Below the pieces are notes generated by a model that searched no databases, was not told the DNA's origin, and worked only from the letters and a program-made list of their open reading frames with translations. A program made the translations under genes and the position numbers. Positions 1 through 48,112 of a stretch of 48,112 nt of DNA are shown piece after piece. This stretch comes from Rhodopirellula sp. (GTDB lineage: Bacteria; Planctomycetota; Planctomycetia; Pirellulales; Pirellulaceae). Positions within the stretch are counted from its first letter, which is position 1. Each line of letters opens with the position of its first letter. The DNA lies in assembly GCA_002701385.1 (NCBI GenBank), contig NZVD01000056.1, forward strand, positions 1,573 to 49,684, in the 5' to 3' direction.

Positions 1-1027
1 CAGGCAACTCGCCCCGAGCCAATTCGACGCACGTTGCGTAAAAATCCGACATGTCCACCAGGGCGTTACTCACTACTCCCGGTTTAACCGTTCCCGGCCA
101 GCTCACTATCAAAGGCACTCTCGTTCCGGTGTCATCCAGCTTGCCTTTGCCCCCCTGTAACCGTTTTCCCTTAAAGACGTGAAACACTGGCGGCTTGATA
201 TATTTTCCGTTTTCAAAATGCGAACAACTGCGAGCAGCTGTTCCATTATCCGTTGTAAAAATCAAAACCGTATTCTCTCGCAAGTCATGTGCCTCGAGGA
301 ACTTGACCAGCAAACCCATTTGGCGATCCATCTCCAACGCCATTTCCTTATAGGTTAAGTATTGTCCACTGGCAGAGTAGGGGACGGGCTCATCCAAGTC
401 ATCTGTGACATCATGGCATAATGCCATGGAATAAAATGCAAAAAACGGTTTCTCCCGATCCGCTAAAACGAACTGTTCGAGGTACTCACGATATACATCT
501 GGGCCAAATTGCTCCTTGGCCGCTTCATTGACTTCCCCGTTTTCATAAATCATAGGGTCATGGTATCGAGGACCTTCATGCCACCCAAATACACAGTATT
601 CATCAAACCCCATGCGATGCGGTTGTTGTAAATCCTCTTTCAACAATGCCAACTGCCACTTTCCGGTAACAACCGTACGATAACCGGCCTGCTGCATCGA
701 TTGAGCTATCGTCTTCTTCTCCAACACGCGGGGAAAGGATCCCCATTTAGGGTTATTTACATGTTTGGGATACTGGCCCGTCATAAATGTAATCCGCGTT
801 GGATGACAAACAGGCATACTGTAGCAATGCATACCTCTGAGACCGGAATTAGCCAGGGCATCCAAGTGCGGAGTTTCATAAGACTCTCCGCCATAGACAC
901 CTAATGCTTCGTAGCCGACATCGTCGGCCATCACCACAATAATATTTGGCGGGGGCTCCGCCGCGACAACCAGACTACCCACGGCCACAAATACACCGGT
1001 CAACAACCATTGACACCTTCGCTTCAC
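1..1027 (-). CDS. Sulfatase (partial, C-terminus beyond window edge)
   Basis: Type I sulfatase, probably exported, hydrolysing sulfate esters (substrate unknown). The frame begins at GTG 1025-1027, preceded by GGAGAG at good spacing, and runs off the window start. A hydrophobic leader (about residues 8-23) is followed by the metal-binding Asp pair in the VVMADD segment (D35, D36). The formylglycine motif is C74-H-P-T-R, which fits CxPxR. Further down are the GKW segment and a TDNGT segment typical of the family. The enzyme needs a true formylglycine-generating enzyme or other maturase, and none is evident in the window. It is the last gene of a minus-strand run and lies 53 nt after the GguC-like gene, so the two may share a transcript. 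About 342 residues are visible; the C-terminal domain is missing only because the window ends. Confidence 0.93.
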   Translation of the reverse strand, partial: MKRRCQWLLTGVFVAVGSLVVAAEPPPNIIVVMADDVGYEALGVYGGESYETPHLDALANSGLRGMHCYSMPVCHPTRITFMTGQYPKHVNNPKWGSFPRVLEKKTIAQSMQQAGYRTVVTGKWQLALLKEDLQQPHRMGFDEYCVFGWHEGPRYHDPMIYENGEVNEAAKEQFGPDVYREYLEQFVLADREKPFFAFYSMALCHDVTDDLDEPVPYSASGQYLTYKEMALEMDRQMGLLVKFLEAHDLRENTVLIFTTDNGTAARSCSHFENGKYIKPPVFHVFKGKRLQGGKGKLDDTGTRVPLIVSWPGTVKPGVVSNALVDMSDFYATCVELARGELP

Positions 1028-1080
1028 GACGACTCTCCGTTTAAGTATTTACATGGACCCATCAGTCCATTACCAGTCTT

Positions 1081-2145
1081 TTACAAAACATTCACCCGCA
1101 CTGGTTTTGCAGCTTCCGGGTTTGTTTCTTCAACTCGATTTACTAGCGACCGACTAAACCCGTCCGATGAAACCTCAATGAGATCGCCTGCCTGATATTT
1201 CCAATCACGGTTTCCGTAGCTCAACTTGCTCGTACCAAAGAAGTGCAAATGGACATCCCCCGCCTGGCGATGGAGCGGATACTTAAAGTGGTGATCCTCG
1301 CAGTTCTCAAGTGAATGACACATATACTGCTGCCCACTTTTTAAGGGACCGCTGTCGTAAATTGTCTCGTTTTGTCGCGACACCTTCACTTGCACATTCA
1401 GATCTTCAAATGACTCACCGACCACCAACTCCGGTCCCACCGAACAGGTGCGGATTTTGGACGGGGCCAGATAGAGGTAATTAATCTTTTCAGTCGCATG
1501 GTCTGACCACTCATTGCCCAAAGCGAACCCGATCCGGTAAGGCATCCCATCAGGCCCAATCACATAGCACCCCACAAACTCCGGCTCTTCGCCACCGTCC
1601 AAAGCAAAGCTTGGTAAATCCAATGCCGCGCGATGGCCTCTTAGGCATAGTCCATTACCTTTGTAAAACCATTCGGGAGCGGTCCCTCGCAATCCCTCTG
1701 CCGGTTTCCCACCGTCGATTCCCATTTGAAACATTTTTGCCGAGTCGGTTTGAGGCTCGGATGCAGCCTGCGATTGCTCCGATTCTTCCTGAACCAACTC
1801 TTCCGCGTGCATTTGATCCCGGCTTTCCATACTTCCTGTATGAGTCAACCCCGTCCCGGTAATGAACGTACGAGCTGACTCTCGATGATCCAATGGAGGC
1901 AGCAGATGCAAGTCGCTCCCCACCTCTCCGCCCCATAGTTTTTCATACGAGATCCGAGTATCACACTGAGGTAAAAGAGTGGTCAACATCTCAGTCAGAT
2001 TGAGATTACGTTGAATGGCATCCAATGCCAAAGACAATGTTGTTTCATACTGAGCAAAGGTGGCTGTCAGATTCACCACCTCGTCGCCGTCGACGACTCC
2101 AACGCCACGCACTCCGAATTGCTGTACAAACTGAACCAATTTCAT
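1081..2145 (-). CDS. GguC/AraD1-type FAH-fold protein
   Basis: A 354-residue member of the fumarylacetoacetate hydrolase superfamily, closest to the GguC/AraD1 group, which is associated with non-phosphorylative breakdown of sugar acids (2-keto-3-deoxy acid dehydration or hydrolysis). I recognise the family by PEWFYKGNG, the GGEEPE segment, GNEWSDH, and the NYLYLAPSKIR and GPEL stretches that carry the acidic metal ligands. The frame stays open upstream to 2223, but I chose ATG 2143-2145 because GGAAGGTGG sits just before it and the protein then starts with the family-like MKLVQF. Neighbours are a sulfatase downstream and a DUF6817-like gene upstream on the same strand, which suggests use of a desulfated acidic sugar (inference). 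The exact substrate is unknown. Confidence 0.85.
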   Translation of the reverse strand: MKLVQFVQQFGVRGVGVVDGDEVVNLTATFAQYETTLSLALDAIQRNLNLTEMLTTLLPQCDTRISYEKLWGGEVGSDLHLLPPLDHRESARTFITGTGLTHTGSMESRDQMHAEELVQEESEQSQAASEPQTDSAKMFQMGIDGGKPAEGLRGTAPEWFYKGNGLCLRGHRAALDLPSFALDGGEEPEFVGCYVIGPDGMPYRIGFALGNEWSDHATEKINYLYLAPSKIRTCSVGPELVVGESFEDLNVQVKVSRQNETIYDSGPLKSGQQYMCHSLENCEDHHFKYPLHRQAGDVHLHFFGTSKLSYGNRDWKYQAGDLIEVSSDGFSRSLVNRVEETNPEAAKPVRVNVL

Positions 2146-2242
2146 GGCCGTCCACCTTCCTACTACTATTAATCTCTCTATGCTCGAAATGCGTAACCTG
2201 TCCGGCACCGCATGCACACTCAATTCGGATCAGCCGATGCAA

Positions 2243-2857
2243 CTAACTCGGGGAAGACGGCGCCTCTGCATGTAGCCCCAATGCCCGATCAGGCTCCCTC
2301 CCCATCGTTTCCAAATATCTTTCTTTGGCGACTCCACCAAGATAATCGGACATTGCCTCCCATGCCTCGCGTCGGTAATCCCACCAATGCAGGCGTTCAA
2401 TCTGTTCCATCCAATCGCATAGATGCAGGAAGATGAGATCCTTCCATTGCTGTGGAGTCAGTTGATACTGTTCACCGGTCTCACGATTATGAACGACATA
2501 GTCCGTACTACCCTCCAGCACGGCCTGATCGAATGGTTCGCGATGTACAAAGCAATTCAGAAATGCAATAAATTCGGCATCTTCACCAATCAACTTTTTC
2601 AAATCATCGCGACGTTCCACTGGCAAGGTAAACCCCTGAAACAGTTGTGTCCCGTAGATCGAGTGGAACATACCGGCCCGAGCAAGATACTGCGAACCGC
2701 CCCAACTTCGAACATCGTTAAACACCGAAACTAGATGAGCAAGGTATTTTTTATCTCCGGAATGACCAATCGACTCGGTCCCTAACGCCGTCAGAAAATC
2801 AACCATCTCACGGTACTTCGGATCTTTAGACTCATTCGAATTTACCGTCATATCCAT
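2243..2857 (-). CDS. DUF6817-like, HD-like protein of unknown function
   Basis: A 204-residue soluble protein without signal peptide or membrane segment. It resembles, from memory, the family called DUF6817: an early HSG, then a HL segment, a RSWGG segment and the diagnostic FHSIYGT, followed by an IGEDAEF segment and a late WKDLIFLHLCDWMEQ helix. The spaced His residues (HSG, HLV, FHS) look like a metal-binding HD-type helical domain, but I cannot assign a reaction. The frame opens with TTG/GTG/TTG codons; ATG 2855-2857 is the likeliest start, with AAAGG about ten bases upstream. It lies 97 nt from the GguC-like gene and 42 nt from the PQQ-like gene, all on the minus strand. Confidence 0.75.
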   Translation of the reverse strand: MDMTVNSNESKDPKYREMVDFLTALGTESIGHSGDKKYLAHLVSVFNDVRSWGGSQYLARAGMFHSIYGTQLFQGFTLPVERRDDLKKLIGEDAEFIAFLNCFVHREPFDQAVLEGSTDYVVHNRETGEQYQLTPQQWKDLIFLHLCDWMEQIERLHWWDYRREAWEAMSDYLGGVAKERYLETMGREPDRALGLHAEAPSSPS

Positions 2858-2899
2858 CAACACCAACCTTTGGTCTTTCTACCAGTTAAATCGTCTAGT

Positions 2900-4192
2900 T
2901 TATTCCCTTGTAACGGCCAACAATCGCTCATAAGACCGCAAGTAAATCGTGTTACCAACCAAAGCAGGGGTTGAGTAAAACTGGCCCTCAAGCTTATTAG
3001 TCGAAACGATTTCCCCGGTCGTATCAGCTGCAAACACGACAGCTGTTCCGTTGATTCCGATCGCATAGACGTTGCCTCCACCAGCAACCAAGGATGCATA
3101 GCTGGTGCCGGTCGGTAATCGCTTCACCCATTTCACTTCGCCTGTCCGGATATCGAGACAACTAGCAACACCATTGTCTGCCAGTGTAAAGAGCAGGCCG
3201 TTCAAAGCGACAGGTGTCGACGAATCCGGCGTACTCTTGGCATGACGCCACAATGCATTGGAATCACGTACATTGCCTTTTCCGCCGAGTTTCCAGGCCA
3301 TAATATGTCCCAGTCCTCCGCCTCCCGGATTTGCAGACGTGGCTACCACCACACCTGAATCGGCCACTGGCGAAGCAATAATCCGTCCATAAGGGCTGGC
3401 GATCTGCAAACCACTGGAAAACCAAAGCTGATCACCTGTCGCCGGATCATAAGCATTAATATGATCCGAGCCGGTGACAACAATCTGATTTTTTCCGCTG
3501 ACCTGAACGACGGTCGGTGTTGAGTAGGCATCTGGCCCATCATCTTTCGCCGGAAAGCGACGATCATGCTTCCAAACCAATTCCCCGGTGTCTTTATTCA
3601 ATGCAACGACGTAGGACGCTCCCTTAGTCATACAGGAAACAATAACCTTATCGCCTACGAGTCGAGGGGTGGAACCCATTCCAAAAGTAATGTCGTACGC
3701 CCCATACTCTTCAACCATATTGACCTCCCAGTTCAATTCACCGGATTCGGCATCTAGGCAAACTAACACTCCGGAGCCAAAAAATGCCCAAACGCTCTCG
3801 TTATCGGCGACCGGCGATGGTGTGGCGGCATTATGACGGTGTGCGTAAAGATTGGCCGGGCCTTTGGCTGCCAGTTTCCCTTTACCAACTCTCTCACTCC
3901 ACAAAGGTTTCCCGTTCGATCGGGAAAAAGCTAGCACGTGCAACCCTAGATCTTTCGTTTGGCTCGTCACAAAGACAGCATTCTCATTCACCGCCGGCGA
4001 AGAATTCCCCTGCCCAGGAAGTTCAACGCTCCAAGCAACCTTGTCTTCATTCCATGAGGTTGGCAAAGCCTTGCTTGACGATACGCCTGAACCTGTAGCC
4101 CCTCGGAACTGTCCCCATTCCTGTGCCTTACACTCAGTAACAATGGCCACGACTGCCAGCCAAAAAACACTATTCAAAAACCACTTATTCAT
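2900..4192 (-). CDS. PQQ-like beta-propeller repeat protein, exported
   Basis: About 430 residues. A clear signal peptide (Lys near the start, hydrophobic core FWLAVVAIVT, cleavage near CKA/Q) is followed by the WGQFRG opening common in planctomycete PQQ-like proteins. Repeated blades carry the Trp-docking pattern, for example LDAESGELNWEV, LNKDTGELVWKH, YDPATGDQLWFS and LDIRTGEVKWVK. Such proteins sit in the periplasm or on the outer surface; many have no proven cofactor, so dehydrogenase activity should not be assumed. An ATG five codons earlier (4207) is also in frame; neither has a strong Shine-Dalgarno, and I prefer 4192 because it gives a more typical signal peptide. No transmembrane or dockerin domain is visible. 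Confidence 0.88.
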   Translation of the reverse strand: MNKWFLNSVFWLAVVAIVTECKAQEWGQFRGATGSGVSSSKALPTSWNEDKVAWSVELPGQGNSSPAVNENAVFVTSQTKDLGLHVLAFSRSNGKPLWSERVGKGKLAAKGPANLYAHRHNAATPSPVADNESVWAFFGSGVLVCLDAESGELNWEVNMVEEYGAYDITFGMGSTPRLVGDKVIVSCMTKGASYVVALNKDTGELVWKHDRRFPAKDDGPDAYSTPTVVQVSGKNQIVVTGSDHINAYDPATGDQLWFSSGLQIASPYGRIIASPVADSGVVVATSANPGGGGLGHIMAWKLGGKGNVRDSNALWRHAKSTPDSSTPVALNGLLFTLADNGVASCLDIRTGEVKWVKRLPTGTSYASLVAGGGNVYAIGINGTAVVFAADTTGEIVSTNKLEGQFYSTPALVGNTIYLRSYERLLAVTRE

Positions 4193-4308
4193 TTCAGCTC
4201 TATTCATTTCAAGTACTTATCTCTGTCTGTTTCCCAAACACTCACTCATTCTAATGCAAACCGTCTCGTCAACGTCGGCAAATCCGTACTTACCGAACTA
4301 TGACAGAG

Positions 4309-5064
4309 TTAGGGTAGGTTCACGCGACCGCCTGACACAACCATCGTTTGTCCTACGATAAAATCTGATTCATCTGACAGTAGAAAACTTACCAAATTGG
4401 CAACCTCTTCGACCTGCCCAATCCGTTTTGCCGGCGTCAACTCGATTAGTTTTTCGAGCAACGCAGGGTCCACTCCATGTAAAATCTCCGTATCGATCAA
4501 GCCGGGTGCCACTGCATTGACGCGAACGTTTTCCGGCGCCAATGCCTGTCCGAGACTACGAGTGAACCCGACAACTGCGGCCTTACTCGTAGCATAAGCG
4601 ATCGAATATGGCTTTGCCTCCAACCCAGCAATCGATGCGAGATTAACAATTCGACCATAACCTCGTTCGACCATGGCATCCTTTACTGCCCAAGTACAAT
4701 AAAACACTCCATCAACGTTGAGTTTCATTGTCCGCTGCCAAAGTTGCTCATCAAATTCATCATGAGCCACCACATCGAAAATCCCCGCATTGTTAATCAG
4801 AAAGTCAACTGGCCCAAGTTGTTGCTGAGCTTCAGCGATGAGTCGTTGCGCCTGAGTTTGGTCGGAAACATCAGCCTGGACTGCAATCGCTTGAGCGCCT
4901 GCCTGTGATATTTCTGCTACCACCTGCTCAGCCAATTCCTGACTGGCTCTGTAATTAATACAAACCCGTGCACCGTACGCCGCTAACTGCTTCGCAATTG
5001 CCCGACCGATACCTCGTGAGCCACCGGTCACCACAGCCGTCTTATTTGAAAAATCGTGAGGCAT
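4309..5064 (-). CDS. SDR-family oxidoreductase, FabG-like
   Basis: A 251-residue classical short-chain dehydrogenase. The nucleotide-binding TGGSRGIG is at about residues 13-20, NNAG at 91-94, and the catalytic triad is S144, Y157 and K161 (YATSK). The C-terminus has the family's VVSGG ending. It resembles 3-oxoacyl-ACP reductase (FabG), but many FabG-like SDRs act on sugars or alcohols, so the substrate is open. The frame extends upstream to 5115, but that would overlap the PhoD gene's end (5093). ATG 5062-5064 avoids the overlap and gives a normal N-terminus. It follows the phoD-like gene by 28 nt on the same strand and may be cotranscribed. Confidence 0.87.
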   Translation of the reverse strand: MPHDFSNKTAVVTGGSRGIGRAIAKQLAAYGARVCINYRASQELAEQVVAEISQAGAQAIAVQADVSDQTQAQRLIAEAQQQLGPVDFLINNAGIFDVVAHDEFDEQLWQRTMKLNVDGVFYCTWAVKDAMVERGYGRIVNLASIAGLEAKPYSIAYATSKAAVVGFTRSLGQALAPENVRVNAVAPGLIDTEILHGVDPALLEKLIELTPAKRIGQVEEVANLVSFLLSDESDFIVGQTMVVSGGRVNLP

Positions 5065-5092
5065 ATCAAACTCGCTTCTTGAATTTGGATTC

Positions 5093-6919
5093 CTATTTCG
5101 CCGTCGCCCGGACACTGTGGGCCCACCGCAACTTACCTGTCAAACCGTTGTAATATTGAAAGACAACCTGCGGGCGTGGAAAAGCCACCCAACGCTCATC
5201 GCCAACTTTCAGAGGGTTGTTATAGACGTTGTTAATCTGCACGACACAATACGTTGGCCCACGCAACTGATCTCGCGGCACATCACTTTCCCAGCGTGTC
5301 GACCAAAGGATATCAACTTCACGAGGACCATATTTGAAAAGCCCATTGGCTGGACGATCCCCTTCATCGGTGTAGTAGTGATTATTGGAGTTGTGGGGCC
5401 CCGACGCGAATTCATATACATTGTCCGTAATTTGACAAGCGAAGCTGTTATGCAAGTCTCCGGTCAGCACAAACACCGGTTTGTCTAACTCGTCCCATGC
5501 ATCGATCAGCATTTCACGTTCATGGAAGAATACGGTCCAGGCGTCGTCTTTATTATTCGCTCGCACGACACCTCCTCCTACATGAGGCACCATAAAATTC
5601 ACACTGGACACAACAAAAACAAAGTCAGCTTTACTTTCCTCTACCCCCTTGAGTAACCACTCCCTTTGCTTCAGGCCAAGCATGGAGATCTTTTTATGAG
5701 GATCACTACGATCATGCATTTCACGCTGGCCACGGGTATCACATACAAAGAAGTCACAATTGGCCACTGACATTTTGAAATAGGAACGCCGCCCCATTGA
5801 ATAGGGTACCGAACCATCTTCCTTAAACGCCGGACTGACTTTAATGCGATGTTCATCCAAAACTTCCACAATTTCATAGACTCCAGCATTCTTCAGACCA
5901 CCGACTCCATCAAGGTCATTTTCGTTGACACCCGCGGTACGAGTTCCCCAATGGACATGCAGATTATTCACCTGTTCGAGATCAATTGAAGTGAAGTCTA
6001 CTGTCTTATCGGTAACGACCGTTCCCTCAGCTTGAACCATCCCTGTACTAATATGCACACGTTGCGGGAAGCTCGTTGGATTGGCCCAACCAAGATAGTC
6101 GTTCCAGGCACGTACTCCAACATCGCGAAATACTGCGCGGCGATCTCTTAGCCCGGGACTACCAGCTCCCCAGATATCGTTGAGTATTTCGTGATCATCA
6201 TAGGTAAAAAACGACGGCACCTGACTGTGCCATTGTTCCAGAGCAGGAGCTCGATCCATGAAGTGCTTGTAGTTTTCCCAAACACCGACGATCGAAGGGG
6301 CGTCCTGGATAAGCTTGGGGGGCGTGCCAACGTCCATACCAATCTGACTCATCCATTGGGCTGGCGTATACTCTCGCTGAGTTTCATACAGCCAATCTCC
6401 ATTCAAAATCGCGAAATTAATGTCATCCTTAATTTCCCGCAACATCGTGTTAAATGCAGGCAAAGCAGGGCCGTTACTATGGCCGGGATTCTGGTTATTT
6501 CCACAGGCGTATTCGAATGAAAAATTAAATAGTCCGTTGGGGTTTAGCTTTTCATCTACGAACAGATCGCCATTTGGAAGGGTTCGAAAGGAACCACTCC
6601 GAGCCGTCAGGTCGGTAAAGCCGGGTAAGACAACTTTATAGAAGTATTTGGTATTCGGTTTTAGATTGCGGATTTCCACCCACGCAGTACAGTCCGTTTC
6701 CGCTTTGGTGGTGACCGTTAAACTTTCCTGATTCAGAGCATCCGGCGACATTCCGTACTGAACTGCGAATTTCCCCGGATGCCCGGTACGTGCCCAGACT
6801 CCAACGCTGCTATCGGTGAGACGGCCAAGAATCGGACCGTACGTAATACTCTGCTCCGTCTCAATTCCCCAAGCGGAAGAACTAAGTAAAACCATTAACA
6901 TAAGAAGCGTTCGTTTCAT
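5093..6919 (-). CDS. PhoD-like alkaline phosphatase/phosphodiesterase
   Basis: A 608-residue exported metallophosphoesterase of the PhoD type. An N-terminal signal peptide (MKRTLLMLM..., cleavage after SSAWG) is followed by a fibronectin-like N-terminal domain (GRLTDSSVGVWARTG; residues about 28-125). The metallophosphatase core follows, with FAILNGDWLYE, the signature FTYDDHEILND, a second acidic/His block around CDTRGQREMHD, and the late LTGDLHNSF motif. These match the Ca/Fe ligands of PhoD enzymes, which release phosphate from phosphodiesters and monoesters in the periplasm. The length is a little above typical PhoD (about 500-580). The gene follows the YhcC-like gene by 26 nt and precedes the SDR. 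No Pho box could be confidently recognised. Confidence 0.9.
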   Translation of the reverse strand: MKRTLLMLMVLLSSSAWGIETEQSITYGPILGRLTDSSVGVWARTGHPGKFAVQYGMSPDALNQESLTVTTKAETDCTAWVEIRNLKPNTKYFYKVVLPGFTDLTARSGSFRTLPNGDLFVDEKLNPNGLFNFSFEYACGNNQNPGHSNGPALPAFNTMLREIKDDINFAILNGDWLYETQREYTPAQWMSQIGMDVGTPPKLIQDAPSIVGVWENYKHFMDRAPALEQWHSQVPSFFTYDDHEILNDIWGAGSPGLRDRRAVFRDVGVRAWNDYLGWANPTSFPQRVHISTGMVQAEGTVVTDKTVDFTSIDLEQVNNLHVHWGTRTAGVNENDLDGVGGLKNAGVYEIVEVLDEHRIKVSPAFKEDGSVPYSMGRRSYFKMSVANCDFFVCDTRGQREMHDRSDPHKKISMLGLKQREWLLKGVEESKADFVFVVSSVNFMVPHVGGGVVRANNKDDAWTVFFHEREMLIDAWDELDKPVFVLTGDLHNSFACQITDNVYEFASGPHNSNNHYYTDEGDRPANGLFKYGPREVDILWSTRWESDVPRDQLRGPTYCVVQINNVYNNPLKVGDERWVAFPRPQVVFQYYNGLTGKLRWAHSVRATAK

Positions 6920-6945
6920 GATGTCATTACTCTTTCATTCGGTAG

Positions 6946-7923
6946 TTAAGCTTGGGCAGAGAATTTTATTCCCTGATAACTGTCACGACGATTAAACTCT
7001 TGTTCAATCGCAGCGCGCACTCCAGGTTTGTCCAGACACCAGTCCGGCCCCACAAAATAATCAGGCGGAGCATCACCGCTGACCCGTTCCACCACGACAT
7101 GAGGTGGTGTTAATTCTAGAAAATCGACAACGGCCTGAACATAAGCATCGTGGCCGATCAACGTCACCTCACCTTGCTCTACCTGCTCGGCAAGCAGGGT
7201 CCGCTTTACAGCATAGAGATTATGTAATTTGATCGCATCCACGCCGGAGTTCGCAAGTTCACGTGCAGTCGCCATCATGTCTTCATGAGTTTCACCTGGC
7301 AGTCCCAAAATAACATGGGCACAGATTTCAAATCCGCGACCGCGACTACGCTCCATGGCATCTAAAAACGCATCGTGATGATGTCCGCGATTCATCCAGT
7401 CCAGCGACTTGTCATGCATCGTTTGCATGCCATATTCCACGGAAAGGTACGTCTTCCCGGCAAATTCCTGCAGAAGCTCCAATACGTCGTTCGGGACACA
7501 ATCGGGACGAGTCCCGATTGACATGCCAACAACATCCGGGTGAGTCAGAGGAAGGTCGTATAGCGGACGCAAGCGATCAACCGGTGCGTAGGTATTGGTG
7601 GCCGGTTGATAATAGGCGATGAACTTGCGTACATTGTACCGCCCCTTCACTCGGGAAATCCCGTCTTCTAACTGATTCCGGATATCCTGCCTTCGCACAC
7701 GCCGACTCGGACTGAAGCTCCGATTATCACAGAAAGTACACCCCCCCGTCGTTACGGACCCATCAACATTGGGGCATGTAAAACCGGCATCCAGGCTCAC
7801 TTTTTGAACCCGTTCGCCAAACTTGTTTTTTAGGTGGAAACCAAGGGAATAATAACGTAAACCGGCCTCTCGCCAGCCGTATTCTGGGCTGATAACTGTT
7901 GTGTTTTGAGTTTTTATACCCAT
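6946..7923 (-). CDS. TIGR01212/YhcC-type radical SAM protein
   Basis: A 325-residue cytoplasmic radical SAM protein. The cluster ligands are C50, C62 and C65 in the CPNVDG...GGCTFC arrangement (CX11CX2C) that marks the YhcC/TIGR01212 group. It continues with RFIAYYQP-like, SIGTRPD, SVEYGMQ and HVILGLPGE segments of the TIM-barrel core. YhcC proteins are widespread but their reaction is poorly understood; they are annotated as Elp3/MiaB-like oxidoreductases. ATG 7921-7923 is the first start in the frame. It is the first gene of the minus-strand run ending at the sulfatase and diverges from the FHA gene over about 210 nt. That gap includes a small CACCTgAGGTG palindrome at 7971-7981, a possible operator. 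Confidence 0.9.
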   Translation of the reverse strand: MGIKTQNTTVISPEYGWREAGLRYYSLGFHLKNKFGERVQKVSLDAGFTCPNVDGSVTTGGCTFCDNRSFSPSRRVRRQDIRNQLEDGISRVKGRYNVRKFIAYYQPATNTYAPVDRLRPLYDLPLTHPDVVGMSIGTRPDCVPNDVLELLQEFAGKTYLSVEYGMQTMHDKSLDWMNRGHHHDAFLDAMERSRGRGFEICAHVILGLPGETHEDMMATARELANSGVDAIKLHNLYAVKRTLLAEQVEQGEVTLIGHDAYVQAVVDFLELTPPHVVVERVSGDAPPDYFVGPDWCLDKPGVRAAIEQEFNRRDSYQGIKFSAQA

Positions 7924-8134
7924 CTTCCGTTTGACTAAATAGTGACCTAATCTAGAATACTCGTAACGCCCACCTGAGGTGTTAACTCCTATGGTACCAG
8001 TTTCGCCAACGAGCAGTACCTAGGCCCCAGTTTTTGAAGCAATTAACCGCATTCAAGGTTGTTCGTTAAAACCACTCTTGAAAGACCGATTTGCAGTCTG
8101 AACAGAGATTCTGAACGACGAGATTAGACATTTC

Positions 8135-8602
8135 ATGAGCAAATACGGCAAGCTCGAACCAATCGGTGGTGGTGACACCATTCCACTATTATCTGAGAAA
8201 CTCTTAGTTGGGCGCAGAGAGAGTTGCGATATTGTTTTGCGGTTCAAAAACGTCTCTGCCCACCATTGCCAGCTTTATGTAAACGAAGGTTATTGGTTTG
8301 CGAGGGATTTGAATAGCCGGAACGGAACACGCGTGCATAATGATCGCATTACCACCAAACGCCTTGACCCGGGCTGTGTCATTCAATTTGCCAAACACCA
8401 ATACGTCATCGAATATGATCCGGCCGATCTAGGAGCCACTGGGCCTCCCCCTTCTGATGACGATGGGTTACGGTCTATTCTTGGTCAAAGCCTGCTCGAC
8501 AGAGCTGGGCTCGAACGTCGAAGAAAGCCTGAGCCGTCACGTCGATATGACCCAAACAACAACGCTGCCGGGCAGATTAAAGATCCCAACAAACCTCTCT
8601 AA
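8135..8602 (+). CDS. FHA-domain protein
   Basis: A 155-residue protein made almost entirely of one forkhead-associated domain, which binds phosphothreonine peptides. The canonical residues are present: GRR at about 26-28, SAHHC (S41, H43 and H44), then RDLNSRNGTRVHND with the SxNGT-type loop near 61-66. After about residue 105 comes a Pro/Asp/Arg-rich low-complexity tail. FHA proteins in this phylum usually work with Hanks-type Ser/Thr kinases, but no kinase is encoded nearby, so its partner is unknown. The start ATG 8135 is the only sensible one. The gene converges on the M81 gene, whose end is 49 nt away; I see no clear terminator between them. Confidence 0.93.
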   Translation: MSKYGKLEPIGGGDTIPLLSEKLLVGRRESCDIVLRFKNVSAHHCQLYVNEGYWFARDLNSRNGTRVHNDRITTKRLDPGCVIQFAKHQYVIEYDPADLGATGPPPSDDDGLRSILGQSLLDRAGLERRRKPEPSRRYDPNNNAAGQIKDPNKPL

Positions 8603-8651
8603 TTGGTTAATGGCTTCTACGCCTGACTGCCCACATACTCATGCCATTCCA

Positions 8652-10154
8652 TCAGTGAATAACCCTTACCGGTGAATCCAACTCCGGATCCCAGGGAAAA
8701 GCTGGCCGAACAGCTTGGCTATAAGGCAAGTGCCTACACGTCGCCGGCGTGGGGCCGCGTGTATCCAGCACCATAAACACTTGGCTACAATGCTCAAAAG
8801 CCATACGATAGTTCATCGGATTTTTGGCCACGATGAATTTTGCTTGCGTCACATCGATTCCCAGAGCAGGGTACTGTTCTCCACACCATTCATACGTGGG
8901 AAATGAAGCCAGGCAAACCAACACCCCTTCCACTCGTACGACAGCCGCAGGCCCCATATTCCCTTCACATCTATCCCAGATTCCTCCGGAATAAGTGAAA
9001 CGACCATCGGTCAGCCTCAGTACTTCAGCTTCTACTCTGATCGGATCCCCCCACTTGGGGTCGTGTTGATGTCCAATTTCAAGTGTAAGAATACTACCTT
9101 CACCCGCCTGATGGCACTTGGTAGCCGCGGCTCGATCGACGACCGGTAATACGGATGATACATCGGGCCCTAAGGCCATTAATGCAGGAAGTAGCTGAAC
9201 GCTATCCCCAGCAGCGCCTCCTCCACAGCAATCGGCTGTCTCTACAATCACGATCGGACCATCATTGGCCAACCCAAACTGAATTGCATCATCGACTCCA
9301 AACAACTCTGGCTCTAAGAGGAATCGCTGCTCCCAATAGAACTCTGCGAGTTCCCTGGCTAACTGATCGGCTAATTCCTGATCATCGTTAGTGACAATCA
9401 GACCGCCGCCACCCATCTGCGGGGCATCTAAATAGGGGTGCACCAAAAAAGCACTCGTCGAATAAACATCTGGCCGCGCCTCTAATTGCTTGGCTCGATG
9501 CATCGTCCTGGCAAATGGCCCATTCCCATCAGTCGTCCCGTTTATGGCTCCAACCAATACTGGTGCGAGTCCCATTGACATGGTCGGTTTCAAATCCCCT
9601 CGCAGGATGTCGACTATTGCCTGCGCGCCTCGCATACCTGTTTCATGTGCATCGCGGTGAGGATAGGTTTCCCATGCCACCAATACATCCGAATGCTCAA
9701 TCATCTGCGGAGTAATGTGTGCATGCAAATCTAACGTGGCCACGATCGGGACATCCTCTCCAACCACTTGCCGCACTGCTTGCAGTAGATCACCTTCCAG
9801 GTCGCATAGGCTTTCTGATGCTGCAGAGCCATGTAGGGCGAGTAACACTCCGTCCAGCCTGTCGGCTTTTAGCGCGGCAGTTAACCCATCGATCAAATTA
9901 GCCTTGATTTGTAGATAGGCAGAATCTTGCACCAAACCACCGGGGCAGGCGGTCGCAGCAATTCCGGCAAGAGGAACGATATCGAAGGCATGTTGCTTAA
10001 AAACATCCAAGTAGCCACCGATCGTCCCTTCGGTAAGCTTTAGTATTTCATCGCCTAGAAGGTACTGAGTGCGTCTAAAGGAATCGATATCCGTAGGAAT
10101 GCCACCAAAGTGATTGCACTCGACAAGCAACGCGGAAATGTAGATGTGATGCAT
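8652..10154 (-). CDS. M81-family (MlrC-like) metallopeptidase
   Basis: A 500-residue protein of the M81/MlrC family, named for microcystinase C, which cleaves linearised microcystin and related peptides. Family features are the opening ALLVECNHF, the ATLDLHAHIT metal-binding segment, TYPHRDAHETG (second His cluster), the GGGGLIVTND region and a glycine loop with DCCGGGAAGDS. Most homologues have nothing to do with microcystin and are amidase- or peptidase-like enzymes of unknown substrate. ATG 10152-10154 has GGAAA at good spacing. It is the last gene of an M24 peptidase-SDR-M81 group on the minus strand, 97 nt after the SDR. That gap holds a 10-bp inverted repeat (10166-10250). Confidence 0.9.
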   Translation of the reverse strand: MHHIYISALLVECNHFGGIPTDIDSFRRTQYLLGDEILKLTEGTIGGYLDVFKQHAFDIVPLAGIAATACPGGLVQDSAYLQIKANLIDGLTAALKADRLDGVLLALHGSAASESLCDLEGDLLQAVRQVVGEDVPIVATLDLHAHITPQMIEHSDVLVAWETYPHRDAHETGMRGAQAIVDILRGDLKPTMSMGLAPVLVGAINGTTDGNGPFARTMHRAKQLEARPDVYSTSAFLVHPYLDAPQMGGGGLIVTNDDQELADQLARELAEFYWEQRFLLEPELFGVDDAIQFGLANDGPIVIVETADCCGGGAAGDSVQLLPALMALGPDVSSVLPVVDRAAATKCHQAGEGSILTLEIGHQHDPKWGDPIRVEAEVLRLTDGRFTYSGGIWDRCEGNMGPAAVVRVEGVLVCLASFPTYEWCGEQYPALGIDVTQAKFIVAKNPMNYRMAFEHCSQVFMVLDTRGPTPATCRHLPYSQAVRPAFPWDPELDSPVRVIH

Positions 10155-10165
10155 AGACAGATTTC

Positions 10166-10250
10166 CATTTAGCCATTTAAATGTCGCTCGTCAGTTGAAT
10201 AACGTTTGAACCCAATTGTAACAATTGACAATTGTTTAACTGGCTAAATG
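10166..10250. repeat. 10-bp inverted repeat around three CAATTG boxes
   Basis: CATTTAGCCA at 10166-10175 is perfectly complemented by TGGCTAAATG at 10241-10250. Between the arms are three closely spaced CAATTG palindromes (about 10213-10235) and an alternative CAGTT/AACTG pair. The repeat fills the space between the SDR stop and the M81 start. It could be an intercistronic hairpin or an operator; there is no T-run, so it is not a simple terminator. Confidence 0.5.
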
Positions 10251-10251
10251 C

Positions 10252-11046
10252 CTAAAACTGGTTCGTCACACGTTCCACTCCACAGTCACGATGGCGAAAA
10301 CCGCCGTCAACTGGCAGGGCCACACAGGTAACATAGTCCGCTGCGTCTGACGATAGAAATACAGCTGCTTTACCGATATCAGAGGGCAGACCAAGGCGGC
10401 CCCAGGGGAGTTTGCCGCCTTCGACTTCCATTGCTTCTTTGGACCAAGTCTCTCGTTCCTTCGGCGTATCAATCCAACCTGGCTGAATCGAGTTCACGTT
10501 AATACGATGCTCTGCCAATTCCATTGCAACCGTCCGCATTAAATGGTCGGTCCCTGCTTTCGCCGCGTTATAAGCAACACTCAATCCGATCGGCATGACC
10601 GCCTGAACACTCGATATGAAAATGATACTGCCACCACCACCACGTTCAACCATGTGCCTGGCCACTAACTGGCTAATATAGAATCCGGCACTCAATGTAC
10701 CTTGTATCGTCCTTTCCCAATCGTTGGCTTCGAGATCGAGAAAAAGTGCACGACGCGTCGAAGCCGGGTTACTCACCAACACATCGATTCGGCCAGCCTG
10801 AGCAATAGCCGCGTCAAAGATTCCCCGACAGCCTTCCGGCGTAAATGCGTCACCCGCTGCCACATAGCAATTTCGGCCCAACGCCCGAATCTCGGCAGCG
10901 GTTGGCTCCAGATCAGGACTGTTAGGCAGATCATTAATGACAACATCAGCGCCCGCTCGAGCTAGCTCAATCGCGCAGCCTTTGCCGATTCCACGGCCAC
11001 TACCTGTAACTAAAGCTATCTTTCCTGACAATTCAAAATCACTCAT
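10252..11046 (-). CDS. SDR-family oxidoreductase
   Basis: A 264-residue short-chain dehydrogenase. TGSGRGIG (about residues 14-21) binds the dinucleotide, and D68 in the GDAF segment follows the usual pattern. The usual NNAG is replaced by SNPAS. The catalytic Ser (S146), Y159 and K163 are in place, and PGWIDT plus a VDGGF C-terminal segment complete the family pattern. Its start codon overlaps the M24 stop codon as TAATG (one shared base), so translation is probably coupled to the peptidase gene. The substrate is unknown. Pairing with M24 and M81 peptidase-like enzymes suggests a small catabolic operon for an amide- or peptide-like compound (inference). Confidence 0.88.
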   Translation of the reverse strand: MSDFELSGKIALVTGSGRGIGKGCAIELARAGADVVINDLPNSPDLEPTAAEIRALGRNCYVAAGDAFTPEGCRGIFDAAIAQAGRIDVLVSNPASTRRALFLDLEANDWERTIQGTLSAGFYISQLVARHMVERGGGGSIIFISSVQAVMPIGLSVAYNAAKAGTDHLMRTVAMELAEHRINVNSIQPGWIDTPKERETWSKEAMEVEGGKLPWGRLGLPSDIGKAAVFLSSDAADYVTCVALPVDGGFRHRDCGVERVTNQF

Positions 11047-12161
11047 TACACCAACTCCAGAGTAAACGGCGTCAACAATTGCACTCCGCCAGCAGTCACT
11101 CGATAGTTATTCTCGAGTCGCATGCCATGGGCAAGTTCTTCACTATATAATCCTGGCTCCACAGTGAATACATCCCCTTCTTTAAATACGTCATCCCAAA
11201 AGGGATTCAAGTGGGGGGCTTCGTGAGGGTACAAACCTACACCATGGCCCAAATGATGCGGGAAAACGCCATGAGAGAATTCGCCGAGCAGTGCTTCGAC
11301 TTCTTTAAATAATTGTTTTGCGGATGCCCCGGGCTTAACCTTTTGTTCGATCAACGCAAACACCTGTTGGATCAACTCCCAAGCTCGTAATTGAAGGCCG
11401 GTTGGTTCACCATCCACCGAAATCGTCCGACAGTTATCAGCATAGTAACCTCGGTAGCAGGGGCCCAGATCTAATATATAGAGCTGTCCGGCGGCAGCTC
11501 GATTATCACGAGGAGGGCCGCCTCGTGAATTACATTGAAAGTCGTTTCCTAAGAGTGCGGTCAGTGGCTCCCCTGCCGTTTTCACAGCCACGGCCTGCAG
11601 CTCATTAAAAACATCCAACTCGTGAATGCCCGGTTCGATAATTTCCCGAGCGCGTACATACATCGCTTCCGTGCAATCAATCGCCTTTTGCATCAGTGCC
11701 AACTCGTCGGGGTCTTTACGTCGACGAAGCTGCCAAAGCGTTGGCTCCAAGTCAACCACCTCTGACGCCGAGAAATCAACACCCGAAATACGTAATGCGT
11801 GGAGGCCCGTTACTGACGCATCTACCCCAAGGTTGGTCACCGATGAACCGGCAATCACTTTACCCAGGGTTTCTGCCGCTAAGGCATGCTGTTCGGGTCT
11901 AAGCGTAGAATGCCACTGTGCCTCATAAGTAACAACGTCATCTGCTGCCACTTCAGGTGGAATCTGATTGGGCGTAACTAAGGTCAACTGACCATTCGCA
12001 TTTAGACAAGCAATGCTGGTCATCAAATAAAACGGGCGGAACCCGGATAGGTATTGAACGTGCTCTGGACGCGTCACGATCAGACGAGACACGCCCTGCT
12101 CCTGCATTGCAGCTAAAACTCGCTGCTGACGCAGTCGGCAGGCCTGGGGAGATAAAGTCAT
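11046..12161 (-). CDS. M24-family peptidase (Xaa-Pro aminopeptidase/creatinase-like)
   Basis: A 371-residue protein with a creatinase N-terminal domain (residues about 1-125) and an M24 pita-bread domain. The metal ligands are visible: Asp in ILDLGP and ADNCRT, His in HHLGHGVGLYPHEAP, Glu in FTVEPGLY and Glu in RLENNYRV. This set fits Xaa-Pro peptidases; related enzymes include creatinase and ectoine hydrolase, so the peptide substrate is not certain. It is the first gene of the M24-SDR-M81 group and overlaps the SDR start by one base (TAATG). No obvious Shine-Dalgarno precedes ATG 12159-12161. Confidence 0.9.
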   Translation of the reverse strand: MTLSPQACRLRQQRVLAAMQEQGVSRLIVTRPEHVQYLSGFRPFYLMTSIACLNANGQLTLVTPNQIPPEVAADDVVTYEAQWHSTLRPEQHALAAETLGKVIAGSSVTNLGVDASVTGLHALRISGVDFSASEVVDLEPTLWQLRRRKDPDELALMQKAIDCTEAMYVRAREIIEPGIHELDVFNELQAVAVKTAGEPLTALLGNDFQCNSRGGPPRDNRAAAGQLYILDLGPCYRGYYADNCRTISVDGEPTGLQLRAWELIQQVFALIEQKVKPGASAKQLFKEVEALLGEFSHGVFPHHLGHGVGLYPHEAPHLNPFWDDVFKEGDVFTVEPGLYSEELAHGMRLENNYRVTAGGVQLLTPFTLELV

Positions 12162-12269
12162 GGGGGAGGGAAACTCTTACCTAGTAATCAAACATCTAGC
12201 ATCTGCGTTTGCCATCATTCTAACGACTGAAATGTCATACACCACTGTCACCACGCCGACGCTGTCGAT

Positions 12270-12298
12270 TTTCCGGATTCCAAACGAAGGCCTACAAT
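12270..12298 (+). promoter_or_regulatory. Weak candidate sigma70 promoter for the comM-like gene
   Basis: TTTCCG (12270-12275), a 17-nt spacer and TACAAT (12293-12298) lie about 55 nt upstream of the ATP-binding protein gene. The -10 is good and the -35 poor. The call rests on spacing only. Confidence 0.3.
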
Positions 12299-12352
12299 AC
12301 CGAGTACCTCATGCCCGTGTATCTCTTTGGTAAGCAAACCAAAGGATGAAAT

Positions 12353-13909
12353 ATGCTAGCCCGATTAAAGACGTTTACCATGGTTGGACTCCAAGCGAGT
12401 CATGTCGACGTCGAAGTAGACACTGTCTGTGACCCCAATACTCCAGCACCGACTCCTTCAATCACCACCGTCGGACTCCCAGACAAAGCAGTCAGAGAAA
12501 GTGGACAGCGGGTCAAGCGAGCTATCGAAAATGCTGGTTTCCGACTAAATTACGATCACATCACGATCAATCTGGCTCCGGTCGAACTTCCCAAGCATGC
12601 CGCCTCTTTTGACCTTCCCATTGCGTTAGGAATGCTCGCCGGAATGGATCACCTTCAGCAGGAACGCCTGAATCAATTCGCTGTTGTTGGCGAACTCTCA
12701 TTAGCAGGGGAAACGCGTCCCGTAAGAGGGGCATTGAGTATGGCGATTGCCAGCGTGGGCAGCCGGAGCCTCAAAGGGTTGATCGTCCCATCCGCCAATG
12801 CGGCCGAAGCGGCTGTGGTCGATGGAGCCAAGATCATTGCCGTCGATAGTTTGGCTCAGGCCACCGCCTTTCTCAACGGAAAAATACAAATCGATTGTAC
12901 CCCCAGTCAATCGCAACAGCTATTCGATCGACATGGGCAATATGATTTAGATTATGCAGATGTACGGGGTCAGGAAATGGCCAAGCGAGCGTTAGTAATC
13001 GCTGCAGCCGGGGCTCACAACCTGCTAATGATTGGGCCTCCTGGCAGTGGCAAAACTATGCTCGCCAAAAGATTCCCCACCATCTTGCCGCAACTAAGTA
13101 ATACCGAGTCGATTGAAACCAGTCAGGTCTATAGCGTTTTGGGGCGTCTCGCACCGAATCAACCGCTACTTGTCAAACGCCCATACCGCTCGCCTCATCA
13201 CACAATCAGTCAGGCAGGCCTTGTGGGCGGAGGAACCACCCCGCTTCCCGGAGAGATCTCTCTATCACATAACGGCGTCCTGTTCCTCGATGAACTCCCT
13301 GAATTCAGCCGCGTGACCCTGGAAGTCCTGCGGCAACCACTGGAAGACAAGTGTGTGACGATATCTCGAGCCAAGGGGGCCGCAACGTTTCCAGCAGATT
13401 TCATGTTACTCGCCGCTATGAACCCCTGTCCCTGTGGTTTCAAGAATGATCCTCGCCGAAATTGCCACTGCCAGCAGCTCGTTGTGGATAAATATGTATC
13501 GCGAATTAGTGGGCCCATGCTTGATCGAATCGATCTACAGATTGAAGTGCCTGCCGTGCCGATTGAGCAATTGAGTGGGCATCGCGGTGGTACGCCAAGT
13601 CAAGAGATGAGAGAAAAAGTTGTCATCGCTCGTCAGGCCCAACAGGATCGGTTTCGAGGTAGCAGGACTCTTTACAATGCCCAGATGTCAGCCCCGCAGG
13701 TGAGAAAATACTGCGACTCAACTGAAGCCGCCAAGCAGGCTCTGAAAATGGCCGTCGACACCATGGGCTTCTCCGCTCGAGCTCATGACAAGATCCTCCG
13801 CACCGCTCGAACCATCGCGGATTTATCCGGCACAGCAAGTATAGAAGAAGAGCACATTCACGAAGCGGTCAATTACAGACTCCTCGACCGCCAATACTGG
13901 TCGCGATAG
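12353..13909 (+). CDS. YifB/ComM-type Mg-chelatase-like AAA ATPase
   Basis: A 518-residue protein of the ComM/YifB family, hexameric helicases that promote branch migration during natural transformation and recombination. It has an N-terminal Lon-protease-like domain (residues about 1-180, with TVGLPDKAVRES and an APVELPKHAASFDLP segment) and an AAA domain. Walker A is GPPGSGKT at 228-235 and Walker B FLDE at 311-314. The Cys-rich NPCPCGF...CHC insert (about residues 358-372) probably binds zinc. A C-terminal Mg_chelatase-type helical domain ends the protein. ATG 12353 is preceded by AAAGGATG. The gene is monocistronic and converges on the sulfatase gene. Confidence 0.93.
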   Translation: MLARLKTFTMVGLQASHVDVEVDTVCDPNTPAPTPSITTVGLPDKAVRESGQRVKRAIENAGFRLNYDHITINLAPVELPKHAASFDLPIALGMLAGMDHLQQERLNQFAVVGELSLAGETRPVRGALSMAIASVGSRSLKGLIVPSANAAEAAVVDGAKIIAVDSLAQATAFLNGKIQIDCTPSQSQQLFDRHGQYDLDYADVRGQEMAKRALVIAAAGAHNLLMIGPPGSGKTMLAKRFPTILPQLSNTESIETSQVYSVLGRLAPNQPLLVKRPYRSPHHTISQAGLVGGGTTPLPGEISLSHNGVLFLDELPEFSRVTLEVLRQPLEDKCVTISRAKGAATFPADFMLLAAMNPCPCGFKNDPRRNCHCQQLVVDKYVSRISGPMLDRIDLQIEVPAVPIEQLSGHRGGTPSQEMREKVVIARQAQQDRFRGSRTLYNAQMSAPQVRKYCDSTEAAKQALKMAVDTMGFSARAHDKILRTARTIADLSGTASIEEEHIHEAVNYRLLDRQYWSR

Positions 13910-13951
13910 ACACGGACTAGCCAAGCCCGCACATCAGGCTCCACCGTCAGC

Positions 13952-15664
13952 TTATTTTCGTTTGAGTGGCCAGGGTTGCACGCCAACACGATCCGCCCAT
14001 GCCTGCCACTTTTCAATCAACTCCTGCTTCTTTTCCGGCAGGTCCGATGATAGATCGTGCAACTCCGTCCGATCCTGCTGCATATCGTAAAGCTCCCACT
14101 TTGTTGGTTGGTCGCGTCGGTAGGCAGAGACGATTTTGTATCGTCCGTCACGAAGTGCCAGGTTTCCATGATGCTCAAACCCAAGTGCTGCTTCTCGCCC
14201 CAACGATTCTCCGGTCAAAGCCGGCAACAAGCTAATCCCCTCCATCGGCTGAATTTCCTGCCCGCGATGGAAGGTGGCAGGGTAGGTGGCGCCCGATGCT
14301 TCTACGAATGTCGGCATCAAATCAATTAAGTGAGAAGGACTATGAAAAACACTTCCTTTCATTTTCCGTTCCATTCCATCTGGCCAATGCATAATAAACG
14401 GAGTACTAATCCCCCCTTCATAGCCATCGTGTTTATACCCACGAAAGGGGGTGTTTGATGCGTTAGCCCAGCCTAGGCCGTATGCCACGAAGGTATCTTC
14501 CCCGCCAGGCATTGTCCGAGGACCGGTACGAACCCAACGACCATCACGGGTTTGCATAGGTGGCCAGATTTTGGTTTGAAAGTCATTAGGCCCTAACGGC
14601 TTGAAGTCAAACTGGCCCTGTTTGTCAGAATTATCCGCTCGGCCATAGTATTCCGCACAGCCCCCATTGTCCTGCAGGTAGATAAAGATCGTGTTATCCA
14701 AGGCGTCGTTCCGTTTCAACTCGCTAACGAGATGTCCAATTCCCTGATCCATTCGATCCACCATCGCTGCATAAACTTCCATGCAGCGAATATCCCATTG
14801 CTTATGAGGAAATTTCTCCCAGTCCATTGCCGCTGGACTCATCGCCCAATGATCTTCAATCACACCAAGCCGTTTGGCCTTTTCATATCGTTTACCTCGA
14901 ATCGGGGCATAGCCTTCGTCATACACACCTTCGTACTTCTTGATATCTTTCTCAAATGCATGCATTGGCCAATGCGCACTGGTGTAAGAAACATATAAGA
15001 AAAATGGGGTATCTTCTTCCTGAGTCTCGAAGTGGTCGGCAACATAGGTAACTGCGTTGTCACTGATCGCATCAGTATAGTAATAAGTTTCAGGTTGATA
15101 CTGGCTGTCGTTCACCGGAGTGATAAACGCATTGTCTCTACATAACGTCGCCGGATCCCAGAAACTACCTGCTCCGATAATGGTCCCATAGAACCGATCG
15201 AACCCTCGCTGCAACGGCCAGTTGTGATTTGGCCCTTCAGGACGAGTATGTTTGGTAACGTGCCATTTCCCGGCCATGTAGGTCCGATAGCCCGAGTTGC
15301 CTAAAACTTCCGCCAGAGTCACACACTTAGTATTCAGATCACCTCGATAGGCATCGTACCCGTTGTCACCGGTCATCAAACCAATGCCAGCCTGATGAGA
15401 ATAGAGTCCGGTCAACAAGGCAGCTCGAGTGGGACAGCAACGTGAAGTGTTATAGAACTGAGTAAACCGCACACCGCCTGCTGCCAGCTTGTCTAATTCA
15501 GGAGTTTTTATTTCACTTCCATAGCATCCGATATCAGTGTATCCCATGTCATCTGCCATGACCAAAACGATATTTGGTCGTTTTGAAGTGGCATCTGCTC
15601 CAAACAGGTAAACCGTAGAAAGCTGAACCGCTAACAAAACAAGAAATAGCCTAACTAACTTCAT
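13952..15664 (-). CDS. Arylsulfatase-type sulfatase
   Basis: A complete 570-residue exported type I sulfatase. A signal peptide (residues 1 to about 22, FLVLLAVQL core) is followed by MADDM with metal ligands D38 and D39. The formylglycine motif is C76-C-P-T-R, with an extra Cys just before Pro, followed by the LLTG segment. GKWH (K/H active-site pair) lies near 130, and the YLQDNGG block carries the second metal-binding Asp/Asn. It most resembles the large arylsulfatase A-like group that acts on algal or glycan sulfate esters. It differs in the active-site Cys context from the partial sulfatase at the window start, so the two are probably not recent duplicates. Its stop is 42 nt from the converging comM-like gene. 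Confidence 0.94.
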   Translation of the reverse strand: MKLVRLFLVLLAVQLSTVYLFGADATSKRPNIVLVMADDMGYTDIGCYGSEIKTPELDKLAAGGVRFTQFYNTSRCCPTRAALLTGLYSHQAGIGLMTGDNGYDAYRGDLNTKCVTLAEVLGNSGYRTYMAGKWHVTKHTRPEGPNHNWPLQRGFDRFYGTIIGAGSFWDPATLCRDNAFITPVNDSQYQPETYYYTDAISDNAVTYVADHFETQEEDTPFFLYVSYTSAHWPMHAFEKDIKKYEGVYDEGYAPIRGKRYEKAKRLGVIEDHWAMSPAAMDWEKFPHKQWDIRCMEVYAAMVDRMDQGIGHLVSELKRNDALDNTIFIYLQDNGGCAEYYGRADNSDKQGQFDFKPLGPNDFQTKIWPPMQTRDGRWVRTGPRTMPGGEDTFVAYGLGWANASNTPFRGYKHDGYEGGISTPFIMHWPDGMERKMKGSVFHSPSHLIDLMPTFVEASGATYPATFHRGQEIQPMEGISLLPALTGESLGREAALGFEHHGNLALRDGRYKIVSAYRRDQPTKWELYDMQQDRTELHDLSSDLPEKKQELIEKWQAWADRVGVQPWPLKRK

Positions 15665-15752
15665 GCCTAGACCTATTTATTGAACTTGGGACCGGAAAAA
15701 CGCGTGCCCTCACGGCGCAAGCTGCGGCCGAAGGCAAACTGAGAAGTAATGA

Positions 15753-16067
15753 TTAGACGTAAGTATCGAAAATGTCTACCTTTGCCCAGTTATCCTTATT
15801 CTCTGCGATAAATTGCAAATGACGTTCGTGCGATTGATACTGATCATGTGCGGCCTTGTCTGCAAACACGACATGGAGCCCAACGTGATACGATTGATTA
15901 TTCACTTCACGTGTAAATTCACTTCCTCGCACACCCGCACTGTAGTAAACAGTACCTTCATGATCGGTTAAGTATTTGTTGCAAGCGTCTACTAACGTTG
16001 CTACAGCTTCTTCACTAGCATCTGCAAGAGTAAAGAAAACCATATGTGCCACTTGTTTGTCTGACAT
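15753..16067 (-). CDS. Dabb-domain (stress-responsive A/B barrel) protein
   Basis: A 104-residue single-domain protein with the dimeric alpha/beta barrel pattern of Dabb proteins: an opening VAHMVFFTL strand, a long helix, a YSAGVRG strand, then YHVGLHVVFADKAAHDQYQSHERHLQF. The AAHDQYQ-H-H segment is typical. Functions in the family range from stress response to polyketide cyclisation; here it is unknown. ATG 16065-16067 has AAAGGATT upstream. It sits between ApbE and the sulfatase on the same strand with gaps of about 90 nt. Confidence 0.85.
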   Translation of the reverse strand: MSDKQVAHMVFFTLADASEEAVATLVDACNKYLTDHEGTVYYSAGVRGSEFTREVNNQSYHVGLHVVFADKAAHDQYQSHERHLQFIAENKDNWAKVDIFDTYV

Positions 16068-16157
16068 TGCTAATCCTTTGTCTGTTTCTATTGAGAATCA
16101 GGTCTATTGATAAACAGGCATGACCGCCTAAGCGTCTCAAACGTCCTGAGAGGTTGT

Positions 16158-17192
16158 TTAATCCTTCGATTTTAGCGGAAATCCAACGGTTCTGTAGTCC
16201 CCGATAGCTTTCCCATTACGACGCTGATATAGAACGGTTGCTTCAGTACCAGCCAAGCTTTCGATTAATTTGAGTCCGGCGCGAGGGCCTAGAACAGCCA
16301 CTGCACTGGCCAAGGCATCGGACCTCAACCCAGAATTTGCCAGGACGCTAACACTGCTACGTCCTCTAACTGGCGAGCCATTTCGCGGGTCAATGATATG
16401 AGAATATCGGCGACCGTTTAATTCAAGGTGCTGGTATGCGTCCCCACTGGTCGCAATCGCAGTATTAGCCTGAGGTTCGAGTAATCTCGGTGAGCCGTTC
16501 GGGTCCAATCCACTGACGGCTGCCGGCCAGCCACTTTTCCCCGGTGGCGGCTCACCAAACAGGACGTCTCCACTGGCATTGATTACGGCTGATTCAATGC
16601 CCAAAGACTGTAAAACTGCCAATGCCTCATCAGCAGCATACCCTTTCCCAATTGCTCCCAAATCAATCAACACACCGGGCTTGAGAATGGCAACCGTCTG
16701 ATCTTTGGGATTGAGCCGCAGATACTGTGTACCAACATACAGCAATTCCTGTCTGAGTCTTTGAGTAGTGGGCAGTTGCTTCGTTCGGCGAGCTCGTCGC
16801 CACAATCTGGTAAGGCGTCCCACAGTAACGTCAAATGCCCCTTCCGATACCTGCCAGTAAAAGACCGATTCCTTCAGCACAAACCACAAATCATCACTTA
16901 CCAGCACTGGTTTATCTGATTGACAAAGCAAGTTTACTTCACTGTCCGCCTGATAATTACTAAGTCGGGATTCGATTTGAGAAATTCTGGCAAACGCTTT
17001 TTCACAAGCATCAGCAGCCTTCGTTTCAGAATCAGCATACAGCGATATCCTGAACTCCACGCCCATCAATTCTGCTGATCTGGAATAGAGTTCTAGAGTT
17101 TCGCTTGATTGTTGCGCGTAACATGCCGAATGGAGACCCAGTAGTATCCCAAACGCAGGGAGCAGGCCGGCTTGTCGTAGTAGTGGGTTCAT
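16158..17192 (-). CDS. apbE: FAD:protein FMN transferase (ApbE)
   Basis: A 344-residue exported flavin transferase, which attaches FMN covalently to Thr/Ser of target proteins such as Rnf/Nqr subunits. A signal peptide (residues 1 to about 26, cleaved near CYA/Q) precedes the ApbE core. The core shows MGVEFRISLY at the start, IDLGAIGKGYAADEAL (FAD binding), INASGDVL, and ATSGDAYQ followed by YSHIIDPRNGSPV, the Mg-binding and catalytic segment. The length matches the family. ATG 17190-17192 has GAAGG upstream. No flavoprotein target gene is present in the window. It diverges from the oxidoreductase gene over about 200 nt. Confidence 0.92.
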   Translation of the reverse strand: MNPLLRQAGLLPAFGILLGLHSACYAQQSSETLELYSRSAELMGVEFRISLYADSETKAADACEKAFARISQIESRLSNYQADSEVNLLCQSDKPVLVSDDLWFVLKESVFYWQVSEGAFDVTVGRLTRLWRRARRTKQLPTTQRLRQELLYVGTQYLRLNPKDQTVAILKPGVLIDLGAIGKGYAADEALAVLQSLGIESAVINASGDVLFGEPPPGKSGWPAAVSGLDPNGSPRLLEPQANTAIATSGDAYQHLELNGRRYSHIIDPRNGSPVRGRSSVSVLANSGLRSDALASAVAVLGPRAGLKLIESLAGTEATVLYQRRNGKAIGDYRTVGFPLKSKD

Positions 17193-17256
17193 TGAATGCC
17201 TTCGTACTTATCTGGCTACCCCATCGTACTGCGGTGATGGAGGTCTATGCTTCTCA

Positions 17257-17285
17257 TTGTACTTTGTCATATTTGTAAGTATGCT
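17257..17285 (+). promoter_or_regulatory. Candidate sigma70 promoter for the Gfo/Idh/MocA gene
   Basis: TTGTAC (17257-17262), a 17-nt spacer and TATGCT (17280-17285) lie about 100 nt upstream of ATG 17389. The match is fair and the spacing ideal; no operator is evident. Confidence 0.45.
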
Positions 17286-17388
17286 AAACAGACTGGTTTT
17301 GGCTAGATTTCCCTGTCGTGTGCAGTGGTTCGAAGCCGCCAACCCAACATCCAAATCAACATCCTTCAAATCGAAGTGGAGCTTATAG

Positions 17389-18720
17389 ATGAGTAACGAG
17401 CCTAAATCGTCAACAAAGTCTCGACGTGACTTCATCAAAAAATCAACGATCCTAGTCGCAGGCAGTACTGTGGCAGGCAATCTACAAATCGCCCGTGCCG
17501 CCCATGCTTATGGTGACGAAGTCATTAAAATCGGCTTGGTAGGCTGTGGTGGCCGTGGAACGGGAGCAGCTGTTCAGGCAATGAACACCAATGGCGATGT
17601 ACACCTAGTGGCCATGGCCGATGTCTTCGAAGACCGTCTGCAGGGTGCATACAGAGCGATCAAAAGCAAGCACAACGAAAAAGTCAAAGTAACGCCAGAT
17701 ACCATGTTTGTTGGACTGGATGCTTACAAAAAAGTGATGGAATCAGATTGCGATCTAGTAATCCTCGCGACACCTCCTGGCTTCCGCCCGCTCCATTTCG
17801 AAGCTGGCGTTAACGCTGGAAAACACGTATTCATGGAGAAACCTGTTGCTACCGATGCTCCAGGTGTCCGCCGAGTACTGGATGCAAACAAAATTGCCAA
17901 AGAGAAGAACCTTTGTGTTCAAGTTGGTCTACAACGTCGACACGAGGAAGCATATATCGAAACCATGAAACGTCTTCATGACGGGGCCATCGGGGATATC
18001 GTGCTTAGCCGAGCCTATTGGAATAGCGGCGGAGTATGGGTTCGCCCTCGCCAGGCTGATCAATCCGAATTGGAATACCAAATGAGAAATTGGTATTACT
18101 TCAATTGGCTCTGTGGCGACCATATCAACGAACAGCACATTCACAACATCGATGTCATCAACTGGCTTGCTAATGACTTCCCTGTTTCTGCTCAAGGGCA
18201 GGGGGGACGTGAAGTTCGAAACGGCAAGGATCATGGTGAAATCTTCGACCATCACCTGATCGAATTCACCTACGCCAGTGGCATGAAGATGTTTAGCCAG
18301 TGTCGACATATCCAAGGTTGCTGGAACAGCGTTTCAGAGCACGCTCATGGAACAACCGGAACCTGTGATATTGCCGCTGGCCGCATTTGGGATGCAGACG
18401 GAAAAGAACTCTTCAATGCCCGCGGATTGGGACGTGGTGGCCATCAACAGGAACACCACGATATGTTCGCTGACTTACGGGAAGGCAAACGCCCCAATGA
18501 AGGTGATTACGGCGCCAAGAGCACGATGACTGCAATCCTTGGTCGAATGGCAACGTACTCCGGAAAAATGATCCAGTGGGACGATGCCATCAACTCCGAC
18601 TTGTCACTATGCAATGTCGATGAACTTTCATCCCTAGATGACGACGCTCCTTTGTCTCCTGATGCTGACGGCAATTACAATGTTGCAGTACCAGGGAATA
18701 AAAATACGGTCGTACTCTAA
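17389..18720 (+). CDS. Gfo/Idh/MocA oxidoreductase with Tat signal
   Basis: A 443-residue NAD(P)-dependent oxidoreductase. A twin-arginine leader (SRRDFIKK at about residues 11-18, then a hydrophobic stretch to ARAAHA) implies export of the folded cofactor-loaded protein. The Rossmann domain begins with IGLVGCGGRGTG, and MEKPVATDAPG carries the catalytic-type EKP lysine. The C-terminal domain has the NWLCGDHINEQHIHNIDV block, which holds the usual D/H residues. Planctomycetes have many such exported members, presumably for sugar or inositol oxidation; the substrate is unknown. GTGGAG precedes ATG 17389. A strong terminator follows 21 nt after the stop. Confidence 0.92.
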   Translation: MSNEPKSSTKSRRDFIKKSTILVAGSTVAGNLQIARAAHAYGDEVIKIGLVGCGGRGTGAAVQAMNTNGDVHLVAMADVFEDRLQGAYRAIKSKHNEKVKVTPDTMFVGLDAYKKVMESDCDLVILATPPGFRPLHFEAGVNAGKHVFMEKPVATDAPGVRRVLDANKIAKEKNLCVQVGLQRRHEEAYIETMKRLHDGAIGDIVLSRAYWNSGGVWVRPRQADQSELEYQMRNWYYFNWLCGDHINEQHIHNIDVINWLANDFPVSAQGQGGREVRNGKDHGEIFDHHLIEFTYASGMKMFSQCRHIQGCWNSVSEHAHGTTGTCDIAAGRIWDADGKELFNARGLGRGGHQQEHHDMFADLREGKRPNEGDYGAKSTMTAILGRMATYSGKMIQWDDAINSDLSLCNVDELSSLDDDAPLSPDADGNYNVAVPGNKNTVVL

Positions 18721-18740
18721 AATTAGGAATCCACAAGCAA

Positions 18741-18771
18741 AGGGGCTGCGGCAACGTAGCCCCTTTTTTTT
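18741..18771 (+). terminator. Strong intrinsic terminator with GCAA tetraloop
   Basis: A 10-bp stem (AGGGGCTGCG at 18741-18750 with CGTAGCCCCT at 18755-18764, one G-T wobble) is closed by a GCAA tetraloop and followed by eight T (18764-18771). It ends the oxidoreductase transcript. The next start codon is only 18 nt beyond the T-run. Confidence 0.93.
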
Positions 18772-18789
18772 AACCCTCACACTGGCACA

Positions 18790-19830
18790 ATGAAGCACTT
18801 AACAATCCTCCTCGCCACTCTCTCCAGCGCATACATTTTGGGATGTGTACCTGACCAAAATGACTCTCTACCTGAACCAACACCAACGGTCGCGCCAGAC
18901 ACCGCGAACACGACAGCTGATACGTTAGAGTCGAGTAGGGAGGCGGCGGCTAGAGAATTCAAATTCACCTATGCTGGTGCAATTACAGAATTAGAGGCGG
19001 GAGACGAAGTCTCAATTTGGCTACCCGTCGCAGGCGACACACACGAACAGCAGATTTTAGATCGCGAAATTGACGTGCCAGGCGAATACACTATTGGGGA
19101 AGAAAAGGCATATGGAAATCAAATCCTTCACTTCACCGCCAAAGCCAATGAGCAAGGCGAAGTACCGTTTCAGGTTATATATCATTTGACGCGAAGTGAA
19201 GCACTCCAGGCCGATGGTGAAAAAATCACCGAAGCACAAGCAGCAGCTTTTACGCTTCCTTCTAAATTGGTCCCTGTCGACCAAAACCTTTCAGGGCAAA
19301 TCCTAGGTGACACAACTTTAGCTAATAACAGCCTTACTGCAGGGCGGCAGATTTATGATGCCGTCAATAACCGCATGAAGTATGACAAACCAGAAGGCGG
19401 TGACTGGGGGCGAGGTGATAGTGTCTGGGCCTGTGGCAACGGCTTTGGCAACTGCACTGACTTCCACAGCCTATTCATCTCGATTTGCCGTGAACAGAAG
19501 ATTCCCGCCCGATTTGAAATTGGATTCCCGATTGCCTCAGAACGAGGGGAGGGGGAAGTCGGAGGATACCACTGCTGGGCCAAATTTGCGGCCAATGAAA
19601 CCTGGGTTCCTGTCGACATCTCGGAAGCTGACAAAGATCCTAGTCTCAACGATTATTACTACGGAAACTTAACAGAAAATCGTATAACCTTCTCAGTAGG
19701 CCGGGATTTAACCCTTACGCCGGAACAGCAGGGCGGCCCCGTGAACTTTCTCGTTTATCCCTACGCTGAAGTGGCGGGCACACCGCACACTACATTCAGA
19801 AAAGGTTTTCGCTACGAAGACATTCAATAG
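18790..19830 (+). CDS. Transglutaminase-like lipoprotein
   Basis: A 346-residue predicted lipoprotein. The hydrophobic leader ends in YILGC, with C19 as the lipid anchor, followed by a Pro/Thr/Asp-rich linker (about residues 20-50). The C-terminal half is a transglutaminase-like cysteine-protease fold with C222 (GNCTDFHSLF), H261 (GGYHCWAKF) and D276 (VPVDISEAD) as the likely catalytic triad. Such proteins are usually peptidases or amidases rather than cross-linkers. The N-terminal domain (about 55-140) is a beta-rich region of unknown type. No Shine-Dalgarno is visible, and the start sits 18 nt after a strong terminator, so its transcription start is unclear. It is followed by the bshB1-like gene after 33 nt. 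Confidence 0.87.
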   Translation: MKHLTILLATLSSAYILGCVPDQNDSLPEPTPTVAPDTANTTADTLESSREAAAREFKFTYAGAITELEAGDEVSIWLPVAGDTHEQQILDREIDVPGEYTIGEEKAYGNQILHFTAKANEQGEVPFQVIYHLTRSEALQADGEKITEAQAAAFTLPSKLVPVDQNLSGQILGDTTLANNSLTAGRQIYDAVNNRMKYDKPEGGDWGRGDSVWACGNGFGNCTDFHSLFISICREQKIPARFEIGFPIASERGEGEVGGYHCWAKFAANETWVPVDISEADKDPSLNDYYYGNLTENRITFSVGRDLTLTPEQQGGPVNFLVYPYAEVAGTPHTTFRKGFRYEDIQ

Positions 19831-19863
19831 CATTACCCGATTCTCCAAACAGGATAATTTGCT

Positions 19864-20601
19864 TTGACTGACAACTCTCAGAACTATGAACAGCTCGATG
19901 TAATCGCCGTAGGCGCACATCCGGACGATGTTGAAATCGCCTGTGGCGGAACACTCGCCAAACTAGTTCAGCTTGGGTACAAAGTCGGCATTATTGACCT
20001 GACCGATGGCGAACCGACCCCGCTGAGCCCAGGCCCCGAAGTCCGCCTCGAAGAAGCCCGCAATGCCGCGACAACGCTCGGAATTACCAAACGCATTACT
20101 CTAGACATGCCCAATCGCGCATTGTTTGACTGTTTTGAACACAGAGTCACGCTCGCTAAAGAATTCCGTAAATATCGTCCCAGTATCGTGATCGGATTCG
20201 GCGACAAGACCCCTATGGCTTCTCCGGACCACTATCAGGCGATGCAAATCACAGATGCCGCTGTATTCTATTCCCGGCTCTGTAAATGGCCTGAACATTT
20301 CGGTGACCTTCCACGACACATCATTGCTAAACAACTATATTTCCGTTTGGCGTTTGAGCCAATGCACCATGCAAGTCCGAGCGGCCACATCACAATGGAC
20401 ATAAGCGATACGCTGGAAATGAAACTCGATTCGATACGCTGTTATCAAACACAGTTTCCGCCCGAGAAAGAGTATGTCTACGACCGAGTACGCTCCTTCG
20501 CCATGCAGGTAGGAGCTGAAGCGGGGTTTCAAGCAGGTGAAATCTTTTATCCAACGCGGTCACTTGGCACAGTCGACCTAGTAAAGACGCTTCAAGGTTA
20601 A
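19864..20601 (+). CDS. PIG-L family deacetylase, BshB1-like
   Basis: A 245-residue zinc-dependent N-deacetylase of the LmbE/PIG-L family. The metal- and acid-base motif HPDDVE lies in [14 protein letters not shown] near the N-terminus, and [15 protein letters not shown] supplies the later His region. [20 protein letters not shown] closely follows the pattern of BshB1, which deacetylates GlcNAc-malate in bacillithiol synthesis. Neither bshA nor bshC is in the window, so a bacillithiol role is plausible but unproven. I accept a TTG start (19864-19866) because the conserved core begins soon after and AGGA lies upstream; no nearby ATG fits. Confidence 0.85.
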
Positions 20602-20715
20602 CACCAAGCCAGATCGCTTCTGCCTGTAAGCGTCTGCTATTGCTCTCAAGAGCTCATCTTCATTATTCTTGACCGCAAATGTAATCCTGCGCGAGAGTTT
20701 TTGATATCAAATAGC

Positions 20716-21291
20716 ATGAAACATCTATTACTTTTTGCTGAAGAAGCCACCAGTACAGCCACTGAAAAAATCAAGCTATGGGAAATGGAATGGTCTAAAA
20801 TTGCCGAGACTACGGGTTTAAGCCTGCTCACATTTCTCGGGTTTTACATCGTTGCCAAGATCCTACAGAAACTGGCTGAACGAATTGGGAAGTCGCAACA
20901 CATCGATGACGACCTAGCGATATTTCTGGGGCGAGTGGTAAAGACTACCGTGATCATCCTAGGGCTCGTCACTGCTCTGTCTGCCTTAGGCGTTGACGTA
21001 TCCGCACTCGTCGCCGGACTCGGGCTAACCGGCTTTGCACTTGGATTTGCCTTAAAAGATGTCATTTCCAACGTACTGGCAGGCGTACTAATCCTGATTT
21101 ACAAACCGTTCGGGAAGAAAAACTACATCTCCGTCAAGGGCTACCAGGGAACGGTCTTGAGTACAGACTTACGATACACGGTGCTCCAAGCAGATGACAG
21201 CACGAAGCTGTTTGTCCCCAATTCGCTTCTATTTGTGGATGCAATTTCAGTTGCCAAAGAAAAGCCTAGTGATCGAAGCGAATCCACATAA
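20716..21291 (+). CDS. Short MscS-type mechanosensitive channel
   Basis: A 191-residue membrane protein matching the core of small-conductance mechanosensitive channels. Hydrophobic segments lie at about 34-50, 75-92 and 94-127; the last is the Gly/Ala-rich pore helix (ALVAGLGLTGFALGFALKDVISNVLAG). It is followed by the beta domain with a FVPNS segment at 166-170. E. coli MscS has 286 residues; here the alpha/beta C-terminal vestibule is essentially absent, so the protein is compact but not obviously truncated by mutation. A TTG five codons upstream (20701) is also in frame and has GAGAG nearby; I prefer ATG 20716. A perfect palindrome TTTGATATCAAA (20700-20711) abuts the start. Confidence 0.85.
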   Translation: MKHLLLFAEEATSTATEKIKLWEMEWSKIAETTGLSLLTFLGFYIVAKILQKLAERIGKSQHIDDDLAIFLGRVVKTTVIILGLVTALSALGVDVSALVAGLGLTGFALGFALKDVISNVLAGVLILIYKPFGKKNYISVKGYQGTVLSTDLRYTVLQADDSTKLFVPNSLLFVDAISVAKEKPSDRSEST

Positions 21292-21312
21292 CGTTTTCTT
21301 TCGAGGCAATAG

Positions 21313-21345
21313 AAAAAGCCTCCGGCGAAACATCCGCCGAAGGCT
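21313..21345 (-). terminator. Intrinsic terminator for the SMP-30-like gene
   Basis: On the minus strand an 11-bp stem with one mismatch (arms 21335-21345 and 21317-21327, loop 7 nt) is followed by a T-run (21313-21317). It lies 37 nt beyond the SMP-30-like stop and just past the end of the converging mscS-like gene, which it may also serve weakly. Confidence 0.8.
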
Positions 21346-21382
21346 TGTTGAAGTAACTTCCGTCTGTAAGACAGATCCGGTC

Positions 21383-22516
21383 TTAGCAGAAATGAGCACC
21401 TTTGGTTGGAGTGTAGACAGCATAGAGCGAGGAGCTGCCACACATAAACAAGCGATTACGCTTCGTTCCACCAAAGCAGACATTGGCACAAATTTCCGGC
21501 AATAGAATTTGACCAATCCGAGTGCCTTCCGGATTAAAGACGTGAACACCATCATAACCATCGCCAACCCAACCGGCACTGGCCCAGATATTACCGTCTT
21601 CATCACAACGAATCCCGTCAGCAAAACCACCTTTTTCTTCCGTGTTGCCGTCTTCGTCGGTCATTTCCATCATCATGGATGCATATTCTTTACCGTTCTT
21701 GAGATCGGTTTCTTCCACAACATCCCAGACTTTGATATTCCTTGGTGCGTCGTCGTAGTGGCTAGCACCGGTGTCTGCAACATACAGTTTTTTGTAATCC
21801 GGGGAGAAACAGAGACCATTCGGCTTGTAGATTTCATCTGTCAGCTTAACAAGCTTGCCAGTCTTTACTTCAAACCGATAAACCGCTTCCTTCTGATAAG
21901 GCTGAGGCCAGTTGTCCGTCTTGGCTGCTTTCCGACCTTCATAATCCATCAGACCGCCGTAACCGGGGTCCGTGAAGAAAATGTCACCGGTAGATGGGTG
22001 AACAACGGCATCGTTTGGTGCATTCAATGATTTTCCGCCGTAGCTGTTAGCCAGCTCTGAACGTGTTCCATCGTATTCATAACGAGCCAATGTACGAGTC
22101 AGGTGTTCACAGGAAATCTGACGGCCCTGCAAATCGAAAGTATTACCGTTACTGTTGTTTGCTGGATTGCGGAAAGTGGATACGTGCCCGTCTTCTTCCA
22201 TCCACCGTAGCTGCGTATTGTTAGGAATATCGCTCCAAACCAGATACCGTCCCACACCGTTCCAGGCACAACCTTCAGCCCAAATCATTTCGGGATCATG
22301 GTAGAGACGCATGATCGCTGCGTTACCCTGTTTGTAAGCGGCAAATTCGTCTTCAATGACAACAATATCCGGATCCGGATAGCGTACTGGCTGAGTTCCC
22401 GGGCCGTAATCACGAGCCGATAGTTTGTTGTTACTGGCAATACTGGAAACAGCCGCAGTGGCTGTGGCAGCCAGCATGAATTTCCGCCGGCTAAGTCCTG
22501 ATAGTTTCTTATTCAT
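21383..22516 (-). CDS. SMP-30/gluconolactonase-like protein with Tat signal
   Basis: A 377-residue six-bladed propeller of the SMP-30/gluconolactonase/LRE family. The leader is Tat-like (SRRKFMLAATATA, residues about 9-21). Core segments include WAEGCAWNG (first metal-ligand Glu), SLNAPNDAVVHPSTGDIFFTDPGYG (Asn/Asp ligands) and KPNGLCFSPDYKKLYVADTG, together giving the Ca/Zn site of lactonases. The probable reaction is hydrolysis of an aldonolactone in the periplasm, consistent with the nearby 6-phosphogluconolactonase-like propeller and the sugar oxidoreductase upstream (inference). A good terminator follows. The upstream 180 nt divergent from the AhpD-like gene must hold both promoters. Confidence 0.88.
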   Translation of the reverse strand: MNKKLSGLSRRKFMLAATATAAVSSIASNNKLSARDYGPGTQPVRYPDPDIVVIEDEFAAYKQGNAAIMRLYHDPEMIWAEGCAWNGVGRYLVWSDIPNNTQLRWMEEDGHVSTFRNPANNSNGNTFDLQGRQISCEHLTRTLARYEYDGTRSELANSYGGKSLNAPNDAVVHPSTGDIFFTDPGYGGLMDYEGRKAAKTDNWPQPYQKEAVYRFEVKTGKLVKLTDEIYKPNGLCFSPDYKKLYVADTGASHYDDAPRNIKVWDVVEETDLKNGKEYASMMMEMTDEDGNTEEKGGFADGIRCDEDGNIWASAGWVGDGYDGVHVFNPEGTRIGQILLPEICANVCFGGTKRNRLFMCGSSSLYAVYTPTKGAHFC

Positions 22517-22696
22517 AAATTAAACCCACTGGTAATCTAGGGAATCTTCGAAGTGATGAGTTTGGATTCAAGAAGGCACCGCTTGAGGGCGTGGATCCCT
22601 TCAATTTATTCGTTATATCACAATTCAAATGCAATATGTTACAACGTGCTTGACGGATAACAACTTAATTCCACGGGCAACGAGGAAACACGCTTC

Positions 22697-23131
22697 ATGA
22701 CAACCGAACGAATTGCAACAGTCGCACCAATCGAAGAAGACCAAGCATCTGAACGAGTATCAGCTGTTTATAACGACATCAAATCAACCAAGCAAATTGA
22801 CTTCATTCCGAACTTCTGGAAGGTCATTGCAGTGAATCCGGATCTACTGGAGCAGGTATGGGGACAACTCAAAACGCTCATGCACCCAGAGGCGGTAGGA
22901 CGCGAGTCTAAGCTAACTCCCGCCATCCGTGAAATGATCGCAGTAGCCGTTTCGGCAACCAATGGCTGTAGTTACTGCGTCAACTCCCACACCGCGATTC
23001 TGAAAAAACATGGCATCGATGACGAGACGCTTGGAGAAGTCCTGGCGATTGCGGGGCTGTTCAACCAAACCAATTCACTTGCAGATGGTTTCCAGGTCGT
23101 TTCGGATGTACTGCCTCGACTTGACGTCTGA
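22697..23131 (+). CDS. Carboxymuconolactone decarboxylase/AhpD-like protein
   Basis: A 144-residue all-helical protein of the CMD/AhpD family. The redox motif is C91-S-Y-C94 with H98 (CSYCVNSHT), as in the peroxidase-related members that reduce peroxides through the Cys pair. The preceding segment (LTPAIREMIAVAVSATNG) is also typical. It is probably an antioxidant enzyme rather than a true decarboxylase. ATG 22697 has GAGGAAAC upstream. It lies alone between two minus-strand lactonase-like genes and ends 48 nt from the converging one. Confidence 0.88.
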   Translation: MTTERIATVAPIEEDQASERVSAVYNDIKSTKQIDFIPNFWKVIAVNPDLLEQVWGQLKTLMHPEAVGRESKLTPAIREMIAVAVSATNGCSYCVNSHTAILKKHGIDDETLGEVLAIAGLFNQTNSLADGFQVVSDVLPRLDV

Positions 23132-23164
23132 TCGCTAGTAACAACAACAAGCGTCCTAACCGGC

Positions 23165-23188
23165 CGGCTATTGAGCCGGCTATTGAGC
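23165..23188. repeat. 12-bp tandem duplication
   Basis: CCGGCTATTGAG is repeated exactly in tandem (23165-23176 and 23177-23188). The second copy contains the stop codon and last residues of the lactonase gene. It looks like a local slippage or duplication event with no effect on the reading frame. Confidence 0.85.
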
Positions 23189-24358
23189 CAAAAAGGCCGC
23201 TGCCACAGGCGAAGGGCAGGAGACTTCTTCACCGGTGGGAGTGAGGGCTCCGGTTTTAGGATCAATCTTAAAGACGACAATCGTGCTTGATGCCTGATTA
23301 AGCGCCAGCAAATAATCCCCAGTCGGGACAACACCAAAGCTTCGGGGGGTACTTCCACCAGTGGCCTGATTTTCAACATACATCAGCTTTCCGGACTGCT
23401 GGTCGATAGCATAAACCACGATCGTGTTATGGCCTCGATTCGACCCATACAGAAACTTCCCACTGGGATGGACATACATCTCCGCTGTCGACTGCCCATC
23501 CTTTTGCGACTCGCCTGGCGGCAAGGTGGAAACGGTTTGTATCAATTCAAGCTTGCCGTGACGAGCATCATACCGATACGCATTGGCTGTCATATTCAGT
23601 TCATTGATTCCAAATCCAAACTTCCCACTTGGGTGGAAGCTAAAATGTCGCGGACCTGCTCCCGGAGCGGTGGTCACAGCAGAGTGTGCCACGAGTTCAC
23701 CTTTACGGGCATTCATCTTATAAATCAGCACCTGATCCAATCCGAGATCACTCACTGCGACAAACCGATTCTCCGGATCAACATCGATCGAGTGCCCATG
23801 AGGAGCTTCTTGTCGAGGGTGTACGCTTTTGCCCTGATGCTGCACAAAGGTTGAGGCAGGACTAAGAGTTCCATCTCGACCAATCTGATAGGCAGCAATA
23901 CTGCCTCCGGTGTAATTAGCGACACCAACAGTTCGGCCTGTCTTGTCAATCGTCAGGTGGCAGGGATGCTCGCCATGAGTACATTGTGAATTAATCTCGG
24001 TTAACGCTCCGGTCTTTGCATCGATCGAGTAAGACGTGATTCCTCCACCTTTTTCACCGTTGAATTCTGCGTCTTCATTTACGGCAAATAAGTAGTTGCC
24101 AGATGGATGCACTGCAACAAAAGAGGGATTAGACGTCTTCGTCGGCTGGTTAACCGGCGTCAGTTTGCCGGACTTCCTATCGAATCGAAACGTATAAATA
24201 CCTTCACTCTTAGGACCCGTATAGGTACCGACGTAAACCAGGAATGCATCCGGTTCATGGTCATGGCCTTCATGGGACTCCACTTGTTTGGGTGTTACAA
24301 CAAAAACTGAAGCGATCAAAGCAGATAAACAAGTAGCAGCAAGCAGGCGGGCAGGCAT
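23180..24358 (-). CDS. Lactonase-family (6-phosphogluconolactonase-like) seven-bladed propeller
   Basis: A 392-residue exported member of the YbhE/Pgl-type lactonase family. The signal peptide (MPARLLAATCLSALIASVFV) is followed by a His/Asp-rich HEGHDHEPD stretch, then VYVGTYTG and a series of blades with repeated HPSGNYLFAVNE, HPSGKFGFGINE and HPSGKFLYGSNRG motifs. The segment EAPHGHSIDVDPENRF also fits the family. An exported lactonase would not act on cytoplasmic 6-phosphogluconolactone, so the substrate is probably an external lactone (inference). I chose ATG 24358 over the upstream ATG 24391 because GGAG sits at proper spacing and it gives a clean signal peptide. Confidence 0.87.
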   Translation of the reverse strand: MPARLLAATCLSALIASVFVVTPKQVESHEGHDHEPDAFLVYVGTYTGPKSEGIYTFRFDRKSGKLTPVNQPTKTSNPSFVAVHPSGNYLFAVNEDAEFNGEKGGGITSYSIDAKTGALTEINSQCTHGEHPCHLTIDKTGRTVGVANYTGGSIAAYQIGRDGTLSPASTFVQHQGKSVHPRQEAPHGHSIDVDPENRFVAVSDLGLDQVLIYKMNARKGELVAHSAVTTAPGAGPRHFSFHPSGKFGFGINELNMTANAYRYDARHGKLELIQTVSTLPPGESQKDGQSTAEMYVHPSGKFLYGSNRGHNTIVVYAIDQQSGKLMYVENQATGGSTPRSFGVVPTGDYLLALNQASSTIVVFKIDPKTGALTPTGEEVSCPSPVAAAFLAQ

Positions 24359-24421
24359 TTCTATTCTCCAGAGGTTAAACCGAGTTCGCAACCTGAGTCA
24401 TTAAGCGTTTTATACTACCAC

Positions 24422-24467
24422 AAAAAAACCTTCGCGTTCGGTTCATTGGAAAACCAAACACGAAGGT
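24422..24467 (-). terminator. Strong intrinsic terminator after nrdB
   Basis: On the minus strand a 16-bp uninterrupted stem (arms 24452-24467 and 24428-24443, two G-T wobbles, loop 8 nt) is followed by seven T (24422-24428). It begins 27 nt past the nrdB stop and ends the nrdAB transcript. Confidence 0.93.
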
Positions 24468-24494
24468 AATGAGAGAGTGGATTCTATGGCTAAC

Positions 24495-25550
24495 TTAGTC
24501 GTCCCAACTTAACGCTGCGCCGCTTTGATATTCAGTCACTCGCGTTTCGAAGAAATTCTTTTCTTTAGCCAGGTCCATGGTTTCACTCATCCATGGGAAA
24601 GGATTGGAACTTCCGTACTGAGCAGGTAAACCAATACGTTCCAACCGTCGGTCAGCGACGTACTGTACGTATTCCCGGAACAGATCACCATTGAGTCCCA
24701 TGACACCATTAGGAAGGCAGTCTTTAGCGTAATTGATTTCCAGTTCAACCGATTTGCGAACGCGGTCGACCATCTCTTGCTGGAACTGTTCTGTCCACAA
24801 TTCGGGATTTTCAGCTTTGATTCCATTAATCAGGTCCAAACCGAAATTCAAGTGAATTGTTTCATCTCGCAGAATGTACTGGAACTGTTCACCAATGCCT
24901 GTCATCAGGTTTCGACGATGGAATGACAGCACCATAACAAACCCTGAATAGAAGAAAATCCCTTCCATAATCAGGTAGAAACCAATGAGATTCTTCAATA
25001 ATGCCTGACAACCTTCGAAGGTCGATGTGGAAAAGTCTGGATCGAGCACTTCAGCGGTAAGTTCCATTTCAAACTCGTCCTTCGCAGCGATGGACGGGAT
25101 TTCACGGTACATATTGAAGACTTCGCCTTCATCCAGACCAAGGCTTTCCACGACATACAGGAAAGTGTGCGAGTGGATCGCTTCTTCAAATGCCTGACGC
25201 AATAAGTACTGGCGGCATTCGGCATTGGTTACATGGCGAAAGATAGCAAGAACCAGATTATTACCTACTAGGCTTTCCGCTGTTGCGAAGAAACCCAGAT
25301 TTCGCATGATGACCAGACGCTCATCGTCGGTCAACTTGTCCGACTTCCAGGTTTCAATATCCTTGGTCATCGGCACTTCGGTTGGCATCCAGTGATTGGC
25401 ACAACCGTTGTTGTAATGCTCCCAAGCCCAGTGATACTTCAGAGGCATCAACTGGTTTACATCGACCTGATTACAGTTAATCAACAATTTATCCCGAGCA
25501 TCAATACGGCCGGTGTTTGATTCTAGTAAGTCATTTACTGGAGATGACAT
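24495..25550 (-). CDS. nrdB: Ribonucleotide reductase beta subunit, class Ic signature
   Basis: A 351-residue R2 subunit that holds the metal cofactor initiating radical chemistry for dNTP synthesis. The six metal ligands read E92, E123, H126, E196, E230 and H233. The residue at the tyrosyl-radical position is F130 (EAIHSHTF), and the first ligand is Glu where E. coli NrdB has Asp84. As I recall the Chlamydia trachomatis enzyme, its ligands E89, E120, H123, E193, E227 and H230, its F127, and its W51, Y222 and Y338 all map with a constant offset of three, to W54, Y225 and Y341 here. This predicts a Mn/Fe class Ic enzyme. AAGGAGC precedes the start. It follows nrdA by 130 nt and ends at a strong terminator. 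Confidence 0.97.
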
Positions 25551-25680
25551 TTCACGCTCCTTCTATCTATCTCATTCGTTATTTAATCATTTATTTTAAT
25601 TTTGACCAGCGAGGAACATTCATCCCTCACATAAGCGAGAAGCGAGGGTAAAGCCCCCAATCGTCCCACTCAACCTCGCA

Positions 25681-28521
25681 CTACTGACATGCTTCACAGT
25701 CACTGTCGAGACTGCATGCACTCGTCACTGCAGTGGCAGGTAACTCAGGAGCACTTTCCTCCCGTGAGACCTCAATCGCAGCCGAAGCGCTTTCGCTCTT
25801 CATCCAACGCGGCTGGACTCCAAATTTATTGATGTCCACTGTGGACTTTTCAACCTGTGTTGCTGCCAGCGTTCGCAGATAATAAGTCGTCTTAAGACCT
25901 TTCTCCCAAGCTGACATGTACATATTGTGAAGTTTCTTACCGCTTGGTTCAGCCAAATACAGGTTCAGCGATTGCCCCATGTCGATCCATTTCTGGCGAC
26001 GAGCAGCACACTTAATAATCCATTCCGGATCAACCTCAAAGGCCGTATGGTAACGTGCTTTCAGATCAGCTGGGACTCGTTCGATTTCCTGAACGGAACC
26101 GTCGTAGTACTTCAACGCTTCTACCATATCGCTATCCCACAGACCTCGACCTTTCAGCTCTTCCACCAGATCGGAGGTAACCTGCGTAAATTCACCAGAC
26201 AGATTACTCTTCACATAGAGGTGCTTGTAGATGGGCTCAATCGACTGGCAAACGCCTACGATTGTTGAGATTGTTGCCGTTGGTGCAATGGCCATAACAT
26301 TACTGTTTCGCATTCCATTTTCAGCCAACTTCTTACGTAAGGAATCCCAGTCAAGCGTTACACTCCGATCGACGTCGATATGTATACCGCGTTGTTCTTC
26401 AAGCAGCTCAACTGAGTCGATCGGTAACATTCCACGATCCCACTTCGAGCCAACGTAACTGGCATAGGTTCCACGCTCGCCAGCCAAATCAGAAGAAGCT
26501 TGAATCGCGTAATACGAAATTGCTTCCATACTGCGGTCAGCAAACTCCACGGCGGCATCACTGGCGTACCCGACTCCGAGCTTAAACAGAGCATCCTGAA
26601 AACCCATCACTCCCAATCCAACAGGACGGTGACGACGATTGGAATTCTCTGCTTCCGCGGTAGGGTAGTAGTTGATATCGATAACATTGTCGAGCATTCG
26701 CATCGCGACAGTTACCGTTTCACCAAGTTTCTCGAGATCAAGTTTTCCGTCTTTGACGTGATTGGCAAGATTAACGCTTCCCAGATTACAAACGGCGGTT
26801 TCCTCTGGTGAGGTATTCAACAGGATTTCAGTACACAGATTACTACTGTGCACGACACCTGAGTGGTCTTGTGGCGAGCGGATGTTGGAAGGATCTTTCC
26901 AGGTAATCCAAGGGTGTCCGGTTTCGAATAACCGCGTTAGCATTTTTCGCCAAAGCTCAACAGCATCCACCTTGCGACTCATTCGCAATTCACCGGCTTC
27001 TGCCATACGTTCGTATTCTTCGTAACGTTCTTCAAAATCTTTACCATACAGATCGTGAAGATCCGGGGCTTCATCTGGACTTAGCAAAGTCCATTCCGCT
27101 TTATCCCGAACACGTTTCATAAACAGGTCAGGAATCCAGTTAGCTGTATGCATATCATGCGTACGCCGACGTTCGTCACCTGTATTTCGACGCAAGTCAA
27201 GGAATTCTTCAACATCCATGTGCCAGGTTTCCAGATAGGAACAAACTGCACCTTTTCGTTTCCCCCCCTGATTCACGGCGACAGCAGTGTCGTTAACGAC
27301 TTTGAGAAACGGAATCACACCCTGACTCTGGCCATTGGTTCCCTGAATATATGCATTGGTAGCACGCACATTAGTCCAGTCGTTACCAAGACCACCTGCC
27401 CACTTAGAAAGCATGGCGTTATCCGAAACACATTTGAAAATATGACTCAGATCATCACTAACCGTCGACAGGTAACAGCTACTCAATTGCGGATGATTTG
27501 TAGCAGAGTTGAAAAGTGTGGGCGTTGCGGAAGTAAACCGGAACTGAGACAGAATATTATAGAATTCTATCGCCCGCTCTTCTTTATGCTCCCCTTCACG
27601 AATCGCCAATCCCATCGCCACTCGCATCCAAAAATACTGAGGAGTTTCAATTCGCCGGCCTTCAATGTGTAATAGGTACCGATCGAAGATCGCCTGCAAA
27701 CCTAAATACTTGAATTTATGGTCGCGTTGCGGATCTATAGCATTGGCAATGGCTACTAGGTCGTAATCCCGTAAAGCTGGGTCGAGCCGACTGGCATTAA
27801 TTCCATCAATGATGTAGTGCTCGAAGTGACTGCGATATGTGTCTTCTACTTTGTCAAATTCCGGTGCTGCTCCCAACGCATCATTGTAAATCACCATCAG
27901 CATCAAACGGGAAGACACCGTGTCATAGGCAGGGTCTCGTTCAATACGGGAGCGGGAAGCGAGAATCATTGAACGATAGATTTCTGTACTGGAAATCCCA
28001 TCGAATACCTGACGCATTACTTCTTCCAGTAAATCGTCAGCATTGCAAACTTCCTCCAACCCCTGACAGGCCATCACTAAACGACGGCGAACACGATTTT
28101 CATCAAAGGCAACTCTTGAACCGTCTTCCAAGGTAACATGAATTCGAGAGGTTTCTTCTGTTTCAATTTCACTCTCAGGAGCTCTCAATGCACGAACTTT
28201 TGCATGTTCGCTTCTATAAACGATGTAGCGACGGGCAATACGATAGTGCCCGCGTCGCATTAATTCCATCTCGACCAAGTCCTGGACTTTTTCCACTTCG
28301 ATTCCATCGCTGGCCGTCGCCAAAGGCGCCATCTCAGCAAGGATCTCTTCAGTCATACGAGCGATTTCTTCGAGTGTTGCATCTTCCAGCGGCTGAGTCT
28401 CCGCGAGATTCAACTCTGCTCGAAAAGCATTGCTGATCGCCCGAGCAATCAGAGAGCCATCAAAGGGCACCATGCGTCCGTCTCTTTTACGAACATTCCA
28501 TTCTGCCTGTGTACCTACCAT
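25681..28521 (-). CDS. nrdA: Ribonucleoside-diphosphate reductase alpha subunit with two ATP cones
   Basis: A 946-residue class I catalytic subunit, reducing NDPs to dNDPs with NrdB. Two N-terminal ATP-cone-like domains are visible (about residues 7-110 and 127-210), where E. coli NrdA (761 aa) has one. Catalytic residues follow: C349 (SSCYL), then N561, C563 and E565 (NLCTE), C578 (AVCNLGS), the YY pair in the KTTYYLR segment that carries the radical, and the C-terminal shuttle pair C942/C945 (CEAC). The frame extends to 28563, but ATG 28519-28521 has GAAGGAG at ideal spacing. Between nrdA and nrdB, GCGAGG/CCTCGC and CCCTC/GAGGG pairings compete. Transcription probably starts about 750 nt upstream at an NrdR-controlled promoter. 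Confidence 0.97.
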
Positions 28522-28630
28522 TACCGTCACTCCTTCGTAGCGTTGATTTCCTATCATTGTCATTGCCTGCCAGGACGCCTTCGTAGCAACCTGTCACAGA
28601 CAAAAGGAAGACTCTGCCTTCCTACTTCTA

Positions 28631-28655
28631 CGAATTGATCTACATCATCAATTCG
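28631..28655 (-). other. Perfect 9-bp hairpin in the nrdA leader
   Basis: CGAATTGAT (28631-28639) pairs perfectly with ATCAATTCG (28647-28655) around a 7-nt loop. It lies about 110 nt before the nrdA start. No T-run follows on either strand, so it is not a terminator. Confidence 0.7.
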
Positions 28656-28693
28656 ACCTCCACCGCACCGTATATCCATGTGCTTGTCACTAC

Positions 28694-28722
28694 AGTCAGA
28701 CCAGTCAATCACTGGGCTGACT
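28694..28722 (-). other. 12-bp hairpin in the nrdA leader
   Basis: AGTCAG-A-CCAGT (28694-28705) pairs with ACTGG-G-CTGACT (28711-28722): 11 paired bases with one internal mismatch and a 5-nt loop. It is the most stable-looking element of the leader and is not followed by T. Confidence 0.7.
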
Positions 28723-28832
28723 ATTACAACCTGCAAGCATGGGACATAAACGCGAAAGCTTTCAACTCAGGTCCAACCCGAACGAAGCAACATTTATGCC
28801 TTACAGGGCAGCGCCTTTTCCTGGGTACGTGA

Positions 28833-28909
28833 GCTTTGAAGAGCAAAGCGGGATTCTAATTCGCGTTGCGATTAGAACAGACAGAACGACGAGATTCGTT
28901 TCTTAACGA
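28833..28909 (-). other. Three adjacent hairpins in the nrdA leader
   Basis: GCTTTG/CAAAGC (28833-28849, 5-nt loop), TTCTAATTCGC/GCGATTAGAA with one bulged T (28854-28877, 3-nt loop) and TCGTT/AACGA (28896-28909, 4-nt loop) stand next to each other. Three stems within 77 nt suggest a folded RNA domain. Confidence 0.6.
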
Positions 28910-29275
28910 GTCCGGCACATCCATTCACCAATTGCTCGAAAAACTCCAATACTAGAAAAGGGCGTGGGTTGCAACTTACTTGTATTCACCCAACAATCAT
29001 CACACTGAACATGTGAACTGCTTGGAAAACTTCCCACCACTTGCGGGGCACTACACCTAGAAACGACCTTATTTTCAATCCTTGGTCTCGAGCAATCCGT
29101 TGCAGTCCTCTCAAATCCTTGAGCAGGAACTACTTCTTGTTCGATCAATCCATGACTGAAAGCTCATTCCTTGCAGCTTTCCAATCCTTCACGTCTGGCT
29201 AGCCCGATCAACTACCTTCGTCAACCCGACCAATCCTCGCTAGTTCTACAGCGAACCAACGACCAGTGTGTCGAA

Positions 29276-29287
29276 ACAATATATCGT
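29276..29287 (-). promoter_or_regulatory. NrdR box 2, overlapping the nrdA -10
   Basis: ACAATATATCGT (29276-29287) matches 11 of 12 bases of the palindrome in box 1 and covers the predicted -10 (29278-29283). Binding of NrdR here would block RNA polymerase. Its centre is 31 bp from that of box 1, the three-turn spacing known for NrdR box pairs. Confidence 0.85.
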
Positions 29288-29305
29288 AGTGGCAAACAAA
29301 GTCAA
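29278..29305 (-). promoter_or_regulatory. Sigma70 promoter of nrdAB
   Basis: Minus-strand TTGACT (29300-29305), a 16-nt spacer and TATATT (29278-29283). Both hexamers are close to consensus and are interleaved with the two NrdR boxes. Transcription should start near 29271, giving a leader of about 750 nt. Confidence 0.8.
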
Positions 29306-29306
29306 C

Positions 29307-29318
29307 ACAATATATTGT
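29307..29318 (-). promoter_or_regulatory. NrdR box 1, just upstream of the nrdA -35
   Basis: ACAATATATTGT (29307-29318) is a perfect 12-bp palindrome inside a 16-bp site (29305-29320) that matches the NrdR box consensus. Its edge touches the -35. NrdR is the ATP-cone repressor that shuts down ribonucleotide reductase genes when dATP is high; its gene is not in this window. Confidence 0.88.
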
Positions 29319-29320
29319 AG

Positions 29321-29852
29321 TTTCACCGATAGACACCAGCGTTTTTTTGAACCTCCCAAAAAAGCCGTCGCCAACCACCGGTAAAACCCGCTAGCACCCC
29401 CCCGTCACTACGTAGCGTGCTAGCACTTTAGGCGAGTCCTCATGGTACTGAGGTGCTCGACCTGTTGTGATTATCGTCACCTCAAACCACAAGATGTAGT
29501 ATTTGGCGCAATTTCCAAATAAAAGGCAATAGCAATCCGAGGAAAGTCTGTAAACCGCTAGCAGGTAGCGCTCTTAAGTCTCGTATTATGGCATATTCGG
29601 AGGGCCTACTGGAGCAAAGAAAGAGGCGGAGGAAAGCAAGAGCAACAGAACCCCCAAACAAGATAAATAAATGACTGCTAAAACGCCGATTCTTTTGATA
29701 GACCCTTGTTTTCCAAGGCTTATGTACGCGCGGACACCATGGCAAGCAACCTAGCCCGATGCTAATTAACATGCTCGCTAATTAGTCCAACAATTGAAAT
29801 TGAAGCGTTACAATACGATATTTTTCAAGACTACCACAAAAAAACAAAAGCA
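29321..29852 (+). other. 530-nt hairpin-rich region upstream of the desaturase gene
   Basis: No gene is supported here. An inverted repeat GCTAGCAC/GTGCTAGC (29390-29397, 29417-29424) encloses a C-run. A second stem at 29433-29459 (CGAG+CCTCA with TGAGG+CTCG) is followed by CACCTC (29478-29483), which could instead pair with GAGGTG (29450-29455). Direct repeats GCTAATTA (29761-29768, 29777-29784) lie near the desaturase gene, and a possible -10, TACAAT or TACGAT, sits at about 29809-29819. A 96-codon minus-strand frame (29482-29772) has hydrophobic stretches but no recognisable domain, so I leave it out. Confidence 0.5.
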
Positions 29853-31004
29853 ATGGCAACAACGGAACAAACTCCAACCTCACCTCCGTTTTCGATCGGC
29901 GAAGCCCGAAAGATTGTTGGGGGCGGTCTGTTCAAGCACAACGCACTGATTTACTGGACCGATTTTGTGGTCTGTTGGGTTATTGGGTTTTACGCCTATG
30001 CGCACGCCCGCACCTACGCTGCCAAAATCTACCTATCTGACTTTGAACAGAACTGGAAGATGGACGGGATCGCGATCCCCGAATCGAATTCGATGCTTTG
30101 GGCATGCTATGTCGGCACGACCCTCATCGCTTGTTTGTTCTACTACCGCATCGCTATGTTCATTCACGAAATCGTGCATATGAAGGGACGTAACCTGCTA
30201 ATCTTTCGATTCGTCTGGCATGTTCTCTGTGGCATTCCGTTCTTGATTCCATCCTTTGTTTACCATACCCATCTGGATCACCATCGCAGTAAGCACTATG
30301 GGACCGAGCGTGATGGAGAATACCTTCCGCTTGGCCAGCGACCTCCATGGCAGATCATTGTCTTTCTGCTACATCCGTTTGTTGTGCCGCCTCTGGTGTT
30401 CATACGCTTTTTGTTTTTCACACCAATTGCCTGGAGCATCCCCAGTTTCCGACTGTTTGTCCATCAACGCTGTTCGTCGATGATTATCGATCCATTCTAC
30501 ATCCGCCCTTCCGAACCCGCTCAGGCACGTCGACGAATGGCCATCCAGGAACTCTTCTGTTTTCTCTGGTTGCTGTTGCTTGTAAGTGTGGTTTTCTTCA
30601 CTAGAGGCACACTGCCATGGCCTTTCCTTATTCAGTCCTATACCACGGCAGTCATCCTCCTAACACTCAATGCTTTACGCACACTAGGTGCTCATCGTTG
30701 GTCTAATTCCGAAGGCCGAATGACTTTTGAAGAGCAGTTACTGGATTCAGTTAATTACCCTGACAATCCAATCCTAGGTGAACTATGGGCTCCAGTAGGC
30801 CTACGCTATCACGCCTTACACCATCTATTCCCCGGCATTCCGTATCACAATCTCGGGACTGCCCACCGAAAATTAGTTGCTAACCTTCCAGCCGAAAACA
30901 TATACAATCAAACCGGTGCAAGAACACTCAACGGAGCGTTGCGAGATTTATGGCAGCGTGCCAAAAACTCCACTGCGATCAACAGTAGCCCAGAGAATTC
31001 ATAA
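29853..31004 (+). CDS. Membrane fatty acid desaturase
   Basis: A 383-residue integral membrane desaturase. The three His clusters that hold the di-iron centre are H105-EIV-H109, H140-LD-H143-H144 (HTHLDHH), and H320-AL-H323-H324 (RYHALHHLFPGIPYHN). Hydrophobic helices lie at about 32-50, 82-103, 118-137, 167-200 and 233-250. Such enzymes introduce double bonds into acyl chains using O2 and an electron donor. Regiospecificity and acyl carrier cannot be told. The start ATG 29853 lacks a strong Shine-Dalgarno. The gene is divergent from nrdAB across 1.3 kb and is followed by the FGE-like gene after 60 nt. Confidence 0.9.
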   Translation: MATTEQTPTSPPFSIGEARKIVGGGLFKHNALIYWTDFVVCWVIGFYAYAHARTYAAKIYLSDFEQNWKMDGIAIPESNSMLWACYVGTTLIACLFYYRIAMFIHEIVHMKGRNLLIFRFVWHVLCGIPFLIPSFVYHTHLDHHRSKHYGTERDGEYLPLGQRPPWQIIVFLLHPFVVPPLVFIRFLFFTPIAWSIPSFRLFVHQRCSSMIIDPFYIRPSEPAQARRRMAIQELFCFLWLLLLVSVVFFTRGTLPWPFLIQSYTTAVILLTLNALRTLGAHRWSNSEGRMTFEEQLLDSVNYPDNPILGELWAPVGLRYHALHHLFPGIPYHNLGTAHRKLVANLPAENIYNQTGARTLNGALRDLWQRAKNSTAINSSPENS

Positions 31005-31064
31005 ACCCGTTCACTTCACCTAACTCAGGCTCGACCAACTCAAAGAGCACACGGAGAAAAAACG

Positions 31065-32282
31065 ATGTCACTCAAATTCATTGCCCGAAAGACACAACCG
31101 CTGCTGGCGGCCATGTTCGTTGTTGCATTGACATCCAGTCTGCTATCAGGACAGGCCCCAGACCTCGAGAAAGGCCTGCCTCCGCAGGCCAAGCCACGCA
31201 TTACCAATAGCCTGGGAATGACGATGGCCACGATCGATGCGGGCGTTTTTCAAATGGGCGCACCTGAGTATGTCGTTCAGGTTGCTTTGGATGGCAGTCG
31301 ATTTCGCTCGGGCCAAATCTTTATGGTTGATGATGCGGCGGGTAAAAGCGCTCGTTTTGAACTCATCGATGCAGATACCAAAGCAACAGCCCGACTCTAC
31401 ACACCTGTCCCGTTTAGCAGTGGAGTGGCAACGAATACTCCCTCCAGTCCGGAACAAATTGCTGCCAGTATTGCGACTGCTATCAATGCACAAACCGATG
31501 CTGGAAAGCTTGAAATCACCGTCAACGTGCAAGGAGCCTTTTTGAACTTCGTCGGCATCGGCCTCTTTAGCGCTGGACGCATCAACACCGACAATGACAA
31601 TCGAGTGATCGTGCGCAAACCCGATCCTTACGCCAACAATGACGAGCGACCACAACATCGAGTCGAACTCACCAAGCCTTTCCACATCGGCGTTACCGAA
31701 GTTACGCAGGAACAGTGGCAAGCAGTCATGGGCTCCAATCCAAGTGACTCGAAGAATCCACACTTGCCGGTAAACAACATTTCCTATGGAGATGCAAAAG
31801 CCTTCTGTGCCAAGCTCTCCACCCTTCCGGAAGAAATGTCCGCTGGACGCTCCTATCGATTACCAACTGAAGCGGAGTGGGAATATGTATGTCGAGCAGG
31901 CACGCGTACCGCTTACAACTACGGCGACTCCTTCGACAATACAGAGATTGACTTAGGACAAGTCCTAAGCGAATACGCCTGGTTCAAAGCCAACTCCGAT
32001 GCCCCGCAAATCGTTGCTGGAAAGCAACCGAATCAGTGGGGGCTCTATGATCTCTACGGAAATGTGGCTGAATGGTGCGAGGACGTCTACTTGCCCAGTT
32101 ACTACGGAGACAATCCTCCCGGTCAGGACCCTACGGGCCCAGCTACCGGAAGCTTGCGTATATTACGAGGTGGAAGTTATATGTCTCAGCCTTCTTCGTG
32201 CCGCTCCAGCTACCGGGGAAATGCAAATCAATTAATACGTAGTCGACAAAACGGCCTGCGTATTGTTTGCATCCAAAAATAG
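31065..32282 (+). CDS. FGE-like (SUMF1-type) protein with an inserted domain, exported
   Basis: A 405-residue secreted protein. A signal peptide (residues 1 to about 30) precedes the FGE-sulfatase domain, which begins with TNSLGMTMATIDAGVFQMG (about 47-65) and resumes with DERPQHRVELTKPFHIGVTEVT (193-214). About 125 residues (68-190) are inserted between. The rest is canonical: YRLPTEAEWEYVCRAGT, GLYDLYGNVAEWCED, RGGSY and a C-terminal GLRIV. At the active site C379 is kept, but the partner Cys of true copper FGE is Ser374 (GGSYMSQPSSC). It is therefore unlikely to mature sulfatases and probably is one of the many non-catalytic or ligand-binding family members. GGAG precedes the start. Confidence 0.88.
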   Translation: MSLKFIARKTQPLLAAMFVVALTSSLLSGQAPDLEKGLPPQAKPRITNSLGMTMATIDAGVFQMGAPEYVVQVALDGSRFRSGQIFMVDDAAGKSARFELIDADTKATARLYTPVPFSSGVATNTPSSPEQIAASIATAINAQTDAGKLEITVNVQGAFLNFVGIGLFSAGRINTDNDNRVIVRKPDPYANNDERPQHRVELTKPFHIGVTEVTQEQWQAVMGSNPSDSKNPHLPVNNISYGDAKAFCAKLSTLPEEMSAGRSYRLPTEAEWEYVCRAGTRTAYNYGDSFDNTEIDLGQVLSEYAWFKANSDAPQIVAGKQPNQWGLYDLYGNVAEWCEDVYLPSYYGDNPPGQDPTGPATGSLRILRGGSYMSQPSSCRSSYRGNANQLIRSRQNGLRIVCIQK

Positions 32283-32300
32283 CTGACGCTCGCCGGCGAA

Positions 32301-32879
32301 TCACTTTCGACAACTGTAGAAAATCGCCGGTGGGACATTCCGCCACACGACAGGACTAATAGAGACTTCAGAAAACGTATCCTTCAGGCGTTTACGAAAT
32401 CGTTTCGCATTCTGTAATGGCAAACCGTGCACATAAGCAAACGTCACGAACTGCCCCCGATCAGCCAAAACGCTCAAGGTGGCATTCATCAATTCTTCCT
32501 GCAGTGGTTCAGGAAATGCCGTCCACGGTAAACCGCTAACAATAGCATCGACGAAATCGACCTGCTCCCGATCACAAATTGCCCGAATATCACTTACCGA
32601 TTCATTGAACACTTCCAATTCGGGAAGCTTTTGCTGCAACACTGGGATGAATTGATCATTTAACTCAACGGCGAACAGACGCTGATGCGGCTCAATACGC
32701 TTAAGCAAATGTCTGGAAATCGCCCCTGTTCCCGGTCCATACTCCACCACGTTCGTCAGGGTATCCCAGGATAATTCGTCTAACATCCCATTGGCCAGAT
32801 AGCGCGAACTAGGTGCCACAGCCCCCACTTTATTGGGGGATTTAAGAAACTGGCGAAAAATGGTTCGGGCTTTAAGCAT
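32301..32879 (-). CDS. Class I SAM-dependent methyltransferase (phospholipid/rRNA-methylase-like)
   Basis: A 192-residue methyltransferase. The SAM-binding motif I is VVEYGPGTGAISRHLL (about residues 44-59), with the acidic motif II at FAVELND and motif IV-like VSGLPWTAF. The opening KSPNKVGAVAPSSRYLANGML is typical of small phospholipid N-methyltransferase-like proteins related to KsgA/Erm-type enzymes. The substrate could be phosphatidylethanolamine or a small molecule; sequence alone does not decide. It converges on the FGE-like gene with 18 nt between stops and has no terminator of its own. The perfect palindrome TCGCCGGCGA near 32288-32297 is short and probably incidental. Confidence 0.83.
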   Translation of the reverse strand: MLKARTIFRQFLKSPNKVGAVAPSSRYLANGMLDELSWDTLTNVVEYGPGTGAISRHLLKRIEPHQRLFAVELNDQFIPVLQQKLPELEVFNESVSDIRAICDREQVDFVDAIVSGLPWTAFPEPLQEELMNATLSVLADRGQFVTFAYVHGLPLQNAKRFRKRLKDTFSEVSISPVVWRNVPPAIFYSCRK

Positions 32880-32957
32880 GAGCGTATTTTAGAGGGGTTT
32901 TGTCCATAACAATAGTACGCTTCAAGTGAATCTAAGCAACGTATCTCATCGCTGGGC

Positions 32958-32987
32958 TTGCTATCTGAGTGGCATGTTTCATAATAT
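32958..32987 (+). promoter_or_regulatory. Candidate sigma70 promoter for the DUF1501 gene
   Basis: TTGCTA (32958-32963), an 18-nt spacer and TAATAT (32982-32987) lie about 70 nt upstream of ATG 33057. The -10 is strong. No operator was recognised. Confidence 0.45.
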
Positions 32988-33056
32988 TAAGAGGCTGAAA
33001 AAACCGATAAACATTACAAGTAACCAACGAACCAGCTGTACAGCAGGAAACACACT

Positions 33057-34427
33057 ATGTTAACGATTTATGGAAAATCAAAAGGCAAACAAGGCTATTG
33101 TGACGGAATGCAACGTCGTGACTTCCTCAAGATCGGGGGAATGGCCATGGGTGGGCTTTCGATGGCCAACATGTACGATGCCGACCTGCAGGCAAAGACC
33201 GGTTCGAATCACAAAGCGATCATAAACATTTACATGCCTGGGGGCCCTTCTCACATCGACCTGTGGGATCTCAAGCCTGACGCCCCTAGTGAAATCCGTG
33301 GTGAGTTTCGCCCCATCAAGACAAATGTTCCGGGGATCGAGATCTGTGAGCATTTCCCACAGATGGCCAAGATGATGGATAAGTTTATTCCGATTCGCTC
33401 GATCAGCGATGCCGATGGACGACATGATGCCTACCAATGTATGACCGGCTGGAAATTCGGCGAACGCGGACCACGTGAAGGACGTCCCAACTGGGGATCG
33501 TGGGTCTCTCACCTTCAAGGTAACGTCAACAATGCCGTACCTGCCAATGTGTCGTTAATGTACCCCACCGGCAATCGGACCTGGGGAGAAACACAAATGG
33601 GTGGGATTCTAGGAGTCAAGCATTCACCCTTCGGGCTGGTTGAAAAAGATCCGATGAAAGACCCTAGCAATATGGTCTTACAAGGCATCACTCTGGATCG
33701 CCTCAGTGATCGCGAAAAATTGCGTTCAGCCTTCGACACCTTCCGTCGTGATGTTGATAACTCAGGTGTCGCCGATGGCATGGATGTCTATCACCAACAG
33801 GCATTAGGGATTCTAACTACGAGCCAATTAGTGGATGCTCTTGACCTTAGCCAGGAAGACCCTAAAGTCCTCGCTCGTTATGGTGAAAACGACCCGTCCT
33901 ACCAACGTGACGGTGCCCCTAAAATGATCCAAAATTTCTGTATCGCTCGTCGACTAGTCGAAGCTGGCGCCCGTGTTGTCTCGCTCAACTACAGTCGCTG
34001 GGACTGGCATGGCGGCGACGGCATGAACTTCCCTCGTTCGCGTCAGGAATTCCCTAAACTCGACCAGGGGCTAGCTGCCTTGGTAACCGACCTACACGAA
34101 CGTGGCTTAGATCGCTACGTATCCGTTGTGGTCTGGGGAGAATTCGGACGAACCCCTAAGATCAACAAAAACAACAGTCGTGACCACTGGCCACGTGTCA
34201 GTTGTGCAATGCTTGCCGGAGGTGGCATGAAAACCGGTCAGGTTATCGGCGCTACCAATAAATACGGAGAACACGCAACCGAACGACCTGTGAAATTCCA
34301 GGAAGTCTTTGCCACACTCTACAAAAACGTTGGCATTGATAGTTCTAAGGTTCGTTTCTTCGATAAGACCGGTACTCCGCAGTATATGGTACGTGAAGGC
34401 ATCGAGCCCATTCACGAGATTATCTAA
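33057..34427 (+). CDS. DUF1501 protein with Tat-type leader
   Basis: A 456-residue DUF1501 protein, an abundant planctomycete family with an alkaline-phosphatase/sulfatase-like fold and unknown activity. The opening MLTIYGKSKG followed by MQRRDFLKIGG is the usual extended Tat leader of this family, which favours the first ATG (33057, with AGGAAAC upstream) over the internal ATG at 33108. Core motifs are YMPGGPSHIDLWDLKP, the RGEF segment, IRSISDADGRHD, and VVWGEFGRTPKINKNNSRDHWP with the metal-binding-like Glu/His. DUF1501 genes usually sit next to DUF1549/DUF1553 cytochrome partners; none is here. It is followed by a D-aminoacylase-like gene after 51 nt. Confidence 0.92.
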   Translation: MLTIYGKSKGKQGYCDGMQRRDFLKIGGMAMGGLSMANMYDADLQAKTGSNHKAIINIYMPGGPSHIDLWDLKPDAPSEIRGEFRPIKTNVPGIEICEHFPQMAKMMDKFIPIRSISDADGRHDAYQCMTGWKFGERGPREGRPNWGSWVSHLQGNVNNAVPANVSLMYPTGNRTWGETQMGGILGVKHSPFGLVEKDPMKDPSNMVLQGITLDRLSDREKLRSAFDTFRRDVDNSGVADGMDVYHQQALGILTTSQLVDALDLSQEDPKVLARYGENDPSYQRDGAPKMIQNFCIARRLVEAGARVVSLNYSRWDWHGGDGMNFPRSRQEFPKLDQGLAALVTDLHERGLDRYVSVVVWGEFGRTPKINKNNSRDHWPRVSCAMLAGGGMKTGQVIGATNKYGEHATERPVKFQEVFATLYKNVGIDSSKVRFFDKTGTPQYMVREGIEPIHEII

Positions 34428-34478
34428 CGTCGGCCGCCTGTCCATCGCGATCACTTGCTTACCTTGACTGGCTTCCAC

Positions 34479-36038
34479 ATGGACCTAATCATTCGCAACG
34501 GAACCGTCATCGACGGTACGGGACAACCACGATTCCAAGCTGACGTCGGTGTCAAAAACGGAATGATTACCGAAGTAGGCGTCCTCACCGACGTAACCGC
34601 ATCCGAGGAATTCGATTCGACGGGAAAGATTGTTTGCCCGGGGTTCATCGATGTTCACAATCATAGTGACGGCTGGCTGTTGCGTGACGGTCACCAAACC
34701 TGCAAAACCCAGCAAGGGTTCACCACGGAAATCATCATGTCTGATGGCATTTCCTATGCCCCTGTTTCCTGCCTAAACTGGCGAGACTGGATCTACTACC
34801 TCCGTGGCCTGAATGGACTTCGCATGCAGGACTACACTGGCTGGGAGTCGCTTGACGACTACCTGCAGATTCTTGCAACGACCAGTGTCCAAAACTTCGC
34901 AGCTCAGATCCCCTACGCAAACCTCCGTACTCTGGTCCACGACTTTAGCCGAGGGCCACTCGATGACTCGCAAATCACCCGCATGAAACAACTCGTCGAA
35001 GAATGTCTCGATGCTGGCGCCGTCGCACTTTCCACCGGACTGGATTACATCGCACAATGCCACAGTCCTACCAGCGAACTAATCCACGCCTGTCTCCCGA
35101 TGGCCGGCCTCAACAAACCGTATGTCACTCACATTCGTTATAAGTCAGGTCTGCTTGAAGGCATCAAAGAAGCTATTGAAATCGGACGCCAGGCAGGTGT
35201 TCCCGTCCACATTTCCCACCTCAAATGCCAACCACCCGTTCACCCAGAGCAGGTTTTTGAATTAATTGAAGAAGCCTGTGCTGAAGGCATTCCAACAACC
35301 TTTGATGTTTACCCATACCAACCGGGCAGTACCATGCTGAACTACCTACTGCCATATGAAGTTTGGGAAGACGGCCCACTAGCCGCCACAGGGAAACTGG
35401 CTCTCGAAGACATCCGACAGAAAGTCAGACACTCCTTCCATTCATACCGACTTGATTTGGATCACGTCCTAATGGCTTGGTCGCCATCTGCGGATCATAT
35501 TCAGGACTGGGGAAAAACGTTGGCGCAGATCGTTGAAGAAAGCGGCAAGGATGCCGTCGAAGCTTTAACCGACCTACTCCTCGATGAACAACTCGGAGTC
35601 CTATGTGTTATGGACGAAGGCGACGACAAACTGGTCGAGCCCTTCGTAGCACACCCTCGTTGCATGATGGGAACTGACGCGATTTATCAACCTGGAGGTA
35701 ATGTACATCCCCGTGCCTTCGGCAGTGCCGGACGCTGGCTAGGATCATTTGTCCGTAATGCCAAACTTTTCACGCTCGAAGAAGCGATTCGTAAAATGAC
35801 ATCACTTAGTGCTGATACATTTGGACTAAAGGGCAGGGGACGTTTAACGGCAAACGCCCATGCGGATATCGTTATCTTCGACGAGAACAATATCCAAGAT
35901 CATGCTGGATTTGGGGATCCACAACATGCCTGCTCTGGAATCGACCAAGTCTTCATTAACGGAAACAGAGTGATCCAGGATTCCAAACCACTTGAATTTT
36001 CTTCCTCGTCCAAAACGCCTCCCGGCCAACGCCTGTAA
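34479..36038 (+). CDS. N-acyl-D-amino-acid deacylase-like amidohydrolase
   Basis: A 519-residue amidohydrolase of the D-aminoacylase family. It opens with the composite beta domain MDLIIRNGTVIDGTG, followed by PGFIDVHNHSDG with metal ligands H60 and H62. The later VHISHLKC and VMDEGDD...MGTDAIY segments carry the remaining His and the catalytic Asp, and the C-terminus returns to the beta domain (GRLTANAHADIVIFD). It hydrolyses N-acyl-D-amino acids or related amides, for example from peptidoglycan or D-amino acid modified compounds; no signal peptide is visible, so it acts in the cytoplasm. I start at ATG 34479 rather than the upstream in-frame TTG because the conserved domain begins there. 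Confidence 0.9.
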   Translation: MDLIIRNGTVIDGTGQPRFQADVGVKNGMITEVGVLTDVTASEEFDSTGKIVCPGFIDVHNHSDGWLLRDGHQTCKTQQGFTTEIIMSDGISYAPVSCLNWRDWIYYLRGLNGLRMQDYTGWESLDDYLQILATTSVQNFAAQIPYANLRTLVHDFSRGPLDDSQITRMKQLVEECLDAGAVALSTGLDYIAQCHSPTSELIHACLPMAGLNKPYVTHIRYKSGLLEGIKEAIEIGRQAGVPVHISHLKCQPPVHPEQVFELIEEACAEGIPTTFDVYPYQPGSTMLNYLLPYEVWEDGPLAATGKLALEDIRQKVRHSFHSYRLDLDHVLMAWSPSADHIQDWGKTLAQIVEESGKDAVEALTDLLLDEQLGVLCVMDEGDDKLVEPFVAHPRCMMGTDAIYQPGGNVHPRAFGSAGRWLGSFVRNAKLFTLEEAIRKMTSLSADTFGLKGRGRLTANAHADIVIFDENNIQDHAGFGDPQHACSGIDQVFINGNRVIQDSKPLEFSSSSKTPPGQRL

Positions 36039-36072
36039 ACCGGAGCTCAACTCAACTGCAACGAAATCCCTT

Positions 36073-36366
36073 ATGCCTACCTATGTTTATGAAGTCGTCG
36101 AGAATGGTCAGCCGACTGGAGAACGATTTGAAGTCGTTCAAGCGATGTCTGATGAATCGCTTACAAAACACCCCGAATCCGGCAAGCCTGTCCGCCGCGT
36201 GATCCTTCCTCCTCATATCGGCGGCAAGTACTCAGACGGAGCGATGAATCGCTCGATGGCCAATGACGGTAAACTCGACAAACTTGGCTTCACTAAGTAC
36301 GTCAAAAGCGGCGACGGCACGTATGAAAAAGCTTTCGGCAGCGGCCCCAAGAATATTCAAAAGTAG
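36073..36366 (+). CDS. FmdB-like protein lacking zinc-ribbon cysteines
   Basis: A 97-residue protein whose start MPTYVYE and layout (FEVVQAMSD, HPESGKPVRRVILPPHIGG) follow small FmdB-type regulatory zinc-ribbon proteins, in which MPTYEY is followed by two CxxC pairs. Here no Cys is present at all: the knuckle positions read VENGQ and HPESGK. It is therefore a Cys-less relative that cannot form a Zn(Cys)4 site. The C-terminal part (NRSMANDGKLDKLGFTKYVKSGDGTYEKAFGSGP) is hydrophilic. I chose ATG 36073 over the upstream frame start at 35992, which would lie inside the deacylase gene. Function unknown. Confidence 0.8.
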   Translation: MPTYVYEVVENGQPTGERFEVVQAMSDESLTKHPESGKPVRRVILPPHIGGKYSDGAMNRSMANDGKLDKLGFTKYVKSGDGTYEKAFGSGPKNIQK

Positions 36367-36519
36367 TAGATTCCTTGACCGCCAGAATCATATTGAGCCG
36401 ATATTTCCATCTTTTCTCTATTCAACGATCTAATACTGTGATGTTCTCGTATAAGATAGGAATACGTAACTGAACTCTATTTACTCTCCTAAATCACCTT
36501 AGACAGAGAACGCTATACC

Positions 36520-37446
36520 ATGAGCTTGATCAACAAAACACTTACCATGCTGGCAGTCGCCACGCTAGTTCTGTCGTCGATCTCCAACGCTGTTGCGGAC
36601 GATGACCACTACAAAGGCTGGACTCGAAGCTTCGAAGAAGCGAAAGAACTTGCCGCGAAAGAAGGAAAATCTATCCTGATGGAATTCACTGGCTCGGACT
36701 GGTGCCCGCCCTGTAAAGCACTTCACAAGAACGTGCTTAGTCAGGACGCATTCCAAACCGTTAAGGAAGATTACATCCTACTAGTTCTCGACAACCCGCG
36801 CGACAAATCGCTTGTCACACCTGCCGAGCAAGAACAATACAAACAGCTTTCCGGCAAATTTCAGGTTCAGGGCGTACCTTCCATCTTCCTGGCTGATGCA
36901 AAGGGACGTCCATTCCATTTCCAATCCGGATATGGCGGTCAGAAAGCAGAGCAATGGGTTGCGGACATTCGTGCCAAGAAAGAAACTTTAGACAAACGCA
37001 ATGCCGCATTCGAAAAAGCCGAATCCGCCACAGGTGTGGAAAAAGCCAAGGCATTGGATGAAGCTATAAGCATTGTCGATGCGAAAGTTGCCGTGGCATT
37101 CTATGGAGATTCTGTCGATCAAATCCTTGAACTCGATGCGGATGGACTAGGCGAAAAATATGCCGCCATCAAGCGTGCCGTTGAGTTTGAAGAGACTCTT
37201 GGTACTTTAACAGCCAAGAAACTCGATGCTGATAAACTCTCCAGTGAATTAGATGCCCTCATCGAAAAGACTAAGCCGGCCGCTGAGCAAGGACAGATGG
37301 CACTGTTCATGCGTTCCCAGCGACTATTTGGAGCAGGGAACAAACCGGCTGCTAAAGTCCTATTGCTCGCAGCTCAAAAACTCGATCCAGAGTCGCGAGT
37401 CGGCCAGCAGATTCCTCAGATTCTTGAGAACTTTTTCAAAGACTAA
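36520..37446 (+). CDS. Thioredoxin-like exported protein with helical C-terminal domain
   Basis: A 308-residue protein. A signal peptide (residues 1-26, cleaved after AVA) is followed by a thioredoxin-like domain (about 34-155) with the redox motif W61-C62-P-P-C65-K and the cis-Pro segment VQGVPSIFLAD. The rest (about 155-308) is a charged alpha-helical region (ADIRAKKETLDKRNAAFEKAE...) of unknown role, possibly repeats for partner binding. It likely reduces or isomerises disulfides, or supplies electrons in the periplasm. AGAGAA precedes ATG 36520. A strong terminator follows that also serves the converging DUF1501 gene. Confidence 0.87.
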   Translation: MSLINKTLTMLAVATLVLSSISNAVADDDHYKGWTRSFEEAKELAAKEGKSILMEFTGSDWCPPCKALHKNVLSQDAFQTVKEDYILLVLDNPRDKSLVTPAEQEQYKQLSGKFQVQGVPSIFLADAKGRPFHFQSGYGGQKAEQWVADIRAKKETLDKRNAAFEKAESATGVEKAKALDEAISIVDAKVAVAFYGDSVDQILELDADGLGEKYAAIKRAVEFEETLGTLTAKKLDADKLSSELDALIEKTKPAAEQGQMALFMRSQRLFGAGNKPAAKVLLLAAQKLDPESRVGQQIPQILENFFKD

Positions 37447-37470
37447 CTTAAGACCGAGCATTCGAAACGA

Positions 37471-37506
37471 AAATAGCTGGAGTATTAACACTCCAGCTAT
37501 TTTTTT
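37471..37506. terminator. Bidirectional intrinsic terminator
   Basis: A 13-bp perfect stem (37471-37483 with 37490-37502, loop 6 nt) is followed on the plus strand by a T-run to 37506. On the minus strand the flanking A-run becomes TTTT. It lies between the stops of the thioredoxin-like gene (plus) and the DUF1501 gene (minus). Confidence 0.92.
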
Positions 37507-37545
37507 ATGTCCATGAATCATCGCCAAAACATCGTTTCTTGCTAT

Positions 37546-38880
37546 TTACCCTGTGTAGAGTTTTTCCATCACCTTGCCATTGTTGAGATGCATGGGGCGG
37601 TTTTCTCGGTCACGGATAATACTTGCTGGGTCAATACCCAAGGTTGAATAAATGGTGGCTCCAATATCATTCGGGTGATATGGAGTGGTTTCCGGATGTC
37701 CGGCATGTTTATCGGATTTCCCAATCACCTGTCCTCCACGTACACCACCACCGATAAAGATTCCGCTGTATCCGGATGCCCAATGGTCGCGTCCCGGATT
37801 CTTATTGATCGTTGGAGTTCGCCCGAATTCTCCCACCACAACGATCAGCACATCGTCTAGCATATTACGTTGCTCTAAATCATCCATTAATGCCGAAACC
37901 CCGTGGTCAATTCCCGGCAACAACTTATTCTTGAGCCTCGGAAAGTTATCCGAGTGAGTGTCCCATGACTGGACGATTCCCATATTACATTGCACGTAGG
38001 GGACACCATGCTCTACCAATCTTCGAGCGAGTATTAATGTCTGGCCATATTCGGAGCGACCATATTTGTCTCGCAGTTCGTCGTTTTCTGCACGAATATC
38101 GAATGCCTTCGCAATATTAGGCGAGGTCAGGAGATTGAGTGCCTCTTCCTGCTGACTGGTGAACTGAATTCCACGAGCAAACTGGTCGAGCCGCTTTGTT
38201 TGTTGATTCAATTCCTTCAAAATTCCAACTCGGTTACTCAGGCGACTGGTGGTTATCCCATCCATCATCTGAATACCGTGTACTTTGAATTTCTCACTGT
38301 TCGGATCGGAATTCACCTGCCAGGGATCGTACTTAGGTCCAAGGAATCCCGCGTGTTGTCCGGGCCAAGTTAACGGGCCTTCGATCAATGGGCGGGGAAG
38401 GGTAACCTGACAAGGCATGCCGTTGGTCGTTGGATTTAACAATTTGATCCCGCCACCATAGCTGGGGCGGTCGAGCCTTGATAATTCCTTGTCTTCATTC
38501 GCATTACCACGGAAGACCTGTGGCTCACCGGTCAGTGTGTTGTGCGTACCCGACAAATGCCGGTTGTCCGGATGAGAAAACGATCGTACGACCGCGATCT
38601 TATCTGTGCGGTCAGCCAGTTTTGGAAGATGCTCCCCGAACAGTACTCCTGGAATCTTTGTTTGGATTGTATTGAATTCACCGCGAATATGAGCGGGCGC
38701 ATCCGGCTTCGGATCAAAGGTCTCCAATTGGCTCCCGCCACCGGTTTGAAAAACCAGAATGACTGACTTTCCCTGCCTCCGCTTATCGGCAGCCCGAAGC
38801 AGAGCCGGAAGCGTCAATCCTAAGAAGCTTGAGCAACCAACTTGTAATAGGTCTCTGCGATCAATACGGCTAAATGACAC
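37546..38880 (-). CDS. DUF1501 protein (second copy)
   Basis: A 444-residue DUF1501 protein with a Tat-like leader (IDRRDLLQVG at about residues 6-15, then a hydrophobic stretch to LLRAADK). It shows the family core FQTGGGSQLETFDPKPDAP, RGEFNTIQT, the VRSFSHPDNRHLSG block and VVGEFGRTPTINKNPGRDHWA. It is clearly a divergent paralogue of the DUF1501 protein at 33057 and also lacks a DUF1549/DUF1553 partner nearby. The start is GTG (38878-38880) with AAGGACG upstream. It shares a bidirectional terminator with the thioredoxin-like gene. Confidence 0.9.
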   Translation of the reverse strand: MSFSRIDRRDLLQVGCSSFLGLTLPALLRAADKRRQGKSVILVFQTGGGSQLETFDPKPDAPAHIRGEFNTIQTKIPGVLFGEHLPKLADRTDKIAVVRSFSHPDNRHLSGTHNTLTGEPQVFRGNANEDKELSRLDRPSYGGGIKLLNPTTNGMPCQVTLPRPLIEGPLTWPGQHAGFLGPKYDPWQVNSDPNSEKFKVHGIQMMDGITTSRLSNRVGILKELNQQTKRLDQFARGIQFTSQQEEALNLLTSPNIAKAFDIRAENDELRDKYGRSEYGQTLILARRLVEHGVPYVQCNMGIVQSWDTHSDNFPRLKNKLLPGIDHGVSALMDDLEQRNMLDDVLIVVVGEFGRTPTINKNPGRDHWASGYSGIFIGGGVRGGQVIGKSDKHAGHPETTPYHPNDIGATIYSTLGIDPASIIRDRENRPMHLNNGKVMEKLYTG

Positions 38881-38917
38881 TATTCGTCCTTAACTTGGAA
38901 TGATTTAACATACAACC

Positions 38918-38947
38918 ATTATGGCATAACTTGATTTCTAATGACAA
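38918..38947 (-). promoter_or_regulatory. Candidate sigma70 promoter for the second DUF1501 gene
   Basis: Minus-strand TTGTCA (38942-38947), an 18-nt spacer and CATAAT (38918-38923), about 40 nt before the GTG start. Fair match; no operator recognised. Confidence 0.4.
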
Positions 38948-39043
38948 TCACAAATTTATGTTCCCCTCTTTACTATTCTTCGGGTCAATCGAGTAATAGA
39001 ATCATGTTTTTCGATACCAACTTTATCATCGCGGAATGTCAAT

Positions 39044-40456
39044 ATGAAATTACCTAATCTAATAACAAGCACGTTATTACTTGTTTTGAGTTGTGTCACG
39101 GGCGTCCACGCGGAAGTCACCCTTCCGTCCATCCTTGGAAGCCATATGGTGCTACAAAGAGAAACTCCAATTACTCTTTGGGGCTGGGACGACGGTGGCC
39201 AAAAAGTTACGGTGCAATTAGGAAGCGACTCCGCTTCCTCTGTAGCCGATGATTCAGGACTTTGGATGGTTGAATTAAAACCATTGAAAGCCGGCGGCCC
39301 GCACAAAATAAGTATTTCCGGTTCCACTGACATCACACTAGAGGACGTGCTTATCGGTGAAGTTTGGCTCTGTTCCGGACAATCCAATATGGAATGGCGA
39401 GTGAGCCAATCACTCAACCCCCAAGAGGAAATCAAGAACGGCAACCACCCCAATATTCGCCATATTAAGTTTCCGCATCGCCCAAGTGACAAGCCCGAAG
39501 ACAATATCAAGTCTGAGGGATGGCAGCCAGCGACCTCACAAACCGTCGCCCAATTTACTGCCGTTGGTTACTTTTTTGGACGCAAGCTACAGGCTGATCT
39601 TGATGTCCCTATCGGGCTAATCGGATCCAACTGGGGTGGAACTCGAATTGAACCATGGACTCCACCTGTCGGTTTCAAATCAGTACCAGCACTAAAGGAT
39701 ATTGCGGAAAACCTAGATAAATATCCCACGAAGAATGGGAATGGAGCAATCAATCACCAAACCCCACTAGCCTTGTACAATGGCATGATCCACAATTTCC
39801 GACACCTAAAGTTCAAAGGGGCTATTTGGTATCAGGGAGAATCTAACCGAGGTGAGGGCATGCTCTATCATGAAAAAATGAAGGCGCTTATTCAAGGCTG
39901 GCGAACTGTATTCAAAAACCCTGACATGCCTTTCTATTTTGTTCAACTCGCTCCCTATACTTACGGCGGAAGTGAACTCGCTTTGCCCGAAATCTGGGAA
40001 GCCCAGGAAGCAACTCTGGCCATTCCGAATACTGGAATGGCGGTTACCACCGATATCTCCAACCTGAAAGACATCCACCCTAAAAACAAGCAGGATGTTG
40101 GTCTGCGGCTAGCACTTTGGGCATTGGCTAAAACTTATGGGAAGGAAGATTTGGTTTACTCCGGACCTCTCTACAAAAGCCATAAAGCCGTTGGGGCGAC
40201 CATAGAGATCTCTTTTCACCATACTGCTGGGAGTCTGGCTTCGAATGACGGAAAACCTTTAAATCATTTCCAGATTGCCGGAAGCGATGGAGAATTCAAA
40301 CCGGCCGTCGCTAAGATTCAGGGAGACAAGGTCATTGTCGCCTCCGATGGAATCGCGAACCCTGTTCATGTCCGATTCGGATGGCATCAACTGGCGGAAC
40401 CTAATCTAGTCAACGCGAAGGGACTGCCCACCTCTCCTTTCCGCACTGACAAATAA
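39044..40456 (+). CDS. Sialate O-acetylesterase-like SGNH esterase
   Basis: A 470-residue exported esterase of the sialate O-acetylesterase family, removing O-acetyl groups from sialic acids or related glycans. A signal peptide (residues 1-23) is followed by a beta-sandwich N-terminal domain (LPSILGSHMVLQRETPITLWGW) and then the SGNH core. The catalytic Ser is S114 in GQSNMEW. Later come IGSNWGGTRIEPW, AIWYQGESN and DLKDIHPKNKQ, with the Asp/His pair in DIHP. The product probably acts with the sulfatases on algal or host glycans (inference). Its 3' end is followed by a terminator-like hairpin inside the converging gene. Confidence 0.9.
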   Translation: MKLPNLITSTLLLVLSCVTGVHAEVTLPSILGSHMVLQRETPITLWGWDDGGQKVTVQLGSDSASSVADDSGLWMVELKPLKAGGPHKISISGSTDITLEDVLIGEVWLCSGQSNMEWRVSQSLNPQEEIKNGNHPNIRHIKFPHRPSDKPEDNIKSEGWQPATSQTVAQFTAVGYFFGRKLQADLDVPIGLIGSNWGGTRIEPWTPPVGFKSVPALKDIAENLDKYPTKNGNGAINHQTPLALYNGMIHNFRHLKFKGAIWYQGESNRGEGMLYHEKMKALIQGWRTVFKNPDMPFYFVQLAPYTYGGSELALPEIWEAQEATLAIPNTGMAVTTDISNLKDIHPKNKQDVGLRLALWALAKTYGKEDLVYSGPLYKSHKAVGATIEISFHHTAGSLASNDGKPLNHFQIAGSDGEFKPAVAKIQGDKVIVASDGIANPVHVRFGWHQLAEPNLVNAKGLPTSPFRTDK

Positions 40457-40483
40457 CATCTGCCTGATACGATTTAATCAACA

Positions 40484-40534
40484 AGGCTTTCATTCCCTGC
40501 TATTCTTTAGACGTGGGAGTGAAAGCCTCGTTTT
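40484..40534 (+). terminator. Terminator-like hairpin inside the end of the converging gene
   Basis: AGGCTTTCATTCCC (starting 40484) pairs with GGGAGTGAAAGCCT (ending 40528) in a 14-bp stem with one G-T wobble and a 17-nt loop, followed by CGTTTTCT. It lies 27 nt past the esterase stop and overlaps the last codons of the membrane protein gene, so its sequence also encodes the C-terminus of that protein. Confidence 0.6.
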
Positions 40535-42272
40535 CTACCCCTTCAGCATTGTCTTTTTTGAGCAACAGTAAGTACTGGTCCGTCTCTACTGCCCAACTAA
40601 GCCAGCTTCTCTGCCCGATGACACTCCAACCTTTTCTTGGCCGATGAGCCAAGGCATATGTAGCAAGCCCTCGCCAACTACGTGTTAGGTCCCCTTCACG
40701 CTGTCGGCTCGCGTAGTCTTCGGAAGTTCGTAGCCAACCATTCAAATCCATTCCCACGTCAATATCCTGAGGGCGTAGGCCCTCTTCTGACAACCACTGG
40801 TGCATCTGCAAGTTTCTTTGGTGATTGAAGGCCAGCCAGTCATGAGTAAAGGTCATGCTGATGTATCCTATGGCGAATATGGCAAGCCAGACCAGAGTTG
40901 CTGACGCACGTCCTAGGCGTCGGAAGCCCTCTAGAGCCGGACTGGTCCCGACCCAGATGACGGCCGGTACAAATAAAACCAGCCAATGTCGATCCACGAT
41001 ATTCTCCACAACCGCCAATAGAGCAAGGGAAACCAAAACACAAAATACGAGAATCCCCGTTCGCCATGGCCCAATTCCAAAGGACGAAACCCTACTTTCA
41101 CGCCGTTGGCCTCCCGAAAATCCCAAAGCAACACAAACAGCCAGAGAAAGAATACTCATTAGCGTCAAGATCTGCCAAATCAAAGGTATCCACTTCACAT
41201 CACCCAAATAAGTCCAACTACCGTCGGGGTGTGGAGGATCAGCAAACAGAACCGGACCGAAGTGCGCATTATGCAAAAAGTACCCCACCGATTGGGTGAT
41301 GTATGTCCTGCATCCTGTTGCCACAAAGACGCCTGCCCAGAGCAAACAAACCAAGCCAATCCACCAACGATTAATGAGTACTTCCTGCCGTTTGATCAGT
41401 TTCAGTACAACACTGGACGATATGGGCAACAACAACATCCCAAGCAATAATCCAGTGCCATAGAGATAGATTGCTATTTGCTTCAAACGTTCGAGATCAA
41501 ACACCTTGATGAACAATGTACCCGTTCGAGATTGATTCCCAGGCACTAAACCAGCCCACTCGAAGACTAATAGAGAGATTGCTGGCACGCCTACCAACAT
41601 CCCCAACCTAAGTAGTATCTGTCGTTTGGTCAGTGAAGTTCGGTTCGCCCAGAGGACGTATATCGGTACCACACCAATGAGCACATGAGTTTGACGGCAC
41701 CAGAAAACCAGAGCCGTTAGCACGCTGCCCAAAATCAACGGACCAACTCGTCGACATTGATCGCTACAAATAAAGCACAACAGCGCATAGGTAACAAACA
41801 TTAACGCAGTAACATCAGTCATAAATGTGAAGGTGTGTCCAAAAAACAGTGGACAAATCAATAAGCTGACTGAAGCCAGTATTGCGAATTGCAACCGCCC
41901 TCCTAACATCAGGACAACGAGCATTACGCCAACACAGGTTAGCCATCCGGCAACGGCCTGTGACAAGTGCAACGCTTCAAACGAGAACTCTTCCGACACA
42001 AAGAGCCACCCCCAGTAAACATGGGAAACGACACTGGCCGCCAGTTCTCCATGCTGAGAGACATGCTGATAACGTCCTTCCTCGGCAAGCACCTGCACAC
42101 TGCGTCCATACAACCAGTCGTCATTATGGGGTGCGGCTGAATACTCCGAGAAAAGTGATCGTGAAACCAACCACGGCAAAGCCAGAAGAATACAGGCGAT
42201 GAGGACCCCTCGTCGTTTTATCCGGTTAGTTTGATGCGAAATGGCGTGACTCCCTCGTACTTTTTCGGACAT
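40500..42272 (-). CDS. Multi-pass membrane glycosyltransferase-like protein (GT39/ArnT type)
   Basis: A 590-residue protein with an N-terminal hydrophobic helix (about 24-40), a short loop with the DD-containing HNDDWLYGRSVQVL and then roughly ten further hydrophobic segments to about residue 470, ending in a soluble C-terminal part. The Asp pair in the first loop and the overall topology match GT-C enzymes that transfer sugars or phosphosugars from lipid carriers. The donor and acceptor are unknown, and no neighbouring gene clarifies the role. AAGAAGGCGG precedes ATG 42272. Confidence 0.78.
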   Translation of the reverse strand: MSEKVRGSHAISHQTNRIKRRGVLIACILLALPWLVSRSLFSEYSAAPHNDDWLYGRSVQVLAEEGRYQHVSQHGELAASVVSHVYWGWLFVSEEFSFEALHLSQAVAGWLTCVGVMLVVLMLGGRLQFAILASVSLLICPLFFGHTFTFMTDVTALMFVTYALLCFICSDQCRRVGPLILGSVLTALVFWCRQTHVLIGVVPIYVLWANRTSLTKRQILLRLGMLVGVPAISLLVFEWAGLVPGNQSRTGTLFIKVFDLERLKQIAIYLYGTGLLLGMLLLPISSSVVLKLIKRQEVLINRWWIGLVCLLWAGVFVATGCRTYITQSVGYFLHNAHFGPVLFADPPHPDGSWTYLGDVKWIPLIWQILTLMSILSLAVCVALGFSGGQRRESRVSSFGIGPWRTGILVFCVLVSLALLAVVENIVDRHWLVLFVPAVIWVGTSPALEGFRRLGRASATLVWLAIFAIGYISMTFTHDWLAFNHQRNLQMHQWLSEEGLRPQDIDVGMDLNGWLRTSEDYASRQREGDLTRSWRGLATYALAHRPRKGWSVIGQRSWLSWAVETDQYLLLLKKDNAEGVENEAFTPTSKE

Positions 42273-42498
42273 TAGCGAACCGCCTTCTTTTTGCCTGACA
42301 TCGCCTTCTGGTTAATCAATTTCGCCACAGCCTGCAACTGTCCTAGGTTCTCAAATCCTGTCAGAAATGCGTCCGATCCTTTTTCTGACTGCTCTACTAT
42401 CATAACTAACACTACTAAGAGGTCTGAACAATCTGTGCTAGTATGGGTATTGGCTATTCAATGCCCGCACTCTACTACTGCCAGTTGGTTCGTTCAAT

Positions 42499-43629
42499 AT
42501 GAAAATAACCGATATTAAAACATACGTTGTTGGACTGGATCGCAACTTCATGTTTGTCGAAGTCCTTACCGACGAAGGCATCAATGGTCTGGGCGAAGCG
42601 GGACTCACATTCCGCGAAGATGCCCAGGTTGGGTTTATCGAAGCATTAAAACCCACTCTCATCGGTCAAGAGGCAACTCAAACGGAGCACCTTTGGCAGA
42701 CGATGACTCGCTGTGGATTCTTTCCGGCCACCGGGGTAGGTGCTGCGGCCGTGAGTGCAATCGACATTGCTTTATGGGATATCAAAGCAAAGTCCTACGG
42801 AGTGCCGCTGTACGAATTGCTTGGCGGCCAGGTTCGAGAAAAGATCTACTCCTATACGCATATCCATGGGCTCACCCCTAAGGCTCTCGCTCAAGACGCT
42901 CGCGACAAGTATGACGCCGGATGGAAGGTCGTGCGGTTTCAACCGCCTCATCAGGATGGTGTATTTGAACCTCGTGTGGCCATTAAGAATACGATTAAAC
43001 AAGTAGCAGCGATCCGCGAACTCGTCGGAGATGAAATTGAGATCATCCTTGACGTCCATACGCGTCTGGATGTGAACGATGCGATTTCCCTATGTAATCA
43101 ACTCGAGCCATACAGCCTTTATTTCATCGAAGACCCGGTCCGAGTTGAGAACATTGCTGTGGTCGAGCGTCTACGGAATGCCACAAGTGTACCAATCGCG
43201 ATTGGTGAGCAGCTCTCTTCCAAATGGGAGTTCGCGCCGCTCATCGAAAACAACTGGCTAGACTTTTGTCGAATGGATCTCTGTGTCGCAGGAGGTATCA
43301 CTGAGGCCCGTAAAATTGCTGGCATGTGCGAATCTCACTACATCCCCATCTCTCCCCACAATCCACTCGGCCCTGTTGCTACAGCAGCTTGTGTTCACAT
43401 GGATATGGCAACTAGTAACTTTGCTGTGCAGGAATGTGCACGGCCGCCGGGCACAATCCTGCCGGAACTGTTTCCCAATCAAGTCACCTGGGAGGCTGGA
43501 TACCTCTATGCGAATGATGCAACTGGGTTAGGTATCGAATTCAACGCCGAAGCTGCTAAGAAATACCCACCTGTCTCAGGAGATGCACCTCGCCTCCGTC
43601 GCGCCGATGGAAGCTATGTAAATTGGTAA
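42499..43629 (+). CDS. Enolase-superfamily sugar-acid dehydratase, galactonate-dehydratase-like
   Basis: A 376-residue mandelate racemase/enolase-superfamily enzyme with the capping N-terminal domain (1 to about 110) and the barrel. Metal and acid/base residues are D185 and H187 (LDVH), E211 (IEDP), E237 (GEQ) and H287 (SPHNPLGP). These sit exactly two residues beyond D183, H185, E209, E235 and H285 as I recall them for E. coli D-galactonate dehydratase, so dehydration of a sugar acid to a 2-keto-3-deoxy acid is likely. Galactonate is a good but untested guess; related members act on mannonate or gluconate. The product class fits the GguC-like protein at 1 kb, though the genes are far apart. 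Confidence 0.88.
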   Translation: MKITDIKTYVVGLDRNFMFVEVLTDEGINGLGEAGLTFREDAQVGFIEALKPTLIGQEATQTEHLWQTMTRCGFFPATGVGAAAVSAIDIALWDIKAKSYGVPLYELLGGQVREKIYSYTHIHGLTPKALAQDARDKYDAGWKVVRFQPPHQDGVFEPRVAIKNTIKQVAAIRELVGDEIEIILDVHTRLDVNDAISLCNQLEPYSLYFIEDPVRVENIAVVERLRNATSVPIAIGEQLSSKWEFAPLIENNWLDFCRMDLCVAGGITEARKIAGMCESHYIPISPHNPLGPVATAACVHMDMATSNFAVQECARPPGTILPELFPNQVTWEAGYLYANDATGLGIEFNAEAAKKYPPVSGDAPRLRRADGSYVNW

Positions 43630-43707
43630 GTGAATAAATATTTACCGCGTTTACCTGTCGTAGTCCGTAGGACGTAGTCGGGCTCAATTATCTAATTGTT
43701 TAAACGT

Positions 43708-44640
43708 TCACTGGTTTCTCTGGCTCAGCTCGCCGAACACATGTTCAATATTCTCTTCGCGTTCCAGCACATCCACACCAGTCCACTTTTTGTACCACGA
43801 GATTTTGACTTCCTTTTTAATCTCCTCCAGAGTTCTCCCTTTCTTAATCAGGCCGGCAATTTCCTTACGAAGCTCGACGAAGTATCGCTGCTGTGTCTTG
43901 ATCGTACTTAAGTCACCAAGCTCGCCGTGTCCGGGCGCCAACGTTTTGACAGGCAATTTCTTGATCTGATCGATCACATTGATCCAACTGGCCGTGTCAC
44001 TATGACCGGTGAAATTAAACGCGCCATTCACAACACAGTCTCCAGTAAACAGAATTCCTTGCTTGGGCAGCCAAGCTACAGCATCCCCGCCAGTATGTGC
44101 GTGACCAAAATGAAGTAGTTCAACTCGCATTTCGCCGTCATCAAAGACCATTTTTCGCGGAAAGTAGACTTCTGGAAGTTTGTAATCCAAAGAACCATAT
44201 TCATCCGGCTTCTCTTTTTTACTCGTTTCGAACCCCTCTAACCCCAGTGTCTGAAAGAGTGGTTTGGTTCGCTCTGATGCAATCGGCACTGCGCCAATCG
44301 CCTTGTAGATTGCATTTCCGTCCGCATGATCTCCATGATGGTGAGTATCGAAAATATACTTAATGGGTTTGTCAGTCTGTTTTCGGATCAGCTCAATCAC
44401 TTCCTCGGCCTGATTGGGGAAGTTGGCGTCGATGACTAGGACAAAATCCTTGAAAATGATCCATCCCTGATTACATCCCAAGAACTCTGGTTCAGTTTGG
44501 CATTTGCGGAAAAACACTCCGGGCGCCAATTCATAGACTTTGGTTTCTTCCGGGACGACAGCATGTGAGAGATGGGGCAATGACAATACTGTTACCAAAC
44601 TCAAAAGGCTGGTTAACACTAAATTTCTGACTGATAACAT
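43708..44640 (-). CDS. Exported MBL-fold metallo-hydrolase
   Basis: A 310-residue metallo-beta-lactamase-fold hydrolase with a signal peptide (residues 1-27, cleaved after SHA). The zinc ligands are H100-H-H102-G-D104-H105 (THHHGDHADG), a later His in HFGHAHTGGD, Asp in FTGDCV and His in APGHGE. The segment CNQGWIIFKD is shared with a lactonase/quinoprotein-linked MBL subgroup. The substrate may be a lactone, thioester or phosphodiester. It follows the GDPD gene by 12 nt, with AAGGAG between, so the two are almost certainly cotranscribed. Confidence 0.9.
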   Translation of the reverse strand: MLSVRNLVLTSLLSLVTVLSLPHLSHAVVPEETKVYELAPGVFFRKCQTEPEFLGCNQGWIIFKDFVLVIDANFPNQAEEVIELIRKQTDKPIKYIFDTHHHGDHADGNAIYKAIGAVPIASERTKPLFQTLGLEGFETSKKEKPDEYGSLDYKLPEVYFPRKMVFDDGEMRVELLHFGHAHTGGDAVAWLPKQGILFTGDCVVNGAFNFTGHSDTASWINVIDQIKKLPVKTLAPGHGELGDLSTIKTQQRYFVELRKEIAGLIKKGRTLEEIKKEVKISWYKKWTGVDVLEREENIEHVFGELSQRNQ

Positions 44641-44652
44641 CTTTCACTCCTT

Positions 44653-45543
44653 CTAGCGTGTAAAAAGAACGCGAGTCGGTGGCCCCTGAATCTGACGCTC
44701 ATTCACCCTCGGCATTGCACCATTTCCAATCCTTTTGAAGGTTTGAATCAATTGCTTTGGATCGTCCGAGGAGAGAGAAACTGGAGAGTGTTTGAGTAAT
44801 TGATACGTCTCGTCAAGCTCTCCTGCGGTTCCATTCAAGTGTACTGAACCACCGGCTAATCGCACTCGGCGTACTAAATCTTCTTCATATTCATCAAACC
44901 ACTTCGGCCACAGCCGAATTGTCTTCACTCCGTGTTCCACAAATTGCTCAATCTCACGAGGATTACTAATTAGTCCTAATTGCTCCGCTTCCGGCAGTAA
45001 CGCGCTGAACGTTTTGATGTGAGCCATACTACGAACTCCGACGATCATTCGCTCAGGCTCTCCATATTCCTTCACCTGCCGCACTACTTCATTACGATAT
45101 TCATCACCGTACTCTTTGAGATCCAAAACGACATCAATTCGGCCCTTACAAAACTGGAGCACTTCCTTGAGAGTCGGCACGGTTTCTTGACGATATCGTC
45201 TGGCGAACCAACTACCTGCATCAAGTGCTTTTATTTCAGCTAGAGACAACTCGTTGACTTTGCCTGTTCCGTTGGTGGTGCGATCGACGGTTGCATCATG
45301 CATCACAATCAATGCCCCATCTTTGGTTGTGCGGATATCGACCTCGACTGCCGTTGCGCCCACATCAATTGCTCTGGAAATCGCACTCAGAGTACATTCC
45401 GGCCGCTCTGTACTTGCTCCTCGGTGTGCAATTACTTGGGAGACCCCTTTGACCGTCTCACGCATATAGTCTCGACGAGTTGCCTCTGTCTCAAATTCCT
45501 CAAGTGGAGCGATGCAGTATATCAACAATAGGAGCGTGTTCAT
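44653..45543 (-). CDS. Glycerophosphodiester phosphodiesterase family protein
   Basis: A 296-residue GDPD, cleaving glycerophosphodiesters to glycerol-3-phosphate and an alcohol. Catalytic residues are H40 and R41 (AHRGA), E49 (PE, here PECT instead of the usual PENT), E67 and D69 (VEVDI) and H82 (MHDATVDRTTNG). A short hydrophobic N-terminus (NTLLLLIYCIAPL) may serve as a signal peptide or anchor. It is the first gene of a two-gene operon with the MBL-fold hydrolase downstream. Upstream, the 77-nt divergent gap to the propeller/HEAT gene has an ATAAC/GTTAT inverted repeat. Confidence 0.9.
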   Translation of the reverse strand: MNTLLLLIYCIAPLEEFETEATRRDYMRETVKGVSQVIAHRGASTERPECTLSAISRAIDVGATAVEVDIRTTKDGALIVMHDATVDRTTNGTGKVNELSLAEIKALDAGSWFARRYRQETVPTLKEVLQFCKGRIDVVLDLKEYGDEYRNEVVRQVKEYGEPERMIVGVRSMAHIKTFSALLPEAEQLGLISNPREIEQFVEHGVKTIRLWPKWFDEYEEDLVRRVRLAGGSVHLNGTAGELDETYQLLKHSPVSLSSDDPKQLIQTFKRIGNGAMPRVNERQIQGPPTRVLFTR

Positions 45544-45620
45544 TTTTGCTGAACCCTTTTTCCAAATAGCGTATAACGATAGATAGTTATTAGCATACCT
45601 ATTGCCACTGAGTTTCGCCC

Positions 45621-48112
45621 ATGTTTAATCGTTTTGCCTGTTGTTCTTTTGTATACGCGACCATTTGGGCTGTTTGGACACTTCTAATATCAGGCATTCC
45701 CGTTCAAGCTGCTGAAGTTGAGCTGGACGGCCAGATATTCACAGTCGCGGACGGAATGACCGTCGAGCGGGTCGCAGGTCCCCCGTTAGTAAACCGACCA
45801 ATTCACGCAGACTTTGACGAACAAGGCAGGCTCTACGTTCTGGACTCCAGCGGCTCTTCGGCTCGAGGCCCTGAACAACTCAAGGAGAAATCCCATCGAA
45901 TCGTCCAGCTTACTGACACAGATAAGGATGGAGTGTTCGATAAAAGCACCGTTTTTGCCGATAGATTCATGCTGCCGGAGGGAGCGTGCTGGCACGACGG
46001 CTCTTTGTACGTGGCCGCACCTCCTGAAATTTGGAAATTAACTGACGAGGACGACGATGGCATCGCGGAAAAACGTGAAGTTTGGTTTGACGGAACGACT
46101 CTGACCGGATGTGCCAATGATCTTCACGGCCCTTATTTAGGCCCAGACGGATTCCTTTATTGGGCCAAAGGTGCATTTGCAGAACAGTCTCATGATCTAC
46201 TAAACGGTGGCACACTCACGACTCGAGCAGCCCATCTATTTCGGCGACATCCATCGGGTGGTCCTATCGGAAATGTAATGACCGGTGGCATGGATAATCC
46301 GGTGGAAATTGTCTTCACTCCAGGTGGCGAACGAATTTTCACCACGACGTTTTTAGAACACCCTCAGGAAGGAAAGCGGGATGGCCTCATTCATGCGATC
46401 TATGGTGGGGTCTACGGTAAAGACCATGGAGTTCTAGTCGACCATCCGCGTACCGGAGAGTTGATGCCGGCGTTAGTTCATCAGGGGGCCTCGGCTCCCT
46501 GTGGTCTGGCCAGGCTCGAGTCTTCCCAGCTGGGAACTGATTACTCCACCAACGTCCTTTCCTGCTCGTTTAACAAACACCGAGTGTTTCGGCATAAGAT
46601 CGGAAACCAGGGAGGCATGCTCACTAGTGAGAATTCTGAATTCCTTGTCAGTGACAGCCCGGATTTCCATCCAACGGACGTTTTTGAGGATGCAGACGGA
46701 AGTGTCTTGGTGATCAATACGGGTGGTTGGTACAAGATTTGTTGCCCAACCAGTCAATTCTATCGCCCCGAGGTTTTAGGCGCGATCTATCGTGTCCGTA
46801 AGATCGGAAGTCACCAAGAGAACGATGCTCGTGGAAATACGATTGACTGGGGCCAGAAAAGCCCCGCCGAACTAGTATCGCTGCTGGCAGATAAACGATT
46901 TGCTGTCCGGAATCGTGCTCGCAAACGGTTAGGAGAATTAGGTGCGCTTGGCGTACCGGCATTGAAGGAAGGACTCTCCAAACTTAAAAATGACCAACAA
47001 CGACTCCAAGTCGTTTGGGCTATGTGCCAAAACTCTTCAGCGGCGGCCCGCCAGGCGATTCACCTAGCGTTAGACGACAGTAACGAAACGGTGGTCCATG
47101 CCGCCTTACACTCTATCAGCCTGATGCTTGACAAGACCGCTGCCGAGGCAATCCGCCAACACTTCGCTAGCTTCTCACCGTACAACCGTCGTATCGCTGC
47201 AGAATGCCTTGGACGCATTGGCAATTCAGAGGATATTCCACTATTGCTCAATTCCCTGACAACCAAAACGGATCGAGCGTTGGAACACTCGACCATCTTC
47301 GCCTGTATTGAGCTTGGTGAAGTTGACGCTATTCGTTCGCTGCTTTCATCAACCAATGTCGCAACCGTCAGAGGGGCATTAATTGCGTTAGATCAAATCC
47401 CTGGGGACCATCTGGAATCCGATGATGCATTGGCAGCCATCGGAGCAGATAACCAGGCAATGCAGGATACTGGCTGGTGGTTACTCGATCATCATCCAAC
47501 CTGGGCGGCGGGACTGACCGACTATTTTGAACGGGCGATCAAGCACAACAACGTCCCGACCGATGCCAGACAAAAGCTGCAACAACGGCTTAATCACTAC
47601 ATCAACACTCCGGAAATCCTGACAATGGTTGGTCAGTTATTTCAAAGCAATGATGCAAGCGTTGAGGCGTTCCTCCTGTCTGCCATCAGTTCAACCAAGT
47701 TAACGACCATTCCTGAGTCTATTACCGACGGCATTTATCAATCGCTGCAAACCTCCAATCCCGACAACTTGCTGTTGGCGGTAAATGCGGCCCGAGCAAT
47801 TCGTGGAGAAAAAGATCACCATCAGATCGAGGCTCGTTTACTGAGCCTCTTCCAGGATTCTCAGAATCCTGCTGAGATTCGACTGGCTGCCTTAAATGCA
47901 ATTCGGCCAACCGCCCGTCCACTCACAAGTAAGACCATCATTGAGATCCGTGATTATGCGGCCGCATCTCAACCTCTGCAACTTCAATCTCTGGCGGTCG
48001 ACGCTTTAGTCAATTCACCGTGGCCTATTGAGCAGTGGCGTCAAATTGCAGCCGTCATGCCAACACTGGGATCGATGCATTTGCGCCCGGTCGTTACCAC
48101 CTTAGTGAAGAC
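45621..48112 (+). CDS. PVC-type propeller/HEAT protein (C-terminus beyond window)
   Basis: At least 830 residues, still open at the window end. A signal peptide (residues 1-30, cleaved after QAA) is followed by a beta-propeller domain of the kind found in PVC-type heme-binding CxxCH proteins: VERVAGPPLVNRPIHADFDEQGR, DTDKDGVFDK, EGACWHDGSLYVAAPPEIWKL and a GGWYKICCPTSQFYRPE block (residues up to about 390). From about 400 on come HEAT-like helical pairs (SPAELVSLLADKRFAVRNRARKRLGELG, then many repeats). A C-terminal cytochrome c domain is expected in this family, but it lies outside the window, so heme binding cannot be verified here. ATG 45621 follows a weak ribosome site. Confidence 0.88.
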   Translation, partial: MFNRFACCSFVYATIWAVWTLLISGIPVQAAEVELDGQIFTVADGMTVERVAGPPLVNRPIHADFDEQGRLYVLDSSGSSARGPEQLKEKSHRIVQLTDTDKDGVFDKSTVFADRFMLPEGACWHDGSLYVAAPPEIWKLTDEDDDGIAEKREVWFDGTTLTGCANDLHGPYLGPDGFLYWAKGAFAEQSHDLLNGGTLTTRAAHLFRRHPSGGPIGNVMTGGMDNPVEIVFTPGGERIFTTTFLEHPQEGKRDGLIHAIYGGVYGKDHGVLVDHPRTGELMPALVHQGASAPCGLARLESSQLGTDYSTNVLSCSFNKHRVFRHKIGNQGGMLTSENSEFLVSDSPDFHPTDVFEDADGSVLVINTGGWYKICCPTSQFYRPEVLGAIYRVRKIGSHQENDARGNTIDWGQKSPAELVSLLADKRFAVRNRARKRLGELGALGVPALKEGLSKLKNDQQRLQVVWAMCQNSSAAARQAIHLALDDSNETVVHAALHSISLMLDKTAAEAIRQHFASFSPYNRRIAAECLGRIGNSEDIPLLLNSLTTKTDRALEHSTIFACIELGEVDAIRSLLSSTNVATVRGALIALDQIPGDHLESDDALAAIGADNQAMQDTGWWLLDHHPTWAAGLTDYFERAIKHNNVPTDARQKLQQRLNHYINTPEILTMVGQLFQSNDASVEAFLLSAISSTKLTTIPESITDGIYQSLQTSNPDNLLLAVNAARAIRGEKDHHQIEARLLSLFQDSQNPAEIRLAALNAIRPTARPLTSKTIIEIRDYAAASQPLQLQSLAVDALVNSPWPIEQWRQIAAVMPTLGSMHLRPVVTTLVK

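Follow-up and report, generated by a model that had tools for sequence, protein, structure and literature searches.

A predicted NrdR-repressed nrdAB promoter and a conserved structured leader RNA of about 750 nt in uncultured marine Pirellulaceae

The class I ribonucleotide reductase (RNR) operon nrdAB of the planctomycete studied here appears to be expressed from an NrdR-repressed promoter, in which a distal pair of boxes probably tightens repression, and its transcript would begin with a folded leader of about 750 nt; we regard this joint reading as highly probable. The leader sequence is conserved and structured as RNA, with support from covariation. On the other hand, we infer that NrdR binds here, that transcription begins at the predicted start and that the leader is joined to nrdA. 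The operon lies in a stretch of 48,112 nucleotides (the window); the genome that contains it totals 4.89 Mb, split over 100 contigs. Those close relatives that carry names are metagenome-assembled genomes of planctomycetes, in part labelled Pirellulaceae. The features are collected in Table 1.

Table 1. Features of the nrdAB locus, with positions in the window. Box scores are matches out of 16 to the NrdR consensus.
Feature	Position	Strand	Remark
nrdB, RNR small chain	24495..25550	-	downstream of nrdA
nrdA, large chain, two ATP-cone stretches	25681..28521	-	start corrected to 28521
Predicted nrdA leader RNA, structured	28522..29271	-	about 750 nt
GGA (28551-28549), then Shine-Dalgarno AAGGAG	28530..28553	-	invariant in six genomes
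Hairpin with U-rich tail, terminator-like but short (helix 12)	28605..28623	-	one both-side change
Covarying hairpin CGAAUUGAU/AUCAAUUCG (helix 11)	28631..28655	-	pair test
Long conserved hairpin GUUGUAAUAGUCAGCCCAG (helix 10)	28686..28730	-	17 pairs, 100% paired cells
Covarying hairpin CCCGC/GUGGG (helix 4)	29033..29047	-	pair test
5' leader domain, GGAUUG-rich, model R1	29059..29189	-	aligned in 8 genus loci
Putative NrdR box 1 (over -10)	29274..29289	-	12/16; CGATATATTG core in 9/9 loci
Predicted sigma-70-type promoter TTGACT-N16-TATATT	29278..29305	-	promoter scan
Putative NrdR box 2 (beside -35)	29305..29320	-	14/16; 12-14 across 9 loci
Two TGCTAGC copies between distal boxes and promoter	29390..29424	.	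third at 29557-29563
Degenerate distal NrdR box 4	29455..29470	-	9/16 in the host; 16-bp spacer to box 3
Distal NrdR box 3	29487..29502	-	12/16 in the host, 14/16 in G007
Fatty acid desaturase-family gene, divergent	29853..31004	+	conserved neighbour

The original prediction described two 12-bp palindromes 31 bp apart, with a TTGACT (-35) abutting one and a TATATT (-10) under the other. Both palindromes are in place: ACAATATATCGT at 29276-29287 is imperfect, and ACAATATATTGT at 29307-29318, 31 bp from it, is perfect. Extended to boxes of 16 bp, they leave a spacer of 15 bp. The two promoter elements are also as described: TTGACT (29305-29300, minus strand) lies one base inside the 16-mer of box 2 and adjoins its 12-mer, and TATATT (29283-29278, minus strand) follows after 16 bp. 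This site was the best of five matches in the promoter scan (10/12), in which shuffled sequences gave 1.6 matches on average. No spaced box pair of such quality occurred in 60 Markov-resampled 48-kb sequences. In the whole genome, the spaced pattern was found 9 times per strand and a reversed-pattern control 12 times per strand; one of the matches is exact, and the other 8 on each strand differ from the pattern by 2 or 3 bases. Since the control outnumbers the pattern in total, only the exact match, which occurs once, is above noise.

The same prediction depended on the presence of nrdR and on transcription not starting close to the nrdA ATG. A single nrdR match is present in the genome (G000:C54:41081); the gene is intact and encodes both the Zn-ribbon and the ATP-cone. 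In the host locus, the promoter scan gave no minus-strand site nearer to nrdA. No NrdR box at the threshold used was found within 1.5 kb before nrdR. The locus therefore has the features of NrdR-regulated RNR promoters, namely paired 16-bp boxes with a spacer within 14-17 bp, boxes over the polymerase site of an RNR operon (promoter-like by its sequence) and an intact nrdR in the genome. Together with conservation in all nine aligned loci and with nrdA and nrdB downstream, this makes the promoter, as judged from these sequence features, an ordinary and convincing NrdR site of known kind. The claim of NrdR control is thus supported; it was incomplete in that the distal boxes and the structured leader RNA were missed.

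The nine aligned loci are those of the host, seven relatives of the same genus and G012 from another genus, so that eight genus loci include the host. All nine carry both boxes, with TTGACA or TTGACT as the -35 element and TATATT 16 bp after it. The desaturase-family gene is divergent to nrdA in eight of the nine loci, and the ninth (G001) lies on a short contig. TCGGC-TTTT-like blocks are conserved upstream of this gene. For a wider survey, an NrdA N-terminal query matched 23 of 60 genomes including the host, and 7 of the 8 other genomes of the genus; the one without a match is 69% complete. Box pairs, defined by a 31- or 32-bp register and a summed score of at least 20 within the upstream kilobase (shorter at two loci), were found at 19 of the 23 nrdA loci of the order, and the best pair score at each of the 19 was unmatched in 100 resampled sequences. 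By this definition no pair was found upstream of nrdA in G041, G032, G020 and G048. Between the promoter-side pair and nrdA there are 591-802 nt in the genus, 689 nt in G012 and 158-594 nt in the other ten, which suggests that long leaders are common in the order, the structure having been tested for the genus only. In other Pirellulales (L015, L016, L038 and L039; G025 and G027), at least three NrdR-like boxes precede nrdA in differing layouts. The host assembly also contains another gene similar to nrdA, in this case with a single ATP cone (L025, on the 21.5-kb contig G000:C39), directly behind a gene without Pfam hit that presumably resembles a T4-type primase; this contig is probably a phage contig within the assembly.

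Upstream of the promoter, box 3 is present in all eight genus loci, 181-193 bp upstream of box 2. Box 4 scores 9-11 in seven of the eight, in the same 32-bp register, and only 7 in G001. Because 1.2% of window positions reach a score of 9 and 0.03% reach 11, box 4 is regarded as weak in the host and better in G007. The helical phase of the distal boxes is suggestive only, as the lineages are not independent. In G012, which retains the desaturase gene, neither distal box was found. The two TGCTAGC copies between the distal boxes and the promoter form a spaced pair that occurs nowhere else in the genome. GCTAGC occurs three times in six genomes (the host and five close relatives), once in G007 and G003 and twice in G012, and these copies are possibly the site of another regulator.

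The length of the leader depends on the start of nrdA. The mechanical open reading frame begins at 28563, and homology sets in at residue 15 in all aligned relatives except G006, which is 97% identical. We placed the start at ATG 28521 because of this onset of homology, the frame-breaking indels before it and a conserved AAGGAG Shine-Dalgarno sequence at 28535-28530. With transcription predicted to start near 29271, the leader would therefore be about 750 nt long, which agrees with the distance given in the original prediction. The small hairpins that can be drawn at the Shine-Dalgarno sequence are unstable on their own. A coding leader was rejected, since indels of 1, 2 and other non-triplet sizes occur between close relatives; the longest sense frame within it is 81 aa, from a TTG.

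An alignment of the leader from the six close genomes has 886 columns and a mean identity of 72%, with some blocks conserved almost perfectly. RNAalifold predicted 209 pairs, 34 of them changed on both sides. For the pair test we used 104 pairs in 14 helices, hand-picked as the clearer ones from the 209, and the test is therefore biased in favour of structure. In these pairs, 94.4% of cells were paired, and 32 of the 104 were changed on both sides, a number that none of 500 shuffles reached (mean 16.4); when the partners were slid, pairing fell to 31-47% and both-side changes to 5-11. Helix 10 has 14 invariant pairs out of 17 and none changed on both sides. The fold of the single leader sequence had a z-score of -5.28 (20 shuffles). 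The consensus fold was deeper in sense (-299.7) than in antisense (-226.5), with 240 against 55 G-U cells and 15 against 45 A-C cells. The deeper fold and the greater number of G-U cells favour the nrdA-sense strand as the RNA. In the fold windows, z-scores below -2 were obtained for 13 of 20 in sense and 12 of 20 in antisense, which did not separate the strands. We also folded all eight sequences over the full leader, but kept this fold out of the counts, because the alignment of G007 and G003 is poor in the 3' portion. In the 5' domain (29059-29189), aligned in eight genomes, the sequence AGCUUUC has a dual pairing that could act as a switch.

Rfam gave nothing at the gathering threshold; up to E 5 there were two matches, both implausible. 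A known riboswitch, ribozyme, intron or other Rfam RNA was thus rejected for want of a credible match to a curated model. A model of the 5' domain (R1; 131 nt, eight sequences) gave strong matches in 5 of 396 genomes of the order including the host, all within the genus and one per genome; this search used stricter filters, by which weak matches are lost, and five further matches with E 0.009-0.34 were taken as chance. A DNA search for the leader domain gave matches in 7 of 241 genomes of the family including the host, none of them outside the genus. G012 and L073 share a shorter block around GAGCTTTC and TCATGGATTGAT. GAUAGGAAAUCAACGCUACGAAGGAGUGA is identical in the six genomes, and conservation extends to the Shine-Dalgarno sequence of nrdA. 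GTGCTAGCAC has two exact copies genome-wide; it was rejected as a genome-wide regulator site, because the second copy is within a coding frame and no regulon was seen. Among the matches listed in the open-access literature on NrdR, RNR leaders or riboswitches, CsrA and Planctomycetes, no title or abstract dealt with this leader.

With regard to its function, control by CsrA-family proteins via repeated ANGGA sites, one of them at the Shine-Dalgarno sequence, is the leading candidate, though we hold it only tentatively. ANGGA occurs 9-12 times in the sense strand of the leader in the six genomes, against shuffle means of 3.4-4.9, and 0-3 times in antisense. In G007 and G003 there are 6, where shuffles give about 3, and in G012 there are 5, where they give 3.8; beyond the genus there is little excess, and any of the counts may have the Shine-Dalgarno sequence among its sites. 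Other 750-nt stretches of the window reach the host's count of 9 in 2.2% of cases. GGAUUG is found five times in the host leader and at most twice in 3730 other 750-nt stretches of the window; there are 3-5 copies per leader in the eight genus genomes and one in G012. Among 193 triplets conserved in the six genomes, 10 are GGA, against 4.5 expected from composition, which makes it the commonest of 55. At the sites 29118, 29098 and 29081, the base between A and GGA varies, with A and GGA constant. The A two positions before GGA is invariant at only 6 of the 10 sites. The last two conserved GGA are placed just upstream of the Shine-Dalgarno sequence and inside it.

The placement of GGA in hairpin loops gave varied results. 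Conserved loop placements hold 8 of the 10 conserved GGA, but they also hold 108 of the 193 conserved triplets taken together, and the antisense TCC falls in such placements 7 times. The number of GGA in hairpins was reached by 2 of 100 shuffles in the host, by none in G006 and G005 and by 2 in G012; in the other leaders it was reached by 10 (G008), 13 (L073), 17 (G003), 21 (G001), 36 (G007) and 39 (G002). With a stricter threshold, 29 of 100 shuffles reached the host count. In the lowest-energy fold of the 5' domain, a long-range helix replaces several of the local GGA hairpins. CsrA-family genes are present in all 40 of 40 genomes, with four matches (PF02599) in the host. Of three host csrA genes examined, two nearby paralogs have a VHR motif, which we take to be RNA-contacting in CsrA, and the third is without it. 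At L150 (G000:C19:68500-72500), two csrA paralogs lie about 2 kb apart on the same strand, with an opposite-strand frame of 287 aa between them and a presumably hydroxymethylbilane synthase-like frame beside them.

Several other explanations of the locus were weighed. The leader may instead be a metabolite-sensing riboswitch or attenuator, in which alternative folds, a local GAAAGCU/AGCUUUC hairpin or a long-range helix, set termination or ribosome access. This is unlikely in our view, though several points favour it: the fold is large and conserved with covariation, the two pairings of AGCUUUC are mutually exclusive, the local one is readable in eight sequences, and the long-range one is mostly kept in them, with an A-U to U-A change in G007 and G003. 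However, several other long-range pairs are broken in these same two genomes, no compact ligand core was recognised, and Rfam and the restriction of strong R1 matches to one genus also speak against it. A terminator-like hairpin at 28623-28605 would suit an attenuator, but one such site was found against 1.5 in shuffles, which is no excess. It is still less probable that the main product of the NrdR promoter is a separate non-coding RNA acting elsewhere, such as a CsrA sponge, with nrdA expressed by read-through or from its own promoter. The leader length, the repeated GGAUUG motifs and the single locus of the 5' domain in each genome would fit such an RNA, but the conservation that runs on to the nrdA Shine-Dalgarno sequence, with GAUAGGAAAUCAACGCUACGAAGGAGUGA unchanged in six genomes, would not, and the scan of the host showed neither a nearer promoter nor a terminator above chance.

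The two remaining explanations concern the boxes. It seems improbable to us that they act on the divergent plus-strand desaturase gene at 29853, whether in addition to nrdAB or in its place, despite the palindromic nature of NrdR boxes, the distance of about 350-400 bp between the distal boxes and the desaturase ATG, the conserved neighbourhood and a weaker plus-strand promoter-like match over the proximal pair (29289-29316, 9/12). The minus-strand site scores higher and keeps its 16-bp spacing in all nine loci, and G012 has the gene without detected distal boxes. Least of all do we expect the AT-rich palindromes to be chance or the sites of another regulator. Single boxes with up to 3 mismatches are in fact rarer in the genome than a control (27 against 42 per strand), but the resampled sequences contained no pair, the exact pair is unique, and the pair is conserved in all nine aligned loci, with pairs at 19 of the 23 nrdA loci of the order.

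Returning to NrdR repression of nrdAB with a folded leader, its operation can be pictured as follows. While dATP is abundant, NrdR tetramers that carry ATP and dATP would occupy the two proximal boxes and obstruct RNA polymerase at the -35 and -10 elements, and the weaker distal pair is likely to tighten repression, by analogy with the proposal for Listeria. When dATP falls, transcription would begin near 29271, and the folded leader would be made ahead of nrdA. CsrA-family proteins on the ANGGA sites of the leader, including that at the Shine-Dalgarno sequence, may then provide a second, post-transcriptional layer. With this promoter, a familiar repressor system is extended to marine Pirellulaceae that are uncultured. 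What is new is that a long RNA, conserved and structured, stands between a promoter that senses nucleotides and the gene of an essential enzyme; this implies that the supply of DNA precursors is controlled at a second level. A bolder possibility, which we consider doubtful, is that the leader represents a class of long structured RNA not described before, with up to ten GGA as binding sites for CsrA-family proteins, so that NrdR would set both nrdAB translation and the level of free CsrA. If this is true, dATP-sensing NrdR would link nucleotide supply to the Csr network.

Finally, the locus can be compared with known systems. Spacers of 15-16 bp are described as common for NrdR boxes, with 14-17 bp tolerated (PMC12051234), and paired boxes with 15-16 bp spacers over or near the polymerase site are reported for nrdHIEF, nrdDG and nrdAB of Escherichia coli and nrdRJ of Streptomyces (PMC12176259, PMC12051234). 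Our locus shares with them the paired boxes at an RNR promoter, a similar spacer and the overlap with the polymerase site, but differs in the predicted start far from nrdA, the extra distal boxes and the lack of a box at threshold in the region searched before nrdR. A close layout is that of Listeria monocytogenes nrdAB, which has a proximal pair on the promoter and a distal pair, one with a spacer of 15 bp and the other of 16 bp, and where the distal pair is reported to bind 5-10 times more weakly and is proposed to tighten repression (PMC12051234). A proximal pair and a candidate distal pair give a similar arrangement here, with the spacers reversed (15 bp proximal, 16 bp distal), whereas our box 4 is degenerate, the phylum is another and the boxes are predicted. 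With regard to the leader, the reported CsrA consensus and the glgC layout, with GGA at and just before the Shine-Dalgarno sequence (PMC7652899), resemble our case. As in CsrA/RsmA leaders such as glgC and in CsrB/CsrC, there are several ANGGA, one at the Shine-Dalgarno sequence, a GGA just upstream and csrA in the genome; unlike in those leaders, a stable long-range fold competes here with the GGA hairpins, and the sites are predicted. Propionibacterium acnes nrd genes, for which NrdR boxes and a cobalamin riboswitch are described (PMC3848588), likewise combine RNR genes with boxes and a leader RNA, although in our leader the Rfam search found no cobalamin riboswitch.
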